Assembly (NCBI RefSeq): GCF_000337815.1
Contig: NZ_AOLN01000001.1
Coordinates: 124,001 to 188,000 of the forward strand
Length of the DNA: 64,000 nucleotides
Direction: 5' to 3'
Source of the DNA: Haloferax mucosum ATCC BAA-1512
GTDB taxonomy: Archaea; Halobacteriota; Halobacteria; Halobacteriales; Haloferacaceae
Shown: positions 1 to 64,000 of the stretch, piece after piece
Layout of the letters: every line of letters begins with the position of its first letter
Numbering within the stretch: position 1 is the first letter of the stretch
The notes under the pieces: generated by a model
Told to the model about the DNA's origin: nothing
Databases searched by the model: none
The model's input: the letters and a program-made list of their open reading frames with translations, nothing else
Position numbers and translations under genes: made by a program

Positions 1-76
1 CGTGTTCCTTCCAAATGGCCTTCTGGTGTGCCGGCAGATAGGTTTGAACCGTCGCCCGGTCGTCCTCGTCGCTCAT
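1..76 (-). CDS. Small DUF5805-like protein, N-terminus only
   Basis: Reading leftwards from an ATG at 76-74 gives a clean acidic start, MSDEDDRATVQTYLPAHQK, running off the window edge after 25 residues. The TVQTYLPAHQK stretch resembles small haloarchaeal DUF5805 proteins, which look like ribbon-helix-helix-type DNA-binding proteins; that family name is from memory. A TATA-like box (GAATATC on the minus strand, 98-104) sits about 25 bases upstream, which fits a leaderless start here. The C-terminal part lies outside the window, so the function is unproven. Confidence 0.7.
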   Translation of the reverse strand, partial: MSDEDDRATVQTYLPAHQKAIWKEH

Positions 77-97
77 GGTCGGTGTGACTCGGGGGGA

Positions 98-104
98 GAT
101 ATTC
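98..104 (-). promoter_or_regulatory. TATA-like box for the partial gene at 1-76
   Basis: On the minus strand this reads GAATATC and lies about 25 bases before the ATG at 76, the usual distance for leaderless haloarchaeal promoters. Inferred from sequence and spacing only. Confidence 0.45.
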
Positions 105-179
105 AATCTACTGGCACAGTCCAGAATAAGTGAAGTTATCTGAATCAGTGCAGGCGTATTTTCGGTGCGAAATGGTACT

Positions 180-233
180 TATCCTAATTAGTGCAACCCT
201 AATTTCGCCAATCTACTAGCAGAAATTAGGATA
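180..233. repeat. Nested inverted repeats, possible operator or hairpin
   Basis: TATCCTAATT at 180-189 is the exact reverse complement of AATTAGGATA at 224-233. Inside it, CCTAATTTC at 198-206 pairs with GAAATTAGG at 222-230. Three copies of a TAATT-type core therefore lie within 54 bases, in the AT-rich stretch about 100 bases upstream of the partial gene at 1-76. It could be a protein-binding site or a transcript hairpin; the sequence alone does not decide. Confidence 0.45.
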
Positions 234-1277
234 TGTATTTGGCCGCTGAAATCGTCGGTTTCGGGTGTTTTGAGCGTATCTATGGAGTGAACAGAATCCT
301 GTCTTAGCGAAAACGACAGAAATCGTTCGGACACTTCACAACTTTGGAACCGCCCTCAATATCTGGATGGCTGTCTTAGTCGTCTTTACTCCCGGAGTGT
401 TCGGTCGAAGATACCCATCCAGCGGATTCATTTTTACAACAAACTCTGCTCTGAAATATTATATTTATCCTCTGGTGGCCGTCTCAGTGCATAATTTATT
501 TCTCACTTTTGGTGATGAATTAATGCCATAAAATATTCATACCAATGTGGATTGTATTTTTCTCCACCGAGTACGGTGTTTTGAGTCGTCTCCTGTGTAT
601 TTAGACACGAATAACCCATCCAGAAAAATAGCTGTTTATACAAATATTTTGCTAGTAAATTAATATCTATTTACCAATCGACTATAGTCTCGATGTTGGA
701 CTCGTTTCTCCCGCCTCACACGGCGATTCACTATCGTTCGTCGTTCGGACTGCGTACAAGTCCGCATCGTATCGTTTGTGCTACAGCGACGGTCTCTTCC
801 TGAGAAGCCCCGTACTCAGAGAACAGTCTCAAGCGGTTCTTCGCTCGACAGTCGTTGTCACCTCGATTACACTGAGAACCGCTCAGCAACCGCGTGTGGC
901 GTTTCTCTCAGGGCGTGGTTTTCTCCTCTCCGAACGTCTCCTGTCCATACTACGGTGGCTAAGAGCGACGCAAACACACCGAGTTCAAGACTCTTCGACT
1001 GCCCGACCATGTCGTACCGGGCCGTTACCCTCGGCGTCTCTCGGTTTGCTGTCGCATTGGCTGGCGGCCTATCACTCCCTCTCAAGTGTGGGTACTTGGT
1101 CAGTCGCGTCGAGACGCCGCCGCACACGCCGAAGCCAATCAGAACGATTGTATCCACGATTCTGCCGTCGTTCTCGTGAACACGTTTGTACGCCGGATAC
1201 GAGACGTCTCAGCGCAGACTCGTATATTCTATCTCGCTATACCCAAATCGGGTCGGCGTTCGTGCAGTTCGATGCGG

Positions 1278-1982
1278 TTACACTTCGACTGGCTCTATCA
1301 ACCCGGGGGCATCGTTGGCGGGGCTGTTCACCCGCGTCGAGACCGGATAGGCGGTCAACTCGTCGTCGGGATACGTATCGAGGAGCGATGCCGCTTCGTC
1401 GGGGTCGCCGTGGAGCCACGTTTCCTCGTCGTCGGGCGCGAGGATGACGGCCATCCGATGATGGAGTTCCGAGATGAGGTCGTTCGGCTCGGTCGTGACG
1501 ACGGTGAACGTCTCAAGCGGTTCTTGCTCACGGGAGGGACCGCCGCTCCCGAAGTCCCCGAGTCCGGTTTGCTTCGTCTTCGGTGTCCAGCGTTCCCACA
1601 GGCCGGCCATCGCAAACGGTCGGTCGTCTTCGAATGCGACGCGGTAGGGCTGTTTCGCCCCGTCTCGTTCGACCCACTCGTAGAAGCCGTCGGAAGGGAC
1701 GAGACACCGGCGAGACTCGTAGGCGTCGGCGAAACTCCGCTTTTCTCGGACGGTCTCGGCACGGGCGTTGATACGGTCGTTACCGACGCTCGCGCTTTCG
1801 GCCCACGAGGGAACGAGCCCCCACTTCTGGAAGCGAAATTCGTCGGGTGCCTCGTTCGTCACGACCGGTAGTTCCTGTCCGGGCGCGCAGTTGTATCGCG
1901 CGTCCAACTGCCGCGTCGGAACCGCATCGAACCGCTCTCGGAGTTCTTCCCGCGACGTAAACAGCGTGTAGCGGCCACACAT
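1278..1982 (-). CDS. SRAP (HMCES/YedK-type) abasic-site DNA-protein crosslink protein
   Basis: 234 residues, normal length for the SRAP family. The protein starts MCGRY, so Cys2 becomes the N-terminal nucleophile after Met removal; the family uses it to form a thiazolidine crosslink with abasic sites in single-stranded DNA. Other family residues are present: Asn72 in INARAET, Glu102 in GFYEW and His174 in LHHRMA. It would act on DNA at blocked replication forks. The gene is divergent from an RNase H-like nuclease gene, and a TATA-like box (2005-2011) precedes it, supporting the start at 1982. Identification is confident; the cellular role here is inferred from HMCES and YedK. Confidence 0.92.
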   Translation of the reverse strand: MCGRYTLFTSREELRERFDAVPTRQLDARYNCAPGQELPVVTNEAPDEFRFQKWGLVPSWAESASVGNDRINARAETVREKRSFADAYESRRCLVPSDGFYEWVERDGAKQPYRVAFEDDRPFAMAGLWERWTPKTKQTGLGDFGSGGPSREQEPLETFTVVTTEPNDLISELHHRMAVILAPDDEETWLHGDPDEAASLLDTYPDDELTAYPVSTRVNSPANDAPGLIEPVEV

Positions 1983-2004
1983 GTCATCGAATTGGATTCG
2001 CGTC

Positions 2005-2011
2005 GATAAAA
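2005..2011 (-). promoter_or_regulatory. TATA-like box of the SRAP gene
   Basis: On the minus strand this reads TTTTATC, about 26 bases before the ATG at 1982, consistent with a leaderless transcript. Confidence 0.5.
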
Positions 2012-2058
2012 CGACCGCGGCAGGCCGCCGACCGCTCGACTATCCCGACGACGACGCA

Positions 2059-2065
2059 TTTAGGG
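2059..2065 (+). promoter_or_regulatory. TATA-like box fixing the start of the RNase H-like gene
   Basis: TTTAGGG lies about 27 bases before the ATG at 2089. It argues for that start rather than the in-frame ATG at 1981, which would overlap the divergent SRAP gene and its promoter. Confidence 0.5.
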
Positions 2066-2088
2066 TCGCGGATACCTCCCTGTCGTAC

Positions 2089-2844
2089 ATGCGAATCGAG
2101 AACAGTTTCATCCCCGTCCGTGGTGTGGGCGAGCGGACGGAGCGAAATCTCTGGCAATCGGGGGTCACACACTGGGACGAGTTCGATCCCTCACTCGTCG
2201 GCGCGAAGACGGCCGACCGAATCGAATCTTACATCGCCGACGCCGCCGAGCACCTCGACGACGGCAACTCGCACTTTTTCGACGCTTCGTTCCCCTCCGG
2301 CGAGCGCTGGCGACTCTACGAGAACTTCCGCGACGAAACCTGCTTTTTCGACATCGAGACGACCGGCCTGTCGCCGGAACAAAACTCGGTGACGACCGTC
2401 TCGTTCCACCAAGACGGCGAGACCGAGACACTCGTCCGCGGCGAGGATTTGACCGCTGACGCCCTCCGCGAACAGTTCGCGGACGCGAAACTCATTGCGA
2501 CGTTCAACGGCGCTCGCTTCGACGTTCCGTTCCTCGAAACTTCGTTCGACCTCTCTATCGACGTACCGCACGTTGACCTCATGTATCCGTGCCGGACGCT
2601 GGACCTGACCGGTGGCCTGAAACAGATCGAGACGGACATCGGTATCGAACGCGACCGCCCGGATATTTCGGGACGTGACGCAGTCCGACTCTGGCGCGAG
2701 TACGAACAGGGGGACGACTCGGCGCTCGATACGCTCGTCTCGTACAACCGCGAGGACACGGTCAATCTCGAACGCCTCATGGAGACCGTCACCGGCCGAC
2801 TGCACGACCGCGCGTGGGACGGACTGGATGCAGAACTCGCCTGA
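2089..2844 (+). CDS. RNase H-like 3'-5' exonuclease (YprB/RNase_H_2 type)
   Basis: 251 residues from the chosen ATG. The N-terminal 50 residues contain a helix-hairpin-helix-like stretch (IPVRGVGERTERNLWQSGV). The rest is a DEDD exonuclease fold: FFDIETTGL (motif I Asp-Glu), a central FNGARFDVPFL (motif II Asp) and SYNREDTVNL near the end (motif III Asp). This matches the ribonuclease H-like domain of YprB-type proteins. The substrate is unknown; DNA or RNA end trimming is plausible. The promoter box at 2059-2065 and loss of typical composition upstream support the start. Confidence 0.85.
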   Translation: MRIENSFIPVRGVGERTERNLWQSGVTHWDEFDPSLVGAKTADRIESYIADAAEHLDDGNSHFFDASFPSGERWRLYENFRDETCFFDIETTGLSPEQNSVTTVSFHQDGETETLVRGEDLTADALREQFADAKLIATFNGARFDVPFLETSFDLSIDVPHVDLMYPCRTLDLTGGLKQIETDIGIERDRPDISGRDAVRLWREYEQGDDSALDTLVSYNREDTVNLERLMETVTGRLHDRAWDGLDAELA

Positions 2845-2926
2845 AACGAACGTTCCGAACTCTCACGACCGGAGGGTCGTCGCGGAACCACCCGCCTTTT
2901 TCATCCCCGGAAGCGAGGCGCCGCAC

Positions 2927-3256
2927 ATGACCGACGACGAGACCGAGGCCGACTCGACGCTCGACGGCGAAGTGGACGCCTCAACGGGTGAGGATGCCGA
3001 CGACTCTCCCGTCGGAGGAAGTACCGACGAAACCAACCAACAGGCGGCCGATGGCGGAAGGGCGGACGAAAATGGCTACGGTGACGAGACGGTCCCACAC
3101 GTCGAACTCGAACTCTACGAACTGTCCGTCCGCGTCAGCGGGCAGTCCGACGACGGTCTCGAAGAGGTCGAGGCGTCGGCGACGCGTCTCATGGACTTAC
3201 TCATCGACCACACGAAGCAACTCGAAGACCAACCTGACACGCGTGGACTCGGGTAA
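2927..3256 (+). CDS. Acidic haloarchaeal protein of unknown function
   Basis: 109 residues. The first half is a low-complexity Asp/Glu/Ser/Thr-rich tail. The second half (from about residue 55, VPHVELELYELSVRV) looks folded: a beta strand pair followed by a helix with EEVEASATRLMDLLIDHTKQL. I do not recognise a named domain. A T-rich stretch (CCTTTTTC, about 2894-2901) lies at promoter distance before the ATG. It follows the nuclease gene on the same strand after an 82-base gap and could be independently transcribed. Confidence 0.75.
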   Translation: MTDDETEADSTLDGEVDASTGEDADDSPVGGSTDETNQQAADGGRADENGYGDETVPHVELELYELSVRVSGQSDDGLEEVEASATRLMDLLIDHTKQLEDQPDTRGLG

Positions 3257-3336
3257 TCTCCGGCCAACGTCTCGGTTGTTTGCCACGGTTTTGGCAAACC
3301 TAAAAACTCAAGGCAAGCGGTCTACAAGCCCGCGCA

Positions 3337-4023
3337 ATGAGTGAGTACACCTTCGACGACCTCGCAGTCGTCATGGGGACGTACAACGAAGAGCAGGCTA
3401 TCGGTTCGGTTCTCGCCGACATCGACCGCATTACCGACGGCAGAGCGGAAGTCGTCTGCGTCGATGGCTCCGACGACCGGACGCCAGAAATCGCCCGCAA
3501 GATGGGCGCACGCGTCGTCGAACAGGAGCCACAGGGATACGGCGTCGCGGTCGAAGCGGCCGTTCTCGCGCCGGACCGTCCCGTCGTCGTCACCACCGAC
3601 TGCGACGACACCTACCCGATGGAGTTTCTTCCGAAATTCCTCGACCTCATCAACGACGGGTACGACGTCGTCTCCGGCGACCGAATCACCACGGGAGCGG
3701 AGACGATGCCTCGACTCAATCGCTTCGGCAACGTCGCGTTCGCCCGCCTCGCAAGCTTCCTGATGGGCGCGCCGGTCCACGACACGACGACCGGCATGCG
3801 AGCGTACCGCCGTGAACTGCTCCACGACATCGACTGGACGGAAAACACGGGCCTGTCCGCCGAACTGCTTCTCCGTCCTGCGATGCGTGGCTACAAGATT
3901 GCTGAAGTTCCGATTCCGTACCGCGAGCGCGCCGGTGAGACCAAACTCGACCCCTTCGCCGGCGGCGCGGCCATCGCAAAGTCCATCGTCAAAGTCTGTC
4001 TCGAAGAGCGCATCCGACGCTGA
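3337..4023 (+). CDS. Family 2 glycosyltransferase, dolichol-phosphate-sugar synthase type
   Basis: 228 residues with a GT-A fold: TYNEE at 15-19 (nucleotide-sugar binding), VDGSDDRT at 42-49, and a metal-binding acidic motif TTDCDDTYP at 86-94. A GMRAYRRELL stretch follows, as in DPM1/DPG1-like enzymes. It lacks the C-terminal membrane segments of longer homologues, so it resembles the soluble DPM1 class. Such enzymes charge dolichol phosphate with a sugar for N-glycosylation or lipid glycosylation. The exact sugar cannot be told. The gene stands alone between unrelated genes, with an A-rich TATA-like element (CCTAAAAAC) about 35 bases upstream. Confidence 0.88.
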   Translation: MSEYTFDDLAVVMGTYNEEQAIGSVLADIDRITDGRAEVVCVDGSDDRTPEIARKMGARVVEQEPQGYGVAVEAAVLAPDRPVVVTTDCDDTYPMEFLPKFLDLINDGYDVVSGDRITTGAETMPRLNRFGNVAFARLASFLMGAPVHDTTTGMRAYRRELLHDIDWTENTGLSAELLLRPAMRGYKIAEVPIPYRERAGETKLDPFAGGAAIAKSIVKVCLEERIRR

Positions 4024-4185
4024 GACGCGGCCAGAGACGCCCAGCCAGACACTCGAACCGTAGGCCTGAAGCCCTGCACGCGACCGTCTCGAATTGGCTC
4101 CGGCTCGTTTTTGTCCCAAATCTCGGTCGTGCGCAACGTCACCATACCGCACGTCGTTCATGCGTCGGTCGGACGAATACCGAGT

Positions 4186-5349
4186 ATGAACCGCCGCCGA
4201 TTCCTCGTCGCGCTCGGCGTCACGTCTGCACTAGGCGGCTGTCTCGAAGGTGACTCGCCGATTGCGGGCGACGACGGTCCCGATGCGACCGGCACGACGA
4301 CGGCCGACGCGACCACAGCCACCGACACAGCGACTACCACAACTGCGACCCGTGTCGGCTCGTTCGACCTCCCAATTCCCAAGGACGAACTCCGCCGCGG
4401 CGCACCGAAAGACGCCATTCCGGCTCTCACGTCGCCTGTGTTCGCCGACGAGTGGGCCAGATTCGACGAGGTAGACGTCGCGCTCGACGACTCGTTCGAG
4501 GTCGTCGGCGTCGAACTCGACGGCATCGCCCGGGCCTACCCGCTCGCCATCCTGAACTGGCACGAAATCGTCAACGACTCGTTCGGAGACCGCCCCGTTG
4601 TCGTGACGTACTGCCCGCTCTGCGGGAGCGCCGTCGTCGCCGACAGACTCGTCGCGGGCGAACCGACCTACTTCGGCGTCTCGGGATACCTCTGGATGTC
4701 GGACCTCGTGATGTACGACGACCGAACCGAGTCGCTGTGGAGTCAGGTGCTCGCAACCGCGATTCGCGGCGACCGGACCGGCGACACGCTCTCGCTTCTC
4801 CCCTCGACCATCTCGACGTGGGGCGAGTGGAAGGCCTCTCACCCCGAGACCGAAGTGCTCGTTCCGCCGCCGGTCTCGGGCACGATTCGCGGCCGACAGA
4901 CCAGAAACTACGGCGTGAACCCCTACCGAGACTACCAGCAGTCGAGTACTATCGGTATCGGGTTCAACGACGAGGTTGACGACCGACTTCACCCGAAAAC
5001 CTCCGTCCTCGGTATCGCCGCGGGTGGCGTCGCGCGGGCGTATCCACTCGACACGGTGAACGAGGCAGGTGTCGTCAACGACACCGTCGGCGGTCTTCCG
5101 GTCGTCGTCACCGCCTCGTCCGACGGCACGCTCGTCGCCTACGTCCGCCGCATCCACGGAACTGCCGTCGCGTTCGAGCGCGATGGCAACGCCCTCCTCG
5201 CGGCCGGGTCGCGCTGGGACCTTCTCACTGGACGCGCTCTCGACGGCCCACACGACGGGACGACGCTGACACGGGCGAACGACCGGTCGCCGATGTTCTG
5301 GTTCGCGTGGGCGGATTTCAACCCCGGCACGGAAATCTACGGGCGGTAG
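4186..5349 (+). CDS. DUF3179 Tat lipoprotein
   Basis: 387 residues. The N-terminus has a twin-arginine signal (MNRRRFLVALGV) and a lipobox ending at Cys19 (SALGGC), so it should be folded in the cytosol, exported by Tat and lipid-anchored outside. A Thr/Ala/Asp-rich linker spans about residues 25-57. The body carries the DUF3179 hallmark VVTYCPLCGSAVV (CxxC at 143-146) and two related repeats (ARAYPL appears near 116 and again in the C-terminal half). The CxxC may bind metal or a cofactor, but no DUF3179 reaction is established to my knowledge. A longer in-frame start at 4111 would bury the signal peptide, so it is rejected. Confidence 0.88.
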   Translation: MNRRRFLVALGVTSALGGCLEGDSPIAGDDGPDATGTTTADATTATDTATTTTATRVGSFDLPIPKDELRRGAPKDAIPALTSPVFADEWARFDEVDVALDDSFEVVGVELDGIARAYPLAILNWHEIVNDSFGDRPVVVTYCPLCGSAVVADRLVAGEPTYFGVSGYLWMSDLVMYDDRTESLWSQVLATAIRGDRTGDTLSLLPSTISTWGEWKASHPETEVLVPPPVSGTIRGRQTRNYGVNPYRDYQQSSTIGIGFNDEVDDRLHPKTSVLGIAAGGVARAYPLDTVNEAGVVNDTVGGLPVVVTASSDGTLVAYVRRIHGTAVAFERDGNALLAAGSRWDLLTGRALDGPHDGTTLTRANDRSPMFWFAWADFNPGTEIYGR

Positions 5350-5401
5350 ACGTCTGGTCGCTCTCTCGTTCCTCCTTCGACTGCGACCATGTGACAAGAG
5401 A

Positions 5402-5407
5402 CTTATG
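5402..5407 (+). promoter_or_regulatory. TATA-like box pointing to a GTG start at 5433
   Basis: CTTATG about 28 bases before the GTG at 5433. It supports a leaderless GTG start rather than upstream in-frame codons overlapping the previous gene. Confidence 0.4.
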
Positions 5408-5432
5408 CTCATGCCGTCACCTGTGGGCTACC

Positions 5433-6233
5433 GTGTCCGCTCGCACTCGCCTCCTCCTCGCGTTCGTCTTCGTACTGGGTTCTCTCGGCACCGTCGGTGC
5501 CTACGGCTGGGCGTACGACTCTCGCCTCGGTCAACACGGCATCGCGCTCATGTTCGACCCCGCCGAACCGGAACCCGACTCGACGGTAACGGACCTCGAA
5601 ACCCTCCCGCCTGCCGCGGCCGACGTGGTCCGAACCGGCGTGCGAGACGGGTCAACGATGACGTATCGAGACGACCGAGACGACGTTGCCACGGCTCTCG
5701 AATCGCTGTCGAGATACGTCCGCGTCGACGGCGAAACGTACCGTGTGACTCAGGTCGCCGACGAGAATATGGGATTCCTGTCGCCTATCGTCCAACTGTC
5801 GGCGTTGTTGCTCTCGATGACTGCCCTCGGCGTCGGCGTCGCCGCACTCAGAATTGGTACGTTCAGACCGCTTTCTATTGCCGCCTCGCTGTCGATACCC
5901 GGCGTCGCGCTCGCCATCGACGTGGTCGTGACGCTTCTCGATTCGATGGTCTCGTTTCCGGGCAGTGCCGACCTCCCGGTCGTGCCTGTGGCGACCGGTC
6001 TCGCGGTCGTCGGCGTCGCGGCGCGAAACCGCAACTGGACGGTCGCACTCGGCGGATTCGTCGCCGTGCTGTTGGGTGCCTTCTTCGCAGGCGTGCTCGA
6101 CGGGACCTCTCTCGGACTTCTCGGAGTGTTCTTCCCCGGCATCCCGATATTCGTGCTCGGGTTCGTGCTGGCTGGCGGCGGACAGTCGGACGGCGACAGC
6201 GTCAGTGCGGATGTCTCGGCCACTTCGACGTGA
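5433..6233 (+). CDS. Multi-pass membrane protein of unknown function
   Basis: 266 residues from the GTG start. One transmembrane helix lies at about residues 5-22. An extracytoplasmic domain of about 100 residues follows, with repeated Arg/Asp motifs and an ExYRVTQV strand. The C-terminal half has four or five hydrophobic helices (PIVQLSALLLSMTALGVGVAAL and onward). This is the layout of many haloarchaeal envelope proteins; I do not recognise the family. The last residues are Asp/Ser-rich and cytosolic. It follows the DUF3179 gene on the same strand with an 83-base gap. Confidence 0.75.
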   Translation: MSARTRLLLAFVFVLGSLGTVGAYGWAYDSRLGQHGIALMFDPAEPEPDSTVTDLETLPPAAADVVRTGVRDGSTMTYRDDRDDVATALESLSRYVRVDGETYRVTQVADENMGFLSPIVQLSALLLSMTALGVGVAALRIGTFRPLSIAASLSIPGVALAIDVVVTLLDSMVSFPGSADLPVVPVATGLAVVGVAARNRNWTVALGGFVAVLLGAFFAGVLDGTSLGLLGVFFPGIPIFVLGFVLAGGGQSDGDSVSADVSATST

Positions 6234-6356
6234 GGTGTCTCAGTGGCTATTTCGACTGGGGCGTCCCGTGGGCGCACCTCGGTGAGCGCACTGTCGAGCG
6301 GTGAAAAATCGTGAGTCAGTTTTCTACGGAGAGGGAGACGACGCGACCCGCGGGAG

Positions 6357-6560
6357 CTACGCCGAATTGAGGATGTCGCGGACGCGGCGCGGTTCGCCGC
6401 CGAGCGAGGGGTTCTTCTCGACGATTTTCAGCACTTCGTGATCTGTCACGTCGGGGTAGGATTTACCGACAGCCTCCTCGATGAGTTCCTTTTCGAGACG
6501 GAACTCCGTCCCTTCGTAGACCACGTCTACGCCGTCTTCGTCGAAAGAGAGAATCGTCAT
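6357..6560 (-). CDS. Small DUF5800-like conserved haloarchaeal protein
   Basis: 67 residues from the ATG at 6560 (MTILSFDEDGVDVVYEGTEF). The sequence shows two beta strands followed by two helices (EKELIEEAVGK and DHEVLKIVEKNP) and ends ILNSA. It resembles small haloarchaeal proteins filed as DUF5800; that family name is from memory. The function is unknown. A TATA-like TTTTTAA on the minus strand (6588-6594) lies about 30 bases upstream and supports this start over the longer frame reaching 6614. Confidence 0.8.
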   Translation of the reverse strand: MTILSFDEDGVDVVYEGTEFRLEKELIEEAVGKSYPDVTDHEVLKIVEKNPSLGGEPRRVRDILNSA

Positions 6561-6650
6561 ACTTGTCGTTGTTCCTCGCGGGGAGTTAAAAACACGCCGT
6601 CGTCGGTATCCCACGACGGCAGTTCTGTCAGACGTTCGTCTTGCGGACCG

Positions 6651-6657
6651 TTTATTA
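6651..6657 (+). promoter_or_regulatory. TATA-like box overlapping the annotated start of the bactofilin-like gene
   Basis: TTTATTA ends on the A of the ATG at 6657. At the usual spacing it would drive a leaderless transcript from about 6681, where an in-frame GTG lies. It raises doubt about which start is used. Confidence 0.4.
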
Positions 6658-7532
6658 TGGCCCGGGTGTTGGTTCGGAGCGTGTCACTGGGTTCGGACCC
6701 CCTCGAAGCACTCGAAATACCCGACGGGACGACGGTCGAAGAACACGACCTCGTGACCGCCGGGGACGTCGTCGTCGGTGGTCAAAGCACCGTCGAGTTC
6801 GGCGTCCGCGGTCGAAACGTCCTCGCGGGCGAACGCGTCACCTTCGGCGGCGACATCGAGGCGGAAGGCGACTGCCGACTCGACCTCTTGGACGACGTTG
6901 CCGGGAACGTCCTCGTGGGCGAAGACGCCTATCTCGGCGAGCGCGTCCACATCGCCGGCCGACTCATGGTCTCTGGCGACCTCGACATCGGCGACGACGT
7001 GGATATCGAAGAGGGCTTCGAAGCGAACGGCTGGATCGTCATCCGAAACCCGGTTCCGACGCTCGTGTTTTACTTTATCGTTCTCTCGCAACTCCTCCGA
7101 CTCGGCGAGGACGAGGCGGCGGACGAACTCGCAGAGACGCTGTCCGGTGAGACGCCCGAAGACCCGCTCGTCATCCCGCGAAACGCGACCGTCTCCGACG
7201 ACGCGTGGCGCGTCTCGACGCCGGCACACGTCGGTTCAGAGTGCCGGATTCACGGGAATATCCGCGCGAAATCCATCGACCTCGACGCCGACAACAACGT
7301 CTTCGGGAGCCTTCGCGCCCGCGACGACATCGTCGTCGGGAGCGGCACCCGAATCCACGGCGACGTCACCACCCGAAACGGTGAAGTTCGGCTTCACGAG
7401 GGCGCTCGCGTCCTCGGCGACGTCTCCTGTAACGACCTCGTTCTCGAAGCCGGTGCCCACGTCGATGGGACCATGCGCGCCCGCGGTGAGATGCGAATCC
7501 ACCGGGACAACCTTCCCCGCGAAGCCGAATAA
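6657..7532 (+). CDS. Bactofilin-like polymer-forming protein with a central hydrophobic segment
   Basis: 291 residues from ATG 6657; a GTG at 6681 is equally possible. Two beta-helix blocks show the short repeats typical of bactofilin and left-handed beta-helix folds: residues about 25-120 (VVVGGQSTVEFGVRGRNVLAG and following repeats) and about 180-285 (HGNIRAKSIDLDADNNVFGSLRA onward). Between them, near residue 137, is one hydrophobic stretch (TLVFYFIVLSQLLRL) that may touch the membrane. Such proteins self-assemble into filaments or scaffolds in bacteria; a similar role here is inference. No catalytic acyltransferase His is evident. Confidence 0.75.
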   Translation: MARVLVRSVSLGSDPLEALEIPDGTTVEEHDLVTAGDVVVGGQSTVEFGVRGRNVLAGERVTFGGDIEAEGDCRLDLLDDVAGNVLVGEDAYLGERVHIAGRLMVSGDLDIGDDVDIEEGFEANGWIVIRNPVPTLVFYFIVLSQLLRLGEDEAADELAETLSGETPEDPLVIPRNATVSDDAWRVSTPAHVGSECRIHGNIRAKSIDLDADNNVFGSLRARDDIVVGSGTRIHGDVTTRNGEVRLHEGARVLGDVSCNDLVLEAGAHVDGTMRARGEMRIHRDNLPREAE

Positions 7533-7637
7533 CCACCCCCAGTTCGGCTCTCGCCGTCGATTCACCGCCCGCAAGATAACGTCAGTCACTGTTTGTGTCT
7601 ACCCAACGATTATTGAGTTTCGTGTCGAGTCCGGCAC

Positions 7638-8507
7638 ATGGACAGTCGATTGAAACTTCTCTCCGTCGCCGCTCTCGTTCTCCTCGCAGGGTGTACCGGG
7701 GGTGCCGGAAGTGCTGGAAGTCCAGATTCCGGGACGGGTCAGGTGAGTCTCACCACCGATGCGCCCGACGGCGTCGAAGCCGAGAGCGCTGAGGGCGACA
7801 ATTTGCCGCAGGTACAACAGCGAGCAATCATCAAGAACGGACAACTCGACTTGACCGTTGACGAGTTCAATAGCTCACGAGATGCGGTCGAGGCGACCGC
7901 CGAGTCGTACGGCGGCTACGTCAGCGATTCGAGCGAGCGCGTCAATCGTCGGGGCGGCGGGACCTACCGCTCGGGGCAACTCGTCGTTCGGATTCCGTCG
8001 GACAACTTTTCGGCGTTCGTGAACGACGCGAAGCGACTCGGCGAGGTCGAACGAGTCGAGACGAGTTCCGAGGACGTGACCGACCAACTGGTTGACCTCG
8101 AAGCGCGATTGAGCAATCTCCGCGCACAGCGCGACCGCCTCCGCGACCTCTACGAGTCGGCAAACACCACCGAGGACGTCCTCGCCGTCGAACGGCGTCT
8201 CACGGACGTCCAAACCGAAATCGAACGACTCGAAGCACAAAAACAGTCGTTAGAGGACCGTGTCGCCCTCTCGACCGTTCGTATCTCGCTCTCAGAGCGG
8301 CCGCCGGGACCGTCGCAGTGGTACGACGTTCCGGTGTTACAGGCGTTCCTCGCGTCGGTTAGCGGTGTTTTCGTCGCCCTCCGTGCGGCCGTCGTCGCGC
8401 TCGCGTACGCCCTGCCGTATATCGTCGTCTTCGGCGGTCTGCTCGCGGTTCTCGGTGGCGGCGTCTTCGCCGTCGGTCGCACCGTGCTCAGGCGACTATC
8501 GAGCTAA
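7638..8507 (+). CDS. DUF4349 lipoprotein with coiled coil and C-terminal membrane anchor
   Basis: 289 residues. A lipoprotein signal ends at Cys19 (LVLLAGC). After a short acidic linker comes a DUF4349 domain: a beta-rich part at about 63-130 (QRAIIKNGQLDLTVDEF) and then a long coiled coil at about 145-215 (DLEARLSNLRAQRDRLRDLYES). The C-terminus has a hydrophobic region (about 235-282). The protein should sit on the outer face of the membrane, anchored at both ends. Its biological role is not established. A TATA-like element near 7610 (GATTATTG) fits the ATG at 7638. Confidence 0.85.
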   Translation: MDSRLKLLSVAALVLLAGCTGGAGSAGSPDSGTGQVSLTTDAPDGVEAESAEGDNLPQVQQRAIIKNGQLDLTVDEFNSSRDAVEATAESYGGYVSDSSERVNRRGGGTYRSGQLVVRIPSDNFSAFVNDAKRLGEVERVETSSEDVTDQLVDLEARLSNLRAQRDRLRDLYESANTTEDVLAVERRLTDVQTEIERLEAQKQSLEDRVALSTVRISLSERPPGPSQWYDVPVLQAFLASVSGVFVALRAAVVALAYALPYIVVFGGLLAVLGGGVFAVGRTVLRRLSS

Positions 8508-8538
8508 CCGAACGCTTTTCGCCCACGACGCCGGGTTG

Positions 8539-8648
8539 CCTTCCGCGGTCCGCGGTCCGGGGTCTGGGCAGTGTCTCCTTCCGCGGTCCGGGGTCTGGGC
8601 AGTGTCTCCTTCCGCGGTCCCGGGTCGGGCAGTGCCCCCTTTCCCGGC
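8539..8648. repeat. Three-and-a-bit copies of a 31-bp GC-rich tandem repeat
   Basis: Units starting CCTTCCGCGGTCC lie at 8539-8576 (with a 7-base internal duplication), 8577-8607 and 8608-8637, followed by a partial degenerate fourth. The first two differ only by the duplication, the third by a few bases. They occupy the gap between the DUF4349 gene and ychF. There are no spacers, so this is not CRISPR. It looks like a minisatellite from replication slippage. Confidence 0.8.
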
Positions 8649-8713
8649 GTGTCGTCCCGCAGTTTCGGTCGCCACGGCGAGCGTTTTTCCCCGTCGGCGA
8701 CGTTCGTCCACGC

Positions 8714-9889
8714 ATGCTTTCGCTCGCGCTAGCCGGAAAACCGAACGCCGGCAAATCGACGTTCTACACCGCTTCGACGCTCGCGGAGGTCGATGTGGCC
8801 AACTACCCCTTTACGACTATCGACGCGAACCGCGGTGTCACGCACGCGAGAACCCACTGTCCGTGTCTCGACCGCGACGAGCGCTGTGGCAACTGTGAAG
8901 ACGGAATTCGGTACGTCCCGGTCGAACTCGTTGACGTGGCTGGACTCGTCCCCGGCGCACACGAAGGTCGTGGTCTCGGGAACCAGTTCCTCGACGAACT
9001 CACGAACGCCGACGCCATCGTCAACGTCGTCGATGCTTCCGGCGGCACCAACGCCGAGGGCGAACCCGTCGAAGTCGGTACGTTCGACCCCGTCGAAGAG
9101 GTAGATTTCATCGAGGAAGAACTCGAACAGTGGTTGGCCGGTATCGTCCACCGAAACTGGGAATCGGTCGTCCGAAAGTCGCGCTCGCCGGAGTTCGACA
9201 TGGATGACGCGCTCTCGGACCTGCTGACTGGGGTCGGCGCGAGCGAGTACGACATCGCCGCCGTCCTCCGGGACCTCGACTACTCGCCGAACCCCCGCGA
9301 GTGGACCGACGAAGACCGAATCACCCTCGCCCGTGCGATACGCCAGCGGACGAAACCGATCGTCCTCGTCGCCAACAAGATCGATATCGCCCCACCGGAG
9401 AACCTCGAACGACTCGGCGAGACGGGCAAACCGGTTATCGCCGCGACGGCGGACGGCGAACTCGCTCTCCGTCGGGCGCGCGAGGCGGGCATCATCGACT
9501 ACCATCCCGGCGATGACGATTTCGATATCCGCGGTGACGTGAGCGAGGCACAACGAAACGGACTCGACCAAATCCGTGACCTGATAGCCGAACACGGCGG
9601 GACCGGCACTCAAGCGGCTATCGACACCGCCGTCTACGACGTACTCGACCGCATCACGGTCTACCCGGTCCAAAACGAATCGAAGTGGACCGACGGAACC
9701 GGAACCGTGCTCCCCGACGCGTTCTTGCTCCCGCGAGGAGCGACACCCCGTGACCTCGCGTACGCGGTCCACTCTGACATCGGCGACGGCTATCTCCACG
9801 CCGTTGACGCCCGGTCGAAACGCCGTATCGCTGAAGACCACGAACTGAGCGAAGGCGACGTCATCAAAATCGTCTCCACGGCGAAATAA
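8714..9889 (+). CDS. ychF: YchF/OLA1-type GTPase with an inserted Cys4 motif
   Basis: 391 residues, an Obg-family P-loop protein. G1 GKPNAGKST is at 8-16, G3 DVAG at 74-77 and G4 NKID at 221-224. A C-terminal TGS domain (about 315-391, ending EGDVIKIVSTAK) suggests ribosome or RNA association. OLA1/YchF proteins prefer ATP over GTP and bind ribosomes. Between G1 and G3 is CPCLDRDERCGNC (Cys49, 51, 58, 61), which could hold a zinc ion. The ATG at 8714 begins directly with the first beta strand, so the start is well fixed. Confidence 0.92.
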   Translation: MLSLALAGKPNAGKSTFYTASTLAEVDVANYPFTTIDANRGVTHARTHCPCLDRDERCGNCEDGIRYVPVELVDVAGLVPGAHEGRGLGNQFLDELTNADAIVNVVDASGGTNAEGEPVEVGTFDPVEEVDFIEEELEQWLAGIVHRNWESVVRKSRSPEFDMDDALSDLLTGVGASEYDIAAVLRDLDYSPNPREWTDEDRITLARAIRQRTKPIVLVANKIDIAPPENLERLGETGKPVIAATADGELALRRAREAGIIDYHPGDDDFDIRGDVSEAQRNGLDQIRDLIAEHGGTGTQAAIDTAVYDVLDRITVYPVQNESKWTDGTGTVLPDAFLLPRGATPRDLAYAVHSDIGDGYLHAVDARSKRRIAEDHELSEGDVIKIVSTAK

Positions 9890-9903
9890 GAGTCGAATAT
9901 CTG

Positions 9904-9931
9904 TCTTTTCTCTGGTTTGTGTCCCTTTTAG
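9904..9931 (+). terminator. T-rich tract after ychF, possible terminator
   Basis: Just after the ychF stop codon, the plus strand has TCTTTTCTCTGG and CCCTTTTAG runs. U-rich ends are the usual archaeal termination signal. Weak evidence, as no hairpin is present. Confidence 0.3.
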
Positions 9932-9959
9932 AAGGACAGATGCGTGTTCGAACTACGGC

Positions 9960-9974
9960 AAATAAATCTTATTT
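9960..9974. repeat. Short AT palindrome AAATAAATCTTATTT
   Basis: AAATAA at 9960-9965 and TTATTT at 9969-9974 are exact reverse complements around three bases. It lies in the 240-base gap between ychF and the CapA-like gene. It could be a regulator-binding site or a TATA-containing promoter. Confidence 0.35.
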
Positions 9975-10130
9975 CGCTATACAGAATCGGTGGCTACGGC
10001 CCAGCGACTTCGTTGGCTCTTTTCACCCGAAACCACCACTCAGGGAATCTCGCGCGGTTGGCTGACTCTCCGAACTATCGTTTCAGTATTCCTGCCAAGG
10101 GTTGACGCTCTCGGGGACCATCTGTAAGCT

Positions 10131-11144
10131 ATGAGCCGCGTAGCCGACTCGGTCCGCATCGGATTCGCTGGCGACGTGATGTTCGGCCGACTCGTGAACG
10201 AAACACAGCAACGGCGACCGCCGGACGCGGTGTGGGGGTCGATGCGGGAGCAACTCGTCGGCCTCGACGGTCTTTTCGTCAACCTCGAATGCTGTCTTTC
10301 GACACGAGGGCGCAAGTGGGACCGCACGTACCACCCGTTTCACTTTCGCGCTGACCCGGCGTGGGCGATTCCGGCCCTCCGGGACGCAGACGTGTCGTGG
10401 GTGACGCTGGCGAACAACCACGTCCTCGACTATGGCGACGTCGCACTGGAAGATACGGTTTCGGCGCTTGATTCGGCGGCGATTCCGTTTTCGGGCGCGG
10501 GCCGTACCGAGACCGAAGCGTGGGACCCTGCCCGCGTCGTCGTCGGCGGACTGGACGTCGCGCTCGTCGCGTTCACGGACAACATGCCGGAGTTCGCCGT
10601 CGATGCCGACACCGAATCGCCTGGCACGGCCTACGTCGGTATCGACCCGGACGACGAAGCGTGTCTCGAACGCGTCGGGCGCGCACTCGAACGCGCCGGT
10701 GAGGACGACCCGGACCTGCTCGTCGCGTCGTTACACTGGGGACCGAACATGCGCGAGTATCCGCCGCCGTCGTTCCGACGGTTCGCACACTGGCTGGTCG
10801 ATGCCGGCGTGGATATCCTCCACGGCCACAGTGCACACGTCTTTCAGGGTGTCGAGGTGTACAACGGTGCTGTGATTCTCTACGACACCGGAGACTTCGT
10901 TGACGATTACGTCGTCCACGACGGTCTCCGAAACGACCGGAGCTTTCTGTTCGTCTTCGAGGTCGATACTGACGGTCGGCTTCTCGAACTTCGGCTCGTT
11001 CCGACCGAAATCGCCGATTTCGCCGTCCACCGCGCATTTCCGTCGGTCGCCTCGTGGTCACGCGAGACGATGCGAGCGCGCTCTGCATCGTTCGGCACGG
11101 CGTTCGAAACCGACGGAGACGGGCTACGGGTCTCACTGGGTTGA
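10131..11144 (+). CDS. CapA/PgsA-family metallophosphoesterase-like protein
   Basis: 337 residues. The family signature opens the protein: IGFAGDVMFGR (metal-binding Asp), then FVNLECCLST (Glu), TLANNHVLDYG (Asn-His) and LHWGPN plus HGHSAHVFQGVEVYNG (histidines) in order. This is the CapA fold related to calcineurin-like phosphoesterases, named from poly-gamma-glutamate synthesis. No signal peptide or anchor is visible, so the protein looks cytosolic, unlike bacterial CapA. The substrate is unknown. Haloarchaeal members are often single genes, as here. Confidence 0.85.
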   Translation: MSRVADSVRIGFAGDVMFGRLVNETQQRRPPDAVWGSMREQLVGLDGLFVNLECCLSTRGRKWDRTYHPFHFRADPAWAIPALRDADVSWVTLANNHVLDYGDVALEDTVSALDSAAIPFSGAGRTETEAWDPARVVVGGLDVALVAFTDNMPEFAVDADTESPGTAYVGIDPDDEACLERVGRALERAGEDDPDLLVASLHWGPNMREYPPPSFRRFAHWLVDAGVDILHGHSAHVFQGVEVYNGAVILYDTGDFVDDYVVHDGLRNDRSFLFVFEVDTDGRLLELRLVPTEIADFAVHRAFPSVASWSRETMRARSASFGTAFETDGDGLRVSLG

Positions 11145-11245
11145 CGGCGCTTTTGTCCGGGGTCCGCGGGAACGCTGATACGGCTGGTTCGCGTACGAGA
11201 CGTATGGAAACTGGTTCGCAGGTCGCCGCGCCAACCCGGCTTTCG

Positions 11246-11617
11246 ATGTCTGAAACGCGGTCCCTCCTCGGTGTCGGACTCGCGGTCGCACTCGTGGCCG
11301 GACTCGTCTTTCGAATCGTCGGGCAACTCATTTTGGACCCGACGCGGCCGCTCGTCGTCGCGGGCGTGTTCGCGCTGGTGGTCCCCGTGATGTGGGTGCT
11401 CGCGGTTGGCGTCTTCCGATGGCGCGGTCTCTCCGGCGGTGCGAGGCTCGAGGCCGCGATACTGCTCGTCGTTCCGGGAATGCTCATCGACGCCGCCTCG
11501 ACTGCGCTGTTTTCCATGGTCTATCCGAACATGAGTCTCACCGCCGCGGGTCTCTTCGGCGGACTCCTCCTTCTCGCCTACGCGACGGTACTGGTTGCCG
11601 GATTCGTGGCTCGGTAG
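11246..11617 (+). CDS. Four-helix membrane protein, DUF5367-like
   Basis: 123 residues from ATG 11246; an in-frame ATG at 11204 would add 14 residues and cannot be excluded. Four hydrophobic helices fill the protein: LLGVGLAVALVAGLVF, PLVVAGVFALVVPVMWVLAVGVF, EAAILLVVPGMLIDAASTALF and LFGGLLLLAYATVLVAGFV. The segment between helices 3 and 4 (FSMVYPNM) resembles DUF5367 small membrane proteins; this is from memory. Function unknown. Confidence 0.7.
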   Translation: MSETRSLLGVGLAVALVAGLVFRIVGQLILDPTRPLVVAGVFALVVPVMWVLAVGVFRWRGLSGGARLEAAILLVVPGMLIDAASTALFSMVYPNMSLTAAGLFGGLLLLAYATVLVAGFVAR

Positions 11618-11774
11618 CGTCGGTCTCTATCCCGCTCTCTCCACCCTCCTCGTTCTATTCTGCTCTCTGGTCCCGCTCATACCCACACACTCTCCGCCTC
11701 GTCCGACCTTGCGCCCTATTTTCTCCCGAGCGACGAACGGGAAACCTGTTTGGCTCCGGCCGCGAGAGGCGACT

Positions 11775-12536
11775 ATGGACTACCGTCTCGACGAGATTGA
11801 CAGGGTGATCATTCACGCGTTGATGGACGACGCGCGGGGGACTTCAGCTCCGATGATTGCCGACGAGGTGAGCGTCTCTCCGGGGACGATTCGCAATCGT
11901 ATCCGTCAACTCGAAGACCACGGCGTCATCGAGGGGTACCACGCCAACATCGACTTCGAGCGAACTGGCCACCGATTTACGAACCTCTTCGTCTGTACCG
12001 CGCCGGTCCCCGAGCGCGAACGCCTTTCGACGCTCGTCAGAGAAATCTCCGGCGTCGTCAACGTCCGCGAACTCCTCTCCGGCCGGGGAAATCTCCACGT
12101 CCTCGCGGTCGGCAAAGACATGAACGACGTGACGCGAATCGGCCGTGAACTCTCGAATCTCGGCCTCGACATCGAAGACGAAAATCTCGTTCGCCGCGAG
12201 TCGTACGAGCCGTACAGCCCCTTCGGCCCGAACGAACGCCCCGGATTCGGCGCGCTGGCAGACGTCGTTAGCCTCGCCGGTGGGTCAGAAGTCGTCGAAC
12301 TCGTCGTCGCCGGCGACGCGCCAATCGTCGGCAGGACGCTCGGCGAAATCGGCGACGACGAACTACTCGACGACGATGTTCTCGTCGTCTCTATCGAACG
12401 CGACGACGACGTGCTCACCCCGCGAGGCGAAACCGGAATCGAACCGGACGATGTCGTGACGCTTCTCTCACGGGGTGGGGTCGGCGAAGCGACGATTCAA
12501 CTCTTTTCGGCTCCGGAATCGTCGGACGCGACGTAA
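11775..12536 (+). CDS. Lrp/AsnC regulator fused to an RCK_C (TrkA-C) domain
   Basis: 253 residues. Residues 1-60 form a winged helix-turn-helix (MDYRLDEIDRVIIHALMDD, then VSPGTIRNRIRQLEDHGVI). About 60-145 is an AsnC/RAM-like ligand domain. About 165-245 is a TrkA-C/RCK_C domain (EVVELVVAGDAPIVGRTLGEI and EPDDVVTLLSRG). RCK_C domains gate potassium and sodium transport and in several bacteria bind c-di-AMP, so the regulator may sense ions or that nucleotide; this is inference. It converges on the NhaC antiporter gene 27 bases downstream. Confidence 0.9.
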   Translation: MDYRLDEIDRVIIHALMDDARGTSAPMIADEVSVSPGTIRNRIRQLEDHGVIEGYHANIDFERTGHRFTNLFVCTAPVPERERLSTLVREISGVVNVRELLSGRGNLHVLAVGKDMNDVTRIGRELSNLGLDIEDENLVRRESYEPYSPFGPNERPGFGALADVVSLAGGSEVVELVVAGDAPIVGRTLGEIGDDELLDDDVLVVSIERDDDVLTPRGETGIEPDDVVTLLSRGGVGEATIQLFSAPESSDAT

Positions 12537-12562
12537 AAATCGAGAACAGCGGGCGATTCGCG

Positions 12563-14158
12563 TTAGTCCGAGGAGGAACCGAACACTGCGGGCGCCCCCA
12601 CGTCAGCGTGTTCGGAGAGGATGTACGCGGCGACGAAGAGCGTGACGACGCCGACGGCGAGCAACACGAACGGGCCGACCGTGTATCCGAAGAGCGTGAG
12701 CGAAGAGACGCCGTACCCGCTTGCGAGGAACAGACCCGTCGCAACCGTCCCGCAGAGAAGCGCGTACGGAATCTGCGTGTTCACGTGGTCAACGTGGTCC
12801 GCACCGGCGAACATCGACGACATGACTGTCGTGTCGCTGATGGGCGAACAGTGGTCGCCGAACAGCGACCCGGTGAGGATTGCCCCGGTCGCACCCGCAA
12901 GCGGCGCGCCAAGTTGGACCGCCAGCGGCATCGTGACGGGGAACATGATGCTCATCGTCCCCCACGACGTTCCGATGGCGAACGAGATGATGGCCGCAGT
13001 GATGAACACGACTGCGGGGAGCATGGGTGCCGTGATGATTCCCTGCGAGATGCTGACGACGTATTCACCGACGCCGAGTGCTTCGCTGACAGAGCCGATA
13101 GTCCACGCCAGCGAGAGGACGGCGATGGGGAAGATAACCATCTTGAAGCCCTCGAAGATGGAGTCGCTCACCGCTTCGAGTTCGACGCGGGCGTGGCCCA
13201 CGAGGATGGCGAGAAGGATTGCACACGCCGAGAAGACGCCCCAGAGAATCGCGTCTGCGGTGGCCGCACCCTTCAGCGCTTCGACGGGGACCTTCGACGG
13301 CCAACCGCCGGAGTAGAGCAGACCAAAGCCGGTGACGGCCACGAGCGCGACGATAGGTGCGGCGAAGTACCACCAGCGCGCATCGACGTGGTCGGGCGTC
13401 TCTATGTCTTCTTCGCGCGTCTCGATAAGCGGGTCGGCGTCGTCTCCGAGGACCTTCCCTTCGTTTCTCGCGCGGTCTTCTGCCTGCTTCATCGGGCCGA
13501 AGTCCCACTCCATCACGATGAGGATGAACACGAGCGTGACTGCGAGCAGACTGTAAAAGCGGAACGGGATGCTCTGTAGGAACACCACGAACGCGCTCTT
13601 ATCGACGCTGGAAATCGAACTGAGGTGGTCTCTGATGAGACCGACTTCGAAACCGACCCACGTCGAGACGACGGCGACGCTCACGACCGGCGAAGTCGTC
13701 GAATCCAGCAGGTAGGCGAGCTTCTCGCGGCTGATGTCGAATTTGTCGGTAATCGGCCGCATCACCGACCCGGTAATCATCGTGCTCGCGTAGGAGTCAA
13801 CGAAGATGAGCATCCCGAGGATACCCGTGCCAATCTCCGCCTGTTTTCGGGTCTTAATCCGGGCGATGATGCGCTGTGCGAGCGCGTTCATCCCACCCGA
13901 GAGGAATATCATCCCGAGCATCGCACCCGAGAGGAAGGTAAACAAGAGGAGTTTGCTGTTGAATGGTTCGGTCACGCTGTTGATGACCAACTGAAGGGAG
14001 TATGCCGCCCCACCGATAGGGTTCCATCCCACCAGAATGGTCGCACCTATCCAGATACCTGTGAAAAGTGACAGGAGTACCTGCCTGCTCGCCAATGTCA
14101 TTATAATGGCGAAAAGCGCCGGAAGCAGACTGATAATCCCGTATGTCGCTTCGGACAT
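12563..14158 (-). CDS. NhaC-family Na+/H+ antiporter
   Basis: 531 residues with about 12 to 13 hydrophobic segments. Family landmarks are FVDSYASTMITGSVMRP, SWGTMSIMFPVTMPLA and GSLFGDHCSPISDTTVMSS, all characteristic of the Na+/H+ antiporter NhaC/arginine-ornithine antiporter fold. A large charged cytosolic loop (about residues 225-255) links the halves. In a halophile it would export sodium using the proton gradient; the substrate could also be an organic cation. A TATA-like TTAACTTAG on the minus strand near 14185 supports the start. Confidence 0.88.
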   Translation of the reverse strand: MSEATYGIISLLPALFAIIMTLASRQVLLSLFTGIWIGATILVGWNPIGGAAYSLQLVINSVTEPFNSKLLLFTFLSGAMLGMIFLSGGMNALAQRIIARIKTRKQAEIGTGILGMLIFVDSYASTMITGSVMRPITDKFDISREKLAYLLDSTTSPVVSVAVVSTWVGFEVGLIRDHLSSISSVDKSAFVVFLQSIPFRFYSLLAVTLVFILIVMEWDFGPMKQAEDRARNEGKVLGDDADPLIETREEDIETPDHVDARWWYFAAPIVALVAVTGFGLLYSGGWPSKVPVEALKGAATADAILWGVFSACAILLAILVGHARVELEAVSDSIFEGFKMVIFPIAVLSLAWTIGSVSEALGVGEYVVSISQGIITAPMLPAVVFITAAIISFAIGTSWGTMSIMFPVTMPLAVQLGAPLAGATGAILTGSLFGDHCSPISDTTVMSSMFAGADHVDHVNTQIPYALLCGTVATGLFLASGYGVSSLTLFGYTVGPFVLLAVGVVTLFVAAYILSEHADVGAPAVFGSSSD

Positions 14159-14280
14159 GACGAATGTCCTGTCTCGGAGTTTCTAAGTTAAGAGTTTCCA
14201 CTTCGAACGCGAGGAATCAGACGTATAGAATGTACACTACTATCGTAGTTCAGACAGCGAATCGCGGTCGGTCTTTCGTG

Positions 14281-15402
14281 TCAGACGACCGCGTCGTACG
14301 CGTCACGCATGATTTCGATTGCATCTCGGAGCGATTCGGTGTCCGTCGCGTAGGACAGACGAGCGTAGCCACGTCCGTTCTCGCCGAAGGCTTCGCCGGG
14401 GACGATGATGACGCCGCGGTCGATACACTCCTGTGTGAAGCCTTCCGGAACTTCCGGCATGGCGTAGAACGCGCCTTTCGGCGACGGAACGTGCAACCCG
14501 ATGTCTTCGAGTCCATCGACGACGAGGTCGCGGCGTTTGCGGAACGTCTCCGTCATCTCGTCGATGCGGTCTTGCGGGCCGGTCAGCGCCGCTTCGGCGG
14601 CGAACTGCGCGGGAGCGGACGCACACGCCTGCACGTACTGGTGAACGCGAATCATGCGCTCGATGCGACGCGACGAGCCGTAGACCCAGCCGAGTCGCCA
14701 GCCAGTCATCGAAAAGAGCTTCGACGCGGAGTTGACGACGACGACGTTGTCGGTGTCGGCGAACTCGATGGGTGAGCGGTGTTCGCCCTCGAAGACGGTG
14801 TACTCGTACACCTCGTCGGAGATGCACAACACGTCGTGTTCGTCGGCGATGCGGGCGAACTCCGCGATGTCCTCCGGCGGCGAGACAGCACCCGTCGGGT
14901 TGCCGGGGCTGTTCACGACGAACGCCGCGGTGTCGTCGGTGATGGCATCTTCGACGTCGGCGGGGTCGAGCGTCAGGTCCTCGCGGAGCGGCACGGGAAC
15001 CGGCGTCCCGCCCGCGAGTTTCGTCAGCGCGTCGTAGGAGACGAAGCCCGGGTCGGGGATGATGACCTCGTCGCCTTCGTTTACATGTGCCTCGATGGCG
15101 ATGTGGAGGGCCTCGCTCCCGCCGGCCGTGGCGATAACGTCGTCGGGGTTGAGGTCAACGCCTTGGTCGCGGCGGTGTTTGTCGGCAATCGCTTCGCGGA
15201 GGCTCAACAGACCCTTGTTCTCCGTGTAACTGTCGGCCTTCCCCGATTCGATGGCCTCGATAGCCGCCCGTCTGGCGTGGTTGGGTGCCGGAAAGTCGGG
15301 TTGTCCCAATCCGAGGTTGATGGCGTCTTCGTCCGCCGCCTCGAACACTTTGCGAATGCCGCTGATGGAAATCTGCTCCACTCGGTCGGAGAAGTGCGTC
15401 AT
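14281..15402 (-). CDS. Class I PLP-dependent aminotransferase (AspB-like)
   Basis: 373 residues, fold type I. Landmarks: SPGNPTG at 165-171 (substrate and cofactor contact), DEVYE at 196-200, the Schiff-base lysine Lys228 in NSASKLFSMTGWRLGW, and an Arg in YARLSYA near 350 for the substrate carboxylate. Closest to the AspC/AspB Igamma group that transfers amino groups between aspartate or aromatic/branched amino acids and 2-oxoglutarate. The exact substrate cannot be read from sequence. It lies on its own strand between NhaC and a small protein gene. Confidence 0.88.
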   Translation of the reverse strand: MTHFSDRVEQISISGIRKVFEAADEDAINLGLGQPDFPAPNHARRAAIEAIESGKADSYTENKGLLSLREAIADKHRRDQGVDLNPDDVIATAGGSEALHIAIEAHVNEGDEVIIPDPGFVSYDALTKLAGGTPVPVPLREDLTLDPADVEDAITDDTAAFVVNSPGNPTGAVSPPEDIAEFARIADEHDVLCISDEVYEYTVFEGEHRSPIEFADTDNVVVVNSASKLFSMTGWRLGWVYGSSRRIERMIRVHQYVQACASAPAQFAAEAALTGPQDRIDEMTETFRKRRDLVVDGLEDIGLHVPSPKGAFYAMPEVPEGFTQECIDRGVIIVPGEAFGENGRGYARLSYATDTESLRDAIEIMRDAYDAVV

Positions 15403-15516
15403 ACTCTATCGGGCGTCGGCATCCGGGATAGTTCTTCCCACACATGGGTGGAGCAAACTAGTCTATTCACGTACATGTTTGTCGGCTACTGTCGAAAACG
15501 GGTCCCTCGACGCTCG

Positions 15517-15666
15517 TCACTCTCGCGCGTCGCGTAACTCGTCCACGTGCGAGTCGATAATCGAGAGCGTCGCGTCGGCGTCGGCGTAGCCCTTCTCGTA
15601 CTCCGACATCGCTCGTTTGTAGTCGTTCAAAAACTGCGTCACGGCGGCTTCGAGTTCGTCACTCAT
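15517..15666 (-). CDS. 49-residue helical protein of unknown function
   Basis: Starts MSDELEAAVTQFLNDYKRA and is predicted to be one or two amphipathic helices rich in Asp and Glu; it ends DELRDARE. A longer frame to 15708 exists, but its added residues look like non-coding sequence. The acidic composition and the normal haloarchaeal start favour a real small gene. No family recognised. Confidence 0.6.
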   Translation of the reverse strand: MSDELEAAVTQFLNDYKRAMSEYEKGYADADATLSIIDSHVDELRDARE

Positions 15667-15834
15667 GGTGGTTCCTTGCCCCGGCATCGGATTTGAACCT
15701 TCGGCCATCGCGGTGACTCCTCGTCTGCTGGGTCATCATCTGCTGGCGTATGTCTGTTGGCCCACCACCTGACGACACATCACCCGCGGCCCCGGTTCGA
15801 CCGGGCCGGTTTCGTCGTTGCTCCGGGACCGTCG

Positions 15835-15841
15835 ATTTATC
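15835..15841 (+). promoter_or_regulatory. TATA-like box fixing the GTG start of XPB
   Basis: ATTTATC lies about 28 bases before the GTG at 15867. It supports a leaderless start there and argues against the upstream in-frame ATG at 15750. Confidence 0.5.
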
Positions 15842-15866
15842 ACCGGCCCTCTCCAATCCACCGGTA

Positions 15867-17225
15867 GTGACGACCCTCCGATTCGAGCACGGGACCGTCC
15901 ACGCCGAGACCGACGCCGCCGAGGCGGATACCGCCCTCGCCGACCTCCCGAACGTCGAAGTCGACCCGCGAAGCGGCGGCTTTCGAGCGCCCGCGATGTA
16001 TTACGCCGACCTTCGGGACGCACTCGTCGCCGCCGGCATCGACTTCGAGGACCGAATCGCGCCCGTGGTCGATTCGGACCGCTCGCTTTCGACCACCTAC
16101 GACCTTCGTTCGTACCAACGGGACGCGCTCGATTCGTGGCTCGATGCCGACAGTCGCGGCGTCGTGGAACTCCCGACCGGCGCGGGAAAGACGGTCCTCG
16201 CCGTCGCCGCGATGGCGGCACATTCGGTCCCGACACTCGTCGTCGTGCCGACAATCGACCTCCAAGACCAGTGGCTCCGCGAACTCGAAACCGAGTTCGA
16301 CGTGCCGGTCGGCCGCTTCGGCGGCGGTGAACAGACCCAAGAGTCGATTACGGTCTCGACGTACGACTCGGCGTATCTCCGCGCCGACGACGTGGGTGGC
16401 GACTTCGGTCTCGTCGTCTTCGACGAGGTTCACCACCTCGGCGGCGAGGGGTATCAGGACATCCCTCGATTTCTCGCGGCACCTGCCCGACTCGGTCTCA
16501 CAGCGACGTTCGAGCGTCCGGACGGCGAACACGAACGGGTCGCGGAACTCGTCGGGCGGCGACTCTACCGACTCGACGTTGACGATTTGGCGGGCGACCA
16601 CCTCGCCGACTACGAAGTCCGCCGAGTCGAGGTCGAACTCACGGCCGCCGAGCGCGAGGCGTACGACGAGGCGCAATCGACGTTTGTGAACTACCTGCGA
16701 AGCTCGGGGCTGTCGATGCAGTCGGGGAGCGATTACCAGAAACTCGTGATGCGCTCCGGAACCGACCCGCGGGCGCGAAAAGCCCTGCTCGCCAAACAGC
16801 GCGCCCGCGACGTGATGATGAACTCCGAGGCTAAAGTGGACAAACTGGCGCGACTGCTGGCGCGCCACCGCGAGGACCGCGTCATCATCTTCACCGCCTC
16901 GACGGACCTCGTCTACCGCATCTCGCGGCGGTTTCTCGTCCCGCCGATTACGAACGAGACCGGCACGAAAGAGCGCCGGGAGATTCTCGCGCGCTTCCGC
17001 GACGGCACTTACGACACCGTCGTCGCCGCCAACGTCCTCGACGAGGGCGTCGACGTGCCCGATGCGAACGTCGGCATCCTGCTTTCTGGGTCCGGGTCGG
17101 AACGCGAATTCACTCAACGGCTCGGACGCATTCTCCGCCCGAAATCGGACGGCTCGACCGCGACGCTCTACGAACTCGTGAGCGTCGAAACGGCGGAAGA
17201 ACGGGTCGCCGACCGTCGCCGATGA
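15867..17225 (+). CDS. Archaeal XPB (Ssl2-type) DNA helicase
   Basis: 452 residues, normal for archaeal XPB. After an N-terminal DNA-damage-recognition-like part (1-75) come the SF2 motifs: Walker A PTGAGKT at 103-109, DEVHH at 186-190, motif III TATFERPDGE near 212, then a domain-2 block with FTASTDLVYRI and motif VI QRLGRILRP near the C-terminus. XPB opens DNA in nucleotide excision repair and, in archaea, works with the nuclease Bax1, whose gene follows at 17766. GTG is the chosen start because it is followed by normal family sequence and preceded by a promoter box. Confidence 0.93.
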   Translation: MTTLRFEHGTVHAETDAAEADTALADLPNVEVDPRSGGFRAPAMYYADLRDALVAAGIDFEDRIAPVVDSDRSLSTTYDLRSYQRDALDSWLDADSRGVVELPTGAGKTVLAVAAMAAHSVPTLVVVPTIDLQDQWLRELETEFDVPVGRFGGGEQTQESITVSTYDSAYLRADDVGGDFGLVVFDEVHHLGGEGYQDIPRFLAAPARLGLTATFERPDGEHERVAELVGRRLYRLDVDDLAGDHLADYEVRRVEVELTAAEREAYDEAQSTFVNYLRSSGLSMQSGSDYQKLVMRSGTDPRARKALLAKQRARDVMMNSEAKVDKLARLLARHREDRVIIFTASTDLVYRISRRFLVPPITNETGTKERREILARFRDGTYDTVVAANVLDEGVDVPDANVGILLSGSGSEREFTQRLGRILRPKSDGSTATLYELVSVETAEERVADRRR

Positions 17226-17227
17226 CC

Positions 17228-17620
17228 CTACAGTATCGAGACGTTCAGATTGCCGTTCCTCGTGAAGGCGTTGTACGACACGTCGAACACGGTTTCGAAG
17301 GGGGTCTTCCCGCCGGATGGGACGGTCACTTCTTGTGTTTTGACCGACTCTTCGTCTTTGATTTCGATTCGGATTTCGACCGTGACGACCCGCTCCGACT
17401 CGGCGTCGTTGACGATGTCGCCGAAGACACGAACGCGGCCGTCCTCAGTCGCCTCGAAATCGACCGCCGAGACGCGGACCGGTGGCACCTCTGGCGTCTC
17501 GCGTGGCTTGCCGGCCGGTGCCTCGGGCGGATTTCGCGGTCCTGTCGCCCCGGGAAGCCCGCTGAGACAGCCCGACGAGAGGCCGACTGCGACCACTCCG
17601 AGGAAGCGTCGTCGCTCCAT
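17228..17620 (-). CDS. Small Tat lipoprotein antisense-placed between XPB and Bax1
   Basis: 130 residues. The N-terminus is MERRRFLGVVAVGLSSGC: a twin-arginine-like signal with lipobox Cys18. After a Pro-rich linker a beta-rich domain runs about 50-130 (VSAVDFEATEDGRVRVFGDIVNDAESERVVTVEIRIEI), like an FxLYD-type immunoglobulin fold. Likely lipid-anchored outside the membrane. It converges with XPB (two bases between stop codons) and is divergent from Bax1. No link to DNA repair is suggested by the sequence. Confidence 0.8.
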   Translation of the reverse strand: MERRRFLGVVAVGLSSGCLSGLPGATGPRNPPEAPAGKPRETPEVPPVRVSAVDFEATEDGRVRVFGDIVNDAESERVVTVEIRIEIKDEESVKTQEVTVPSGGKTPFETVFDVSYNAFTRNGNLNVSIL

Positions 17621-17765
17621 ACGCTGGCGTCCGGCGGAGACGCAATGAACCTTGCCGTCCGTGACTCGACTGCGAATGCGCTTTGTCGTCGGCGTTGTTG
17701 CCGTCGTCGTCACCACATTGCAATCGCCCGAGTCGCTTTTGTCCGGCGCGCTCCTCGTGGCGAGC

Positions 17766-19268
17766 GTGTTGACGAAGGACCTCCTTCGCGTGTCGAGAGC
17801 GGGCGGTGGCTACCACCCGCAGTTCGCGGCGCGAAGCGACCGCCCGCTCGCCGCGAAGGCCATCGGCGCGTTCCAGCGCCACGTCGGCGAGTCCAGAGCC
17901 GACCTCGACGACGCCCTCGAAGCGCTCGAAGCCGAGGCCGACGATTTCAAGCTCGCCAGAGGCCTCGCCTCACTGCTCGACCGCGAGGCCGTCTTCGAGA
18001 CCCGTGCGCCACTGCCACCGGTCCGCGTCCGCCGCGCCGCGTTCGAGGCGGCGATGGCGGTCGGCGGCGTTACGACCCCAGTCGAGCGAGCCGCGGCGCT
18101 TGACCGCGCGGCCGACTCGCTCGGCTCGACCTCCGACGCGGTGGACGACTCGTTGACGGCGGACCGCGAAGTGGAGCAAATCCTCACCGACTTCGACCCA
18201 CGGTGGACGCCAGACGAGTTGCTCACGCAGTACAACCTCTCGTTGGCGCAGACTGCTCTTTTCGACGCGACCGAGGTCCACATCCGAAGTTCCGACCCGA
18301 AAGCGGTCGTCTCGGCAGTCAAACGACTCCGACTGATGTACGAGGTCCAGAAGACCGACGCGGGCCGCGAAGTCGTCGTCACCGGTCCCGACGCGCTCTT
18401 CCAGCGAACCCGACGGTACGGGACCGCCTTCGCCCGGTTGCTCCGGTCTGTCGCAACTGCGGGCGAGTGGCGACTCGTGGCGACTATCGACGACCGCGGG
18501 ACGGAACGCGAACTGGTGCTCACGAGCGACGACGTATCCGTCCCCGGCGTCGAACCGATGGCCGAACCGAGTTTCGACAGCGATGTCGAAGCCGACTTCG
18601 CCGCCCGCGTCCGCGGTCTCGACCTCGATTGGTCGCTCGTCAGGGAGCCAGCGCCGCTCGAAACCGGGACGAGCGTGATGATTCCGGACTTCGCGTTCGA
18701 GTATCGCCACGCAGACCGCCGCGTCTTCTTCGAAATCATGGGCTTTTGGACCCCCGAGTACGTCGAAAAGAAACTCGGGCAACTCGCCGACGTCGAGGAC
18801 GTGGCACTCGTCGTCGCCGTGGACGAATCTCTCGGCGTCGGCGAGGAAATCGCCGCCCGCGACCACCGTGTCGTCCCGTACTCCGGGTCCGTGCGGGTGA
18901 AAGACGTCATCGACGTGCTCCGGGAGTACGAAGCCGACCTTGTCGCCGACGCGGCCGCATCGCTTCCGGCGACGCTCACCCCCGACGAGAACGTCGTTTC
19001 CCTCGCCGACCTCGCGGACGCTCACGGGGTCTCCGTGGACGCCCTCGCGGACGTTTCGTTCCCCGACCACGAACTCGTCGGTCGGACGTTGATTCGTCCC
19101 GAAACGCTCGATGCTGTCGCCGAGGCGGTCGAACCCGGATTGTCGCTGTCGGCGGTCGAGTCTGTCCTCTCGGCACACGGGCTCGACGACGCGAGCGCGG
19201 TGCTCTCGCGGCTCGGCTACCGCGTCGAATGGGACGGATTGAGCGGCGGAACGGTCCGAGAGAAATAA
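17766..19268 (+). CDS. Bax1 (DUF790) nuclease, partner of XPB
   Basis: 500 residues from the GTG at 17766, which gives the family's typical start LTKDLLRVSRAGGGYHPQF. An upstream extension to 17652 would add a spurious hydrophobic stretch. The C-terminal half has a PD-(D/E)XK-like site: IPDFAFE at 306-312, EIMGFW at 323-328 and lysines in VEKKL. In studied archaea Bax1 binds XPB and cuts at repair bubbles, replacing XPG. XPB lies just upstream; a TTTT-containing box near 17737 is at promoter distance, so the two genes may be separately transcribed. Confidence 0.9.
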   Translation: MLTKDLLRVSRAGGGYHPQFAARSDRPLAAKAIGAFQRHVGESRADLDDALEALEAEADDFKLARGLASLLDREAVFETRAPLPPVRVRRAAFEAAMAVGGVTTPVERAAALDRAADSLGSTSDAVDDSLTADREVEQILTDFDPRWTPDELLTQYNLSLAQTALFDATEVHIRSSDPKAVVSAVKRLRLMYEVQKTDAGREVVVTGPDALFQRTRRYGTAFARLLRSVATAGEWRLVATIDDRGTERELVLTSDDVSVPGVEPMAEPSFDSDVEADFAARVRGLDLDWSLVREPAPLETGTSVMIPDFAFEYRHADRRVFFEIMGFWTPEYVEKKLGQLADVEDVALVVAVDESLGVGEEIAARDHRVVPYSGSVRVKDVIDVLREYEADLVADAAASLPATLTPDENVVSLADLADAHGVSVDALADVSFPDHELVGRTLIRPETLDAVAEAVEPGLSLSAVESVLSAHGLDDASAVLSRLGYRVEWDGLSGGTVREK

Positions 19269-19302
19269 TCCTGAGTCGGCTTCCTCCGCCGAAAACGGCG
19301 TG

Positions 19303-19839
19303 TTAGTCGAGTTTGACGAGTTCTTCTTGGCGACCCTTGGGGACGGTCGAGCGAAGTTCGCCGTGGAGATAGAGACCGACGCCGAGCGGTTCGCGTTCGC
19401 CGGCGAGTTCGTGAGCGGCGGTGAGGTAGCCCCAGTCACCCTCCCACCAGTCGAGTTGTTGGTCGTGGCCCGCGACGAACGCCGTTGCCTCACCCGGACT
19501 CAGTTCGATGACGTTTTTCGTCGCGTCGCGGCAGAACCGCTGGACCGCGTTCGTCGAGGGTTTCCAGTGGCGCTGGCGGGTTCGGAGGATGCGCATGCCG
19601 AGGCCCTGCACTTCGATTGGGTCTACGACCTCGCCGTTGAACGCCCAAATCTTCCCCGCGCCCTTCTCCCAGAAGGTGTAGCCGTCGAACATCTTCGGAT
19701 CGATGCCGAACCGTTCGACCCACCACTCGACGACCTCGGTTCGGGTGGGTCGGGCTTCGACGACGCGCTCGTCGGGCGTCGCCGGGAGACGGTCGAACTG
19801 CTGGCCCCAGTTTTCGTCTTCGGCGGTCTCGTCTCTCAT
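19303..19839 (-). CDS. PUA-like RNA-binding protein, split partner of the m5C methyltransferase
   Basis: 178 residues. After a Trp-rich region (WVERFGIDPKMFDGYTFWEKG) the second half matches the PUA-like C-terminal domain of bacterial RsmF: LSPGEATAFVAG, then GDWGYLTAAHELAGEREPLGVGLYLHGELRSTVPKG. It probably helps RNA binding for the methyltransferase encoded immediately upstream. Its ATG at 19839 overlaps that gene's TGA by four bases (ATGA), so translation is probably coupled. Longer frames reaching 20214 are shadows of the methyltransferase. Confidence 0.82.
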   Translation of the reverse strand: MRDETAEDENWGQQFDRLPATPDERVVEARPTRTEVVEWWVERFGIDPKMFDGYTFWEKGAGKIWAFNGEVVDPIEVQGLGMRILRTRQRHWKPSTNAVQRFCRDATKNVIELSPGEATAFVAGHDQQLDWWEGDWGYLTAAHELAGEREPLGVGLYLHGELRSTVPKGRQEELVKLD

Positions 19840-20777
19840 GCGTTGACCTCCAGTTTCGCGGTGAAGAAGCCGCCCGTGTCGTTTTGATGCGGGTAGACGC
19901 GACGCGCGTTCGTGACCGAGGAGTCGTACTCGTCGTCTTCCCACTCGGTGATGCCGGGTGCGGTTTCGAAGCCATCGGGCACGTCCCACGCGACTATCTC
20001 GCAGTCCTCGCGTTCGAGCACGAAGTCGAGGACAGCCTCGTTTTCTTCGGGCGCGAACGTACAGGTGGAGTAGACGACGGTGCCGCCGGGTTTCGTCACC
20101 TGCACGGCGCGTCGGAGGATTCCTTTCTGGATGCCCGCGACGCTTGCGACGTGGTTCATGGTCCACTCGTCGAGCACGTCGGGATTCTTGCGGCAGGTGC
20201 CTTCGCAAGAACACGGCGCATCGACGAGCACGCGGTCGAACTGCTCGAAGGACCCGGACTTGTCGGGAGTTCGCTCGCCGAACGGCTTCATCGAGAAGTT
20301 GCGCGCGTCCTGATTCGACACGACGAGGTTGGTCACGCCGAGTCGTTCGGCGTTGTGCCGAAGCGCGGAGAGGCGACCGAGATTGTTGTCGTTGCCGATG
20401 AGGACGCCTTCATCGTCCATCATCGCCGCGATTTGAGTCGTCTTCGACCCGGGTGCCGCACAGGTGTCCCAGATTCGCTCGCCCGGTTGCGGGTCGAGGG
20501 CGATAGCCGGGAGCGCCGAGACCTCTTCTTGGCCGTGGAGCCAGCCGTGGAAGTACGGCCAGTTGGTGCCCGGACTGCTGTTTTCGAGCTTCAGGATACC
20601 GGGGTGCCAGTCAGTCGGTTCGTAGGCGACGCCCTCGTCGTCGAGTGCTTCGCGGGCGCGCTCCACCGTCGTTTTGATGGTGTTGACACGGACGACAGAG
20701 GGGAGGGACCGCTCGCAGGCCTCCAAGAATGCCGCCTCGTCGTCAACGAGTGGCGCGTACCGCTCAAGCGGGTTCAT
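19836..20777 (-). CDS. RsmB/NOP2/NSUN-family RNA m5C methyltransferase
   Basis: 313 residues. SAM binding: DTCAAPGSKT at 104-113. Catalytic cysteines: Cys189 in DAPCSCEG and Cys239 in STCTF, the two-cysteine arrangement of rRNA/tRNA m5C methyltransferases. It should methylate cytosine C5 in tRNA or rRNA. The usual extra RNA-binding domain is missing from the protein and is encoded by the overlapping next gene. The start MNPLERYAPL is typical; a TATA-like element around 20890 (minus strand) suggests a 5' UTR of about 90 bases. The target base cannot be inferred. Confidence 0.9.
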   Translation of the reverse strand: MNPLERYAPLVDDEAAFLEACERSLPSVVRVNTIKTTVERAREALDDEGVAYEPTDWHPGILKLENSSPGTNWPYFHGWLHGQEEVSALPAIALDPQPGERIWDTCAAPGSKTTQIAAMMDDEGVLIGNDNNLGRLSALRHNAERLGVTNLVVSNQDARNFSMKPFGERTPDKSGSFEQFDRVLVDAPCSCEGTCRKNPDVLDEWTMNHVASVAGIQKGILRRAVQVTKPGGTVVYSTCTFAPEENEAVLDFVLEREDCEIVAWDVPDGFETAPGITEWEDDEYDSSVTNARRVYPHQNDTGGFFTAKLEVNA

Positions 20778-20965
20778 GCGTGTCGATTCCGCGTGGGCGC
20801 GCTTGTCGGTTTCGGAGTGGTCGGCGCGCAACCGTCTCCCCGGTGGCGGTGTCGGCGCGGACTCTCCCCTCGTCGCGGTCGGCCCCACGTATTTATTCCT
20901 CGCTGTCTGTCCATTCCGTGCACACAGCCGTCGGATTTACCTCACGTGGGCGAGGATGTTCACAC

Positions 20966-21712
20966 ATGGCACGAATTCACGTTCTCGCTGACGAACTCAC
21001 GGACCAACTCGACTCACCGACGATGGTCGAAGGACTTCCGGGCGTCGGACTCGTCGGGAAGATTGCGGCGGACCACCTCGTCGAAGCGTTCGACATGACA
21101 CACTACGGTGACGCGTTCTGCGACGGGATTCCGGACGTTGCGGTCTACATGGAAGACGACCCGGAACTGCACCCGCCAGTTCGACTCTACGCCGACGCCG
21201 AACGGAACCTGCTCGTCCTCCAAAGCGACATCCCGATTCGCCCCGACGCGGCGACGGAACTCGCGGGGTGTCTCGGGTCGTGGTTCGACGAACTCGACGT
21301 GCTCCCGATTTTCCTCTCCGGCATCGCTCGGGAGAAATCGGCGGACACTCCGGCGCTCTACGGCGTCGGAACGGGCGGCGCGGCTGAGCACCTGACTGCG
21401 GCGGGTATCGACAACCCCACCGAAACCGGACTCGTCTCGGGACCGACCGGCGCGCTCCTCAGCAACGCCGTGGCCGTCGGTCGGCCCGCGCTCGGTCTCA
21501 TCGTGGAGTCGGACCCGCAGTTCCCCGACCCTGAAGCCGCACGCGTGGTTATCAAGCAGGGAATCGAACCGCTGACTGGCATCGAGGTCCCCGTCGATGA
21601 CCTCGTCGATAGGACGACCGAGATTCGGGAGGCGAAAGAGCAGTTAGCCCGCCGCATGCAACAGTCAGACGAAGAGAGCACGCAGGCGCGGCCGCTGGGG
21701 ATGTACCAGTAG
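20966..21712 (+). CDS. PAC2-family protein (proteasome assembly chaperone 2-like)
   Basis: 248 residues. The N-terminus has MVEGLPGVGLVGKIAADHLVEAF and later YGVGTGGAAEHLTAAG and GLVSGPTGALLSNA, the glycine-rich blocks of the PAC2 fold. The extreme C-terminus carries an HxYx-like tail (RPLGMYQ), as archaeal PbaA/PbaB homologues use for proteasome binding; this parallel is tentative. Archaeal PAC2 proteins are studied as possible proteasome-associated chaperones. A TATA-like GATTTACC near 20934 supports the ATG at 20966. Confidence 0.88.
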   Translation: MARIHVLADELTDQLDSPTMVEGLPGVGLVGKIAADHLVEAFDMTHYGDAFCDGIPDVAVYMEDDPELHPPVRLYADAERNLLVLQSDIPIRPDAATELAGCLGSWFDELDVLPIFLSGIAREKSADTPALYGVGTGGAAEHLTAAGIDNPTETGLVSGPTGALLSNAVAVGRPALGLIVESDPQFPDPEAARVVIKQGIEPLTGIEVPVDDLVDRTTEIREAKEQLARRMQQSDEESTQARPLGMYQ

Positions 21713-21851
21713 GCGACGCGATTCCGTAACCAGCCGCCGACATCGTTCCAAAACTGTCACTGCGGTCCCCGCAACGGGCGGCATCGGTGAGAAAGGTTTC
21801 GGCCCGGCGGCAGTCTACACTCTTAAGCCGTATCGGACACTTCTCCCGCCC

Positions 21852-22559
21852 ATGAGCGACGACCCTGCCGAGTCGGTCACGGACGCATCCACAGAATCCG
21901 ACGCTGAGACGGACGCTGACGCGGAACGGTCGGCGACCGCGGATGCGGCCGCGTCCGACGACGCGGCTTCCGAGGCGGTAACCGACGAGGAGCCAACCGA
22001 CGAGCAAACTGGCGAGGCGGCCGCCGACGAGGTCACGGTTTCCGACCGCGTCGCCGAGTACGACGACGACCTCGCGGCCGAGGTCGCGGCGCTCGAATCC
22101 CGCATCGCCGACCTCGAAGCCGAACGTGACGAGGCTGAAGCGACCGCCGAAGACCTCGAATCGCGCCTCAAGCGCACGCAGGCGGACTTCCAGAACTACA
22201 AGAAGCGAGCCAAGAAGCGCCAACAGCAGATCAAAGACCGCGCGACGGAGGACTTCGTAGAACGCGTCGTGACGGTCCGCGACAACCTCGTGCGCGCGCT
22301 CGACCAAGACGAAGACGCCGACATCCGCGGCGGCATCGAATCGACGCTCAAGGAGTTCGACCGCATCCTCGACTCCGAGAACGTCGAAGTCATCGACCCC
22401 GAACCGGGGACCGACGTTGACCCGGAGCGACACGAAGTGATGATGCGCGTCGAAAGCGACCAGCCTGTGGACACCATCGCCGACGTGTTCCAACCCGGCT
22501 ACGAGATGGCCGACAAGGTCATCCGGGCCGCACAGGTCACCGTCAGCAAAGACGCGTAG
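21852..22559 (+). CDS. grpE: Nucleotide exchange factor GrpE
   Basis: 235 residues. Residues 1-70 are an acidic, Ala/Asp/Thr-rich tail. A coiled coil follows (about 75-125, LESRIADLEAERDEAEATAEDLESRLKRTQADFQNYKKR), then the GrpE beta domain ending VFQPGYEMADKVIRAAQVTVSK, the family signature. GrpE speeds ADP release from DnaK, whose gene lies one gene downstream. A TCTTAAG box centred near 21825 is 27 bases before the ATG. Confidence 0.95.
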   Translation: MSDDPAESVTDASTESDAETDADAERSATADAAASDDAASEAVTDEEPTDEQTGEAAADEVTVSDRVAEYDDDLAAEVAALESRIADLEAERDEAEATAEDLESRLKRTQADFQNYKKRAKKRQQQIKDRATEDFVERVVTVRDNLVRALDQDEDADIRGGIESTLKEFDRILDSENVEVIDPEPGTDVDPERHEVMMRVESDQPVDTIADVFQPGYEMADKVIRAAQVTVSKDA

Positions 22560-22718
22560 CCGACGCCGCAACGACGCTGAAACGATTCCACAACGACACC
22601 GAACGGACGAACGCGTAGGGAAACGCGACACCGCCGCACACCGAGATGGCGGGATTTGACCCGTCTCGGGCGTGTGAACCGGCGAGGACTTTTGTTCTCA
22701 CCTGACCATCACTCTCTC

Positions 22719-23501
22719 ATGCGACTTCGTCCACGTCGGGACCAACCAACTGTTCGGGTTACGCAACACGGCGACCCCGTTGACGACGACCTCCTTTTCG
22801 TGCTCGGATGGGGGAATAAACCGACTCACCGGAGCGTCGAGTGGCTCATCGACCGACTCGCATACGAGGGCTACCGCGTCCACGCCGTCGAACTCCCGAC
22901 GAACGGGTGGGACTTCGACAGCCAGTACGTCGACCCGGTTCGCGCCTACGCGCTTGACCGCGACATCGACCTCGTGCTTAGCCACAGCACCGGCGGCCTC
23001 GTCGCGGCTCACCTCGACCTCGCGGTCAGGAACGTCTTTCTGAGCCCGTGGTGGGGGATGTCCTTCGACGGGCTGGACGGTCTCCTCTTCCCGCTTTTCG
23101 TCCGAATGCCGACGACGAGACCGTTCGTTCCGAGCGGTATCTCCCGCGACGCCCTCGGCGAGTTGAAACTCGCGGCCGAAGTATCCGACGCCCCGGACAA
23201 CGTCTCGCCCGCGTTCCTCCGAACGATTCACGAGGCACAGCAATCGTTACCGCCGTTCAATCGGAGGGACGTGGTCTTTGTGTCTCTCTCGGACCGCGTC
23301 GTAGACGTGCGAGCAATCGGCGACCGGACGCCGGCCTCGAATCTCGTCGCGTACGACGGCGGCCACGAGTGCTTCGCCAGCGAAGGCCGCGAACGAACGT
23401 TCTCGAACGTCCTCGCCGTCCTCGAACGCGGTGTCGAGGCGGTCCCGAACGCCGACGACGACGCACGCGATGGAACCGAGCGACCACCGTCAGCGGGCTA
23501 A
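22719..23501 (+). CDS. Alpha/beta hydrolase-like protein between grpE and dnaK
   Basis: 260 residues. The nucleophile elbow is SHSTGG with Ser90, preceded by FVLGWGNKPTHRS (strand and oxyanion region). The catalytic His is probably in YDGGHECF near residue 225, and an Asp may come from SLSDRVVDV. The substrate is unknown. A TTTTG box about 28 bases upstream of the ATG at 22719 supports this start over the longer frame. It is on the same strand as grpE and dnaK and may be incidental to the chaperone cluster. Confidence 0.82.
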   Translation: MRLRPRRDQPTVRVTQHGDPVDDDLLFVLGWGNKPTHRSVEWLIDRLAYEGYRVHAVELPTNGWDFDSQYVDPVRAYALDRDIDLVLSHSTGGLVAAHLDLAVRNVFLSPWWGMSFDGLDGLLFPLFVRMPTTRPFVPSGISRDALGELKLAAEVSDAPDNVSPAFLRTIHEAQQSLPPFNRRDVVFVSLSDRVVDVRAIGDRTPASNLVAYDGGHECFASEGRERTFSNVLAVLERGVEAVPNADDDARDGTERPPSAG

Positions 23502-23549
23502 GTAGCGACACTTGGTCTCTTCGCGGCCAAAAATTATTGAAAAATTGAA

Positions 23550-23557
23550 CTTTAAAT
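23550..23557 (+). promoter_or_regulatory. Distal promoter box upstream of dnaK
   Basis: CTTTAAAT after a run of A-rich sequence (GAAAAATTGAA). At standard spacing it would start a transcript near 23580, giving a 5' UTR of about 130 bases before dnaK. One of two candidate dnaK promoters, possibly the heat-inducible one; this is a guess from position. Confidence 0.4.
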
Positions 23558-23675
23558 CCACGAGCGATGGGTTCGGCGGTTCTACATAAATCGACCGACC
23601 TGTTTCGACGCGAGATTTCAAAATCGCAAGACAGCGGCGACCTCAACTCACGCCGTGTGTCGCAGTATCTAGTAA

Positions 23676-23683
23676 CCTTTAAC
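23676..23683 (+). promoter_or_regulatory. Proximal promoter box of dnaK
   Basis: CCTTTAAC about 30 bases before the dnaK ATG at 23711, the right place for a leaderless transcript. Confidence 0.45.
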
Positions 23684-23710
23684 CGGCAAAAGACGGTATT
23701 TGCGGGCAAG

Positions 23711-25570
23711 ATGGCGAGCAACAAGATTCTGGGTATCGACCTCGGTACCACGAACAGCGCGTTCGCGGTAATGGAGGGCGGCGACCCGGAGATTATCGTG
23801 AACGCAGAAGGCGACCGAACGACCCCATCCGTCGTCGCGTTCACCGACGATGGTGAGCGACTGGTGGGCAAGCCGGCGAAGAACCAGGCTATCCAGAACC
23901 CTGAGCACACCATCCGCTCCATCAAGCGCCACATGGGCGACGACGGATACACCGTCGATATCGAGGGCGAGGAGTACACGCCGGAGCAGATTTCGGCGAT
24001 GATTCTCCAGAAGATCAAGCGCGACGCCGAAGATTACCTCGGCGACGAAGTCGAGAAGGCGGTCATCACCGTCCCCGCGTACTTCAACGACAAACAGCGT
24101 CAGGCGACGAAAGACGCCGGCGAAATCGCGGGTCTCGAAGTCGAGCGCATCGTCAACGAGCCGACCGCGGCGTCGATGGCGTACGGTCTCGACGACGAGT
24201 CGAACCAGACGGTGCTCGTCTACGACCTCGGTGGCGGTACCTTCGACGTTTCTGTTCTCGACCTCGGTGGCGGCGTCTACGAAGTCGTTGCGACGAACGG
24301 GGACAACGAACTCGGCGGCGACGACTGGGACGAAGCGATCATCGACTGGCTCGCCACGGAGTTCGAAAACGACCACGGTATCGACCTCCGCGAGGACCGA
24401 CAGGCCCTCCAGCGCCTGAAGGATGCGGCCGAAGAGGCCAAAATCGAACTCTCCTCGCGCAAGGAGACGACCATCAACCTCCCGTTCATCACGGCGACTG
24501 ACTCCGGTCCGGTCCACCTCGAATACGACCTGACGCGCGCGAAGTTCGAATCCCTCACGACGGACCTCATCGACCGCACCGTCGAACCGACAGAGCAGGC
24601 GCTCGAAGACGCCGGCTACGACAAAGACGACATCGACGACGTCATCCTCGTCGGCGGTTCGACCCGCATGCCGCAGGTCCTCGACAAGGTCGAAGACATC
24701 CTCGGCTCCGAGCCGAAAAAGTCCGTCAACCCCGACGAGGCGGTCGCCCTCGGCGCGGCAATTCAGGGTGGCGTCCTCGGCGGCGAGGTTGACGACATCG
24801 TTCTCCTCGACGTGACGCCGCTGTCGCTCGGTATCGAGGTCAAGGGCGGTCTCTTCGAGCGTCTCATCGAGAAGAACACGACCATCCCGACAGAGGAATC
24901 CAAGATCTTCACCACCGCGGCCGACAACCAGACGACGGTGCAGGTCCGCGTCTTCCAGGGTGAACGCGAGATGGCCGAAGACAACGAACTCCTCGGCGAG
25001 TTCACGCTCTCGGGTATCCCGCCGGCACCGGCCGGAACGCCGCAGATCGAAGTCGGCTTCAACATCGACGAAAACGGTATCGTCAACGTCTCCGCCGAGG
25101 ACAAAGGCTCCGGCAACGCCGAGTCCATCACCATCGAAGGCGGCGCTGGTCTCTCCGACGACGAAATCGACCGCATGCAGCAGGAGGCCGAACAGCACGC
25201 AGAAGAGGACAAAGAGCGCCGCCGCGCCGTCGAAGCCCGCAACGAGGCCGAAGGCGCGGTCCAGCGCGCAGAGACGCTCCTCGAAGAGAACGAAGAGAAC
25301 GTTGACGACGAACTCCGCGCCGACATCGAAGCGGCTATCGAGGACGTGGAAGCGGTCCTCGAAGACGACGACGCGAGCACGGACGAACTCGAAGACGTGA
25401 CCGAAGACCTCTCGAAGGAACTACAGGAGATCGGAAAGCGCATGTACCAACAGCAGGCGCAAGCGCAGGCCGGCGGTCCCGGCGGCGCTGGTGGCCCCGG
25501 CGGTGCCGATGTCGATCCGGAAGACTTCGTTGACGCGGACGCGGACTTCGAAGACGAAGAAGACGAGTAA
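23711..25570 (+). CDS. dnaK: Hsp70 chaperone DnaK
   Basis: 619 residues starting [18 protein letters not shown]. The Hsp70 signatures are all present: IDLGTTNS at the N-terminus, [15 protein letters not shown], and [13 protein letters not shown]. The linker [17 protein letters not shown] leads to the substrate domain, then a helical lid and a Gly/Pro-rich tail ending in acidic residues (EDEEDE). It binds unfolded proteins with ATP, helped by DnaJ and GrpE encoded next to it. A 48-residue longer frame upstream lacks homology and is rejected. Archaeal DnaK is thought to be an ancient acquisition from bacteria. Confidence 0.98.
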
Positions 25571-25713
25571 TCGAATTCCCCGACACCGCCGCTTTCGGCG
25601 GGTCCATTCGGGCGGTGAAAACGGACCGCGTCGTCGGTCCTGACGCCGCTCGCGCTCGCCGATACGGGAGACGCACTTTTCAAATACCTTCACCGGTTAC
25701 AACATAGCAACTG

Positions 25714-26868
25714 ATGAGCGAGGACTTCTACGACGTGCTCGGGGTCTCGCGGGACGCCTCGAAAGACCAAATCAAGAACGCGTACCGCAAGAAGGCCGCG
25801 AAGTACCATCCTGACGTCTCCGACGAGGACGACGCCGAAGAGAAGTTCAAGAAGGTCCAGAAGGCAAAAGAGGTCCTCACGGACGACGAAACGCGCCAGA
25901 TGTACGACCAACTCGGCCACGAGCGCTTCCAGCAGGCGCAAAAACGCGGCGCTGGTGGCGGCGGTGGCGGCCGCGGACAAGGCAATCCCTTCGGCGGCGG
26001 TGGGAACCCCTTCGGCGGGATGGGCGGTGGCGGCTTCGAAGACATCTTCAACAACCTGTTCAACGGCGGTGGCGGCCAACGGCGCAACCGCCCGCAACAG
26101 GGCCGCGATGTCGCCCAGCGCATCTCGATAGACCTCGAAGACGCCTATCACGGCATCGAACGCGACGTGACGATTCGCCGCCGCGAGGTCTGTCCCGAGT
26201 GTGACGGCGAGGGCCACCCCGAGGACGCCGACGTGAACACGTGTTCCGAGTGTAACGGCTCCGGCCAGCAGACGTCTGTCCAGCAGACGCCGTTCGGCCG
26301 CGTTCAACAGACGACGACTTGCCGCGCCTGCGGCGGCGAGGGGAAGACCTACAGCGAAGATTGTTCCGAATGTCGCGGAAGCGGTCGCGTCCGTCGCACC
26401 CGCGACGTGACCATCACCATCCCCGCCGGCTTCCGCGACGGACAGCGCCTCCGCTACCGCGGCGAGGGCGAACCGGGCGAGAACGGCGGCCCCAACGGCG
26501 ACCTGTTCGTCGAGGTCAACGTCCGCGACCACGATGAGTTCGACCGCGACGGCGACGACCTTCGCTACACACACCCGATTTCCTTCCCGCAGGCCGTCTT
26601 CGGTGCGACGGTCGATGTCCCGACGCTCGACGGCGACGAAGAACTGAAGATTCCCGCGGGGACACAGAGCGGTTCGACGTTCACCGTCTCCGGTGCCGGA
26701 ATGCCGCACCTCGACGGCCGCGGCCACGGCGACCTCCACGTCGAGGTCCACGTCGTCACGCCCGAAGACCTCAACAGCGACCAGCGCGAGGCACTCAAGG
26801 AGTTCGCGGAAGCGGGCGGCGAAGAGGTCAAAGAAGGTCTCTTCCAGAAGCTCAAGAACTCGCTGTAA
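25714..26868 (+). CDS. dnaJ: Hsp40 co-chaperone DnaJ, type I
   Basis: 384 residues. The J domain has HPD at 32-34. A Gly/Phe-rich linker spans about 79-130. Four intact zinc-binding CxxCxGxG repeats follow: CPECDGEG, CSECNGSG, CRACGGEG and CSECRGSG. Two C-terminal beta-domain units and a dimerisation tail complete the type I layout. It delivers substrates to DnaK and stimulates its ATPase. A TATA-like CAAATACC about 27 bases upstream suggests its own leaderless promoter 143 bases after dnaK. Confidence 0.97.
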   Translation: MSEDFYDVLGVSRDASKDQIKNAYRKKAAKYHPDVSDEDDAEEKFKKVQKAKEVLTDDETRQMYDQLGHERFQQAQKRGAGGGGGGRGQGNPFGGGGNPFGGMGGGGFEDIFNNLFNGGGGQRRNRPQQGRDVAQRISIDLEDAYHGIERDVTIRRREVCPECDGEGHPEDADVNTCSECNGSGQQTSVQQTPFGRVQQTTTCRACGGEGKTYSEDCSECRGSGRVRRTRDVTITIPAGFRDGQRLRYRGEGEPGENGGPNGDLFVEVNVRDHDEFDRDGDDLRYTHPISFPQAVFGATVDVPTLDGDEELKIPAGTQSGSTFTVSGAGMPHLDGRGHGDLHVEVHVVTPEDLNSDQREALKEFAEAGGEEVKEGLFQKLKNSL

Positions 26869-26981
26869 CCGTTCTCAATTACCCTGTCGCAGTTCTGGCG
26901 TTCTCTGTCGCCGCTTTTCGCCCGTCTCGCGTTACGCTTCCAGTCGTCACGTTCAGGGTTCTTGCGCTCTTTAGATAGACA

Positions 26982-27302
26982 ATGACACACACGAAGGTCA
27001 ACTACCGTGACGTAGACGAACTCGGCGGCGGACTCCACTTCATGCGCGACGCGCTGGAGTGTGAACAACTCGGATTTTCCGTCTTCGAGTGCGACCCGGA
27101 CTGGACCGGAAAGCGCCACAACCACGCCGAACAGAACCACGAGGAGGTCTACTTTCTGGTGTCGGGGACGGCGACGCTCGTCGTCGAGGGCGAAACGGTC
27201 GAACTCGACCCCGGCGACGCCGTGCGTGTTTCGCCCGGGGATACGCGACAACTCCGAGCCGGCGACGAGGAATGCCTGTTCGTCGTCGCGGGCGCGCCCT
27301 GA
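26982..27302 (+). CDS. Small single-domain cupin
   Basis: 106 residues forming one cupin barrel. Metal-binding motif 1 is present as HNHAEQNHEEVYFLVSG and motif 2 is degenerate (PGDAVRVSPGDTRQL, with no clear second His). The ligand and reaction are unknown; such cupins may bind sugars or act as isomerases. A CTTTAGATAG box (26970s) about 20-25 bases upstream supports the start. Confidence 0.85.
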   Translation: MTHTKVNYRDVDELGGGLHFMRDALECEQLGFSVFECDPDWTGKRHNHAEQNHEEVYFLVSGTATLVVEGETVELDPGDAVRVSPGDTRQLRAGDEECLFVVAGAP

Positions 27303-27390
27303 AGTAGCGTGACCTCGTCGCGCGCCGTTGTCGTGTCACCCCGACGACCGCCTCGGCGGCTTTTTTCGCACCGACTCCGTAGGACCGCCC

Positions 27391-28128
27391 ATGGACGTTA
27401 TCGGCGACCTCATGGCTCGGGACCGACGAAGCGACAGTCTCGCGCTTCGGGTGGACGCTCCCGGCCACACGTACACGTACTACGACCTCATCACCACGTC
27501 GTACAAGGCTGGGAACGTGCTTCGCTACCTCGGCGTCCGCAAGGGCGCTCGCGTCGCCGTCGAACCGGTTTCGCTCCCCGAGCCGATACTGACGTTCCTC
27601 GGCGCGGCTCAACTCGGTGCGGTGACGACTTTCGACTCGGCCGCGAAGGCACGCGCCGTCGTCGTTGACGCCGCCCGCGAAGACGAGTTCGACCTCCCGC
27701 CGGGCCACAAACTCGCCGTCTACAACGGCCCGCCGAAGTCGCCCGCGACGACCCACTGGGAACAGGAAGTCTGGAGCGAGAACCCTGCCGTTCACCCGGA
27801 AGCCGTCGCCCCCGACGACGCGGCGCTCGTCGCAGGTGAGCGCGAATACACGCACGCCGACCTGCTCGACGCCGCGAAGCGCGTCGTCTCGGAGTTCGGT
27901 CTCACCGAAGCCGATACGGTGGCGATTCGAGCCTCGATTTCGCACCCGGGAACAGTCGCCGCCGGACTCCTCGCACCGCTTCTCGCCGGCGGTACGATTC
28001 GCGTCCCCGTTGGTGACGAGACGGCGGACCGGACAGACGCGGCAGTCGTCGTCGCCGACCACAAACCCGCGAAAAGAACGGAGACTCCGGCTACGATTAC
28101 GCCGGCCGACGTTTTCGCCGACGGCTGA
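27391..28128 (+). CDS. Shortened AMP-forming acyl-CoA-synthetase-like protein
   Basis: 245 residues. The N-terminal half resembles the first subdomain of AMP-binding enzymes (LALRVDAPGHTYTYYDLITTSYKAGNVLRYLGVRKGARVAVEP and ILTFLGAAQLGAVTTFDSAAKARAVVVDA). The P-loop-like (S/T)SGTTGxPKG motif, the adenylate core and the C-terminal lysine domain are absent, about a third to half of the usual length. It probably cannot make acyl-adenylates alone and might be a regulatory or binding relic. A T-run box at about 27361 supports the ATG at 27391. Confidence 0.7.
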   Translation: MDVIGDLMARDRRSDSLALRVDAPGHTYTYYDLITTSYKAGNVLRYLGVRKGARVAVEPVSLPEPILTFLGAAQLGAVTTFDSAAKARAVVVDAAREDEFDLPPGHKLAVYNGPPKSPATTHWEQEVWSENPAVHPEAVAPDDAALVAGEREYTHADLLDAAKRVVSEFGLTEADTVAIRASISHPGTVAAGLLAPLLAGGTIRVPVGDETADRTDAAVVVADHKPAKRTETPATITPADVFADG

Positions 28129-28266
28129 GTTGGCCGGTTCGACGGCTGTCGGAGTTCTGTTGGAGAGAAAGGCGAAATTTCACACTCGGTTCGAGTTTTA
28201 CGCCGAACGTTGGTGTCTGGCCAATACACTTATCGTTCTGTTGTCTCCTTAGTGCCAACTTGCATC

Positions 28267-29568
28267 ATGTCAAATACTGCCATCGTTTCGTTGTGGCGAC
28301 GGTACCGGGCTGTCAGCATCGTCTACCGAATCGGATTGGCGTTCGTGTTGGGTTCTATTCTCGGACTCGTCGTCGGCCAGCCCGCGACCGCGTTGAAGCC
28401 CATTGGCGACCTGTTCGTTCGGTTGCTGAAGATGCTCATCGTTCCCATCGTCGTGTTCACGCTTTTGATGGGCGTCAGACAGCTCTCTCCGTCGTCGCTC
28501 GGACGTGTCGGCGTACAGGTCGTCGCGCTGTACGCGTTCACCTCCGCGCTCGCAGTCGCGGTCGGGTTGGGCGTGAGCAATCTGGTCTCCCCCGGGTCTC
28601 GCGGGCTTTCGCTGACGAACGCCGAGGCCCAGAGCGCCGAGGCACCGAACGCGGTCGAGGTGCTTCTCAACATCGTTCCGGCGAACCCGATCGGTTCGAT
28701 GGCCGAAGGCAACGTGCTTCCGACCATCTTTTTCGTCGTGGTCTTCGGTCTCGGTCTCTCGTTGGTTTGGGAGGAGACCGACGACGAGGCGGTTCGGTCC
28801 GGCATCGAGACGTTCTTCGACCTCGCCGAAGCGGGCGCGGAGGCGATGTACAAGGTCGTCTGGGGTGCCATGGAGTTCGGCGTCGTCGGCGTCTTCGCGC
28901 TCATGGCGAACGTCTTCGGAACGTCCGGTATCGACGCAATTCTCCCGTTTACGCTTCTCATTGTCACAATGCTCTTGGCCGCCGTCACCCACATCGGTCT
29001 CGTCTACCTCGGCGGTCTCGTCGCCGGACTTGCCGGTCGCTCGCCGCTCGCGTTCCTTTCGGGTGGACGCGACGCGATGGTGACCGCACTCAGCATCCGT
29101 TCGTCGTCCGGTACGCTACCGGTTACGATGTCCGACGCGGACGAGAACCTCGGCATCGAAGAGCGAATCTACGGCTTTTCGCTCCCGCTCGGTGCGACGA
29201 TTAACATGGACGGCACGGCGATGTATCAGGGCGTTGCGGCCGTCTTCGCGGCGAACATCATGGGTGTGAACCTCTCGTTGATAGACCAGTTTTCGGTCGT
29301 CGCGGTTGCCGTCCTTGCGAGTATCGGAACCGCAGGGGTTCCGGGGTCCGGTCTCATCATGCTCACGCTGGTGCTCACGCAACTCGGCTTGCCGCTGGAA
29401 ATCGTCGGCTTCGTCGCCGGTGTTGACCCGATTCTCGACCGTATCCGGACGATGGTGAACGTGACCGGCGACCTCGCGGTGACGACCGTCGTCGCAAAAT
29501 GGAACGGTGCGGTTGACTTTACGGCCGAGGCGTGGAACGACGGCGTCGTTCCGTCGATAGCCGATTGA
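28267..29568 (+). CDS. Dicarboxylate/amino acid:cation symporter (DAACS, GltPh-like)
   Basis: 433 residues. Family landmarks in order: hairpin HP1 RSSSGTLPVT, TM7 NMDGTAMYQG, hairpin HP2 GVPGSGLIML and TM8 VDPILDRIRTMVNVTGD. These bind substrate and sodium in the glutamate/aspartate transporter fold. It probably imports glutamate, aspartate or C4-dicarboxylates with sodium. The start at 28267 follows a TATA-like ACTTATC at about 28226-28232; the upstream GTG at 28210 would add an odd, non-homologous stretch. Confidence 0.93.
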   Translation: MSNTAIVSLWRRYRAVSIVYRIGLAFVLGSILGLVVGQPATALKPIGDLFVRLLKMLIVPIVVFTLLMGVRQLSPSSLGRVGVQVVALYAFTSALAVAVGLGVSNLVSPGSRGLSLTNAEAQSAEAPNAVEVLLNIVPANPIGSMAEGNVLPTIFFVVVFGLGLSLVWEETDDEAVRSGIETFFDLAEAGAEAMYKVVWGAMEFGVVGVFALMANVFGTSGIDAILPFTLLIVTMLLAAVTHIGLVYLGGLVAGLAGRSPLAFLSGGRDAMVTALSIRSSSGTLPVTMSDADENLGIEERIYGFSLPLGATINMDGTAMYQGVAAVFAANIMGVNLSLIDQFSVVAVAVLASIGTAGVPGSGLIMLTLVLTQLGLPLEIVGFVAGVDPILDRIRTMVNVTGDLAVTTVVAKWNGAVDFTAEAWNDGVVPSIAD

Positions 29569-29600
29569 AAAACGGCACCAAATCTACCCAGCCGTTCCTT

Positions 29601-31601
29601 TCAGGACGCCTGTTCGAGCTTTTCGAGCGCTTCGGGGTTTTCGATACTGCTCATGTCGCCGAGCGCTTCACCCGCGTAGATGGAGGCGATGGCGCGGCGG
29701 ATAATCTTCCCCGACTGCGTCTTCGGGAACTCGTCTACGAACAGCACCTCGCGCGGGCGGAACGGCTTCCCGAGTTCCTCGCCGACGACGCCGCGGAGTT
29801 CCTCGCGCAGGTCGTCGCTCGCTTCGAAGCCGTCTTCGAGGACGACGTAGGCGACGACAGCAGTTCCCGTGGTTTCGTCGTCGGCACCGACGGCGGCCGC
29901 CTGATTCACGGCGTCGTGTTCGATGAGCGCGCCTTCGACCTCGGCGGGACCGACCTTACGACCCGCCACGTTGAGGGCGTCGTCGGCGCGGCCGTGGAGG
30001 AACCAAAAGCCGTCTTCGTCTTTCTGCGCCCAGTCGCCGTGGTCCCAGAGGTCGTCCCACGACGACCAGTAGGTGTCGAGGTAGCGCTCGTTGCCGGACC
30101 AGAGGCTCTTTGTCATCGACGGACAGGAGTCGCGGGCGACGAGGAAGCCGCGTTCGTGGGTGTCGGCGATGGACTCGCCCGTGGAGTCCACGATGTCGAT
30201 ATCCATGCCGAGGCCGGGACCGCCCAGACTGCACGGTTTGAGCGGTTGGGTCGGCATCGGCATGAGGAAACAGCCGCAGATTTCGGTGCCACCGGAGATG
30301 TTGATAATCGGTGCTTCGCCGCCGCCGACGTGCTCGTAGAACCACTGCCACGACTCGGGGTCCCACGGCTCGCCGGTCGAACCGAGGAGACGCAGACTCG
30401 ACAGGTCGTGTTTGTCGACCGCTTCGTCGCCGTATTTCCGGAGCGCTCGGATGGCCGTCGGCGAGATGCCGAACGTGGTGATGCGGTGGCGCTCTATCAT
30501 CTCCCAGAACCGGTCGGGTTCCGGGTAGTCGGGCGCGCCTTCGTACATGAAGATGGTTCCGGCGAAGGTGTGGTTCCCGATGAGCGTCCACGGTCCCATC
30601 ATCCAGCCAATGTCTGAGACCCAGAAAAAGCGGTCTTCGGGCTTCTGGTCGAACCCGAAGTGAATCTCCTTGGCCGTCTGCATCTGCACGCCCGCGTGGG
30701 TGTGAACGATGCCTTTCGGCTTCCCCGTCGTCCCCGAGGAGTACAGGAGCATCGACTCAGCGTCCGAGGGGAGGTGTTTCGTCTCGTATTCGGGGTCGGC
30801 GGATGCGACAACGTCGTCCCACCACTCGTCGCGGCCGTCGGTCCACGGGACGCCACCATCCTCGTTGCTGTCCTCGAACCGCTGGTAGACGACGACGTTT
30901 TCGACACAGCCTGCCTCCTCGATGGCTTCGTCGGCGGTCGCTTTCAGCCGGACTTCCGAGCCGCGGCGGTAGAAGCCGTCGGCGGTAAAGAGCACCGAGC
31001 ACTCGGGGTCTTCGAGACGCGTCGCGGTCGCGTCCACGCCGAAGCCGGAGAAGATGGGGACGGCGATAGCGCCGACTTTGAAACAGCCGTAGAGAATCGA
31101 GATGACTTCGGGGACCATCGGCATGTAGAGACCAACGGTGTCGCCGGTGCCGACGCCGTAGGATTCGAGGACGTTGGCGACGCGGTTCGCCTCTCGGTAG
31201 AGGTCGTGGTAGGTCTGCTGGACGACTTCCCCGTCTTCGCCCTCCCAGATGCAGGCGACGCGGTTTCGATTCGGCGATTCGACGGCGGCGTGGCGGTCGA
31301 GCACGTTGTGGGCGAGGTTAATCTCGCCGCCGGGATACCAGTCTGTGAACTGCGGTCCCTCGCTGTCGTCCCGCACCGCGTCGTACTCCTCGTAGAACTC
31401 GATGTCGAGGTAGTCCGTGAGTTCGTCCCAGAACCAATCGACGCCCGAGGCGCTCACGCCCGGAATATCGGACGTCGTCCGCTCGATGAGTTCGTCGTAG
31501 TCCGCGATATCGTACTCCCGCATGAACTGGGTCACGTTGGCGTCTTCGACGAACGCCGGGTCCGGTTCGTGCACCACGGTATCGGTGTCGGGTACGTTCA
31601 T
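29601..31601 (-). CDS. AMP-forming acyl-CoA synthetase (acetyl/propionyl-CoA synthetase type)
   Basis: 666 residues. The ATP-binding motif YSSGTTGKPKG is intact, followed by the adenylate core (WVSDIGWMMGPW, ISGGTEICGCF) and the catalytic C-terminal lysine motif PKTQSGKIIRRA. The N-terminal ACAS-type domain (VDWFWDELTDYLDIEFYEEY) is that of acetyl-CoA synthetases, so short-chain acids are likely substrates. It forms acyl-CoA with ATP to AMP. The ATG at 31601 is chosen over 31631 because the family sequence begins near it. Confidence 0.9.
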   Translation of the reverse strand: MNVPDTDTVVHEPDPAFVEDANVTQFMREYDIADYDELIERTTSDIPGVSASGVDWFWDELTDYLDIEFYEEYDAVRDDSEGPQFTDWYPGGEINLAHNVLDRHAAVESPNRNRVACIWEGEDGEVVQQTYHDLYREANRVANVLESYGVGTGDTVGLYMPMVPEVISILYGCFKVGAIAVPIFSGFGVDATATRLEDPECSVLFTADGFYRRGSEVRLKATADEAIEEAGCVENVVVYQRFEDSNEDGGVPWTDGRDEWWDDVVASADPEYETKHLPSDAESMLLYSSGTTGKPKGIVHTHAGVQMQTAKEIHFGFDQKPEDRFFWVSDIGWMMGPWTLIGNHTFAGTIFMYEGAPDYPEPDRFWEMIERHRITTFGISPTAIRALRKYGDEAVDKHDLSSLRLLGSTGEPWDPESWQWFYEHVGGGEAPIINISGGTEICGCFLMPMPTQPLKPCSLGGPGLGMDIDIVDSTGESIADTHERGFLVARDSCPSMTKSLWSGNERYLDTYWSSWDDLWDHGDWAQKDEDGFWFLHGRADDALNVAGRKVGPAEVEGALIEHDAVNQAAAVGADDETTGTAVVAYVVLEDGFEASDDLREELRGVVGEELGKPFRPREVLFVDEFPKTQSGKIIRRAIASIYAGEALGDMSSIENPEALEKLEQAS

Positions 31602-31724
31602 GAATCGACGTACCGTGACCGGAACCATCAATCTTTACCGTTCTTTCGTTCGGATTTGCGGTCCGAGTGGACACCCGACGTTCCGCCGGGGTGTTTTTGT
31701 CTCCCGGAGCGCGTATATTCACGC

Positions 31725-32306
31725 ATGTACGTCCGGGATGCTAAGAACCGAGACGAAGTCTGGTTGCTCGATTCGCTGGAGGAGCTTGGACTCGACGATG
31801 GCTCCTTTCGCTCCCGCGACTACGTCGTCGCGCTCGACGAGGAGTCGAATCAGAAGGCCGGGTTCGGTCGCATCCGCGTCCACAAGGGTGACGACCCGTT
31901 TTGCGAGGTGGCCTGTGTCGGCGTCCCGGCGCGATGGCGCGGACAGGGCGTCGGCGCACACGTCGTCGAGCGACTCCTCGACCGCGCCAGTGCCGAAGGA
32001 TTCGACACGGTGTACGGATTCACGTCGGAACACACCTACTGCGCGCAGTTCGGGTTCGAGGCACTGGACGCCAGTGACCTCCCCGAGAATATCGCCGGCC
32101 GACTCGAAGTTGTCAGAGAGACTGACCCCGACGCGATTGCGCTCCGACTCGACCGCGAGTCGTTCACGATGCCCGACCGCCTCCGCGAGCGGTTCAAGGT
32201 CGCCGCACCGGCGGAATCCGACGCATCCGAGCCGGAACTAACCGCCGAAGACTTCGGCTACGACGAGGAGACGCCGACGAAATACTCCACGAATCTGCGG
32301 CGCTGA
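31725..32306 (+). CDS. GNAT-family N-acetyltransferase
   Basis: 193 residues. The GNAT core is visible as VACVGVPARWRGQGVGAHVVERLLDRA, whose RGQGVG loop binds acetyl-CoA, followed by FTSEHTYCAQFGFEAL. The acceptor is unknown. The C-terminal 50 residues (from about 145) are an acidic extension without recognised fold. The ATG at 31725 follows a TTTTTGTC box about 30 bases upstream; the long frame to its left is a shadow of the antisense synthetase gene. Confidence 0.88.
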   Translation: MYVRDAKNRDEVWLLDSLEELGLDDGSFRSRDYVVALDEESNQKAGFGRIRVHKGDDPFCEVACVGVPARWRGQGVGAHVVERLLDRASAEGFDTVYGFTSEHTYCAQFGFEALDASDLPENIAGRLEVVRETDPDAIALRLDRESFTMPDRLRERFKVAAPAESDASEPELTAEDFGYDEETPTKYSTNLRR

Positions 32307-32327
32307 GCGTACGACAGTTCCGGCGGG

Positions 32328-32594
32328 CTACGTTCGGTCGTCGAGGAAGTCCGTGCTGAAGACGATCCACGACAGTACGCTACAGAAGAGAATCGGTGGC
32401 AGGATTGCGAACCCCCAGAGCGGTTCGAGTCCCTGCAACAGGATGAGCACCACGTCGGCGATACCGAGCGCCAGAAACGGCGCGGTGGCTAACGCGGCGC
32501 GTTTTCTGTTTTTCGTACCCTCTTCTTCCGGGAGCGGCCCGGGCGACGGCTGACCGGCCGAAGACGATGTCGAGGTCGATGAGGGCGCGTCCAT
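32328..32594 (-). CDS. Small two-helix membrane protein
   Basis: 88 residues from ATG 32594. The first 33 are Ser/Thr/Pro-rich and probably disordered; then come a short basic stretch (KNRKRAALA) and two hydrophobic helices (PFLALGIADVVLILLQGL and LWGFAILPPILFCSVLSWIVF) ending FLDDRT. A TTTTGCT box on the minus strand near 32620 supports the start. No family recognised. Confidence 0.7.
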   Translation of the reverse strand: MDAPSSTSTSSSAGQPSPGPLPEEEGTKNRKRAALATAPFLALGIADVVLILLQGLEPLWGFAILPPILFCSVLSWIVFSTDFLDDRT

Positions 32595-32670
32595 AGACGG
32601 CCTTCGGGCCCCGACGAGCAAAAGCGGTCCGCCTTTCGGCCGCGATTACACGCTCGGTCGCACACCGGAG

Positions 32671-32922
32671 TTAGGCCTGTTCCAGCCGCGATGCGAACTC
32701 GACGAGACCGAACAGTACCGCGAGGATGACCACGGAGAGGGCCATGCCGTAGACGCTGAACGCGAGCGGCGACGTCGGCAACGAAAGCAGTCCGAACAGT
32801 GATACCTCGGCGGCGACTTGACCGCCGCTTTCGCCGATGAAGACGCCAAGAATCCCCGAGACGAGCACGGCGCTCGCGCCGATGAGGATGAGCACTCGCC
32901 GTCCACCCAATCTGTCGTTCAC
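32671..32922 (-). CDS. Small two-helix membrane protein with GTG start
   Basis: 83 residues from a GTG at 32922 (V-NDRLGGRRVLILIGASAVLVSGILGVFIG). Two hydrophobic helices frame a short loop (SGGQVAAEVSLFGLLSLP). A TATA-like CTATACC on the minus strand about 26 bases upstream (32944-32950) supports the GTG over the in-frame ATG at 32991. Function unknown. Confidence 0.65.
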   Translation of the reverse strand: MNDRLGGRRVLILIGASAVLVSGILGVFIGESGGQVAAEVSLFGLLSLPTSPLAFSVYGMALSVVILAVLFGLVEFASRLEQA

Positions 32923-33094
32923 GACGGCGCGTTGGAACCGAACGGTATAGTCGCTTGCGGGACGACACGACCGCATTCGACACAGCGACACGACGGGACT
33001 GACGAGACAGCGACAAGACCGGACCCGACACGGCGACGAGACCGAATTCCAGAGGCGAACGAACTAAGCCGCCACGGGCGAATCACCGCGACAC

Positions 33095-33490
33095 ATGTCC
33101 GAACGACTCGTCGAACGTGCCCGCGAGGTGCTCGACAACGCCCACGTTCCTTACTCGGAGTACACCGTCGGTGCGGCGCTCGAAACGACTGACGGCGAGG
33201 TGTACGTCGGCTGTAACATCGAGAACGCGAACTACTCGAACAGCCTTCACGCCGAGGAAGTCGCCATCGCCGAAGCAGTAAAGAACGGTCACACCGAGTT
33301 CGCCCGTCTCGTGGTCACGTCGGGCGCACGAGACGGCGTGACGCCGTGTGGGATGTGCCGACAGACACTCGCGGAATTCTGCGACGACGACCTCCCGGTC
33401 ATCTGTGACGAGGGGGACGGCGAGACGACAACGTACACGCTCGGTGAACTCCTCCCGAATACGATTACCGAAGAAATGGTACGCGGCTAA
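33095..33490 (+). CDS. cdd: Cytidine deaminase
   Basis: 131 residues, the short homotetrameric type in length. The zinc site is HAEE (His52, catalytic Glu54) with PCGMCRQ (Cys85, Cys88). The first ligand is His, as in E. coli Cdd, rather than the Cys of most short enzymes. It converts cytidine or deoxycytidine to uridine forms for nucleoside salvage. Uridine phosphorylase, the next step, is encoded at 34309 with one unrelated gene between. An ACTAAG box near 33060 may be its promoter. Confidence 0.95.
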   Translation: MSERLVERAREVLDNAHVPYSEYTVGAALETTDGEVYVGCNIENANYSNSLHAEEVAIAEAVKNGHTEFARLVVTSGARDGVTPCGMCRQTLAEFCDDDLPVICDEGDGETTTYTLGELLPNTITEEMVRG

Positions 33491-33525
33491 GTCGAGGGAG
33501 TTTTCGTGTCCGACTCTCGTCAGAA

Positions 33526-34101
33526 TTAATCGACGTATTTGAATGTCACTTCTTCCTCAAACGAGAACGTAGAGGCGGTTGTAATCGTGCCGATTACCTC
33601 GAACGTGTCATCGTCGCCATAATCATTCAGCGTCCCATTGACGGTGTCCCCACCGTATATAGACTCATCTTCACAGTCCGCTGTCGCTTCGACACTGTTG
33701 CTGACAGTAAAGGCGTACTGAGACCCACCCTCGTCCCCTGAGACTACCACATCTCCTCCCGGGGTATCGTCTGAGCCGTACACGTCAGCTACAATATCGC
33801 CCTCAAGCGAAATTCTGGTAATCCAGCCGTCGAAGTCAATTATATCTTTGTCTCCCTCTACGTTTCCGTTAATCTTCGTTTTTCTGTCAAAGTCGTTTAT
33901 TCTGTCATCTTCGAGGTTTCGGCCAGTTGCATTCGGGTCGTTGACGACCACTTCGTACTTTCCGTTTCCGTCGACGGTGAGCGTCTGCGGCTTGTCTGCG
34001 GCGACGGTCTGTACGTTTCCGAGGACGCCACCGGCGACGCCGGTAGCGACGAGGCTTTGCTTGACGAACGAACGTCGTGACACTCCGTCTTTCTCGAACA
34101 T
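33526..34101 (-). CDS. Secreted Tat protein with low-GC gene, unknown function
   Basis: 191 residues. The twin-arginine signal is clear (SRRSFVKQSLVATGVAGGVLG), with likely cleavage after AVAA-type residues near 35. The exported part (VDGNGKYEVVVNDPNATGRNLEDDRINDFDRKTKINGNVEG) is all-beta, acidic and poor in Lys. Codon and base use are visibly richer in A/T than neighbours, and the flanking 34102-34260 is AT-rich too. It lies between cdd and udp on the opposite strand, which suggests a later insertion. No enzyme motif is seen. Confidence 0.8.
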   Translation of the reverse strand: MFEKDGVSRRSFVKQSLVATGVAGGVLGNVQTVAADKPQTLTVDGNGKYEVVVNDPNATGRNLEDDRINDFDRKTKINGNVEGDKDIIDFDGWITRISLEGDIVADVYGSDDTPGGDVVVSGDEGGSQYAFTVSNSVEATADCEDESIYGGDTVNGTLNDYGDDDTFEVIGTITTASTFSFEEEVTFKYVD

Positions 34102-34308
34102 CGCAGTTGGAAGTGTTGTCTGGGTAACATTATAGTTTTATGACTGGACAAGATGACAAATTTAAAATTGAATTGATTTTACATTACTTATATTATTCTA
34201 TTTAGTTAACATCTATCACAACGAACCGCCGTCACTTCGACGGCGAATTGGCATGTTTACGAGCGTAACGCGAAGGACCTTTTATCGGGCCGAGCGAACG
34301 CGGCGGGT

Positions 34309-35130
34309 ATGACCGGCCACAGCGAGGACCCCAACGACGAGGTCCAGTACCACATCGAACTCGCCTCCGAAGACGTCGCAGACGCCGTCCTCCTGCCGGG
34401 GAACCCAGAGCGCGTGGACAAGGTGACGTCCCTGTGGGACGACCACGAGGAGAAAGCCTACCACCGCGAGTACCGAACTGCGACGGGAACGTACGACGGG
34501 ACGCCGATTTCAGTCACCTCCACCGGAATCGGCAGTCCGTCGGCGGCTATCGCCGTCGAGGAACTCGCCCGTGTGGGCGCTGATACGTTCATTCGCGTCG
34601 GTTCGTGCGGTGCGATTCAACCGGAGATGGACGTGGGCGACCTCGTCATCACCTCGGGGGCAGTTCGACAAGAGGGGACCTCGAAAGAGTACGTCCGCGA
34701 GGATTACCCCGCCGTCGCCGACCACGAAGTCGTCTCTGCGCTCGTCGCGGCCGCGGAGCGACTCGATTACGACTACCACGTCGGACTGACGATGAGCGCG
34801 GACTCGTTTTACGCCGGGCAGGGCCGCCCCGGATTCGAGGGCTTTCGCGCCGCCGGAGCCGACTCGCTCGTCGAGGAACTGCAAGACGCGAACGTGAAGA
34901 ACATCGAGATGGAAGCGTCGGCGCTCCTGACGATTGCGAACGTCTACGGACTCCGCGCCGGTGCCGTCTGTTCGGTCTACGCGAACCGGGTCACCGGTGA
35001 GTTCCGCACTGAAGGCGAGTCGCGGGCGGCAGAAGTGGCGAGCCTCGCGGTCCACCTCCTCGCCAAGATGGACGAGGTCAAACGCGAGGCCGGCGTTGAC
35101 CGCTGGCACGCCGGACTCAGCCTCGAATAA
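34309..35130 (+). CDS. udp: Uridine phosphorylase (nucleoside phosphorylase-I family)
   Basis: 273 residues. The family blocks are LLPGNPERVDKV (phosphate-binding GNPxR), STGIGSPSAAIAVEEL, RVGSCGAIQPEM and NIEMEASALLTIANVYG (the EMEx ribose site). These match NP-I uridine/purine phosphorylases, closest to Udp by the overall pattern. The enzyme would split uridine into uracil and ribose 1-phosphate. With Cdd this is a salvage route and may feed the haloarchaeal pentose-bisphosphate pathway; that link is inference. TTTTATC at about 34280 is the promoter box. Confidence 0.9.
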   Translation: MTGHSEDPNDEVQYHIELASEDVADAVLLPGNPERVDKVTSLWDDHEEKAYHREYRTATGTYDGTPISVTSTGIGSPSAAIAVEELARVGADTFIRVGSCGAIQPEMDVGDLVITSGAVRQEGTSKEYVREDYPAVADHEVVSALVAAAERLDYDYHVGLTMSADSFYAGQGRPGFEGFRAAGADSLVEELQDANVKNIEMEASALLTIANVYGLRAGAVCSVYANRVTGEFRTEGESRAAEVASLAVHLLAKMDEVKREAGVDRWHAGLSLE

Positions 35131-35244
35131 TCCGACAACCGTCGAACCCGTATTTCGACGCTACGAGGCGTATCGCACCCAAATCCCCCCGCGTTGGGAG
35201 CGAGTTTCAAAGCCCCTTTATCGGATGACTGCGCAGACGACGAC

Positions 35245-36438
35245 ATGAGCACGCAGGTCGTCGTTCTCGGCTCAGGGTACGCCGGGGCCGGCGCAGTAAA
35301 ACGCCTCGAAGAAGAACTCGGTTACGACGCACAACTGACGTGGGTCGCCGAACACGACTACCACCTCGTTCTCCACGAGGTCCACCGATGCATCCGCGAC
35401 CCGAGTGTCGAGTCGAGCATCACCATCCCGGTTGACGATATCAAATCCCCGGAGACGGAGTTCGTCAAAGGCCGCGCGACGAACGTCGATGTCGAGGAGA
35501 ACGCCGTGGAACTCGAAGGCGGCGACACCGTGGACTTCGACTACCTGCTCGTCGCTATCGGCTCTTCGACCGCGTTCTTCGGCATCGAGGGACTCGAAGA
35601 GTTCGCCCACCAGCTCAAAGGTCTCGACGACGCCCGCGAGATTCACCAGGACATCAAACAGGCCGCAAAGGACGCCTCCCGAGACGACCCCGCAAAGGTC
35701 GTCATCGGCGGTGCAGGTCTCTCCGGCATCCAGACCGCCGCCGAAGTCGCCGAGTACCGCGATATGAACCGTGCCCCTATCGACATCCAAATCGTCGAGG
35801 GTATGGACGAGATATTCCCCGGCAACGACCCCGAACTCCAAGGCGCGCTCCGTCGCCGACTCGAAGAACTCGACATCGAAATCCTGACCGGCGACTTCAT
35901 CTCGAAGGTTGACGAGGAGACGGTCTTCCTCGGCGGCGGCGAGGACGAAGCCCCGGAAGAACTGGACTACGACGTTCTCGTCTGGACCGGCGGCATCACT
36001 GGCCAGCCCGAAGCCCAGGAGATCGAACTCGAACAGGACGAGCGCTCCCACCGCTTTTTCGCCGAAGAGGACTTCCAGACGAGCAACGACCGCGTCTTCG
36101 CGGTCGGCGACTGTTCGCTCGTCGAACAGGGTCCCGACAACGTCGCGCCGCCGACGGCGCAGGCCGCGTGGGACGCCGCGGACGTCGCTGGCGAGAACAT
36201 CGCCCGCGCCATCGCTGGCAAGCCCCTCAAGCGCTGGACGTTCACCGACAAAGGGACGGTCATTTCCATCGGTCACGACGCCGTCGCTCACGGCGTGAAG
36301 TTCCCCGTCGTCGGCGAGTTCCCGGTCAACGTCTTCGGCGGCCCGCTCGCCCGTCTGCTCAAGAAGGGAATCGCCGCGAACTGGATCTCCGACGTGACTT
36401 CCCCGAAGCGCGCGCTCTCCGCCTGGAACGACCTGTAA
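35245..36438 (+). CDS. Type II NADH dehydrogenase (NDH-2-like FAD oxidoreductase)
   Basis: 397 residues with two Rossmann nucleotide folds: VVVLGSGYAGAGAV at the N-terminus (FAD) and VVIGGAGLSGIQTAAEVAEY near 150 (NADH). The motifs YLLVAIGS and RVFAVGDCSLVEQGPDNVAPPTAQAAWD are the family's FAD contact sites. The C-terminal part (GPLARLLKKGIAANWISDV) has amphipathic helices for the membrane face. NDH-2 passes electrons from NADH to menaquinone without pumping. A TTTATCGG box is about 28 bases upstream of the ATG at 35245. Confidence 0.9.
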   Translation: MSTQVVVLGSGYAGAGAVKRLEEELGYDAQLTWVAEHDYHLVLHEVHRCIRDPSVESSITIPVDDIKSPETEFVKGRATNVDVEENAVELEGGDTVDFDYLLVAIGSSTAFFGIEGLEEFAHQLKGLDDAREIHQDIKQAAKDASRDDPAKVVIGGAGLSGIQTAAEVAEYRDMNRAPIDIQIVEGMDEIFPGNDPELQGALRRRLEELDIEILTGDFISKVDEETVFLGGGEDEAPEELDYDVLVWTGGITGQPEAQEIELEQDERSHRFFAEEDFQTSNDRVFAVGDCSLVEQGPDNVAPPTAQAAWDAADVAGENIARAIAGKPLKRWTFTDKGTVISIGHDAVAHGVKFPVVGEFPVNVFGGPLARLLKKGIAANWISDVTSPKRALSAWNDL

Positions 36439-36764
36439 GCGAGCGACGCGCACGCGGTGAATCGGAACCGGGACGCGAGGTGCGTTCGGTGACGTACTGA
36501 CTCTCTGATTTCGACCGTCTCGCTTCGTCTCTTCTCGTCGAGTTTCTGGTTTCGGTTTTGCCACTCGCGTTCCTCCGACTGCGGTTTGTGTTCGTGTCCG
36601 GCTCTTGGGGTCTCTTCGAGTGCTTCCCTATCACTTTCGCAGAATGCGTCTGTCGATACCGAGTCCAGTCTCTACGTCAACCCAAAGAGCGGTCGAACAC
36701 GACCGGCGCTGTTGCTCGGGGACAGAAGAAGAGAGAAAGAAAGTCGGTGAGGCTCCGTGAGGCT
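36439..36764. other. 326-base gap between NDH-2 and HTH regulator genes, nothing found
   Basis: The two genes converge here. The plus strand between about 36495 and 36620 is rich in T and C (for example TTTCTGGTTTCGGTTTTGCC), which may terminate transcription of the NDH-2 gene. No plausible small reading frame, hairpin or RNA gene was seen. Confidence 0.5.
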
Positions 36765-37298
36765 TCAGTGCTGAGGTTCGCCGACGGGGGCCTGCATGTC
36801 GTCGATGCGCAGGATGAGGATGTTGCTCGTGTCGTCCTTGCCGTCGAGCGTGCCGTCGATGACGAGCTTCGAGAGCGGCGTCGGGCCGACGCGAATCTTG
36901 TCGCCCTCGTGGAAGTCACGAACCGAGCCTTGGACGTGAATCTCCGCGCGGCAGAGTTCGGGGTGGTGAACGCTGGAGAGGTCGATTCCATCGACGTTGA
37001 CGCCCTCTACCTGCTCGTCGTTGTGGAACAGCGGCACCGATGCAGGCTCGTCCATCTTATCGACGTCGAGCGCTTCGTAGGCGTTTGCGGTCGGCTTGTA
37101 GCCACCCTTCGGTCCCGGGACGCCCTCGACGAGTTGGAGCGCTTTCAGACTCTGCATCTGGTTTCGGATGGTCCCCGGGTTTCGGTTGACTTCCTCTGCG
37201 ATGTCCTCGCCCTTCACCGCGTCTTCAGATTCTCGATAGAGGTTGATGAGTGCGGTAAGGATAGTTTTCTGACTCGAAGTGAGCTCGATTGATGACAT
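36765..37298 (-). CDS. Winged-helix transcriptional regulator (Rrf2/TrmB-like)
   Basis: 177 residues. The first 75 form a winged helix (SSQKTILTALINLYRESEDAVKGEDIAEEVNRNPGTIRNQMQSLKALQLVEGVPGPKGGYKPT), with the recognition helix at about 40-52. The second half is a beta-rich domain (VEGVNVDGIDLSSV, HVQGSVRDFHEGDKIRVGPTPLSKLVIDG) without recognised ligand residues; no redox Cys cluster is present. Likely a DNA-binding regulator. It is divergent from the sugar epimerase gene at 37464, which it might control. Confidence 0.85.
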   Translation of the reverse strand: MSSIELTSSQKTILTALINLYRESEDAVKGEDIAEEVNRNPGTIRNQMQSLKALQLVEGVPGPKGGYKPTANAYEALDVDKMDEPASVPLFHNDEQVEGVNVDGIDLSSVHHPELCRAEIHVQGSVRDFHEGDKIRVGPTPLSKLVIDGTLDGKDDTSNILILRIDDMQAPVGEPQH

Positions 37299-37463
37299 GG
37301 AGAGTGATTGGCTACATACGTCCTTAAATCCGATGGATGACGCCTCAAATCTACCGTTCGTTTACTTTGTGATGAAAGGCCATACATGAATGTTCATTTT
37401 GAACCGAGATTTAGACGAGATGCGGTCGATAGCACTATACGCCTCACGGGAGTGCGGTCGAAT

Positions 37464-38384
37464 ATGAACGGGAAACGAGTCCTCGTCACCGGCGGTGCCG
37501 GATTCATCGGCTCGAACCTCGCAAACCACCTCGCCGCGGATAACGACGTGGTTGCGGTTGACGACCTCTATCTCGGCACGCCAGAGAATCTCGACGACGC
37601 CGTGGAATTCCACGAAAAGAGCGTCCTCGACGACGACCTGCCGACCGAAGACGTGGACGTTGTGTTCCACCTCGCGGCGCTTTCGTCGTACAAGATGCAC
37701 GAAGAAAACCCCACGAAGGGTGCTCGTGTCAACATCGAAGGGTTCGTGAACACGGTCGAACAGGCCCGCAACGACGGCTGTGATACGGTCGTCTACGCCT
37801 CCACGTCCTCGATTTACGGGTCACGGACCGACCCCTCGCCCGAAGACATGCCGGTCGAGGCTCGAACCGGCTACGAGGCGTCGAAGCTCGCCCGCGAACG
37901 CTATGCGGAGTACTTCCACAACCACTACGACATGCACCTCGCCGGCCTTCGGTTCTTCTCGGTCTATCAAGGCTTTGGCGGCGCGGAAGAACACAAAGGC
38001 GAGTTCGCCAACACCATCGCACAGTTCGCCGACAAGATAGCCAACGGCGAGTCGCCGGAACTGTTCGGTGACGGGTCACAGACGCGCGACTTCACGCACG
38101 TTGACGACATCGTCCGCGGAATCGAAGTCGCCGCAGACAACCGCCTACAGGGCATTTACAACCTTGGAACCGGCGAGAGCTACACGTTCAACGAGATGGT
38201 CCGAATGATAAACGAGGTTCTCGGTACTGATGTCGAACCGGCGTACATCGACAACCCACTCGACGTCTACGTCCACGACACGATGGCCGACTGCACCAAA
38301 ATCCGGGCGGCGACCGGTTGGGAACCCCAAATCAGCTTCGAGGAAGGTGTCGAGCGCGTCTGCGAACCGTATCTGAACGAGTGA
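37464..38384 (+). CDS. NAD-dependent sugar epimerase/dehydratase
   Basis: 306 residues of the extended SDR family. The cofactor motif is GGAGFIGSNLANHL, the catalytic Ser region is STSSIYG, and the Tyr-Lys pair is GYEASK. A typical sugar-nucleotide block follows (DGSQTRDFTHVDDIVRGI and YNLGTGESYTFNEMV). It most resembles UDP-glucose 4-epimerase-like enzymes that act on nucleotide sugars for glycans. The precise sugar is not readable. A TATA-like ACTATAC about 27 bases before the ATG at 37464 excludes the longer frame. Confidence 0.92.
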   Translation: MNGKRVLVTGGAGFIGSNLANHLAADNDVVAVDDLYLGTPENLDDAVEFHEKSVLDDDLPTEDVDVVFHLAALSSYKMHEENPTKGARVNIEGFVNTVEQARNDGCDTVVYASTSSIYGSRTDPSPEDMPVEARTGYEASKLARERYAEYFHNHYDMHLAGLRFFSVYQGFGGAEEHKGEFANTIAQFADKIANGESPELFGDGSQTRDFTHVDDIVRGIEVAADNRLQGIYNLGTGESYTFNEMVRMINEVLGTDVEPAYIDNPLDVYVHDTMADCTKIRAATGWEPQISFEEGVERVCEPYLNE

Positions 38385-38548
38385 CCGACCGGACGTCTAA
38401 CTACTAAAACACGGCAACTGCTCTCTCTCTCGGAGACACCTTCGGTGCTGTCCCCGGTGTCGTCTCGGGAAGCGATTTGTTTCTTCCGTTGCCCTACGCC
38501 CGGCGACTAACCGGTGGAGGTAAACCGCCGGTATCTGTGAGTAGAATC

Positions 38549-39448
38549 ATGGCGAAATCTGTCCGAATTATCGGCACCCCGACGGACTACGGGGCGAATC
38601 GGCGCGGTGTGGATATGGGACCTTCTGCGATTCGGTACGGTGGACTCACGAAACAACTCGAAGCCGCCGACGTCTCGCCATCGGATGCGGGGGACCTCAC
38701 GGTCCCACACCTCGCAACGCGTGATGCGGATGCGGGCGCGGCGAACGCAAAGCACATCAACGAAGTCGAAGAGGTCACGACGACCCTCGCGGACGCCGTC
38801 TCCGACGCGATTTCGGATGGCGTCACCCCGCTCGTCCTCGGCGGTGACCACTCGATTGCAATCGGCTCGATGGTCGGAAGCGCCCGCGACGCCGACATCG
38901 GCGTCGTTTGGTTCGACGCCCACGGCGACTTCAACACGCCCGAGACCTCGCCGTCCGGAAACGTCCACGGCATGCCGCTTGCCGCCGCGCTCGGTATCGG
39001 CGACTTCGAAGGTGTCAAGTGGGCGAACGCGCCGCGCTTGAAGGAAGAAAACGTCGCTATCGTCGGTCTCCGTGACGTCGACGAAAACGAGACCGCGGCG
39101 ATTCACGACAGCGACGTTACCGCCTACACGATGTCTGATATCGACGAACGAGGCATCACCGACGTCACTCTCGACGCGCTCGACGTGGCGACGAGCGGCA
39201 CCGACGGCGTCCACGTCAGTCTCGACCTCGACTGGCTCGACCCCCGCGAGGCTCCCGGGGTCGGGACGCCCGTCCGCGGCGGTGCGACGTACCGCGAGGC
39301 CCACACCGCGATGGAACTCGTTGCAGAGTCGGGAGCGATGCGTTCGCTCGAACTCGTCGAGGTCAACCCCATCCTCGACGAACACAACGAGACGGCCACG
39401 CTCGCAACCGAACTCGCCGCCAGCGCCTTCGGAAAGCGTATCCTCTGA
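38549..39448 (+). CDS. Arginase
   Basis: 299 residues. All ligands of the two-manganese site are present: His101 in GGDHS, Asp123, His125 and Asp127 in DAHGD, and Asp226 and Asp228 in SLDLDWLDP. Together with SGNVHGMPLA and NPILDEHNETA this is the true arginase pattern rather than agmatinase. It splits arginine to ornithine and urea. The ATG at 38549 follows a GGTAAACC box at 27 bases. Its stop codon overlaps the next gene's ATG by one base (TGATG). Confidence 0.92.
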   Translation: MAKSVRIIGTPTDYGANRRGVDMGPSAIRYGGLTKQLEAADVSPSDAGDLTVPHLATRDADAGAANAKHINEVEEVTTTLADAVSDAISDGVTPLVLGGDHSIAIGSMVGSARDADIGVVWFDAHGDFNTPETSPSGNVHGMPLAAALGIGDFEGVKWANAPRLKEENVAIVGLRDVDENETAAIHDSDVTAYTMSDIDERGITDVTLDALDVATSGTDGVHVSLDLDWLDPREAPGVGTPVRGGATYREAHTAMELVAESGAMRSLELVEVNPILDEHNETATLATELAASAFGKRIL

Positions 39449-39918
39449 TGGCAACTCCGAGAGAGGCACCCGCGCCGCACGATTTGGCCGCCGGAGTCGT
39501 CGTGCTTCGGGACGAGTCGGTACTCGCGGTGTACGAGAAAGACCGCTGGGGTCTCCCGAAAGGTGGGTCAGAACCCGGGGAGTTCTTCTCCGAAACGGCC
39601 GCCCGCGAGGCCGCAGAGGAGACCGGTCTCGACGTGGAGATTCAGTCGCTCGCGTTCACGAGCGAGATTCGCGGCCCTGACCGGCGAATCTACCTCCAGC
39701 GGTTCTATCACGCGACCGAACAGGGCGACCCGGTCGAACCGGCTCCGTGCGACCCCGACGACGAAATCGAGCAAGCGGAGTTTCTGCCGCTTTCAGAACT
39801 CGGGTCGGCGCTCACCTACCGGCCGCGGGTCGAGCCGTTGCGCGAGTGGCTTCGGGACCGTAAACCCCGACACTACACGTACGACCTGACGACCGAACCG
39901 GCGACGGTTGACGAGTAG
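39448..39918 (+). CDS. Nudix hydrolase
   Basis: 156 residues. The Nudix box is intact at 39-61: G39 to E45, then REAAEETGL at 53-61. The N-terminus AAGVVVLRDESVLAVYEKDRWGLPKGG is the typical entry strand. Such enzymes split nucleoside diphosphates linked to another group; the substrate cannot be inferred. Translation is likely coupled to arginase through the TGATG overlap. The C-terminus (HYTYDLTTEPATVDE) looks like a short family-specific tail. Confidence 0.9.
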   Translation: MATPREAPAPHDLAAGVVVLRDESVLAVYEKDRWGLPKGGSEPGEFFSETAAREAAEETGLDVEIQSLAFTSEIRGPDRRIYLQRFYHATEQGDPVEPAPCDPDDEIEQAEFLPLSELGSALTYRPRVEPLREWLRDRKPRHYTYDLTTEPATVDE

Positions 39919-39973
39919 CTCCCGCGGGAACGCGACCCGAGGATTCAGTTGTCTGTTCTGACGATACCGTTCG

Positions 39974-40243
39974 ATGGCGGGTTCTCCAGCCGACTTCGCC
40001 CGCGAGAGCGACAGCGATACCGCCGTCGATACCACCGACCGGCGGGAAACCTCTAGGCAAACCCCGAAAACCCCCCCACCGAGCCGGCGTCGTCGGTGCT
40101 CCTCGAACGATTCACGGTTTCGCGTCGGACGGCCGCCGAATGGGTCGCGCTCAGCACCACCGGGGTTCGTCGCTACCGTGTTCGTCTTTGGCGGACTGTA
40201 CGCCGCCGTAACCGGCCGAACCGACGCAGAGTCGGCGAGGAAA
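39974..40243 (+). pseudogene. Candidate small membrane gene broken by two homopolymer frameshifts
   Basis: An acidic, haloarchaeal-looking N-terminus starts at ATG 39974 (MAGSPADFARESDSDTAVD). At seven Cs (40071-40077) the coding pattern moves to another frame, giving LLERFTVSRRTAAEWVALSTTG. At GGGG (40162-40165) it returns, giving a hydrophobic helix FVATVFVFGGLYAAVTGR. Joined, the pieces read as one protein, with one C lost and one G gained. Codon third-position GC stays high in each piece. Either a decayed gene or two sequencing errors. The true end is unclear: this frame continues antisense into gyrA. Confidence 0.4.
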
Positions 40244-42862
40244 CTACTCGTCGTCAGCCGGAATCTCGTCAGCCGACTCGTTGGCGCGTTCGGTCGATTC
40301 GTCGTCAGCCGACTCGCCGTCGGCAAGCGCGTTTTCCGACGTTTCGTCGTCCAGTTCGTTTTCGTCTTCGCTCATCGCGGCCGGAATCACATCGACTGAC
40401 GCGACGGCGTCGCCCGATTCGATGTCCATGACGATGACGCCCATCGTGTTGCGGCCGACCGTCGAGATGTCTTCGACGGGGGTCCGGAGAATCTGGCCTT
40501 CGTCGGACATGACGACGAGGTGGTCGCCTTCGCCGACGGTGTTGATAGCGCACACCGGCCCGTTTCGCTCGTTCGTCTTGATGTCGATGAGGCCCTTCCC
40601 GTTGCGCGACTGCGCGCGGTACGCGTCGAGGTCGGTCCGTTTTCCGTAGCCGTTTTCGGTGACGGTAAGCACCCAACTGTGGTGGGTCTCGTCGATGGCG
40701 GCGACACCGGCAACCACGTCGTCACCGGTGAGGTTGATGCCGCGGACACCGCGTGCGGAGCGACCCATGGCACGAACCTCGTCTTCGTCGAACCGGATTG
40801 ACATGCCCTGTTCGGTGCCGATAACGAGGTCTCGGGTGCCGTCTGTAACCTCCACATCGGCCAGTTCGTCGCCCTCGTCGAGTTTGGTGGCGATGATACC
40901 GGTCGAGAGGATGTTCTGGAACTTATCGACGCTGGTGCGCTTGATGTAGCCGTCTCGCGTCACCATCGTCAGGTAGCCGTCTATCTCTTCGAGGTCGTCG
41001 CAGTTGACGACGGCGGTGATCTCCTCGCCGTCGTCGAAGTCGAGGAGATTGACAGCCGACTTGCCGCGGGCCGTCCGCGACATCTCGGGCACCTGGTAGG
41101 CTTTGAGTTGGTAGACCTGTCCGTGGTTGGTGAAACACAACAGGTCGTCGTGCGTGTTCGTGACGAACACCGACGAGACGTTGTCGCCTTCCTTGAGGTC
41201 GGTCCCGATGATGCCCTTGCCGCCGCGGTGTTGGGCGCGGAACTGCGAAACCGGCATGCGCTTGATGTAGTCGTCTTCGCTGACGACGACGACCACGTCT
41301 TCTTCGGGAATGAGGTCGGCGCGCGTGACCTCGCCGGTGTTGGCGACGAAGGACGTGCGGCGTTCGTCCGCGTACTGGTCTTTGATTTCGAGGAGTTCCT
41401 CCTCGATGACTGCGTCGAGTTCCGACTGGTCGCCGAGAATGGTTTCGAGACGCTCGATGGTGTCTTGGACGTCATCGTACTCGTCTTCGATTTCGGCCGC
41501 TTCCATCGAGGTGAGCGAACCGAGTTGCATCGAAACGATGTGATTCGCTTGGTCCTCCGAGAAGCCGAAGGCCGGGAGGGGTTCGCCGTCAACCTCGACG
41601 GTCACTTCCCCACGGAGTGCGGCCTTCGCGTCGTCACGGCTCTCGGAATTCCGAATCGTCTCGACCACGTCGTCGATGTGTTCGAGGGCCTTCAGCCGGC
41701 CTTCGAGGATATGCGCGCGGTCTTCGGCCTCGGTGAGTTCGTACTCGGAGCGCCGCCGAACCACGTCGCGGCGGTGGTCGAGGTAGTGCTGAAGCGTCTC
41801 TTTGAGTGTGAGGACCTGCGGTTGGCCGTCAACGAGCGCGAGGTTGATGACGCCGAAGGTCGATTCGAGGTGGTTGTCGAGCAGTTGGTTCTTGACAACC
41901 TCGGCTATCGCGCCGCGCTTGAGTTCGATGACGACGCGGATACCGTCGCGGTCGGACTCGTCGCGGATGTCGCGGATACCCTCGATTTTGCCGGCGTTGA
42001 CGTCGTCGGCGATGCGCTCTATGAGGCGGGCCTTGTTCTCCTGATACGGGAGTTCGTTGATGACGATGCGGCCTTCCTCTTCTTCGACCTCGTAGTCGGC
42101 GCGGACGCGGACGCGACCGCGACCCGTCTTGTACGCCTTGTGGACCGCGTTGCGGCCGACGATGTTCGCGCCGGTCGGGAAGTCCGGACCCTTGACGTGT
42201 TCCATCAGGTCCGAAACGGTCGCGTCGGGGTTCTCGATGAGTTCGACGGTCGCGTCGATGACTTCTCCGAGGTTGTGCGGCGGGATGTTCGTGGACATCC
42301 CAACCGCGATACCGGACGACCCGTTGACGAGTAGGTTCGGGAACGACGACGGCAGGACTGTCGGTTCCTGCTTGCGGTCGTCGTAGTTCGATTGGAAATC
42401 GACGGTGTCCTTGTCGATATCTTCGAGGAGTTCCTCGGCGATTGGGGCCATCCGCGCTTCCGTGTACCGCATCGCGGCTGGCGGGTCACCGTCAACGGAC
42501 CCGAAGTTCCCCTGTCCATCCACGAGGGGGTAGCGCATCGAGAAGTCCTGCGCCATGCGCGCGAGGGCGTCGTAGATGGCGGAGTCACCGTGCGGGTGGT
42601 AGTCTCCCATCGTCTCGCCCACGATGGACGAGGACTTGCGGTGCGACGAGTGGGCGGTCACGCCGGCTTGGTCCATCGCATAGAGGATGCGCCGGTGAAC
42701 CGGCTTGAGACCGTCGCGCACGTCGGGGAGTGCGCGACCCGCGATGACCGACATCGCGTAGTCGATGTACGACTGTTCCATCTCGTCTTCGATGCGTGCG
42801 TTCTTGATTTCGGCCGCGATACCCGCGCCCGGTTCGAATGCATCTGGTGTCTCAGAACTCAT
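40244..42862 (-). CDS. gyrA: DNA gyrase subunit A
   Basis: 872 residues. The catalytic tyrosine is Tyr133 in [10 protein letters not shown], set in the winged-helix domain begun by [27 protein letters not shown] coiled-coil tower follows (about 340-500), then the C-terminal DNA-wrapping beta-pinwheel from about 510. The pinwheel has the GyrA box QHRGGKG, which marks true gyrase able to introduce negative supercoils. The last 35 residues are an acidic tail ([19 protein letters not shown]). It is cotranscribed with gyrB: one base separates the gyrB stop from this ATG. Confidence 0.97.
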
Positions 42863-42863
42863 A

Positions 42864-44810
<1,947 letters not shown>

Positions 44811-44994
44811 GCTCTCACGCGCGGGCGCGAACTACCTACTGAAGCCCTGCTTTGCGACTTGAGCGCAGTCTGGCGGTCTCGGCGTTTACCTAAAAACCCG
44901 CGCGTGTCGGTGTCATTCACACTCGCCACATCTGTTGGTAGCAGTACTCACGCCTCAGGAAACCCGGTTTCACTTCCACTCTGGTGCCGGTGGG

Positions 44995-45003
44995 TACTTA
45001 ACG
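44995..45003 (+). promoter_or_regulatory. TATA-like box of top6B
   Basis: TACTTAACG about 30 bases before the ATG at 45031. It supports that start rather than the longer frame from 44935. Confidence 0.45.
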
Positions 45004-45030
45004 TGGGACTGGGTAGATGCGGAACAGGAA

Positions 45031-47427
45031 ATGACGTCGTTCCAGTCGACACTCGGTGACGAGCCGGGGATCGCAGAGGAGTTGGCCAAGGGCCAGCGGG
45101 AGATCTCCATCGCCGAGTTCTTCGAGAAGAACAAGCACATGCTGGGCTTCGACAGCGGAGCCCGCGGGTTGGTCACCGCCGTCAAAGAGGCGGTTGACAA
45201 CGCGCTCGACGCCACGGAGGAAGCGGGCATCCAGCCCGACATCTACGTGGAAATCGCCGAGGCGGGCGACTACTACCGCCTCGTTATCGAAGACAACGGG
45301 CCGGGCATCACGAAAGAACAGTTGCCCAAAGTGTTCGGGAAGCTCCTCTACGGTTCTCGCTTCCACGCACGCGAACAGTCCCGTGGCCAGCAGGGTATCG
45401 GTATCTCAGCGGCCGTCCTCTACTCGCAACTGACGAGCGGAAAGCCCGCGAAGGTGACGAGTCGCACACAGGGCGCAGAAGACGCCGAGTACTTCGAACT
45501 CGTCATCAACACGGACCAGAACGAACCCGAGATTCGCACGGAGAAGACGACCTCGTGGGACCGCCCCCACGGAACGCGAATCGAGTTGGAGATGGAAGCG
45601 AACATGCGCGCACGCCAGCAACTTCACGACTACATTCTCCACACCGCGGTCGTGAACCCACACGCGCGACTCGAACTCCGCGAACCCGGACTCGACGAAC
45701 CGCTGAAGTTCGAGCGGGCGACCGACCAACTCCCGGAACAGACGACCGAAATCCGCCCGCATCCTCACGGCGTCGAGCTCGGGACGCTCTTGAAGATGCT
45801 CACGGCGACCGAATCGTACTCTATCTCCGGATTTCTCCAAGAGGAGTTCACACGGGTCGGTTCGAAGACTTCCAGTAAGATTCACGACGCCTTCCGCGAC
45901 CGGCACTTCGGCCGCGAGATGACGTGGCGAACGCCCGCTTCGACCGACGCCGACGAACTCGTCGCGGTCGTCGAAGACGCCGTCGCCAACAAGGGCAAAG
46001 ACGCCACGGCGGCGTTCGCCGAGGAACTGGTCGAGACTGTCGTCGGCAAGGACCGAATCGCACACGAGGAACTGCTCACCATCGTCGGCAACGTCTCCGA
46101 ATCGGTCGGCGACGAGACCGACACGTCGTTCGGCGATACCGTCCAGTCGAACGTCGTAGAAGCGCTGTGGCCCGTTCTCACCGACGACCGCGAGGACGAC
46201 GTGTACGCCATCATCGACGACGTGACGACCACGCAGAAAGACGACGCCGGGAAACTGTCGATGGCGCGGTCTATCGCCACGCAGTTCGCCGAGACGACCG
46301 GTCCGGCAGACCGCGCGCCCCGCGGTGACATCGCGGAGTTCGTCTCGTGGGCCGCCGAGCGAACCAAAGAACGCGAAGACGAGACCTACGGCGAGACGGC
46401 CCGCGAGAAGATCGTCGATGCCATCTGGTCGCGCATGCGAACCGTCGGCGACGACGTCCCCAACGTCCGCGACGTAGCGGACGACCGCGACCTCGCCCGC
46501 GACCTGCTCGACGCGATGCGCGAGACGGACATCCTCGCGCCGCCGACCGATTGCCTATCGCCAATCTCTGCAGAACTCGTCGAAGCGGGCCTGAAAAAGG
46601 AGTTCGACGCCGATTTCTACGCGGCCGCGACCCGTGACGCCGAAGTTCACGGCGGCGACCCGTTCATCGTCGAAGCCGGAATTGCCTACGGCGGCGAACT
46701 CAAATCCGAGGGGAGCATCGACCTGCTCCGGTTTGCCAACCGCGTCCCCCTCGTCTACCAGCAGGGCGCGTGTACTATCACGCACGTCGTCAAGGATATC
46801 GGCTGGCGAAACTACAACCTCGACCAACCGGGCGGAAGTGGCATGCCGAGCGGTCCGGCGGTGTTGATGGTTCACGTCGCGTCCACGAACGTTCCGTTCA
46901 CGAGCGAGTCCAAGGACGCACTCGCCGACGTTCCGGCGATTCAAGACGAGGTCGAACTCGCAATCCGCGAGGCGGCCCGCGAACTCAAATCCTACCTTTC
47001 GAAGCGCCGGTCGCTCCAGAAACGCCGCAAGAAACAGGACGTACTCGGCCGCATCCTCCCGCAGATGGCGACGAAGCTCTCGGAGGTCACCGAGCGAAAC
47101 GAACCGAACATCGACGGCGCGCTCGCTCGCATCATGAACAACGTAAGTATCGAACGAACCGTCGAAGACGGGTCGGTCACACTCACGGTGAAGAACTATT
47201 CGAGCACCAACGAGTCGCCCGATATCACGGATATTGTCTCCGCCGAACCGCAGGGACTCAACGGCGAAGCGTCCGTCGTTGACCTCGACGGCGAGTGGTT
47301 CGTCAAGTGGAACCCCGAGGTGTCGTCCGGCGAGACGGCGACACTCACGTATTCGGTCGCACAGGACGCGTCGTTCGACATCAACGTGGACGGCGTCGAG
47401 ACTGAGAAACTCACGGTGAACGTATAA
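45031..47427 (+). CDS. top6B: Type IIB DNA topoisomerase VI subunit B
   Basis: 798 residues. The start [22 protein letters not shown] agrees with the family. GHKL ATPase motifs: [13 protein letters not shown] (N box), EDNGPGI, and a lid [32 protein letters not shown] helix-two-turn-helix and transducer domain follow, then a C-terminal Ig-like beta domain (about 715-798) with acidic residues. It uses ATP to open DNA gates in Top6A. Divergent from gyrB across 253 bases, and coupled to top6A by a one-base overlap (TAATG). Confidence 0.97.
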
Positions 47428-48527
47428 TGGCATCCGACTCGAAAACGCCCGAAGAAGTCGCCCGCGAACGACTCATCGACCTCGCGGCGGAGTTTTACGA
47501 CCAGTTCGACGCGGGGGAGATTCCGGAGATGACGCTCCCGACGCGGACGAAAAGCAACATCGAGTACGACGAAGACTCGAACGTCTGGGTCTACGGCGAC
47601 CGAACCTCGACGCGCTCGGCCAACAGCGTCCGCGGCGCGCGAAAGCTTCTGAAGGCCGCCTACACCATCGAGTTCCTCGCGCGGCAACTCGAAGAAGACC
47701 GGTCGTCTACCCTGCGTGAACTCTACTATCTCTCCGAATCGTGGGACGCAGAGGAGGCGCACTTCACGGGACAGGACGAATCGAACCAACTCATCGAAGA
47801 CCTCGAAATCGTCTCGGAGGTCACCCGCGAGGACTTCCACATGCGCCCCGAGGAGTCCGGTGCGACGCTCATGGGACCGCTCGAACTCCGCGAGCAGACG
47901 CGCCGCGGCGAACGCGACATCCACTGTCAGATGGACGTCGGCGAGGGCGGGTACCAGATTCCGAACAACCCGGATACGATAGAGTTCCTCGACCACGACA
48001 TCGACTTCGTGCTCTGTGTCGAGACCGGTGGGATGCGCGACCGGTTGGTCGAAAACGGCTTCGACGACGAGTACAACGTTCTCGTCGTCCACCTGAAGGG
48101 CCAACCGGCGCGTGCGACCCGTCGTATCACGAAGCGCCTCCACGACGAACTCGACCTGCCGGTCGTCGTCTTCACAGACGGTGACCCGTGGTCCTACCGC
48201 ATTTTCGGCTCTGTCGCCTACGGCTCTATCAAATCGGCGCACCTCTCGGAGTACCTTGCGACGCCCGAAGCGAAGTTCGTCGGCATCCAGCCACAGGACA
48301 TCGTGGACTACGACCTGCCGACAGACCCGCTCGCGGATTCGGACATCAACGCGCTCCAGTCCGAACTCGAAGACCCGCGCTTTATGACCGACTACTGGAA
48401 AGAGCAAATCGAACTCCAACTCGACATCGGCAAGAAGGCCGAACAGCAGGCGCTCGCGGCCCGCGGTCTCGACTTCGTGACAGAAGAGTACCTCCCGACC
48501 CGTCTCGACGAGATGGGTATCATCTGA
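47427..48527 (+). CDS. top6A: Type IIB DNA topoisomerase VI subunit A (Spo11 homologue)
   Basis: 366 residues. The catalytic tyrosine is Tyr101, second of the pair in [11 protein letters not shown]. The TOPRIM metal site is [11 protein letters not shown] and [11 protein letters not shown]. Two copies with two Top6B form the enzyme that relaxes and decatenates DNA. Spo11 shares this fold. The gene starts in the stop codon of top6B, so the subunits are made together in fixed proportion. Confidence 0.97.
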
Positions 48528-48583
48528 GGCGGCTGACCCGGCGAACGAGCGGTCGGTTCGTCCCGCTTTCGGCTCGATTCGGT

Positions 48584-48592
48584 GTTTCTTTT
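48584..48592 (+). terminator. T-rich stretch after top6A, possible terminator
   Basis: TTTCTTTT about 60 bases after the top6A stop and just before the opposite-strand hydrolase gene's 3' end. Suits an archaeal U-rich terminator; no hairpin. Confidence 0.3.
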
Positions 48593-48596
48593 GAGG

Positions 48597-49430
48597 TTAG
48601 GGATACAGTCCGTCACCGCGGAACCCGTCGAAAAACCGTCTGACGATGCCGTTTAGCTCTCGCGGCTCGCTCACTGCGAGGTCGTGACCGACGCCCTTGA
48701 ACAGCGCGAGGGTCCCGTCGTCGATGCCGGCTTTGGTCTCGCGGAGTCGCGGGACCGGGAATAGTCGGTCGGCGTCGCCCGCGGCGACGAGCGTCGGCGC
48801 GTCGATACCGTCCAGCACGTCGCGCGAATCGTGTTCGAGACAGGCGGTACAGGAGACGACCGCATCCGCAGGAACGACGGGTCTGAAGTCCACGAACCGC
48901 CCGGCGAGTCCGAGGAACGTCGGCGCGAGTTTCTGTTCGTAGCCGGTGGCGGCTTCGCGCTCCATCTCGGCGACGGCCTCGGCCCACTTTCCTTTGCCGG
49001 CCAAGTTCCGCCAGCGCCGCAGTGCGTTTTCGCCGTGGCCACCGAGTCGAGTCGCGGCCGAGACGAGCGCCACGGAATCGACGTAATCGCCGTAATCGGC
49101 GGCGAGGTACTGTGCGACGAGACCGCCCATCGAGACGCCGATAACGTCCACCGGCCACAGGTCGTGTTCGTCGATGACGGTGGCGTAGCCGGCGGCCATG
49201 TCGCGGGTGGACGTGCCGACCGGCAGGTGTTGCGAGCGGCCGACGACCCAGACGTCGCGGTCGGAGAACTCACGGAACAGACCGCTCAGAACCATCGCAG
49301 TCCCGCGGCTCGGAGCGGTTCGCTGGAACGCGTCGGAGAGACCGGGAAGCACGAAAACCGGGTCGGCGTCGGCGTCGCCGAAGCGGTAGTAGGGACGTCG
49401 GCCGTCGAGCATGCCGTAGTCGAGGTCCAT
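48597..49430 (-). CDS. Alpha/beta hydrolase
   Basis: 277 residues. The nucleophile is the Ser in VIGVSMGGLVAQYLA. The oxyanion region is FVLPGLSDAF; a candidate Asp is AAGDADRLFPV, and the His is KGVGHDLAVSEP. The cap region is about residues 145-205. The layout is that of small-molecule esterases or hydrolases such as homoserine-acetyltransferase-like proteins; substrate unknown. It converges with top6A. Confidence 0.88.
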   Translation of the reverse strand: MDLDYGMLDGRRPYYRFGDADADPVFVLPGLSDAFQRTAPSRGTAMVLSGLFREFSDRDVWVVGRSQHLPVGTSTRDMAAGYATVIDEHDLWPVDVIGVSMGGLVAQYLAADYGDYVDSVALVSAATRLGGHGENALRRWRNLAGKGKWAEAVAEMEREAATGYEQKLAPTFLGLAGRFVDFRPVVPADAVVSCTACLEHDSRDVLDGIDAPTLVAAGDADRLFPVPRLRETKAGIDDGTLALFKGVGHDLAVSEPRELNGIVRRFFDGFRGDGLYP

Positions 49431-49493
49431 ACTCCAAGTGATGGCCTGACGAAAGAAAATCGTTCTGTCCGATTACACCGTTTTGAGAACGGT

Positions 49494-50204
49494 TCAGAGC
49501 TGTGTCGGGTCGTCGAGGACGACCGGAATCCCGCGTTTCGCCACGTCTACGACGAACGCCTCCTCGTCGGCTTCGAGAACCGGGATGGTGTCGTAGTGGA
49601 CGGGCAACACGAGGTCGGGGTCGAGCACGTCCGCGAGGTCGGCGGCTTCGTGACGGTCCATCACGACCGACCCACCGATGTTGGCGAGGAACAGCGAGAC
49701 TTCGAGGTGGCGGAACCCTTCGAGCACGTCCGAATCGCCCGGCCAGAAGACCGACCGGTCACCAATCGAGATGCGGTACGCACAGCCGAGTCCGCGCGGA
49801 TGGTACGGCTCGCCGTTCTCCCGCAGGTGAGACCCGTCGGGGTCGTTGAAGGCCGGGAGTGACCACACGTCAACTTCACCGACGGTGAGAAAGTCCTCCT
49901 CGCCGACGCGAATCGTTTCGTACGGCAGGTCTTCGACGGGAACCACGTCGCGGTCGATGTTCGCGGCATCGACGCCCTCGAAGGCGACGACGGTCGCATC
50001 CGAGTTTGCGACCTGCTCGATGGCATCAGAGTCGTAGTGGTGGTCGTGCGTGACGAGAATCAGGTCGCCGTCGCGGGCGTAATAGTCGTCGAGGACGCCG
50101 TAGCGGCCGGGGTCGAAGTAGACGACGAAACCGTCGGGCGACTCGATGCGGACGGTGGCGTAGCCGAGCCACGAAACGTCGAGGCCGTCGTGTGCGATGG
50201 TCAT
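49494..50204 (-). CDS. Metallo-beta-lactamase-fold hydrolase (UlaG-like)
   Basis: 236 residues from ATG 50204. The metal motif is THDHHYD; further ligands are FWPGDSDV and LPVHYDT in the expected order. This is the short UlaG-like subfamily, some of which act on lactones or nucleotides. The substrate is unknown. The A-rich CTGAAAAACACG (minus strand TTTTTC) about 28 bases upstream supports the start. Confidence 0.88.
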   Translation of the reverse strand: MTIAHDGLDVSWLGYATVRIESPDGFVVYFDPGRYGVLDDYYARDGDLILVTHDHHYDSDAIEQVANSDATVVAFEGVDAANIDRDVVPVEDLPYETIRVGEEDFLTVGEVDVWSLPAFNDPDGSHLRENGEPYHPRGLGCAYRISIGDRSVFWPGDSDVLEGFRHLEVSLFLANIGGSVVMDRHEAADLADVLDPDLVLPVHYDTIPVLEADEEAFVVDVAKRGIPVVLDDPTQL

Positions 50205-50270
50205 AGCTGGTGAGAGGCCCTGCCGACTGAAAAACACGACTACTGCGACTGTGAGTCCGTTCGTTTCACC

Positions 50271-52028
50271 CTACTGCGACTCGGCGAGTCGCTCCACGCG
50301 CGTCAGCGAATCCGCCGTGTCAGCGGTCTTGTCCGCCCGCACGGAGACGAACCGCGGGAACCGAAGCGCGTACCCCGACGAGTACGTCGGCGACGCCTGA
50401 ATCTCCTCGTAGCCGACTTCGAAGACGACAGACGGGCGAATATCGACCTCTTTGCCCGATTCACGCTCGATTTCGGGTTCGAGCAGTTCGGTCAGTTCGA
50501 CTAACTCTTCGTCTGTGATGCCGGTCGCAACCTTACCGATGGTTTCGAACTCATCGTCGTCCGACTCAGATTCGACGCGGGCCGAAAGCAGGAACGTGCC
50601 GAGATACTTCGCGCGACGGCCTTCGCCCCACTCCGCGCCCGTCACCACGAGGTCTAACGTCTCCACGTCGGGTTTTCGCTTCAGCCAGTGTTTCCCGCGG
50701 TCGCCCGGCGAGTAGGTCGCTTCGGGATTTTTCAGCATAATCCCCTCGTGGCCGGATTCGAGCGCGTCGGATTCGTACGCGGCGATTTCGTCGGGGTCGT
50801 CCGTAAGAAGCAAGTCGGATACGGCGTCCGAATCGCTCCCGAGGACTGTCGACAGTCGGTCGTGTCGCGTCGTGAGCGGTTCGTTCAAGAGGTCGTCGCC
50901 GGCGGCGTGCAGGCAGTCGAACGCCCGGAGTTCGACGCGGACTTCCTCGCGCATTCGGCCCACGTCGTGTTTACGGCGGAACCGGCGCAAAATCTCCTGA
51001 AACGGGAGCGGTTCGCCGTCGTCGTCCATGGCGACCACTTCGCCGTCAAGGATGACCGGTTCGTCAACCGCGTCCGCGACGAACTCGACAACTTCCGGAA
51101 GCGCGCCCGTCACGTCCTCCATGTTCCGCGAGAACAACGACACGTCGCCCTCGTCGTCGCGGTGGACCTGCACGCGCGCGCCGTCGAACTTCGTCTCGAC
51201 CGCCGCGGTTTCCCACTCGTCGAGCGCGTCGGCGGCGGTCCCCGCCTGCGCCAGCATCGCCTGTACGGGGCGGCCGACTTCGAGGCGGACCTCGTCGAGA
51301 CCGGACTCGGCCTCATCGCGGGTCACTTCGGCGACCATGCCGTAGTCGTTCGAGACCTGTAGCGCGCGGGCGACGGCGGCGATAGCCTCGTCGCGGCGGT
51401 CACGGGCGGCCGTCTCGGTCTCCGAATCCGCGTCGTCGTCGCGGATTGCGGCGGCGTCAGCGTCGGTGACGAGGAACGCCTCTGCGATTGCGTCGCGGAC
51501 AGTCCCTTCGCCGACACCGATACGCATCTCGGAGAGGACGAGTCGCGCGAGGAACCGCGCCTCGTCGGAGTCGGTTCGGTTGAACAGTCCGTAGAGCGTT
51601 TTGAGCTTGGTTTCTTCGCTCCCGGACCCCGAGGCGGCGGCGAGCGCGCGCAGTTCGGAATCGACTTCGGCGACGGTCAGAGTCTCTCGTCCGCCGGCGC
51701 CGAACGCGGCAAGACCGCGTTGGCCGCCGAAGTCGTAACTCGCGGCGACGGCACCGATTTCGCCGCGGTCGGCGAGCCGGGTTTCCACGTCGTCGGCAGA
51801 GACGTTCGTGCCGGCCGCGCGAGCGATTGCTTCGTGGCAGAGTCGCGGGCCGATATCGAGTGTGGTCGAGTCCCACGCGGGAAAGACGCGGCCTTGGACG
51901 AAGCGGGCGACCGTCGGGAGGTCGTCGTCCGCGTCGCAAAAGAGGTCAGCCAACAGCGAGATGACGGCGAGGTCCGCGCTCTCGGCTTCGATTTCGGCGG
52001 CGCGGGAAGCGAACTCGGCGAACTCCAT
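50271..52028 (-). CDS. ligA: ATP-dependent DNA ligase
   Basis: 585 residues. The adenylated lysine is Lys280 in ETKFDGARVQVH. Later motifs are VILDGEVVA, HEGIMLKNPEATY and GKHWLKRKP (motif V), followed by an OB-fold domain. The N-terminal 200 residues are the alpha-helical DNA-binding domain of replicative archaeal ligases. It seals nicks at Okazaki fragments and in repair using ATP. Haloarchaea often also have an NAD-dependent ligase elsewhere; none is in this window. The TATA-like TTTTGC near 52050 precedes the ATG. Confidence 0.97.
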   Translation of the reverse strand: MEFAEFASRAAEIEAESADLAVISLLADLFCDADDDLPTVARFVQGRVFPAWDSTTLDIGPRLCHEAIARAAGTNVSADDVETRLADRGEIGAVAASYDFGGQRGLAAFGAGGRETLTVAEVDSELRALAAASGSGSEETKLKTLYGLFNRTDSDEARFLARLVLSEMRIGVGEGTVRDAIAEAFLVTDADAAAIRDDDADSETETAARDRRDEAIAAVARALQVSNDYGMVAEVTRDEAESGLDEVRLEVGRPVQAMLAQAGTAADALDEWETAAVETKFDGARVQVHRDDEGDVSLFSRNMEDVTGALPEVVEFVADAVDEPVILDGEVVAMDDDGEPLPFQEILRRFRRKHDVGRMREEVRVELRAFDCLHAAGDDLLNEPLTTRHDRLSTVLGSDSDAVSDLLLTDDPDEIAAYESDALESGHEGIMLKNPEATYSPGDRGKHWLKRKPDVETLDLVVTGAEWGEGRRAKYLGTFLLSARVESESDDDEFETIGKVATGITDEELVELTELLEPEIERESGKEVDIRPSVVFEVGYEEIQASPTYSSGYALRFPRFVSVRADKTADTADSLTRVERLAESQ

Positions 52029-52146
52029 CGACGCAGACTATCGCCGCCCGGAGCAAAAGCGTCTCGACAGTCGTCGGGCGTGTGATTCGCTGTCGAACGA
52101 CTCCCTTGCCGGGAAGTTCAAGAGTCTTGCCGCTCGAACGGCGGGT

Positions 52147-53676
52147 ATGAGCGACGACCTCGCAGAGCGCGTTGAAGACGTGCTCGCGGTCGACGCGGCC
52201 GAGTTCGAAGCACAAGCGAACGCCGACGCCGACGTTCTCAAGCGCGAACTGCGCGAGGGAACCTTCGACAACCACCAGTCGATTGTCGGGTTGGAGTACG
52301 AGTTTTACGCCGTCTCCGACGGCCGATGGTCCGCGAGCGAAGACGACGTACACGCGCTTATGCGGGTCCCACGGCGACTGCTCGGACTCATGGGCTTCGA
52401 AAAGGAGTTGGGACTGCACAACGCCGAGATGACGACGAGTCCGCAACCGCTGAACCCCCACGGACTTCGCGCACAGGAGTCCGAGGTTCGCGCCCGCCTC
52501 GACGCCGCGCTCGATTGCGCCGCCGCCGAGGGGATGCGTCTCGTCTCCGACGGGATGTGGAGTATCCCCCCCGCCGGCGAGAGCGCCACCGAGTACCTCA
52601 CCGACTCCGTCGCCGACGACGGCGTCCGCCTCGCAACGAACATGAGCAACTCGGTTCGGTACCACGCGATGGCTAACGGCCCGACTGCGCCGCCGTCGTT
52701 TACTCTCGAAGCGCCGCACGTCTCTCTCGAAGCGGACACCGTGATGCCCGAGGCGCTCATCACGTCGATTCAACCGCACTATCAGGTACCACACGCGGCC
52801 GACCTGCCGTTTTTCTTCAATTACGCGCTCCGCATCGCCGGGCCGCTTCTCGCACTCGGTGTCAACTCGCCGTTCTTCCCGGCGGACCTCTACGACGACG
52901 AGGCGACGGCGGCGGAGATTCTCGACGACGGCTGGGACGAACACCGCATCGCCGTCTTCGAATCGGTGCTCAACTCCGGCGACCACGAGAAGGTCATGTT
53001 CCCACGTGACCTCACGACCGTCGAAGACGCCGTTGACCGTGTGGTTTCGGACTCCACGATGGTTCCGATGTCTGTCGAGCGGGGCGACCGATTCGACGAC
53101 GCGTTCGCTACGCTCCGCCGCAAACACGGCACCTACTGGCGTTGGGTCCGACCAGTGTTCGATGGGGCATCGCGCTCCTCGGCGAACGCCCGCATCGAGT
53201 TCCGTCCCATCGCGGGCCAGCCAACCGTCCGCGACTCCGTGGCGTTCCAAGCCGCCTTCGCGGGACTCATGGAACGTCTGCCTCGGCAGGACCACCCCAG
53301 CATCGACATCGCGTGGGAGACCGCCGAGAAGAACTTCTACACGGCGATGCGCGAGGGTCCCCACGGCGACATCTACTGGCTCGACGCCGACGGCGACGAA
53401 GTGTCGGGCGCGGAACTCTACGAGGACCTGCTCGTCCACGCCCGCGACGGTCTCCGACTCGCCGGGTGTTCGAAACAAGAGGCGAACTACTACCTCGAAC
53501 CCCTGCGGAAACGCGTCGAAACGGGCGTCACGCCAGCAGACTGGAAGCGCGCCCGCGTCGAGGACGCACTCGACGACGGGGCCGACTTCGAGATGGCGCT
53601 CCACAAAATGCAACGTGAGTACGTCGAACAGCAGTCAGAGACGCTTCTCGAAGGCGCGTTCGCGGACTGGTTCTAA
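52147..53676 (+). CDS. GCS2-like carboxylate-amine ligase family protein
   Basis: 509 residues. The pattern resembles glutamate-cysteine ligase family 2: IVGLEYEFYAV (metal Glu region), LGLHNAEMTTSPQPLN, AAEGMRLVSDGMWSIPP, IQPHYQVPHAADLPFFFNYALRIAGPLLALGVNSPFF, and ARIEFRPIAGQPTV (catalytic Arg). These fit ATP-dependent amide-bond formation at a carboxylate. Haloarchaea use gamma-glutamylcysteine as main thiol, but their known ligase is a separate gene, so this paralogue may join other substrates. Divergent from ligA with 118 bases between; start chosen at the family-like MSDDLAERVEDVL. Confidence 0.75.
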   Translation: MSDDLAERVEDVLAVDAAEFEAQANADADVLKRELREGTFDNHQSIVGLEYEFYAVSDGRWSASEDDVHALMRVPRRLLGLMGFEKELGLHNAEMTTSPQPLNPHGLRAQESEVRARLDAALDCAAAEGMRLVSDGMWSIPPAGESATEYLTDSVADDGVRLATNMSNSVRYHAMANGPTAPPSFTLEAPHVSLEADTVMPEALITSIQPHYQVPHAADLPFFFNYALRIAGPLLALGVNSPFFPADLYDDEATAAEILDDGWDEHRIAVFESVLNSGDHEKVMFPRDLTTVEDAVDRVVSDSTMVPMSVERGDRFDDAFATLRRKHGTYWRWVRPVFDGASRSSANARIEFRPIAGQPTVRDSVAFQAAFAGLMERLPRQDHPSIDIAWETAEKNFYTAMREGPHGDIYWLDADGDEVSGAELYEDLLVHARDGLRLAGCSKQEANYYLEPLRKRVETGVTPADWKRARVEDALDDGADFEMALHKMQREYVEQQSETLLEGAFADWF

Positions 53677-53763
53677 CGGGACCGACCCGCACGAACCTCA
53701 CGGATTGTCCTCCCACCATTTTGTCGAAGAAACAACTATTGAATCGCCCGACTAAGGCGCAGT

Positions 53764-54144
53764 ATGGTCACCCGTCGAACGACAGCGCTCGTGCAACTCG
53801 GCCTCTCGCTTTTCGCGTCGCTCTGGATGCTCCTGCTCCGGAAGATACGTCAGGACAGCGCAGACGAACAGCACGCGCCCGCTCGTTTGTCTCTCGTCGG
53901 ACTCGTCGCGGGAGGGGTCCGCGGGGTCGGCCACCTGTGGGCGGACGACCGCGATTTCTGGCAGGTTCGGACGAGTCGGCGGCGTCGTTTTTTCGCCAGT
54001 CTCGTGACGACGGCGGTCGATGTTCGGCTGTCGTCCCGTAGCGAATCGTTCAACGACAGTTTCACGCTCGGACACCTCCTCGGAGCGACCGTCTACCGAG
54101 TCTGGTTCGGTCTCCTTCGGCCGCTTCCGGAAGCAAACGGCTGA
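53764..54144 (+). CDS. Small basic protein with one hydrophobic N-terminal helix
   Basis: 126 residues. An N-terminal hydrophobic helix (ALVQLGLSLFASLWMLLL) is followed by Arg-rich, unusually basic sequence for this organism (VRTSRRRRFFASLVTTAVDVRLSSR). No domain recognised. An ACTATTGA element about 28 bases upstream could be its promoter. Could be a membrane-associated protein; weak evidence. Confidence 0.6.
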   Translation: MVTRRTTALVQLGLSLFASLWMLLLRKIRQDSADEQHAPARLSLVGLVAGGVRGVGHLWADDRDFWQVRTSRRRRFFASLVTTAVDVRLSSRSESFNDSFTLGHLLGATVYRVWFGLLRPLPEANG

Positions 54145-54266
54145 GAGACGATTGCGGGAGCCGGGACGCGGTCAGAAGCGGTGACCCACGTCGAAAACGG
54201 AGCGGCGACTGAAACGCGAGTCCCGCAGGTACGCGACGGGTGGAAACGAATAGAAAACGAGCGTGC

Positions 54267-54998
54267 CTATTCGAGGCCTTCGAAGTTCTGGTGGCGCTGG
54301 ATATCGACGCCCTCGTCGGTGACGACGGCGATGTTGATGCCGTTGCCCGACGCGAGGTCGCGTTCGACCGCGGAGCGAATCGCCTTCGTGGCGACTTGCT
54401 TTGCCTCGTCGATGCTCAGGTCGTCGGAGAACTCCTGTTCGAGCACACCGAGAGCATACTGGCTCCCGGAACCGGTGACGGTGTACTCCTCTTCGAGGAT
54501 GGAGCCTGCGGGGTCGATGCTGTAGATGTGTGCGCCGTCGTCGTCAACGCCGCCGAGGATGGGCTGGACGATGTAGAAGCCCCCGGTGCGGAGGAAGTTA
54601 CCGACGAGCGTCGAAAGCGCCTGCATGCTCATGTCCTCGCCGCGGCGGGACTCGTAGAGTCGCACTTCGGCGCGGAGCGAGCTAATGAGCGACTGGGCGG
54701 CGGAAACCGACCCAGCGATGGTCAGCGCGCCAGTCGGGTGAACCTCTTCGACCTTCTGGACGTCCTTCGAGGAGACCATCGGACCGAGGCTCGCGCGCAT
54801 GTCAGTTGCGAGGACGACGCCTTCGTCCGTCTTGATGCCGACCGTGGTCGTTCCGGTCTTCGTCTCTTTGTCACCGAGCGAGTCGGCTCGACGCTCGGCG
54901 TGGTGGAACTCGCCGAGTTCGGGGCCGTACACGTTCGAGTGGTCGCCGTTGAGCGAGTCGAGACGGCCGGAGAACTCGTCGTGAGTCGGGGTACGCAT
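54267..54998 (-). CDS. psmB: 20S proteasome beta subunit
   Basis: 243 residues from ATG 54998 (MRTPTHDEFSGRLDSLNG). The propeptide is residues 1-49; cleavage before Thr50 in KTGTTTVGIKT exposes the catalytic threonine. Lys and Asp/Ser residues of the site lie in VVLATDMRAS and SGSQYALGVLE. It forms the inner rings of the proteasome, which degrades unfolded or SAMP-tagged proteins in haloarchaea. TTTATC on the minus strand near 55025 supports the start. Confidence 0.97.
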   Translation of the reverse strand: MRTPTHDEFSGRLDSLNGDHSNVYGPELGEFHHAERRADSLGDKETKTGTTTVGIKTDEGVVLATDMRASLGPMVSSKDVQKVEEVHPTGALTIAGSVSAAQSLISSLRAEVRLYESRRGEDMSMQALSTLVGNFLRTGGFYIVQPILGGVDDDGAHIYSIDPAGSILEEEYTVTGSGSQYALGVLEQEFSDDLSIDEAKQVATKAIRSAVERDLASGNGINIAVVTDEGVDIQRHQNFEGLE

Positions 54999-55133
54999 TG
55001 TCTGCGATTGCACTTCGGCGCTGATAAATGCAACCCTTCACCTCGCCGTTGCCGGTGCTGTGCTGTCTGACGCCCGTCATCGCGGTGTCGCGTCGCTCTC
55101 GATGCGAAGAACAAAACACCTGTATGCGCCGTG

Positions 55134-55307
55134 TTACCGGCTTGCGGCGCGTTCGTAGGCTGTCCCGGTCGTCTCAACGAGACGCTGGACTGGGAGGGTC
55201 ACACCCATACGGCGGGCGGCGAGCGCGATGGGGAGCAGTGCAATGCCGGCGGCGACCGACAGTTGGTAGACGGCGAATAGGCCGTAGTGTTTCAAGCGGG
55301 GGAACAT
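55134..55307 (-). CDS. 57-residue membrane protein next to psmB
   Basis: Starts MFPRLKHYGLFAVYQLSVAAG and continues with a hydrophobic stretch (IALLPIALAARRMGV), a short polar middle and an end TAYERAASR. One membrane helix. Third-position GC is high and a TATA-like ACTTATATTG on the minus strand (55340-55349) would start a transcript a few bases before the ATG. No family recognised. The psmB promoter lies about 105 bases downstream of this gene's stop on the same strand. Confidence 0.65.
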   Translation of the reverse strand: MFPRLKHYGLFAVYQLSVAAGIALLPIALAARRMGVTLPVQRLVETTGTAYERAASR

Positions 55308-55702
55308 TACCGTGTCCTCAGTCGTGGCTCGGGTGGTCCCCCAATATAAGTCTTTCTTCGACGCCCGTGAGACGAACCCGGCGCTGTCTTGCGATTTTCA
55401 AAATATGACTATTGGGTGGCTGAGCACGCGATTCGATAGGGCGTCGCGTGTCACTCTCCGAAGGGATTCGCATAAGTTATGGCGATTATCAGGGTGGCAT
55501 GCGCAGTACGTGCGCAGTGGTCGGCGGGCCATCGAGACCGAATCGACGACGGTGTTTGTCTGTCTGTTACCGTCTCTCTCGGATTGCTCCTCTTCGCTGG
55601 CACGTTCAGTCTCATCACCGCCGCCTCCGTGAGTATGCATCTCTCTGGCAACCCGCCGGCCGAACCACAAGACACGAAACCCCACCGGCGCGTAACGTAT
55701 GT
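55308..55702. other. 395-base gap, mostly empty
   Basis: Contains the promoter of the small gene to its left and possibly that of the DUF555 gene to its right. A plus-strand frame at 55479-55706 has a hydrophobic segment (VSLGLLLFAGTFSLITAAS) and a CATAAGTTATG box just before it, but the N-terminal part is not convincing. I see no RNA gene or repeat. Confidence 0.45.
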
Positions 55703-56062
55703 ATGAGCAACTATCTCGTAGCGATGGAGGCGGCCTGGTTGGTCCGGGACGTCGAGGACATCGACGACGCAATCGGCGTCGCAGTCAGCGAAGCCGGCAA
55801 GCGTCTCAACCAGAAGGACAAAGAGTACGTCGAAGTCGAAGTCGGCGCGACGCCGTGTCCCGCTTGCGGCGAACCGTTCGACTCCGCGTTCATCGCGGCC
55901 AACACCGCGCTCGTCGGACTGCTCCTCGAAATCAAGGTTTTCAACGCCGACGGCGAGAAACACGCCTCTCGCATCGCAAAGAGCGAAGTCGGCGGTGCCC
56001 TCCGTGACGTTCCCCTCGACGTCATCGACGTGATGGAGTTCGACGAAGAAGAAGAGCAGTAA
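55703..56062 (+). CDS. DUF555 (UPF0212) family protein
   Basis: 119 residues. The start MSNYLVAMEAAWLVRDVEDIDDAIGVAV is the family's, and CPACGEPF gives a lone CxxC that may bind metal or redox. The C-terminus is acidic (DVMEFDEEEEQ). Archaea-specific and of unknown function. No clear promoter box was seen upstream; two overlapping ATGs occur at 55699 and 55703, and only the second is in frame. Confidence 0.88.
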   Translation: MSNYLVAMEAAWLVRDVEDIDDAIGVAVSEAGKRLNQKDKEYVEVEVGATPCPACGEPFDSAFIAANTALVGLLLEIKVFNADGEKHASRIAKSEVGGALRDVPLDVIDVMEFDEEEEQ

Positions 56063-56199
56063 GCCGAAGCCGACGGCCACCGGCCGGGACACGCCGCGTC
56101 CTCACCGGTACGACACTCGATTTTCCGGTCAGACACTGAACCACACCGCACGGTAAGCGACCAGAAACCTTTTTCATAACCATGGGTTATCACAACGAC

Positions 56200-56739
56200 A
56201 TGGAACTCCCCACGCCGCAGGACCTCCGGGAACGCCGGAACTCGTTAGAACTGACGCAAAGCAAACTCGCCGACATGGCGGGTGTCTCTCAACCCCTCAT
56301 CGCTCGCATCGAAGGCGGTGACGTAGACCCGCGTCTCTCGACGCTTCGCCGCATCGTGGAGGCGTTAGACGAGGCTGAAGGTCGTATCGTCCGCGCCGAA
56401 GACATCATGAACACGACGGTCCGGAGCGTCGAACCCGACCACTCCGTGCGCGAGGCGCGCGACATCATGCTCGACGCCGGGTTCTCGCAGTTGCCGGTCA
56501 TCGAAAACGGTCGTCCGCTCGGCATCATCTCCAACGCCGACATCCGCCACGTACAGGAAGACAACGTCACCGACCGACCGGTGAACGAGGTGATGTCGGA
56601 AGGCGTCACCACGGTCGAACCCGACACGACGCTCGACGAAATCGGTGTCTACCTCGACCACAACTCGGCTATCATCGTCGTCGAGGGCGGCGAGACGGTC
56701 GGTATCATCACCGAAGCCGACATCGCCGCACACATCTAA
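56200..56739 (+). CDS. HTH-CBS regulator (XRE-type HTH plus two CBS domains)
   Basis: 179 residues. Residues 8-60 are an XRE helix-turn-helix (LELTQSKLADMAGVSQPLIARIEGGDVDP). Two CBS motifs follow at about 68-120 (DIMNTTVRSVEPDHSVREARDIMLDAGFSQLPVIENG) and 122-179 (VNEVMSEGVTTVEPDTTLDEI). CBS pairs bind adenosine nucleotides or SAM, so DNA binding may respond to energy state. The ATG at 56200 fits a TTTTTCA box at about 56169; an ATG six codons upstream is less likely. Its last four bases overlap the convergent P450 gene. Confidence 0.92.
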   Translation: MELPTPQDLRERRNSLELTQSKLADMAGVSQPLIARIEGGDVDPRLSTLRRIVEALDEAEGRIVRAEDIMNTTVRSVEPDHSVREARDIMLDAGFSQLPVIENGRPLGIISNADIRHVQEDNVTDRPVNEVMSEGVTTVEPDTTLDEIGVYLDHNSAIIVVEGGETVGIITEADIAAHI

Positions 56740-58037
56740 CGTCGGCGAACGACGAGCGGTGTCGGTCCCTTCGGTTGCGTCGTCATCTCCGGCGTAATCC
56801 CCAGCGGTGCATCGGTTCCCCAATCGAGTTCGAACTCCCGGAGAACCGCCGCAAGCACGATTTTCATCTCGGTGAGCGCGAAGGACCGCCCGAGGCAACT
56901 CCGCGGCCCGGCACCGAATGGGAGGTAGGCGTACGTCGGTCGGTCCCCGTCGCCGGTCCACCTTTCCGGGTCGAACGAGAGCGGGTCGTCGTACCAGCGC
57001 TCGTCGCGGTGGACACGGATGACCGAGAGGTGGATATCGACTCCCGCCGGAACCGTTCGCTCGCCGGTCGAAAGCGGTTTCGCCGTCTCGCGCGGAATCG
57101 TGTGAATCGGCGGATAGAGTCTGAGCGACTCTTTTATTACTCGTTCGAGGACGGGTAAGTGGCCGAGCGTTTCGGCGGTTATCGACTCTTCGCCGACGAC
57201 GCGGTCTACCTCCTCGACAGCCCGTTCACGTGCATCTGGATTCGTCGCCAACGCGTACAGTGTGAACGTGAGCGCCAGCGCCGTCGTCTCGTGACCGGCG
57301 AATATCATTCCGATAAGCTGGTCCTCTAGTGACTCGACCGTCGTCGGATACTCGCCGTCGATTCCGAGGGCGTCGGCGAGGCGTCTCGTGAGGCTCTCGT
57401 CGTCCGCCGTCTCGACGAGTCGTCGCACTTCCTCTCGAAGCGTTCGCTGTGCGCGCTCGAACCGGCGGCGACTCGGTGTCGGCATCCACGCGGGAAGTAC
57501 CCACGACGAGGGGGCGAACCGGGCGTTGAGACCGTCCGCGGCCCTACGGACTCGCTCGTCGCCGCCAATGTCGAGTTCGCGGCCGAGGATAGTCGCAAAG
57601 ACCACGTCTAGCGCCATCGCCTTCATCTCCGCTTCGAGTGAGAGCGTCCCCGAATCGGGCCACGTCGAAAGCCGTCGTTCGACCTGCCGATGCATCTCGG
57701 GTGCGTACTCGCTAATCTGTTCCCACCGAAAAAACGGGTCGAGTTCGGTCCGCTGTCGCCGCCACGCTGTTCCCTCCGACGAGATGGTCGCGTCACCGAA
57801 CGCGGCTTCGAACTCGTGTCCCTTGGTCACCGCGTCGCGTTCGGTGACGAGCGCTCGTTCGAAGTGGTCGGGGTGTGCGAGGACGTACAACGCTCCCATC
57901 CCGACCACGTCGAGTCCGACCGCATCCTCGACCCCGTGTGCTGTCAGGAGGTCGGCGACGAAGCCGAAGGGGTCGGTTGCAAACCCGACAGTGTGCCCGA
58001 GAAGCGGCGCTCCCGTCGGTGTCGGTGGTCGTATCAC
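56736..58037 (-). CDS. Cytochrome P450
   Basis: 433 residues from a GTG at 58037 (VIRPPTPTGAPLLGHT). The I-helix oxygen motif is AGHETTAL, the ExxR salt bridge is ESLRLYPP, and the heme loop is FGAGPRSCLGRSFA with its axial Cys. It most resembles bacterial CYP102/CYP174-like fatty-acid or carotenoid hydroxylases, but the substrate is unknown. A membrane anchor is absent. TATA-like bases 58061-58068 support the GTG over the TTG at 58052. Redox partners are not encoded nearby. Confidence 0.92.
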   Translation of the reverse strand: MIRPPTPTGAPLLGHTVGFATDPFGFVADLLTAHGVEDAVGLDVVGMGALYVLAHPDHFERALVTERDAVTKGHEFEAAFGDATISSEGTAWRRQRTELDPFFRWEQISEYAPEMHRQVERRLSTWPDSGTLSLEAEMKAMALDVVFATILGRELDIGGDERVRRAADGLNARFAPSSWVLPAWMPTPSRRRFERAQRTLREEVRRLVETADDESLTRRLADALGIDGEYPTTVESLEDQLIGMIFAGHETTALALTFTLYALATNPDARERAVEEVDRVVGEESITAETLGHLPVLERVIKESLRLYPPIHTIPRETAKPLSTGERTVPAGVDIHLSVIRVHRDERWYDDPLSFDPERWTGDGDRPTYAYLPFGAGPRSCLGRSFALTEMKIVLAAVLREFELDWGTDAPLGITPEMTTQPKGPTPLVVRRR

Positions 58038-58060
58038 ACGACACGATAGCAAAACGACAC

Positions 58061-58068
58061 ATATAATC
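58061..58068 (-). promoter_or_regulatory. TATA-like box of the P450 gene
   Basis: GATTATAT on the minus strand, centred about 27 bases before the GTG at 58037. The surrounding 50 bases are strongly AT-rich. Confidence 0.5.
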
Positions 58069-58101
58069 TTATTTGAAATTTATGTAATAGGTTCTGACTG
58101 A

Positions 58102-59079
58102 CTATTTAAGATCGAGACTGCGAATCGAGACGCCGTCACCTGATTCGACGCGACCGATGACGCGGCCGTCGGTGGCTTCGACGAGCGCGTTCGCGTTCGA
58201 CTCGGGAACTGCGGCGACGAATCCGGTTCCCATGTTGAACGTCTTGTGCATCTCTTCGTCCGAGACGCCGCCGCGGGTCTGGACGAACTCGAAGATTGGG
58301 TGCGGGTCGAAGGCGTCGTCGATGGCGTAGTGGAACTCGCCCATGCGTTCGAGGTTGGTCCACCCGCCGCCGGTGATGTGGGCCGCGGCGTTCGTCTCGG
58401 CCGCGCGGAGGTCGTCGAGCAGGTACGTGTAGAGACGCGTCGGTTCGAGGAGCGCTTCGCCGACGGTCTCGTAGTCGTCGCCGTCCCACGTGTCGTCGTA
58501 GTCGCCGTCTGACGTGGCGGCTTTTCGGGCCAGCGTGAGTCCGTTCGAGTGGATACCAGACGACGGGAACCCGACGAGAACGTCGCCAACGTCCGCTTCG
58601 CCGGGGAAGATGGCGTCTTTCTTCGACAGTCCGGCGCAGGTTCCGGCGAGGTCGAGTCCGTTGATGACTTCGGGCATGACGGCCGTCTCGCCGCCGACGA
58701 GTTCGATGTTGGCCGCTTCGGCACCGGCGGCGAGTCCCTGTCCGACCTGTTCGGCGAACGTTTCATCCGGGTTGTCAACCGCGAGGTAATCAACGAAGGC
58801 GACCGGGCGGACGCCCGCGGCGACGAGGTCGTTCGCGTTCATTGCGATACAGTCGATGCCGACCGTCGAGTAGTCGCCGAGGGCTTCTGCGACGAGGAGC
58901 TTCGTCCCCACGCCATCGGTTGCGAGTCCGAGATAGCGGTCGCCGATGTCGAGCAGTCCGGCGTAGTCGCCCGACCCGCCGCCGACCTGCGCGACGAGCG
59001 CCGCCGTCGCGGCCTCGCTCGCCTCGATATCGACGCCCGCGTCGGCGTAGGTCATCCCTTCGGAATCGTCGTTCGTCAT
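58102..59079 (-). CDS. purM: Phosphoribosylformylglycinamidine cyclo-ligase
   Basis: 325 residues. Family blocks: MTYADAGVDIEASE, GLATDGVGTKLLVAEA (ATP/substrate loop), CIAMNANDLVAAGVRPVAFVDYLA, LVGGETAVMPEVI and GFPSSGIHSNGLTLAR. It closes the imidazole ring of AIR in purine synthesis with ATP. Its TATA box TTTTATATTT (minus strand, 59101-59110) is one of the clearest in the window, 26 bases before the ATG. The next gene downstream on this strand is the P450. Confidence 0.97.
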   Translation of the reverse strand: MTNDDSEGMTYADAGVDIEASEAATAALVAQVGGGSGDYAGLLDIGDRYLGLATDGVGTKLLVAEALGDYSTVGIDCIAMNANDLVAAGVRPVAFVDYLAVDNPDETFAEQVGQGLAAGAEAANIELVGGETAVMPEVINGLDLAGTCAGLSKKDAIFPGEADVGDVLVGFPSSGIHSNGLTLARKAATSDGDYDDTWDGDDYETVGEALLEPTRLYTYLLDDLRAAETNAAAHITGGGWTNLERMGEFHYAIDDAFDPHPIFEFVQTRGGVSDEEMHKTFNMGTGFVAAVPESNANALVEATDGRVIGRVESGDGVSIRSLDLK

Positions 59080-59110
59080 GTTCGTGTACGAGATAGGCCG
59101 AAATATAAAA

Positions 59111-59483
59111 TCACAGGGTCCAATTCATCCACGTTCTCGCATATGTTCGGTTGTGGGTATCGTTCCACTGCTCGCGCGCCGAGTTTCGTCCTCCGTGTTA
59201 CCCGACACAAAACCGCGACGCGCGCGGCGTTTTGCACCGCCTTCTGCGGCACATTCTCACCGGTTCGTGTGCGACACAACGCCAACCCAGAGATAATTGC
59301 CGGGTTATCTGAAAAACCACGAGAAGTGATTATAAAACTTTTCGGACTCTCTGAATCGTTTGTAAAACGTTACTAAAGAGAAACGTTCGGTGTCGGAGGT
59401 CCCTGAAGGGTCCGAAAAGAATGCGAATTCACGGTAACGCTCAACCCCTTATATGATGGTCCCCGTTCTATGCAGAAGTGACG
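59111..59483. other. Gap upstream of the 78-residue membrane protein, possible small RNA
   Basis: About 370 bases with no supported protein. An AT-rich box (GATTATAAAACTTTT, 59330-59344) is followed by repeated AACGTT sequences near 59366 and 59388 that may be a hairpin or binding site. TATA CTTATATG at 59448-59455 belongs to the gene that follows. A small RNA from about 59360 is possible but unproven. Confidence 0.35.
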
Positions 59484-59720
59484 ATGTCCGGAATCCCCTC
59501 CACGTCCGACTCGGTCACACTGGACTCTGCATCGACGCTCGGTCGCATCGCCTTCGAACCAGTCGAAACCATCGCGTTCTGGTCGGCAGTTGCGCTCCCC
59601 CTCGTGTACCTGCCCCTGCTCGCGGGCGGTTTCGAGTCAGGTCAATTCACTCTGTTCATCGGTCTAATCGCCCTCCACGTGGCTATGCTCGCTCTCGGAC
59701 GCGGGCACGGACAGGAGTGA
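59484..59720 (+). CDS. Two-helix membrane protein of 78 residues
   Basis: Starts MSGIPSTSDSVTLDSAST. Two hydrophobic helices (ETIAFWSAVALPLVYLPLLAGGF and FTLFIGLIALHVAMLALGRG) follow a polar N-terminus. A CTTATATG box centred near 59451 gives a transcript start at about 59478, where a GTG two codons upstream could also be the start. No family recognised. Confidence 0.7.
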   Translation: MSGIPSTSDSVTLDSASTLGRIAFEPVETIAFWSAVALPLVYLPLLAGGFESGQFTLFIGLIALHVAMLALGRGHGQE

Positions 59721-59900
59721 GACGACGGCGACACCGCGACGCGGACCGCGCTCGACTGCAACGCACGCCCCTCCCGGATTCGTCTCGGTACCCGCAGACG
59801 TCCCGGCCCTCCACACGTGGCGTCACCTCCCGCAACTCCTCGAATCGCACCCGACCGACCTGCCCCTCGTTCCCCTCCGGTTCCCCGCCCCCTATCTAAT

Positions 59901-59945
59901 CGCCCTCCCTGCCCAACCCCTCCCAACCCCTCCTCCCTGCCCAAC
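59901..59945 (-). repeat. Repeated G-run block, G-quadruplex-forming candidate
   Basis: On the minus strand this segment has eight runs of three or four Gs separated by one to five bases. It is built from repeats: CTCCCTGCCCAAC at 59905-59917 and 59933-59945 (plus strand), with CCCAACCCCT twice in tandem at 59912-59931. Runs of this spacing fold into G-quadruplexes in DNA or RNA. It lies 260 bases after the M50 protease stop on the same strand, so it could form in that transcript's 3' end. Confidence 0.65.
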
Positions 59946-59951
59946 TTTTTT
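59946..59951 (+). terminator. Run of six Ts, possible terminator of the 59484 gene
   Basis: TTTTTT follows the C-rich block directly. Archaeal RNA polymerase stops at U-runs, so a plus-strand transcript could end here. Inferred from sequence only. Confidence 0.35.
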
Positions 59952-60010
59952 ACTCATTCACTCGACCCTGTATCGTCCTCAATTGCCCTCGTCCCTCCGT
60001 GTATCCACGC

Positions 60011-60034
60011 TCACTCACTCACTCACCCACTCAC
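60011..60034. repeat. TCAC tetranucleotide microsatellite
   Basis: Several copies of TCAC, slightly interrupted, in the pyrimidine-rich gap. Uncommon in this genome's style of sequence and likely a slippage product. Confidence 0.6.
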
Positions 60035-60204
60035 ACGCCCTCCCCGACTTTTCTACTTCGACGTTCCCGTCACGTTCCCGAACCATCCCTCACGCCACAG
60101 CGGCGGCTCTTGGTCGGAGCATCCTTTCCGGACAGTCGAGGGCTGGTCGTTTCGAGTCCGCAAAAAGAGAGACCCGCCGAGAGACAAGAAGAACGCTCCT
60201 GCGC

Positions 60205-60828
60205 TCAGATGCCGACGAACAAGAGAAGCGCGACGGTGAGAACGACCGAGACGCCGAGAACTCCCCCGAAGACGGGCGTGCTCCACGCTTTGACCGTTCG
60301 GCCGTCGAGCGACCCGAAGGGAAGCATGTTGAACGCCGCGAGGAAGGCGTTGATAACCAGTCCTCGCGCGCCGACGAGTTGTACTACTTCGGACCCGCCG
60401 AGCAGGCCAACGACGTACACCGGCGCGAACGCGACGAGGAGAAGCAGGTTCGTCACTGGTCCGGCGAGAGCGATGAGACCGTGTTCGCGCTCGGTGAGCA
60501 TTCCGCGGTGGTAGACCGCGCCCGGCGCGGCGAAGATAAAGCCGATGAGCGCGCTCATGACGGCGATTCCGAGCATGCCGTAATCCGCGCGGAACTCGGC
60601 TATCTGGTCGAATCTGATAGCGACGACCTTGTGTGCGACTTCGTGGAGGAGGAACCCGACACCGGCGGTGAGCAGGCTCACGATAAGCGCGAGACCGAAC
60701 GACCCGTTCAGAAGTAATGCGAGCGCGCGATTGCCGCCACCGGCGAAGAAGATGGCGAACGCGAGTCCGAGCGCGAGCCACGCGACCACGAGGTCACGGA
60801 GTTCGCGCGAGGAGAACGTGACGTTCAC
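60205..60828 (-). CDS. M50 family membrane metalloprotease (site-2-protease-like)
   Basis: 207 residues with about five or six hydrophobic helices. The zinc motif is HEVAH (His62, Glu63, His66) inside the membrane helix; a third ligand, Asp175, lies in NMLPFGSLDGRTV. This is the minimal S2P fold, which cuts transmembrane segments of substrates such as anchored regulators. No PDZ or CBS domain. Its ATG overlaps the stop of the TraB-like gene by four bases, so translation is coupled. Confidence 0.92.
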   Translation of the reverse strand: MNVTFSSRELRDLVVAWLALGLAFAIFFAGGGNRALALLLNGSFGLALIVSLLTAGVGFLLHEVAHKVVAIRFDQIAEFRADYGMLGIAVMSALIGFIFAAPGAVYHRGMLTEREHGLIALAGPVTNLLLLVAFAPVYVVGLLGGSEVVQLVGARGLVINAFLAAFNMLPFGSLDGRTVKAWSTPVFGGVLGVSVVLTVALLLFVGI

Positions 60829-62504
60829 GTGAACGTCCTCCAGATGAGGTCGGCGCTGTTACGCGCGCCTTCGAACATCAGATTCGCCACGCCCGACGCG
60901 CCGCCGAGGTCGGCCGCGATGACGGGAATGACGTACGTCACGAAGAGGAAGCTTGCGATGATGCTCCCGATGTTCGTCATGGCGACGACCATGATGAGCT
61001 TGAAAAGCGGCACGTCGAGCATCTGCCCGACGAGTTCGGGAATCGGCGTCTCCTCGTCCGAGAGCAGTTCGTTGAGCGTCCCGATGTCGCCGACGTTGAT
61101 GGGCGTGTGCCGAAGTTCGACGTAGCCGGTGAACCAACCAGGTGCGAGAAGTGGGTTGATGGAAGTCATCCACGCGACGAGACCGCCGACGAGCGCGCCG
61201 CTCCAGCGCGCCCCGGCGACTTTGGCGAGCGTACCGGCGAAGAGACCATTGATGAGAAACCACGCACCGAAGATGGTCAGGAGGCGCTCGTTGCTGATGC
61301 CGGCCATCGCAAGGAGGATGAAAAAGCCGATGAAGACTGCAGTGACGCCGAATCCGATTAGCTTGCCCCACGGAAAGCCGTCTTTCTCGGCGACGCCGAC
61401 GAGCGAGTCCATCGGCGGCAACGTCTCCGGTTGCTGGAGGTAGTTTTCGATGCCGGCCTTGTGACCCGCGCCGACGACGGCGACGACGTCGGCTCCCGAC
61501 TGCCGGAGCGCGATGAGTTTGTGCGCGATATACGCGTCGCGCTCGTCGATGAGCGCCTCAGCGCCGCCGGGGCTGAACCGACGGAATTCCTCCATCATGG
61601 CGGAAACAACGTCGCCGTCGGTGAGGTCTGCCATCTCGTATTCCTCGTAGTCTTGGTCCTCCGCGGTGGGGGCGAACAGACCGAGGACGTTCAGTAGCGT
61701 TCCGGCAACGATGCCGACGACGACGCCGCTGAGAATCCCGATGACGAGACTGCCGACGATAGCGGTGCCGAGGTCCTTGAGAATCAGCGTGACGAGACCG
61801 GTTCCGACACCGAGACCGAAACTAAGGATGATACCCAGCGCCGCACCACCGCTGAGACCGGCAAGAAGTGCGTCGTCACCGTCGAGATAGAACGACGCGA
61901 CCGTATAGAGCATGTACGAGGTGGCCGCACCGACGACCGCGGCGGTGGCAGTTCGCGTCAGGATGAGGTCGGTGATACCGATAGCACCGCCGTAGAGACC
62001 CACGAGCGGGCCGAGAACGACGCCCGCGGCGATGCCGAACACGACGCCGACACCGCGAGCGTCCGCGAAGCCGAACAGCAACTCGCCGGCCATCTGCATC
62101 TTTTCGACGAGTCCCATCCGCCGCCAGAAGCGTTGGATGGTCGTCTGAATATTTCGGTCCACGAGCGCCACGTCGATGCCGTGTGACTCGGCGGTCTCGA
62201 CCGCGGCGAGCATGTCTGCACCGGGCTGTACGTCGAATTTTTCTCCCATCTGCGCTTGGACGTACGACAGCATCCAGTAGGCGATAAATTGGAAGACGGT
62301 GTTACCGCGAAGGAGGTCGCTCGCTTCGATATCTTCCGGGGACCCGCCTTTCAACTGACGATAGCGTCCTTCGTCGAGTTCGACCGCGACAACGTCCGGT
62401 TGCTCCGCTTCGATGGTCTCTTCGACCTCACGGACGCTGTCGGCCGAGACGTGGGCCGTGCCGACGACGCGGACGTGGCCCTCGCCGGGCGACGAATCGT
62501 TCAT
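60825..62504 (-). CDS. TraB/PrgY-type membrane protein
   Basis: 559 residues. The soluble TraB domain opens with VRVVGTAHVSADSVREVEE and includes VDRNIQTTIQRFWRRMG; VVAVVGAGHKAGIENYL follows later. Unusually, a cluster of hydrophobic helices (about 175-285) splits the domain, and a further four to six helices fill the C-terminal third. PrgY in Enterococcus limits pheromone activity, perhaps by proteolysis; the TIKI family shares the fold. Substrate unknown. The ATG at 62504 is fixed by the TATA-like box at 62528-62533. Confidence 0.88.
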   Translation of the reverse strand: MNDSSPGEGHVRVVGTAHVSADSVREVEETIEAEQPDVVAVELDEGRYRQLKGGSPEDIEASDLLRGNTVFQFIAYWMLSYVQAQMGEKFDVQPGADMLAAVETAESHGIDVALVDRNIQTTIQRFWRRMGLVEKMQMAGELLFGFADARGVGVVFGIAAGVVLGPLVGLYGGAIGITDLILTRTATAAVVGAATSYMLYTVASFYLDGDDALLAGLSGGAALGIILSFGLGVGTGLVTLILKDLGTAIVGSLVIGILSGVVVGIVAGTLLNVLGLFAPTAEDQDYEEYEMADLTDGDVVSAMMEEFRRFSPGGAEALIDERDAYIAHKLIALRQSGADVVAVVGAGHKAGIENYLQQPETLPPMDSLVGVAEKDGFPWGKLIGFGVTAVFIGFFILLAMAGISNERLLTIFGAWFLINGLFAGTLAKVAGARWSGALVGGLVAWMTSINPLLAPGWFTGYVELRHTPINVGDIGTLNELLSDEETPIPELVGQMLDVPLFKLIMVVAMTNIGSIIASFLFVTYVIPVIAADLGGASGVANLMFEGARNSADLIWRTFT

Positions 62505-62527
62505 CGCCGGGTGTACCGGCCCACGAC

Positions 62528-62533
62528 TTTTAT
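62528..62533. promoter_or_regulatory. Shared TATA-like box between divergent genes
   Basis: TTTTAT on the plus strand reads ATAAAA on the minus strand. Its centre is about 27 bases from the ATG at 62504 (minus) and about 27 bases from the ATG at 62558 (plus). One element is correctly placed for leaderless transcripts in both directions. Confidence 0.6.
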
Positions 62534-62557
62534 CCGTGTCGGCATCTCCCACGAATC

Positions 62558-63898
62558 ATGCAGGGATTCGACGCACGAACCCCGACATCCGACCACGAGG
62601 CCGCAATCGACTGCCTGCGGGCCGGCGTCGAAGCCGTTCTCCCGGAGCGAGTCGTCCACGAGTCGGTTTCGCTCGACGGTGACGCGCTCACGGTCGCAGA
62701 CGCGACGTACGACCTCTCGGTCTACGACCGCCTCCTCGTCGTCGGCGGCGGGAAAGCGACCGACGGCATCGCGGACGCGCTCGAATCTATCCTCGGCGAC
62801 CGAATCGACGCCGGTGTCGTCGTGACGCCACGACGCCCTGATGAGACCGCGCACGACGACGCACATCGAATCGAACGTCTCCCCGGCGACCACCCGGTTC
62901 CGTCCGCCCGCGGCGTCGAAAGCACGACTCGACTCGTCTCTCTCCTCTCGGACCTCGACGAACGAACGCTCGTTCTCGTCGCCGTCACCGGTGGTGCGAG
63001 CGCGGTCCTCCCCGCACCGGCCGACGGCATCCCGCTTTCGGACCTTCGGGAGACGACCGACCGACTCCTCGAAAGCGGAGCTGAAATTCACGACCTCAAC
63101 GCGGTCAGGAAACACCTCTCGACGCTCAAAGGCGGCGGTCTCGCCAGACTCGCCGCGCCCGCGACGGTTGTCGGACTCGTCCTCTCGGACGTCGTCGGAA
63201 ACGACCTCGGCGTCATCGCCTCGGGACCGACCGCGCCCGACGAGACGACCTACGACGACGCCCTCGACGTGCTCGACCGGTTCGACCTCGACGTGCCGCG
63301 GGCGGTGAGAACCCACCTCGCCCGCGGGTCGGCCGGCGAACGACCGGAGACGCCATCCCCCGGCGATTCGGTGTTCGAGCGCGTCACGAACCACGTGCTC
63401 GCGGACACGTTCACGGCCCTCGACGCCGCCCGCGACGTGGCCCGCGACCGCGGCTACGACACGCTCGTACTCTCGTCTAGCGTGCGCGGCGAGGCCCGAG
63501 AGGCGGCGAAAACCCACGTCGCCGTCGTGGAAGAAGTTGTGGCGACCGGGAACCCAATCGACGCGCCCGCAGTGATTCTCTCCGGCGGCGAGTGTACCGT
63601 GACCGTCCGCGGTGACGGGTCCGGCGGCCCGAACCTCGAATTTTGCCTCGCCGCCGCGCCGGAACTGCCTGCGCGCGCCGTTCTCGCCAGCATCGACAGC
63701 GACGGCCGCGACGGTGGAACCGACGTGGCTGGCGCAATCGTCGATGCGGACACGGTTTCTGAGCGCGCCGCGCGCGCCGCGTTGGCGAACAACGACGCAC
63801 TGCCGAAGCTCCGCGACGCAGACGCGCTCGTCAGGTCGGGCGCGACGGGAACGAACGTCAACGATTTGCGGGTGTTGGTCGTCGGCGCGGGCGAGTGA
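62558..63898 (+). CDS. Glycerate 2-kinase (DUF4147/MOFRL family)
   Basis: 446 residues. N-terminal DUF4147 domain with VVGGGKATDGIADAL, LVAVTGGASAVLPAP and LSTLKGGGLARL; C-terminal MOFRL domain with VILSGGECTVTVRGDGSGGPNLEF and SIDSDGRDGGTDVAGAIVD. This pattern is that of glycerate 2-kinases of the archaeal branched Entner-Doudoroff route, which make 2-phosphoglycerate. Haloarchaea mainly use a semi-phosphorylative version, so the enzyme may serve glycerate from other sources. Confidence 0.92.
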   Translation: MQGFDARTPTSDHEAAIDCLRAGVEAVLPERVVHESVSLDGDALTVADATYDLSVYDRLLVVGGGKATDGIADALESILGDRIDAGVVVTPRRPDETAHDDAHRIERLPGDHPVPSARGVESTTRLVSLLSDLDERTLVLVAVTGGASAVLPAPADGIPLSDLRETTDRLLESGAEIHDLNAVRKHLSTLKGGGLARLAAPATVVGLVLSDVVGNDLGVIASGPTAPDETTYDDALDVLDRFDLDVPRAVRTHLARGSAGERPETPSPGDSVFERVTNHVLADTFTALDAARDVARDRGYDTLVLSSSVRGEAREAAKTHVAVVEEVVATGNPIDAPAVILSGGECTVTVRGDGSGGPNLEFCLAAAPELPARAVLASIDSDGRDGGTDVAGAIVDADTVSERAARAALANNDALPKLRDADALVRSGATGTNVNDLRVLVVGAGE

Positions 63899-63964
63899 TA
63901 CCTCGGGGTCACGACCGACGCGACGGACAACAAGTTTGTATCCTCCCGTGCAGTAACGCCTCTC

Positions 63965-64000
63965 ATGGCCGGTTTATTGCCCTCCGCACCGGACACTTCC
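63965..64000 (+). CDS. Start of a probable HTH regulator, cut by the window end
   Basis: An ATG at 63965 opens MAGLLPSAPDTS. The opening resembles haloarchaeal winged-helix regulators of the ArsR/HTH_20 kind, which often begin with a similar LLPSxPDTS stretch; this is from memory. A TATA-like TTTGTATC at about 63934-63941 is 28 bases upstream. Too short to confirm. Confidence 0.5.
   Translation, partial: MAGLLPSAPDTS

Follow-up and report, generated by a model that had tools for sequence, protein, structure and literature searches.

A gene in a 64,000-nucleotide stretch of the Haloferax mucosum genome (hereafter the window) encodes a feast/famine (Lrp/AsnC) regulator that ends in an RCK_C domain resembling that of haloarchaeal TrkA. 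Haloarchaea maintain very high intracellular potassium. The reading that we favor, and consider reasonably probable, is that the RCK_C domain was captured from a TrkA and that the regulator controls potassium uptake, its likeliest target in this genome being the trkA-trkH genes on contig C18 and not the adjacent antiporter gene. At the level of the whole Lrp-RCK_C family, gene neighborhoods, described below with the family operator, point to potassium homeostasis.

Table 1. Features of the window discussed in the text.
Feature	Position	Strand	Evidence or remark
Operator-like site, score 9.9, same intergenic region upstream of the PGA_cap gene, weaker of two	9971..9987	.	Operator scan
Operator-like site, score 11.8, 41-57 bp upstream of the PGA_cap gene	10074..10090	.	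Operator scan
Degenerate remnant of an operator-like site in the regulator's own promoter, score 0.7	11729..11745	+	Haloferax relatives (L041/L042) score 11.4 at the matching place
Lrp-RCK_C regulator, Trh2-type fusion, 253 aa	11775..12536	+	ORF, Pfam, AlphaFold2 model, structure matches
AsnC-type winged helix, DNA-binding domain, residues 5-53	11787..11933	+	Pfam PF13404/PF13412; T38, R40, R42 and I43 invariant in 70 aligned rows
RAM (ACT-like) domain, diverged, residues 67-149	11973..12221	+	Model order beta-alpha-beta-beta-alpha-beta; Lrp structure matches over 3-149
RCK_C (TrkA_C) domain, residues 160-249	12252..12521	+	Pfam PF02080, structure, pairwise scores, RCK_C tree (modest support)
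PF03553 antiporter-family protein, convergent neighbor, without family operator upstream	12563..14158	-	Pfam, TIGR00931 score, operator scan
Class I/II aminotransferase, upstream of the antiporter gene on the same strand	14281..15402	-	Pfam; shares the locus with 4 of 6 Haloferax orthologs

The regulator and the probable origin of its RCK_C domain

The initial annotation had described an Lrp-type DNA-binding protein ending in a TrkA-C domain, and both Pfam and structure matches confirmed this. An ATG start codon lies at 11775, within a listed frame of 11595-12536 (+). Above the curated cut-offs, Pfam reported an AsnC-type HTH at residues 5-47 (E 8.7e-10) and TrkA_C (PF02080) at residues 173-231 (E 7.6e-10). 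Although no RAM model was reported by Pfam at E <= 0.01, the RAM fold is present, because residues 3-149 of the AlphaFold2 model matched Lrp/AsnC structures with Z up to 14.1; residues about 159-249 matched RCK_C domains with Z about 11. The model had a mean pLDDT of 86 and a pTM of 0.58, and its domain arrangement is thus unsure. The protein belongs to the Lrp/AsnC (FFRP) family by its winged HTH (PF13404 and PF13412, over cut-off) and by its RAM fold, and the position of TrkA_C, C-terminal to both, makes it a Trh2-type fusion.

Pairwise scores and a short tree grouped the regulator's RCK_C with that of haloarchaeal single-RCK TrkA proteins; the tree had few columns and mostly weak support, the joint fusion/TrkA group reaching 84. 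The best match, 40 of 86 residues identical, was to a TrkA encoded near a fusion (L061). In the regulator's own genome, the TrkA at C18:311297 was the nearest of 19 non-Lrp RCK_C domains, with a score of 141 as against 76 for the next.

The initial annotation had also suggested that this domain might read c-di-AMP and had proposed a residue comparison with the KtrA and CpaA sites. We compared nine SaKtrA contact residues, as given in the available part of PMC7288161, with the 70 fusion rows. The hydrophobic type of I163 and I176 was retained. A170 was Gly in 42 of 70 rows and Glu in the window protein, I168 was R, E or D in 58, and R169 was Arg in 19; Leu stood at N175 in 69 and Gly at P191 in 68. 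Owing to a two-residue insertion, the residue set opposite N175 varies with where the gaps are placed (one alignment pairs it with an Asp of a TrkA). With two of nine positions retained in type and a third partly, we rejected a KtrA-type c-di-AMP site, and the c-di-AMP reading gained no support. The same contacts were mostly lost in the TrkA set (18 rows). The missing KtrA residues are not decisive, because a CpaA fragment, with a hydrophobic residue and a Gly near the N175 and P191 positions, differs there too. Since c-di-AMP is also bound by RCK_C domains that use different contact residues, the comparison makes the idea less probable at the level of sequence. A diadenylate cyclase (DAC) domain gene is encoded in the genome, and in H. 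volcanii the c-di-AMP targets were left to future experiments, according to the available part of PMC6741144.

Potassium genes and a paired operator around the fusion family

Relatives of the regulator at E <= 1e-10 occurred in 288 of 292 Halobacteria genomes, a count made at any coverage that includes some RCK-less Lrps. In a scan of named genomes, 16 haloarchaeal loci matched over 244-253 residues; the one other match, weak and partial (residues 1-144), was in Riemerella. The alignment set comprised 70 fusions; nine partial matches were left out, namely four rows of RCK-less Lrps, of which two represent a single gene, and five TrkA-type rows matched via RCK_C alone. The genome under study encodes a second Lrp-RCK_C fusion (C11:313128), 49% identical to the window protein, and two closely related RCK-less Lrps, 44-45% identical. 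An ortholog of the window protein (E < 1e-140) was found in 6 of 15 Haloferax genomes, while 4 of the 15 lacked any match at E <= 1e-45. Each of the five other Haloferax copies shares 87-89% identity with the window protein along almost its whole length. In the tree, five Haloferax orthologs formed a single clade (100/100), nested in a set in which trk/APC neighborhoods are common on several branches.

We then compared 57 related loci (12 kb each, shorter at contig ends), all of which held a full fusion, with 40 control loci of 12 kb, drawn at random from 40 of these genomes; two random places that overlapped test loci were swapped for others in the same contigs. TrkA, TrkH or an APC permease was present in 44 of 57 related loci as against 1 of 40 random ones (Fisher p 1e-14), a p-value that is too small because the loci were hand-picked, one per genome, and share descent, some upstreams being nearly identical. 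Taken singly, TrkA was found in 22 loci, TrkH in 24 and an APC permease in 31, with 0, 1 and 0 in the control. TrkA was counted from its N-terminal part alone, which excludes the fusion's own RCK_C. The 13 loci that lacked all three include the Haloferax orthologs and several nearer relatives. Genes were called with our own composition-based script, whose start codons may be wrong, and neighbor families take their names from the Pfam matches of a single representative (AA_permease_2 with Usp domains, TrkH, Usp).

Universal-stress proteins (Usp) also lay beside the fusion in 21 of 57 loci and in none of the 40 random ones. Two of the 57 loci held a formate/nitrite channel with a Usp domain, a domain carried likewise by the APC representative.

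Palindrome-constrained EM on 200-bp upstreams (65 of the 70, after removal of 5 near-identical ones) yielded a family operator, the 17-bp palindrome ATTtc.GAaTC.gaAAT, with a log-likelihood of 184. Five mononucleotide shuffles reached 26-32, which is too easy a control; four sets of 65 upstreams drawn from other genes reached 114-150, with different, GC-rich coding-like motifs. In-sample, 29 of the 70 fusion upstreams outscored all 479,400 control positions, and 52 passed a per-position threshold of 5e-4 where 6.4 were expected. On held-out data, the motif trained on a 38-row clade matched 13 of the 32 other upstreams at a 1% threshold. The reverse training, on those 32 rows, did not recover the motif and gave a different coding-like one that matched 5 of 38. 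A search for exact 5-mer inverted repeats in the promoters missed the degenerate palindrome, its highest count being 5 of 70 as against control maxima of 4-7.

The most telling feature of the operator is its spacing, which the motif search did not impose. A primary site (score at least 9) was present in 46 of 70 upstreams, and in 31 of these a second (at least 5) lay at exactly 30 or 31 bp, as compared with a total of 4 over all other distances between 17 and 60; the upstreams being kin by descent, these are not 31 independent events. In the held-out rows, all 7 of 7 second sites lay at 30 or 31 bp. Strong pairs across the 57 loci numbered 24 at 30 bp and 17 at 31 bp, with no more than 7 at any single other spacing in the range 20-44, and control loci gave one pair at 30/31 bp in 480 kb. 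The 57 loci (678 kb) held 41 sites scoring at least 11 within the upstreams of the fusions themselves and 36 at other places, as against 8 in 479 kb of control. Some of these 36 preceded trkA-type and APC genes, several fell within called genes, and a few lay in the regulator's longer intergenic region. In 19 of 47 upstreams, a TATA-like element started 18 bp ahead of the 5' site.

The Lrp-RCK_C family may not have exclusive use of the half-sites, because two RCK-less Lrp paralogs in this genome (L037:1457 and L038:1427) have single operator-like sites, scoring 10.8 and 10.0, at 44 and 74 bp before the start of the match. None of the eight paralog stretches that we examined held a 30/31-bp pair.

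Operator sites in the genome and the adjacent antiporter gene

The operator pattern had 93 matches as against 16 in a reversed control. Across the 3.37 Mb of this genome, eight 30-bp pairs had at most 3 mismatches (one in the control), and three 31-bp pairs had 3 mismatches each (none in the control). The sole 30-bp pair with at most 2 mismatches lay upstream of trkA-trkH on contig C18 (TrkA_N, TrkA_C and TrkH by Pfam), 54 and 84 bp away and with scores of 16.5 and 12.1; this pair was absent from the training data. The pattern did not extend to a general trk regulon, which we rejected: among 30 TrkH loci of 17 genomes only this genome's trkA locus carried the pair, with 0 of 28 from other genomes. 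Of 15 Haloferax genomes, 9 have an ortholog of this trkA (at least 89% identical) and 6 have the window ortholog, and the two coincide only here; the eight other genomes with the C18-type trkA all lack the window ortholog, and their trkA upstreams had no strong pair, with one weak pair (17.4) in G243. In H. larsenii and H. elongans, no C18-type trkA turned up. The five other genomes with a window ortholog had 4-8 pairs at 30 bp, as compared with 0-3 in the reversed control; the scan of these pairs found no trk target, and in G077 the best pair preceded the second fusion. The link between operator and trkA is therefore one case, and suggestive at the level of sequence. The second fusion of this genome (C11:313128) could be the one acting at the trkA operator.

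In the window itself, no operator pair was found. The regulator's own promoter had no good site (best 0.9), as was also true of several of its nearest relatives. Of the two sites upstream of the PGA_cap gene, neither could be retained as a conserved target, four relatives scoring 4.5 or less. The strongest operator-like site of the window (14.1, at 1823-1839) is probably a chance match, lying inside the 5' part of the SRAP gene (1281-1982, -).

Elsewhere in the genome, a single operator-like site of 12.8 at C18:62737-62782 (G000, L194) starts 51 bp before the start of a gene for a protein of 172-173 aa, for which Pfam reported no match. In G292 (L265), a site of 18.1 stands at the same distance before such a gene, and pattern matches with similar letters occur in G077 and G261; this gene is a possible further target. 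A weak pair (13.1) on C6, on which we did not rely, precedes the gene of an antiporter-family paralog by 222-253 bp and lies next to a divergent IclR-type gene.

The antiporter gene and the regulator gene are convergent, as first reported, with a gap of 26 bp. The neighbor had been called an NhaC sodium-proton antiporter, and this held in part. It belongs to the PF03553 superfamily (185 bits, cut-off 23); because it falls below the cut-off of the NhaC equivalog TIGR00931 (53.8 bits as against 370), NhaC is a superfamily label for it and not a proven function. The antiporter adjoins the regulator in 5 of 6 Haloferax orthologs; at one of these five, a contig end leaves only a fragment of 83 residues. 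Among the 57 loci, its relatives at E <= 1e-12 occurred in 3, all Haloferax, in a search that a distant PF03553 protein could escape; the aminotransferase and PGA_cap each occurred in 4. The stretches for the two Haloferax orthologs without the aminotransferase in Table 1 do not reach its position. In one Haloferax locus (L041, G077), the regulator lies directly beside the aminotransferase with no antiporter between them.

No family operator was found upstream of the antiporter (best scores 3.4-3.8) or of the aminotransferase (0.3-0.5). With the genes convergent and the adjacency seen only in Haloferax, we rejected nhaC as a target. The adjacency looks like a late rearrangement, since five Haloferax orthologs form one clade within a set that has trk/APC neighborhoods on several branches. 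The proposal that the regulator couples transcription to ion status was thus well borne out in its general form, for potassium, and found no support for the adjacent gene as the target.

A proposed mechanism, its alternatives and known systems

From these computed features we infer the following mechanism. The regulator would have acquired the C-terminal RCK_C of a haloarchaeal TrkA, the gating subunit of a potassium channel. Its dimers probably bind the 17-bp palindromes, given that the third helix keeps T38, R40, R42 and I43 unchanged in every one of the 70 aligned fusion rows. Sites often come in twos, three helical turns apart, from which a tetramer or larger assembly on one DNA face may be deduced. 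They would sit at the regulator's own promoter and at neighboring trkA/trkH or APC permease promoters, just downstream of the TATA-like element; since that element starts 18 bp before the 5' site, the sites would lie over the transcription start, which suggests repression, relieved or strengthened when RCK_C senses a potassium-linked signal. RCK_C, rather than the diverged RAM, would be the signal input. A tentative extension is that channel gating and transcription of the channel read one signal via a shared module, the regulator's RCK_C binding the ligand of TrkA or pairing directly with TrkA by RCK_C dimerization. If this were so, the state of the gating ring would set the amount of channel made.

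Other readings of the same data deserve consideration. RCK_C might be a dimerization module only, with RAM sensing amino acids to control APC permeases and the neighboring aminotransferase as in ordinary Lrps. The APC permease is indeed the commonest neighbor (31 of 57), the aminotransferase is next door in Haloferax and the RAM fold is intact. Yet Pfam reported no RAM match at E <= 0.01, the RAM of Trh2 was judged likely non-functional (in the available part of PMC4236453), the APC representative carries Usp domains and the permease substrate is only presumed to be an amino acid; nor would one predict TrkA (22 of 57) and TrkH (24 of 57) as common neighbors, and we regard this account as unlikely. 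It is also conceivable that the operator is general to Lrp paralogs and that few targets remain to the window protein, a relic whose own promoter has lost its site. Weak own-promoter sites in the window clade and single sites before two RCK-less Lrp matches would fit, but 87-89% identity of the five other Haloferax orthologs nearly throughout, the invariant T38, R40, R42 and I43 and the want of 30/31-bp pairs in eight paralog stretches make it quite improbable.

We give very little credit to the idea of a BusR-like regulator that senses c-di-AMP and represses or activates the adjacent nhaC. The plan of BusR is alike in having a winged HTH and an RCK_C, and the Foldseek match to 7b5t spans 264 columns at an rmsd of 26.6, so that the domains agree and their arrangement does not. 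The c-di-AMP-bound KhtT was among the RCK_C structure matches (7ahm, Z 10.8), a diadenylate cyclase domain is encoded, and the antiporter adjoins in 5 of 6 Haloferax orthologs. Against it, the KtrA contacts are mostly lost (a loss that the CpaA fragment makes non-decisive), neither the antiporter nor the gene preceding it has an operator, the genes are convergent, and close antiporter relatives are absent from loci outside Haloferax. Potassium-linked regulation through the captured RCK_C thus remains our preferred reading.

The Lrp-TrkA_C fusion is itself not new. The available part of PMC4236453 describes Trh2 (VNG1285G) of Halobacterium salinarum NRC-1, reported in 2014, as an FFRP with a fused TrkA-C, restricted to Halobacteriaceae and proposed to answer K+/NAD+. 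The window protein has the same plan, but the NAD part of the proposal does not follow for it, because Pfam reported no TrkA_N (NAD) domain; our data shift the earlier proposal toward the RCK_C domain alone. In the literature, as far as the sources consulted go, we found no operator, ligand or trk regulon for an Lrp-RCK_C fusion, part of which the Trh2 ChIP-chip targets (PMC4236453) may already include, and no transcription factor tied to haloarchaeal trk operons. What the present analysis offers is a candidate family with a defined operator, made of 17-bp palindromes that often come in pairs at 30-31 bp, together with a likely target promoter and a domain for which a ligand may be sought.

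BusR of Streptococcus and Lactococcus, as presented in the available parts of PMC8517857 and PMC5919688, is a wHTH-RCK_C factor that reads c-di-AMP. It resembles the window protein in joining a winged HTH to RCK_C, and exerts transcription-level control of osmolyte uptake. BusR binds a bipartite DNA site as a dumbbell-shaped tetramer, a parallel to the operator pair described here. BusR has a GntR-like HTH and a coiled-coil ruler, in contrast with the AsnC-type HTH and RAM of the window protein, which is thus not of the BusR type, and the residues of its c-di-AMP pocket are mostly not retained, judging by the KtrA comparison. In single-RCK TrkA/KtrA gating subunits, the likeness lies in RCK_C (the 40 of 86 residues shared with the best haloarchaeal TrkA), while the place of their RCK_N is taken in the window protein by HTH and RAM.

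Follow-up and report, generated by a model that had tools for sequence, protein, structure and literature searches.

The analysed window is a 64,000-nt stretch of DNA covering positions 124001–188000 of contig C1 from a 3.37-Mb Haloferax genome. Within it, a 484-nt convergent gap separates the stop of a small plus-strand gene (59720) from the stop of an M50-like peptidase gene read on the opposite strand (60205). The plus strand of this gap contains 44% C and 19% G. The features in and around it are collected in Table 1. Gene calls came from a simple codon-usage script and not from a published gene finder, a procedure that may miss small genes and misplace starts. This codon-based caller returned no hidden gene inside the gap, and a scan for promoters and terminators of the bacterial type gave no match at the G-run tract. 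The 80-aa membrane-like protein encoded by the small gene had no match in Pfam or NCBIfam; it is conserved beside the M50 gene in Haloferax, and Halogeometricum, Halobellus and Haloquadratum have weaker relatives in the same position.

Table 1. Features of the convergent gap and its flanking genes (positions in the window).
Feature	Positions	Strand	Basis or remark
TATA-box-like TTATATGA ahead of the small gene	59449–59456	+	Sequence; putative promoter element
Small gene coding for an 80-aa membrane-like protein, family unknown; Haloferax-conserved	59478–59720	+	Start possibly ATG 59484
Convergent gap, C-rich and G-poor; plus-strand C bias kept in 15 Haloferax species	59721–60204	+	Composition comparison
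Block GGATTCGTCTCGGTACCC downstream of the small gene, kept in most Haloferax	59776–59793	+	Sequence comparison
Unbroken G4Hunter region, minimum −2.40	59849–59951	−	G4Hunter
Quadruplex-prone G-run core: eight G-runs of at least three (C-runs on the plus strand)	59903–59942	−	Sequence, G4Hunter, run-cluster scan
10-bp tandem repeat CCCTCCCAAC, 2.6 copies	59907–59933	+	Tandem-repeat search
T6 run (TTTTTT) 226 nt past the small-gene stop, likely U-tract terminator of that gene	59946–59951	+	Putative role; motif type from PMC7237163
T5 run, 39 nt past the M50 stop, likely TraB–M50 transcript terminator	60162–60166	−	Putative role
M50-like peptidase gene, scoring under Pfam's curated cut-off	60205–60828	−	Pfam
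TraB/PrgY/gumN family gene, 4-nt overlap with the M50 gene	60825–62552	−	

A preliminary description of this DNA had reported eight minus-strand G-runs of three or more bases, built from short repeats and lying next to a T-run that serves the opposite gene. All three features were present. On the plus strand, C-runs of at least three begin at 59903, 59907, 59912, 59917 (four bases), 59922, 59927 (four bases), 59935 and 59940, placing all eight within 40 bp; the short repeat is the 10-bp unit of Table 1, and the T-run is T6. The quadruplex predictor proposed there, G4Hunter (25 nt), gave −2.40 at the tract, the strongest value of the window and also the strongest peak of the 364-kb contig, in which the next peak was −1.96. 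No other site of this contig packed eight runs of a single base into 40 bp, and all listed run clusters that did not overlap the tract spanned more than 100 bp. We then compared the tract with 2000 first-order Markov sequences drawn from the dinucleotide composition of the gap itself. Eight runs in 45 bp appeared in none of them, indicating that the run clustering is beyond chance. A peak of −2.40 or stronger was reached in 11% of the simulations, indicating that the C-rich gap largely accounts for the peak score. What is unusual at the tract is the gap's composition together with one local repeat. The window also has two tandem repeats of greater length, at 8549–8641 (three copies of a 31-bp unit, 93% alike) and 32963–33049 (3.7 copies of a 23-bp unit), which are unrelated to the tract.

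The tract conforms to the canonical G4 definition, with four G-runs of at least three, loops of 1–7 nt and a G4Hunter score above 1.2. In a folding model, the minus strand as RNA reached −61.9 kcal/mol with quadruplexes allowed, versus −8.5 kcal/mol otherwise. For the plus-strand RNA, the 101 nt around the tract had a folding energy of just −1.8 kcal/mol, and the whole gap gave −0.218 kcal/mol per nt, which matches the least structured among 69 of the organism's own gaps (−0.217). For H. volcanii, quadruplexes have been reported both in vitro and inside cells, and 25 of 36 tested sequences from this species fold as quadruplexes in vitro (PMC12873603). It is thus plausible that the tract also folds in vitro. 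It shares its genus and a positive G4Hunter score with the H. volcanii set, its score being well above the usual 1.2–1.4; however, the H. volcanii sequences are enriched upstream of transcription starts, with no 3'-end role given (PMC12873603), whereas the G-runs of the tract are on the template side of a 3' flank and are unconserved.

Both sides of the gap were matched in the same arrangement in all 15 Haloferax genomes. A check of G-run conservation found no convincing counterpart of the tract in the 14 other species. A canonical minus-strand G4 motif was present in the gap of seven of the 15 species (L001, L009, L061, L064, L066, L069, L071) and absent from eight, and the G4 strength of the relatives' gaps fell within the prediction from base composition, for which first-order Markov sequences were likewise simulated. 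These gaps are 240–520 nt long, differ in sequence and carry other short repeats, for example CCCAA or CCAACCTCAGCCCAACT. The plus strand showed a C bias in 15 of 15 gaps (skew 0.13–0.39), which starts at the stop of the small gene and fades or reverses toward M50. Thus, the gap is C-biased on the plus strand in 15 species while its sequence, including the G-runs, turns over fast. Judged by the C–G z-score against a background of only 364–400 kb per genome, the gap ranked 1/175, 1/176, 1/175 and 7/180 in four genomes; it was the strongest conserved skewed gap in four of the six genome pairs and the second and third in the remaining two. Gap skew in general correlates between species (r 0.31–0.75). 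Beyond Haloferax, the C bias of this gap was weaker, with a skew of 0.20 in Halogeometricum limi and 0.09 in Salinigranum, and in Haloquadratum it was reversed.

A separate block lies about 55 nt past the small-gene stop (59776–59824) and consists of GGATTCGTCTCGGTACCC followed by the arms GACGTC...GGCGTC (59797–59824). Unlike the remainder of the gap, this block is conserved across the 15 Haloferax species. Its arms can pair in nearly all 15 species, and the stems are long in L010, L013 and L063. The automatic alignment gave no covariation support for the arms, with no two-sided change; the consensus RNA fold had negligible energy, and single folds scattered (z +1.4 to −3.6). A second genomic copy of the block was sought and rejected, since the other matches look like chance.

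RNA ends in the intergenic regions of H. volcanii come after T-stretches; the median 3' UTR measures 97 nt when the first end is taken and 189 nt over all ends, and a length of about 100–200 nt is usual in Haloferax (PMC7237163). T6 is such a T-stretch, intergenic and sense to the small gene. The block had been placed at the end of the TraB–M50 transcript. This placement did not hold: T5, which follows the M50 stop by 39 nt, precedes the G-runs, which begin about 215 nt beyond it (from 60166–60162, minus strand) in the M50 direction. The proposal that a quadruplex ends this transcript was likewise unsupported, given the earlier sequence signal T5 and the lack of G-run conservation. What stood of the quadruplex claim is the predicted propensity (canonical motifs and folding model); the role at the TraB–M50 end did not. 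The lack of G-run conservation is the first half of the refuting condition given in the preliminary description, and the feature that is conserved is the C-richness of the opposite strand. The simplest layout would be two ordinary terminators, with the tract within the flank of the plus-strand gene, and the gap itself is presumably transcribed. The arrangement resembles the T-stretch termination described for H. volcanii (PMC7237163) and U-tract termination by aCPSF1/FttA (PMC8716108), in that T6 is sense to the small gene and T5 lies past the M50 stop; it differs from them in the long C-rich zone before T6, which does not belong to the published motif. At least seven relatives lack a T4 run on the plus strand of the gap, indicating that the U-tract end is not conserved.

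The strand bias was also seen genome-wide. In four Haloferax genomes, C exceeded G on the sense strand in the first 80 nt past stop codons (0.07–0.11), while the C/G skew upstream of divergent genes was near zero. Of the G4-prone blocks (score of at least 1.2) between same-direction genes of these genomes, 117 had C and 25 had G on the sense strand. The corresponding counts were 25 versus 29 upstream of divergent genes and 16 versus 14 between convergent genes, where a strand bias was absent. The same-direction excess was significant in each Haloferax genome alone (p 0.013 to 2e-7); the pooled p of 2e-15 for 117:25 overstates the evidence, as the four genomes share ancestry. No such excess was seen in two other genera of the family (25:19 and 20:17). 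Fourfold-degenerate sites also showed C over G, by 0.21–0.24 in Haloferax and 0.08–0.16 in the two other genera, suggesting that part of the C bias may be mutational. A regional, replication-linked skew was rejected, since the neighbouring gaps reached merely 0.04. We also considered whether C-rich flanks replace U-tracts; this was rejected, as C-skew had no link to the absence of a U-tract (Spearman −0.02, p 0.78, 304 flanks).

Two other gaps were recorded in this comparison. The convergent gap L179 (G010:C2, about 775079–775288) had a strong G/C strand bias, with a skew of −0.39 that is conserved in G007 (−0.55), and a G4Hunter score of +2.28; it is a mirror case, with the sense strand C-rich directly past the stop of a DsrE-like gene. 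The gap L153 (G000:C1 242321–242773), after an isopropylmalate-dehydrogenase-like gene, contains a microsatellite (GAATCT)n, and its H. elongans counterpart contains another, CTCACTCTCAG...; the sense strand of both is rich in pyrimidines.

Bacterial Rho utilisation (rut) sites are long, C-rich, G-poor, unstructured RNA. Use of Rho is not known from Archaea. The gap shares with rut sites a long sense RNA past a stop codon that is C-rich, G-poor and, by the folding model, weakly structured. A stronger C bias in flanks without a U-tract, as a zone replacing U-tracts would show, was not found among the 304 flanks; the comparison is a resemblance only. Our literature search found no termination factor with a preference for C-rich RNA and nothing direct on C-rich haloarchaeal 3' UTRs.

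On balance, and with some reserve, we favour the explanation that the block is the densest part of the C-rich, G-poor 3' flank of the small plus-strand gene and that the quadruplex-capable strand is a by-product. The small-gene transcript would cross the gap as a nearly structureless, C-rich 3' UTR ending at T6. Its composition would be kept at the RNA level, either as an open tail free of G-runs or as a substrate for termination or decay factors, and a lineage-specific expansion of short C-rich repeats would have produced the eight-run cluster. The G-rich strand would be the template for the small gene, hence missing from its mRNA, and the M50 mRNA would include the G-runs only upon read-through beyond its own T5. 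A quadruplex at the tract may form when the DNA is single-stranded; it is probably a by-product and no conserved feature of the locus. The unconserved U-tract, the missing link between C-skew and U-tracts, the balanced 16:14 count of convergent blocks and the C excess at fourfold sites speak against this explanation.

The minus-strand G-runs could instead act as a quadruplex, in RNA or in non-template DNA, that halts the TraB–M50 transcript or shapes its end. Quadruplexes form most easily on the non-template strand, which for M50 is the minus strand. The strong G4 prediction at the tract and the formation of quadruplexes in H. volcanii (PMC12873603) also agree with this role; however, T5 lies ahead of the G-runs, and the tract is unconserved, with no canonical motif in eight of 15 species, which makes such a role very unlikely. 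About as improbable, in our judgement, is a C-rich regulatory RNA from the plus strand, 3'-UTR-derived or independent, that pairs with G-rich mRNA sites. The predicted openness of the C-rich RNA, the conserved block near the small-gene stop and the nearly 2800 sRNAs of H. volcanii (PMC6560208) are consistent with it, but Rfam gave no match, the C-rich part is unconserved in sequence and the conserved block has a negligible consensus fold.

More weight, though still on the doubtful side, is due to a neutral origin, in which transcription-linked mutation bias toward sense-strand C and repeat slippage formed the gap, with no function in either strand. The C excess at fourfold sites, higher in Haloferax than in the two other genera, parallels the gap skews, these skews are in general moderately correlated between species, and the gap holds lineage-specific tandem repeats. 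However, the studied gap is far beyond its neighbours (0.39 versus 0.04 within 80 kb) and is still an outlier in four genomes despite sequence turnover. As an account of the mild trend across the genome, transcription-linked mutation bias is a serious rival; for this extreme gap it is less so.

Returning to the C-rich 3' flank, we suggest a wider reading only tentatively, as one joint claim that may well fail: that in Haloferax a class of sense 3' flanks that are long, C-rich, structureless and free of G-runs is kept as a functional signal at the RNA level, for termination, 3'-end processing or mRNA stability; that this gap is the clearest case, with composition kept and not sequence; and that quadruplex-capable template strands are the mirror image of such flanks. 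Because its C bias is kept across 15 species despite sequence change, the gap is a good place to test selection on composition in archaeal 3' flanks. Quadruplex surveys usually treat both strands alike in scoring. In the four Haloferax genomes, same-direction G4-prone blocks were template-side by almost five to one, suggesting that a G4 motif may reflect what the RNA needs or avoids, and not DNA structure.
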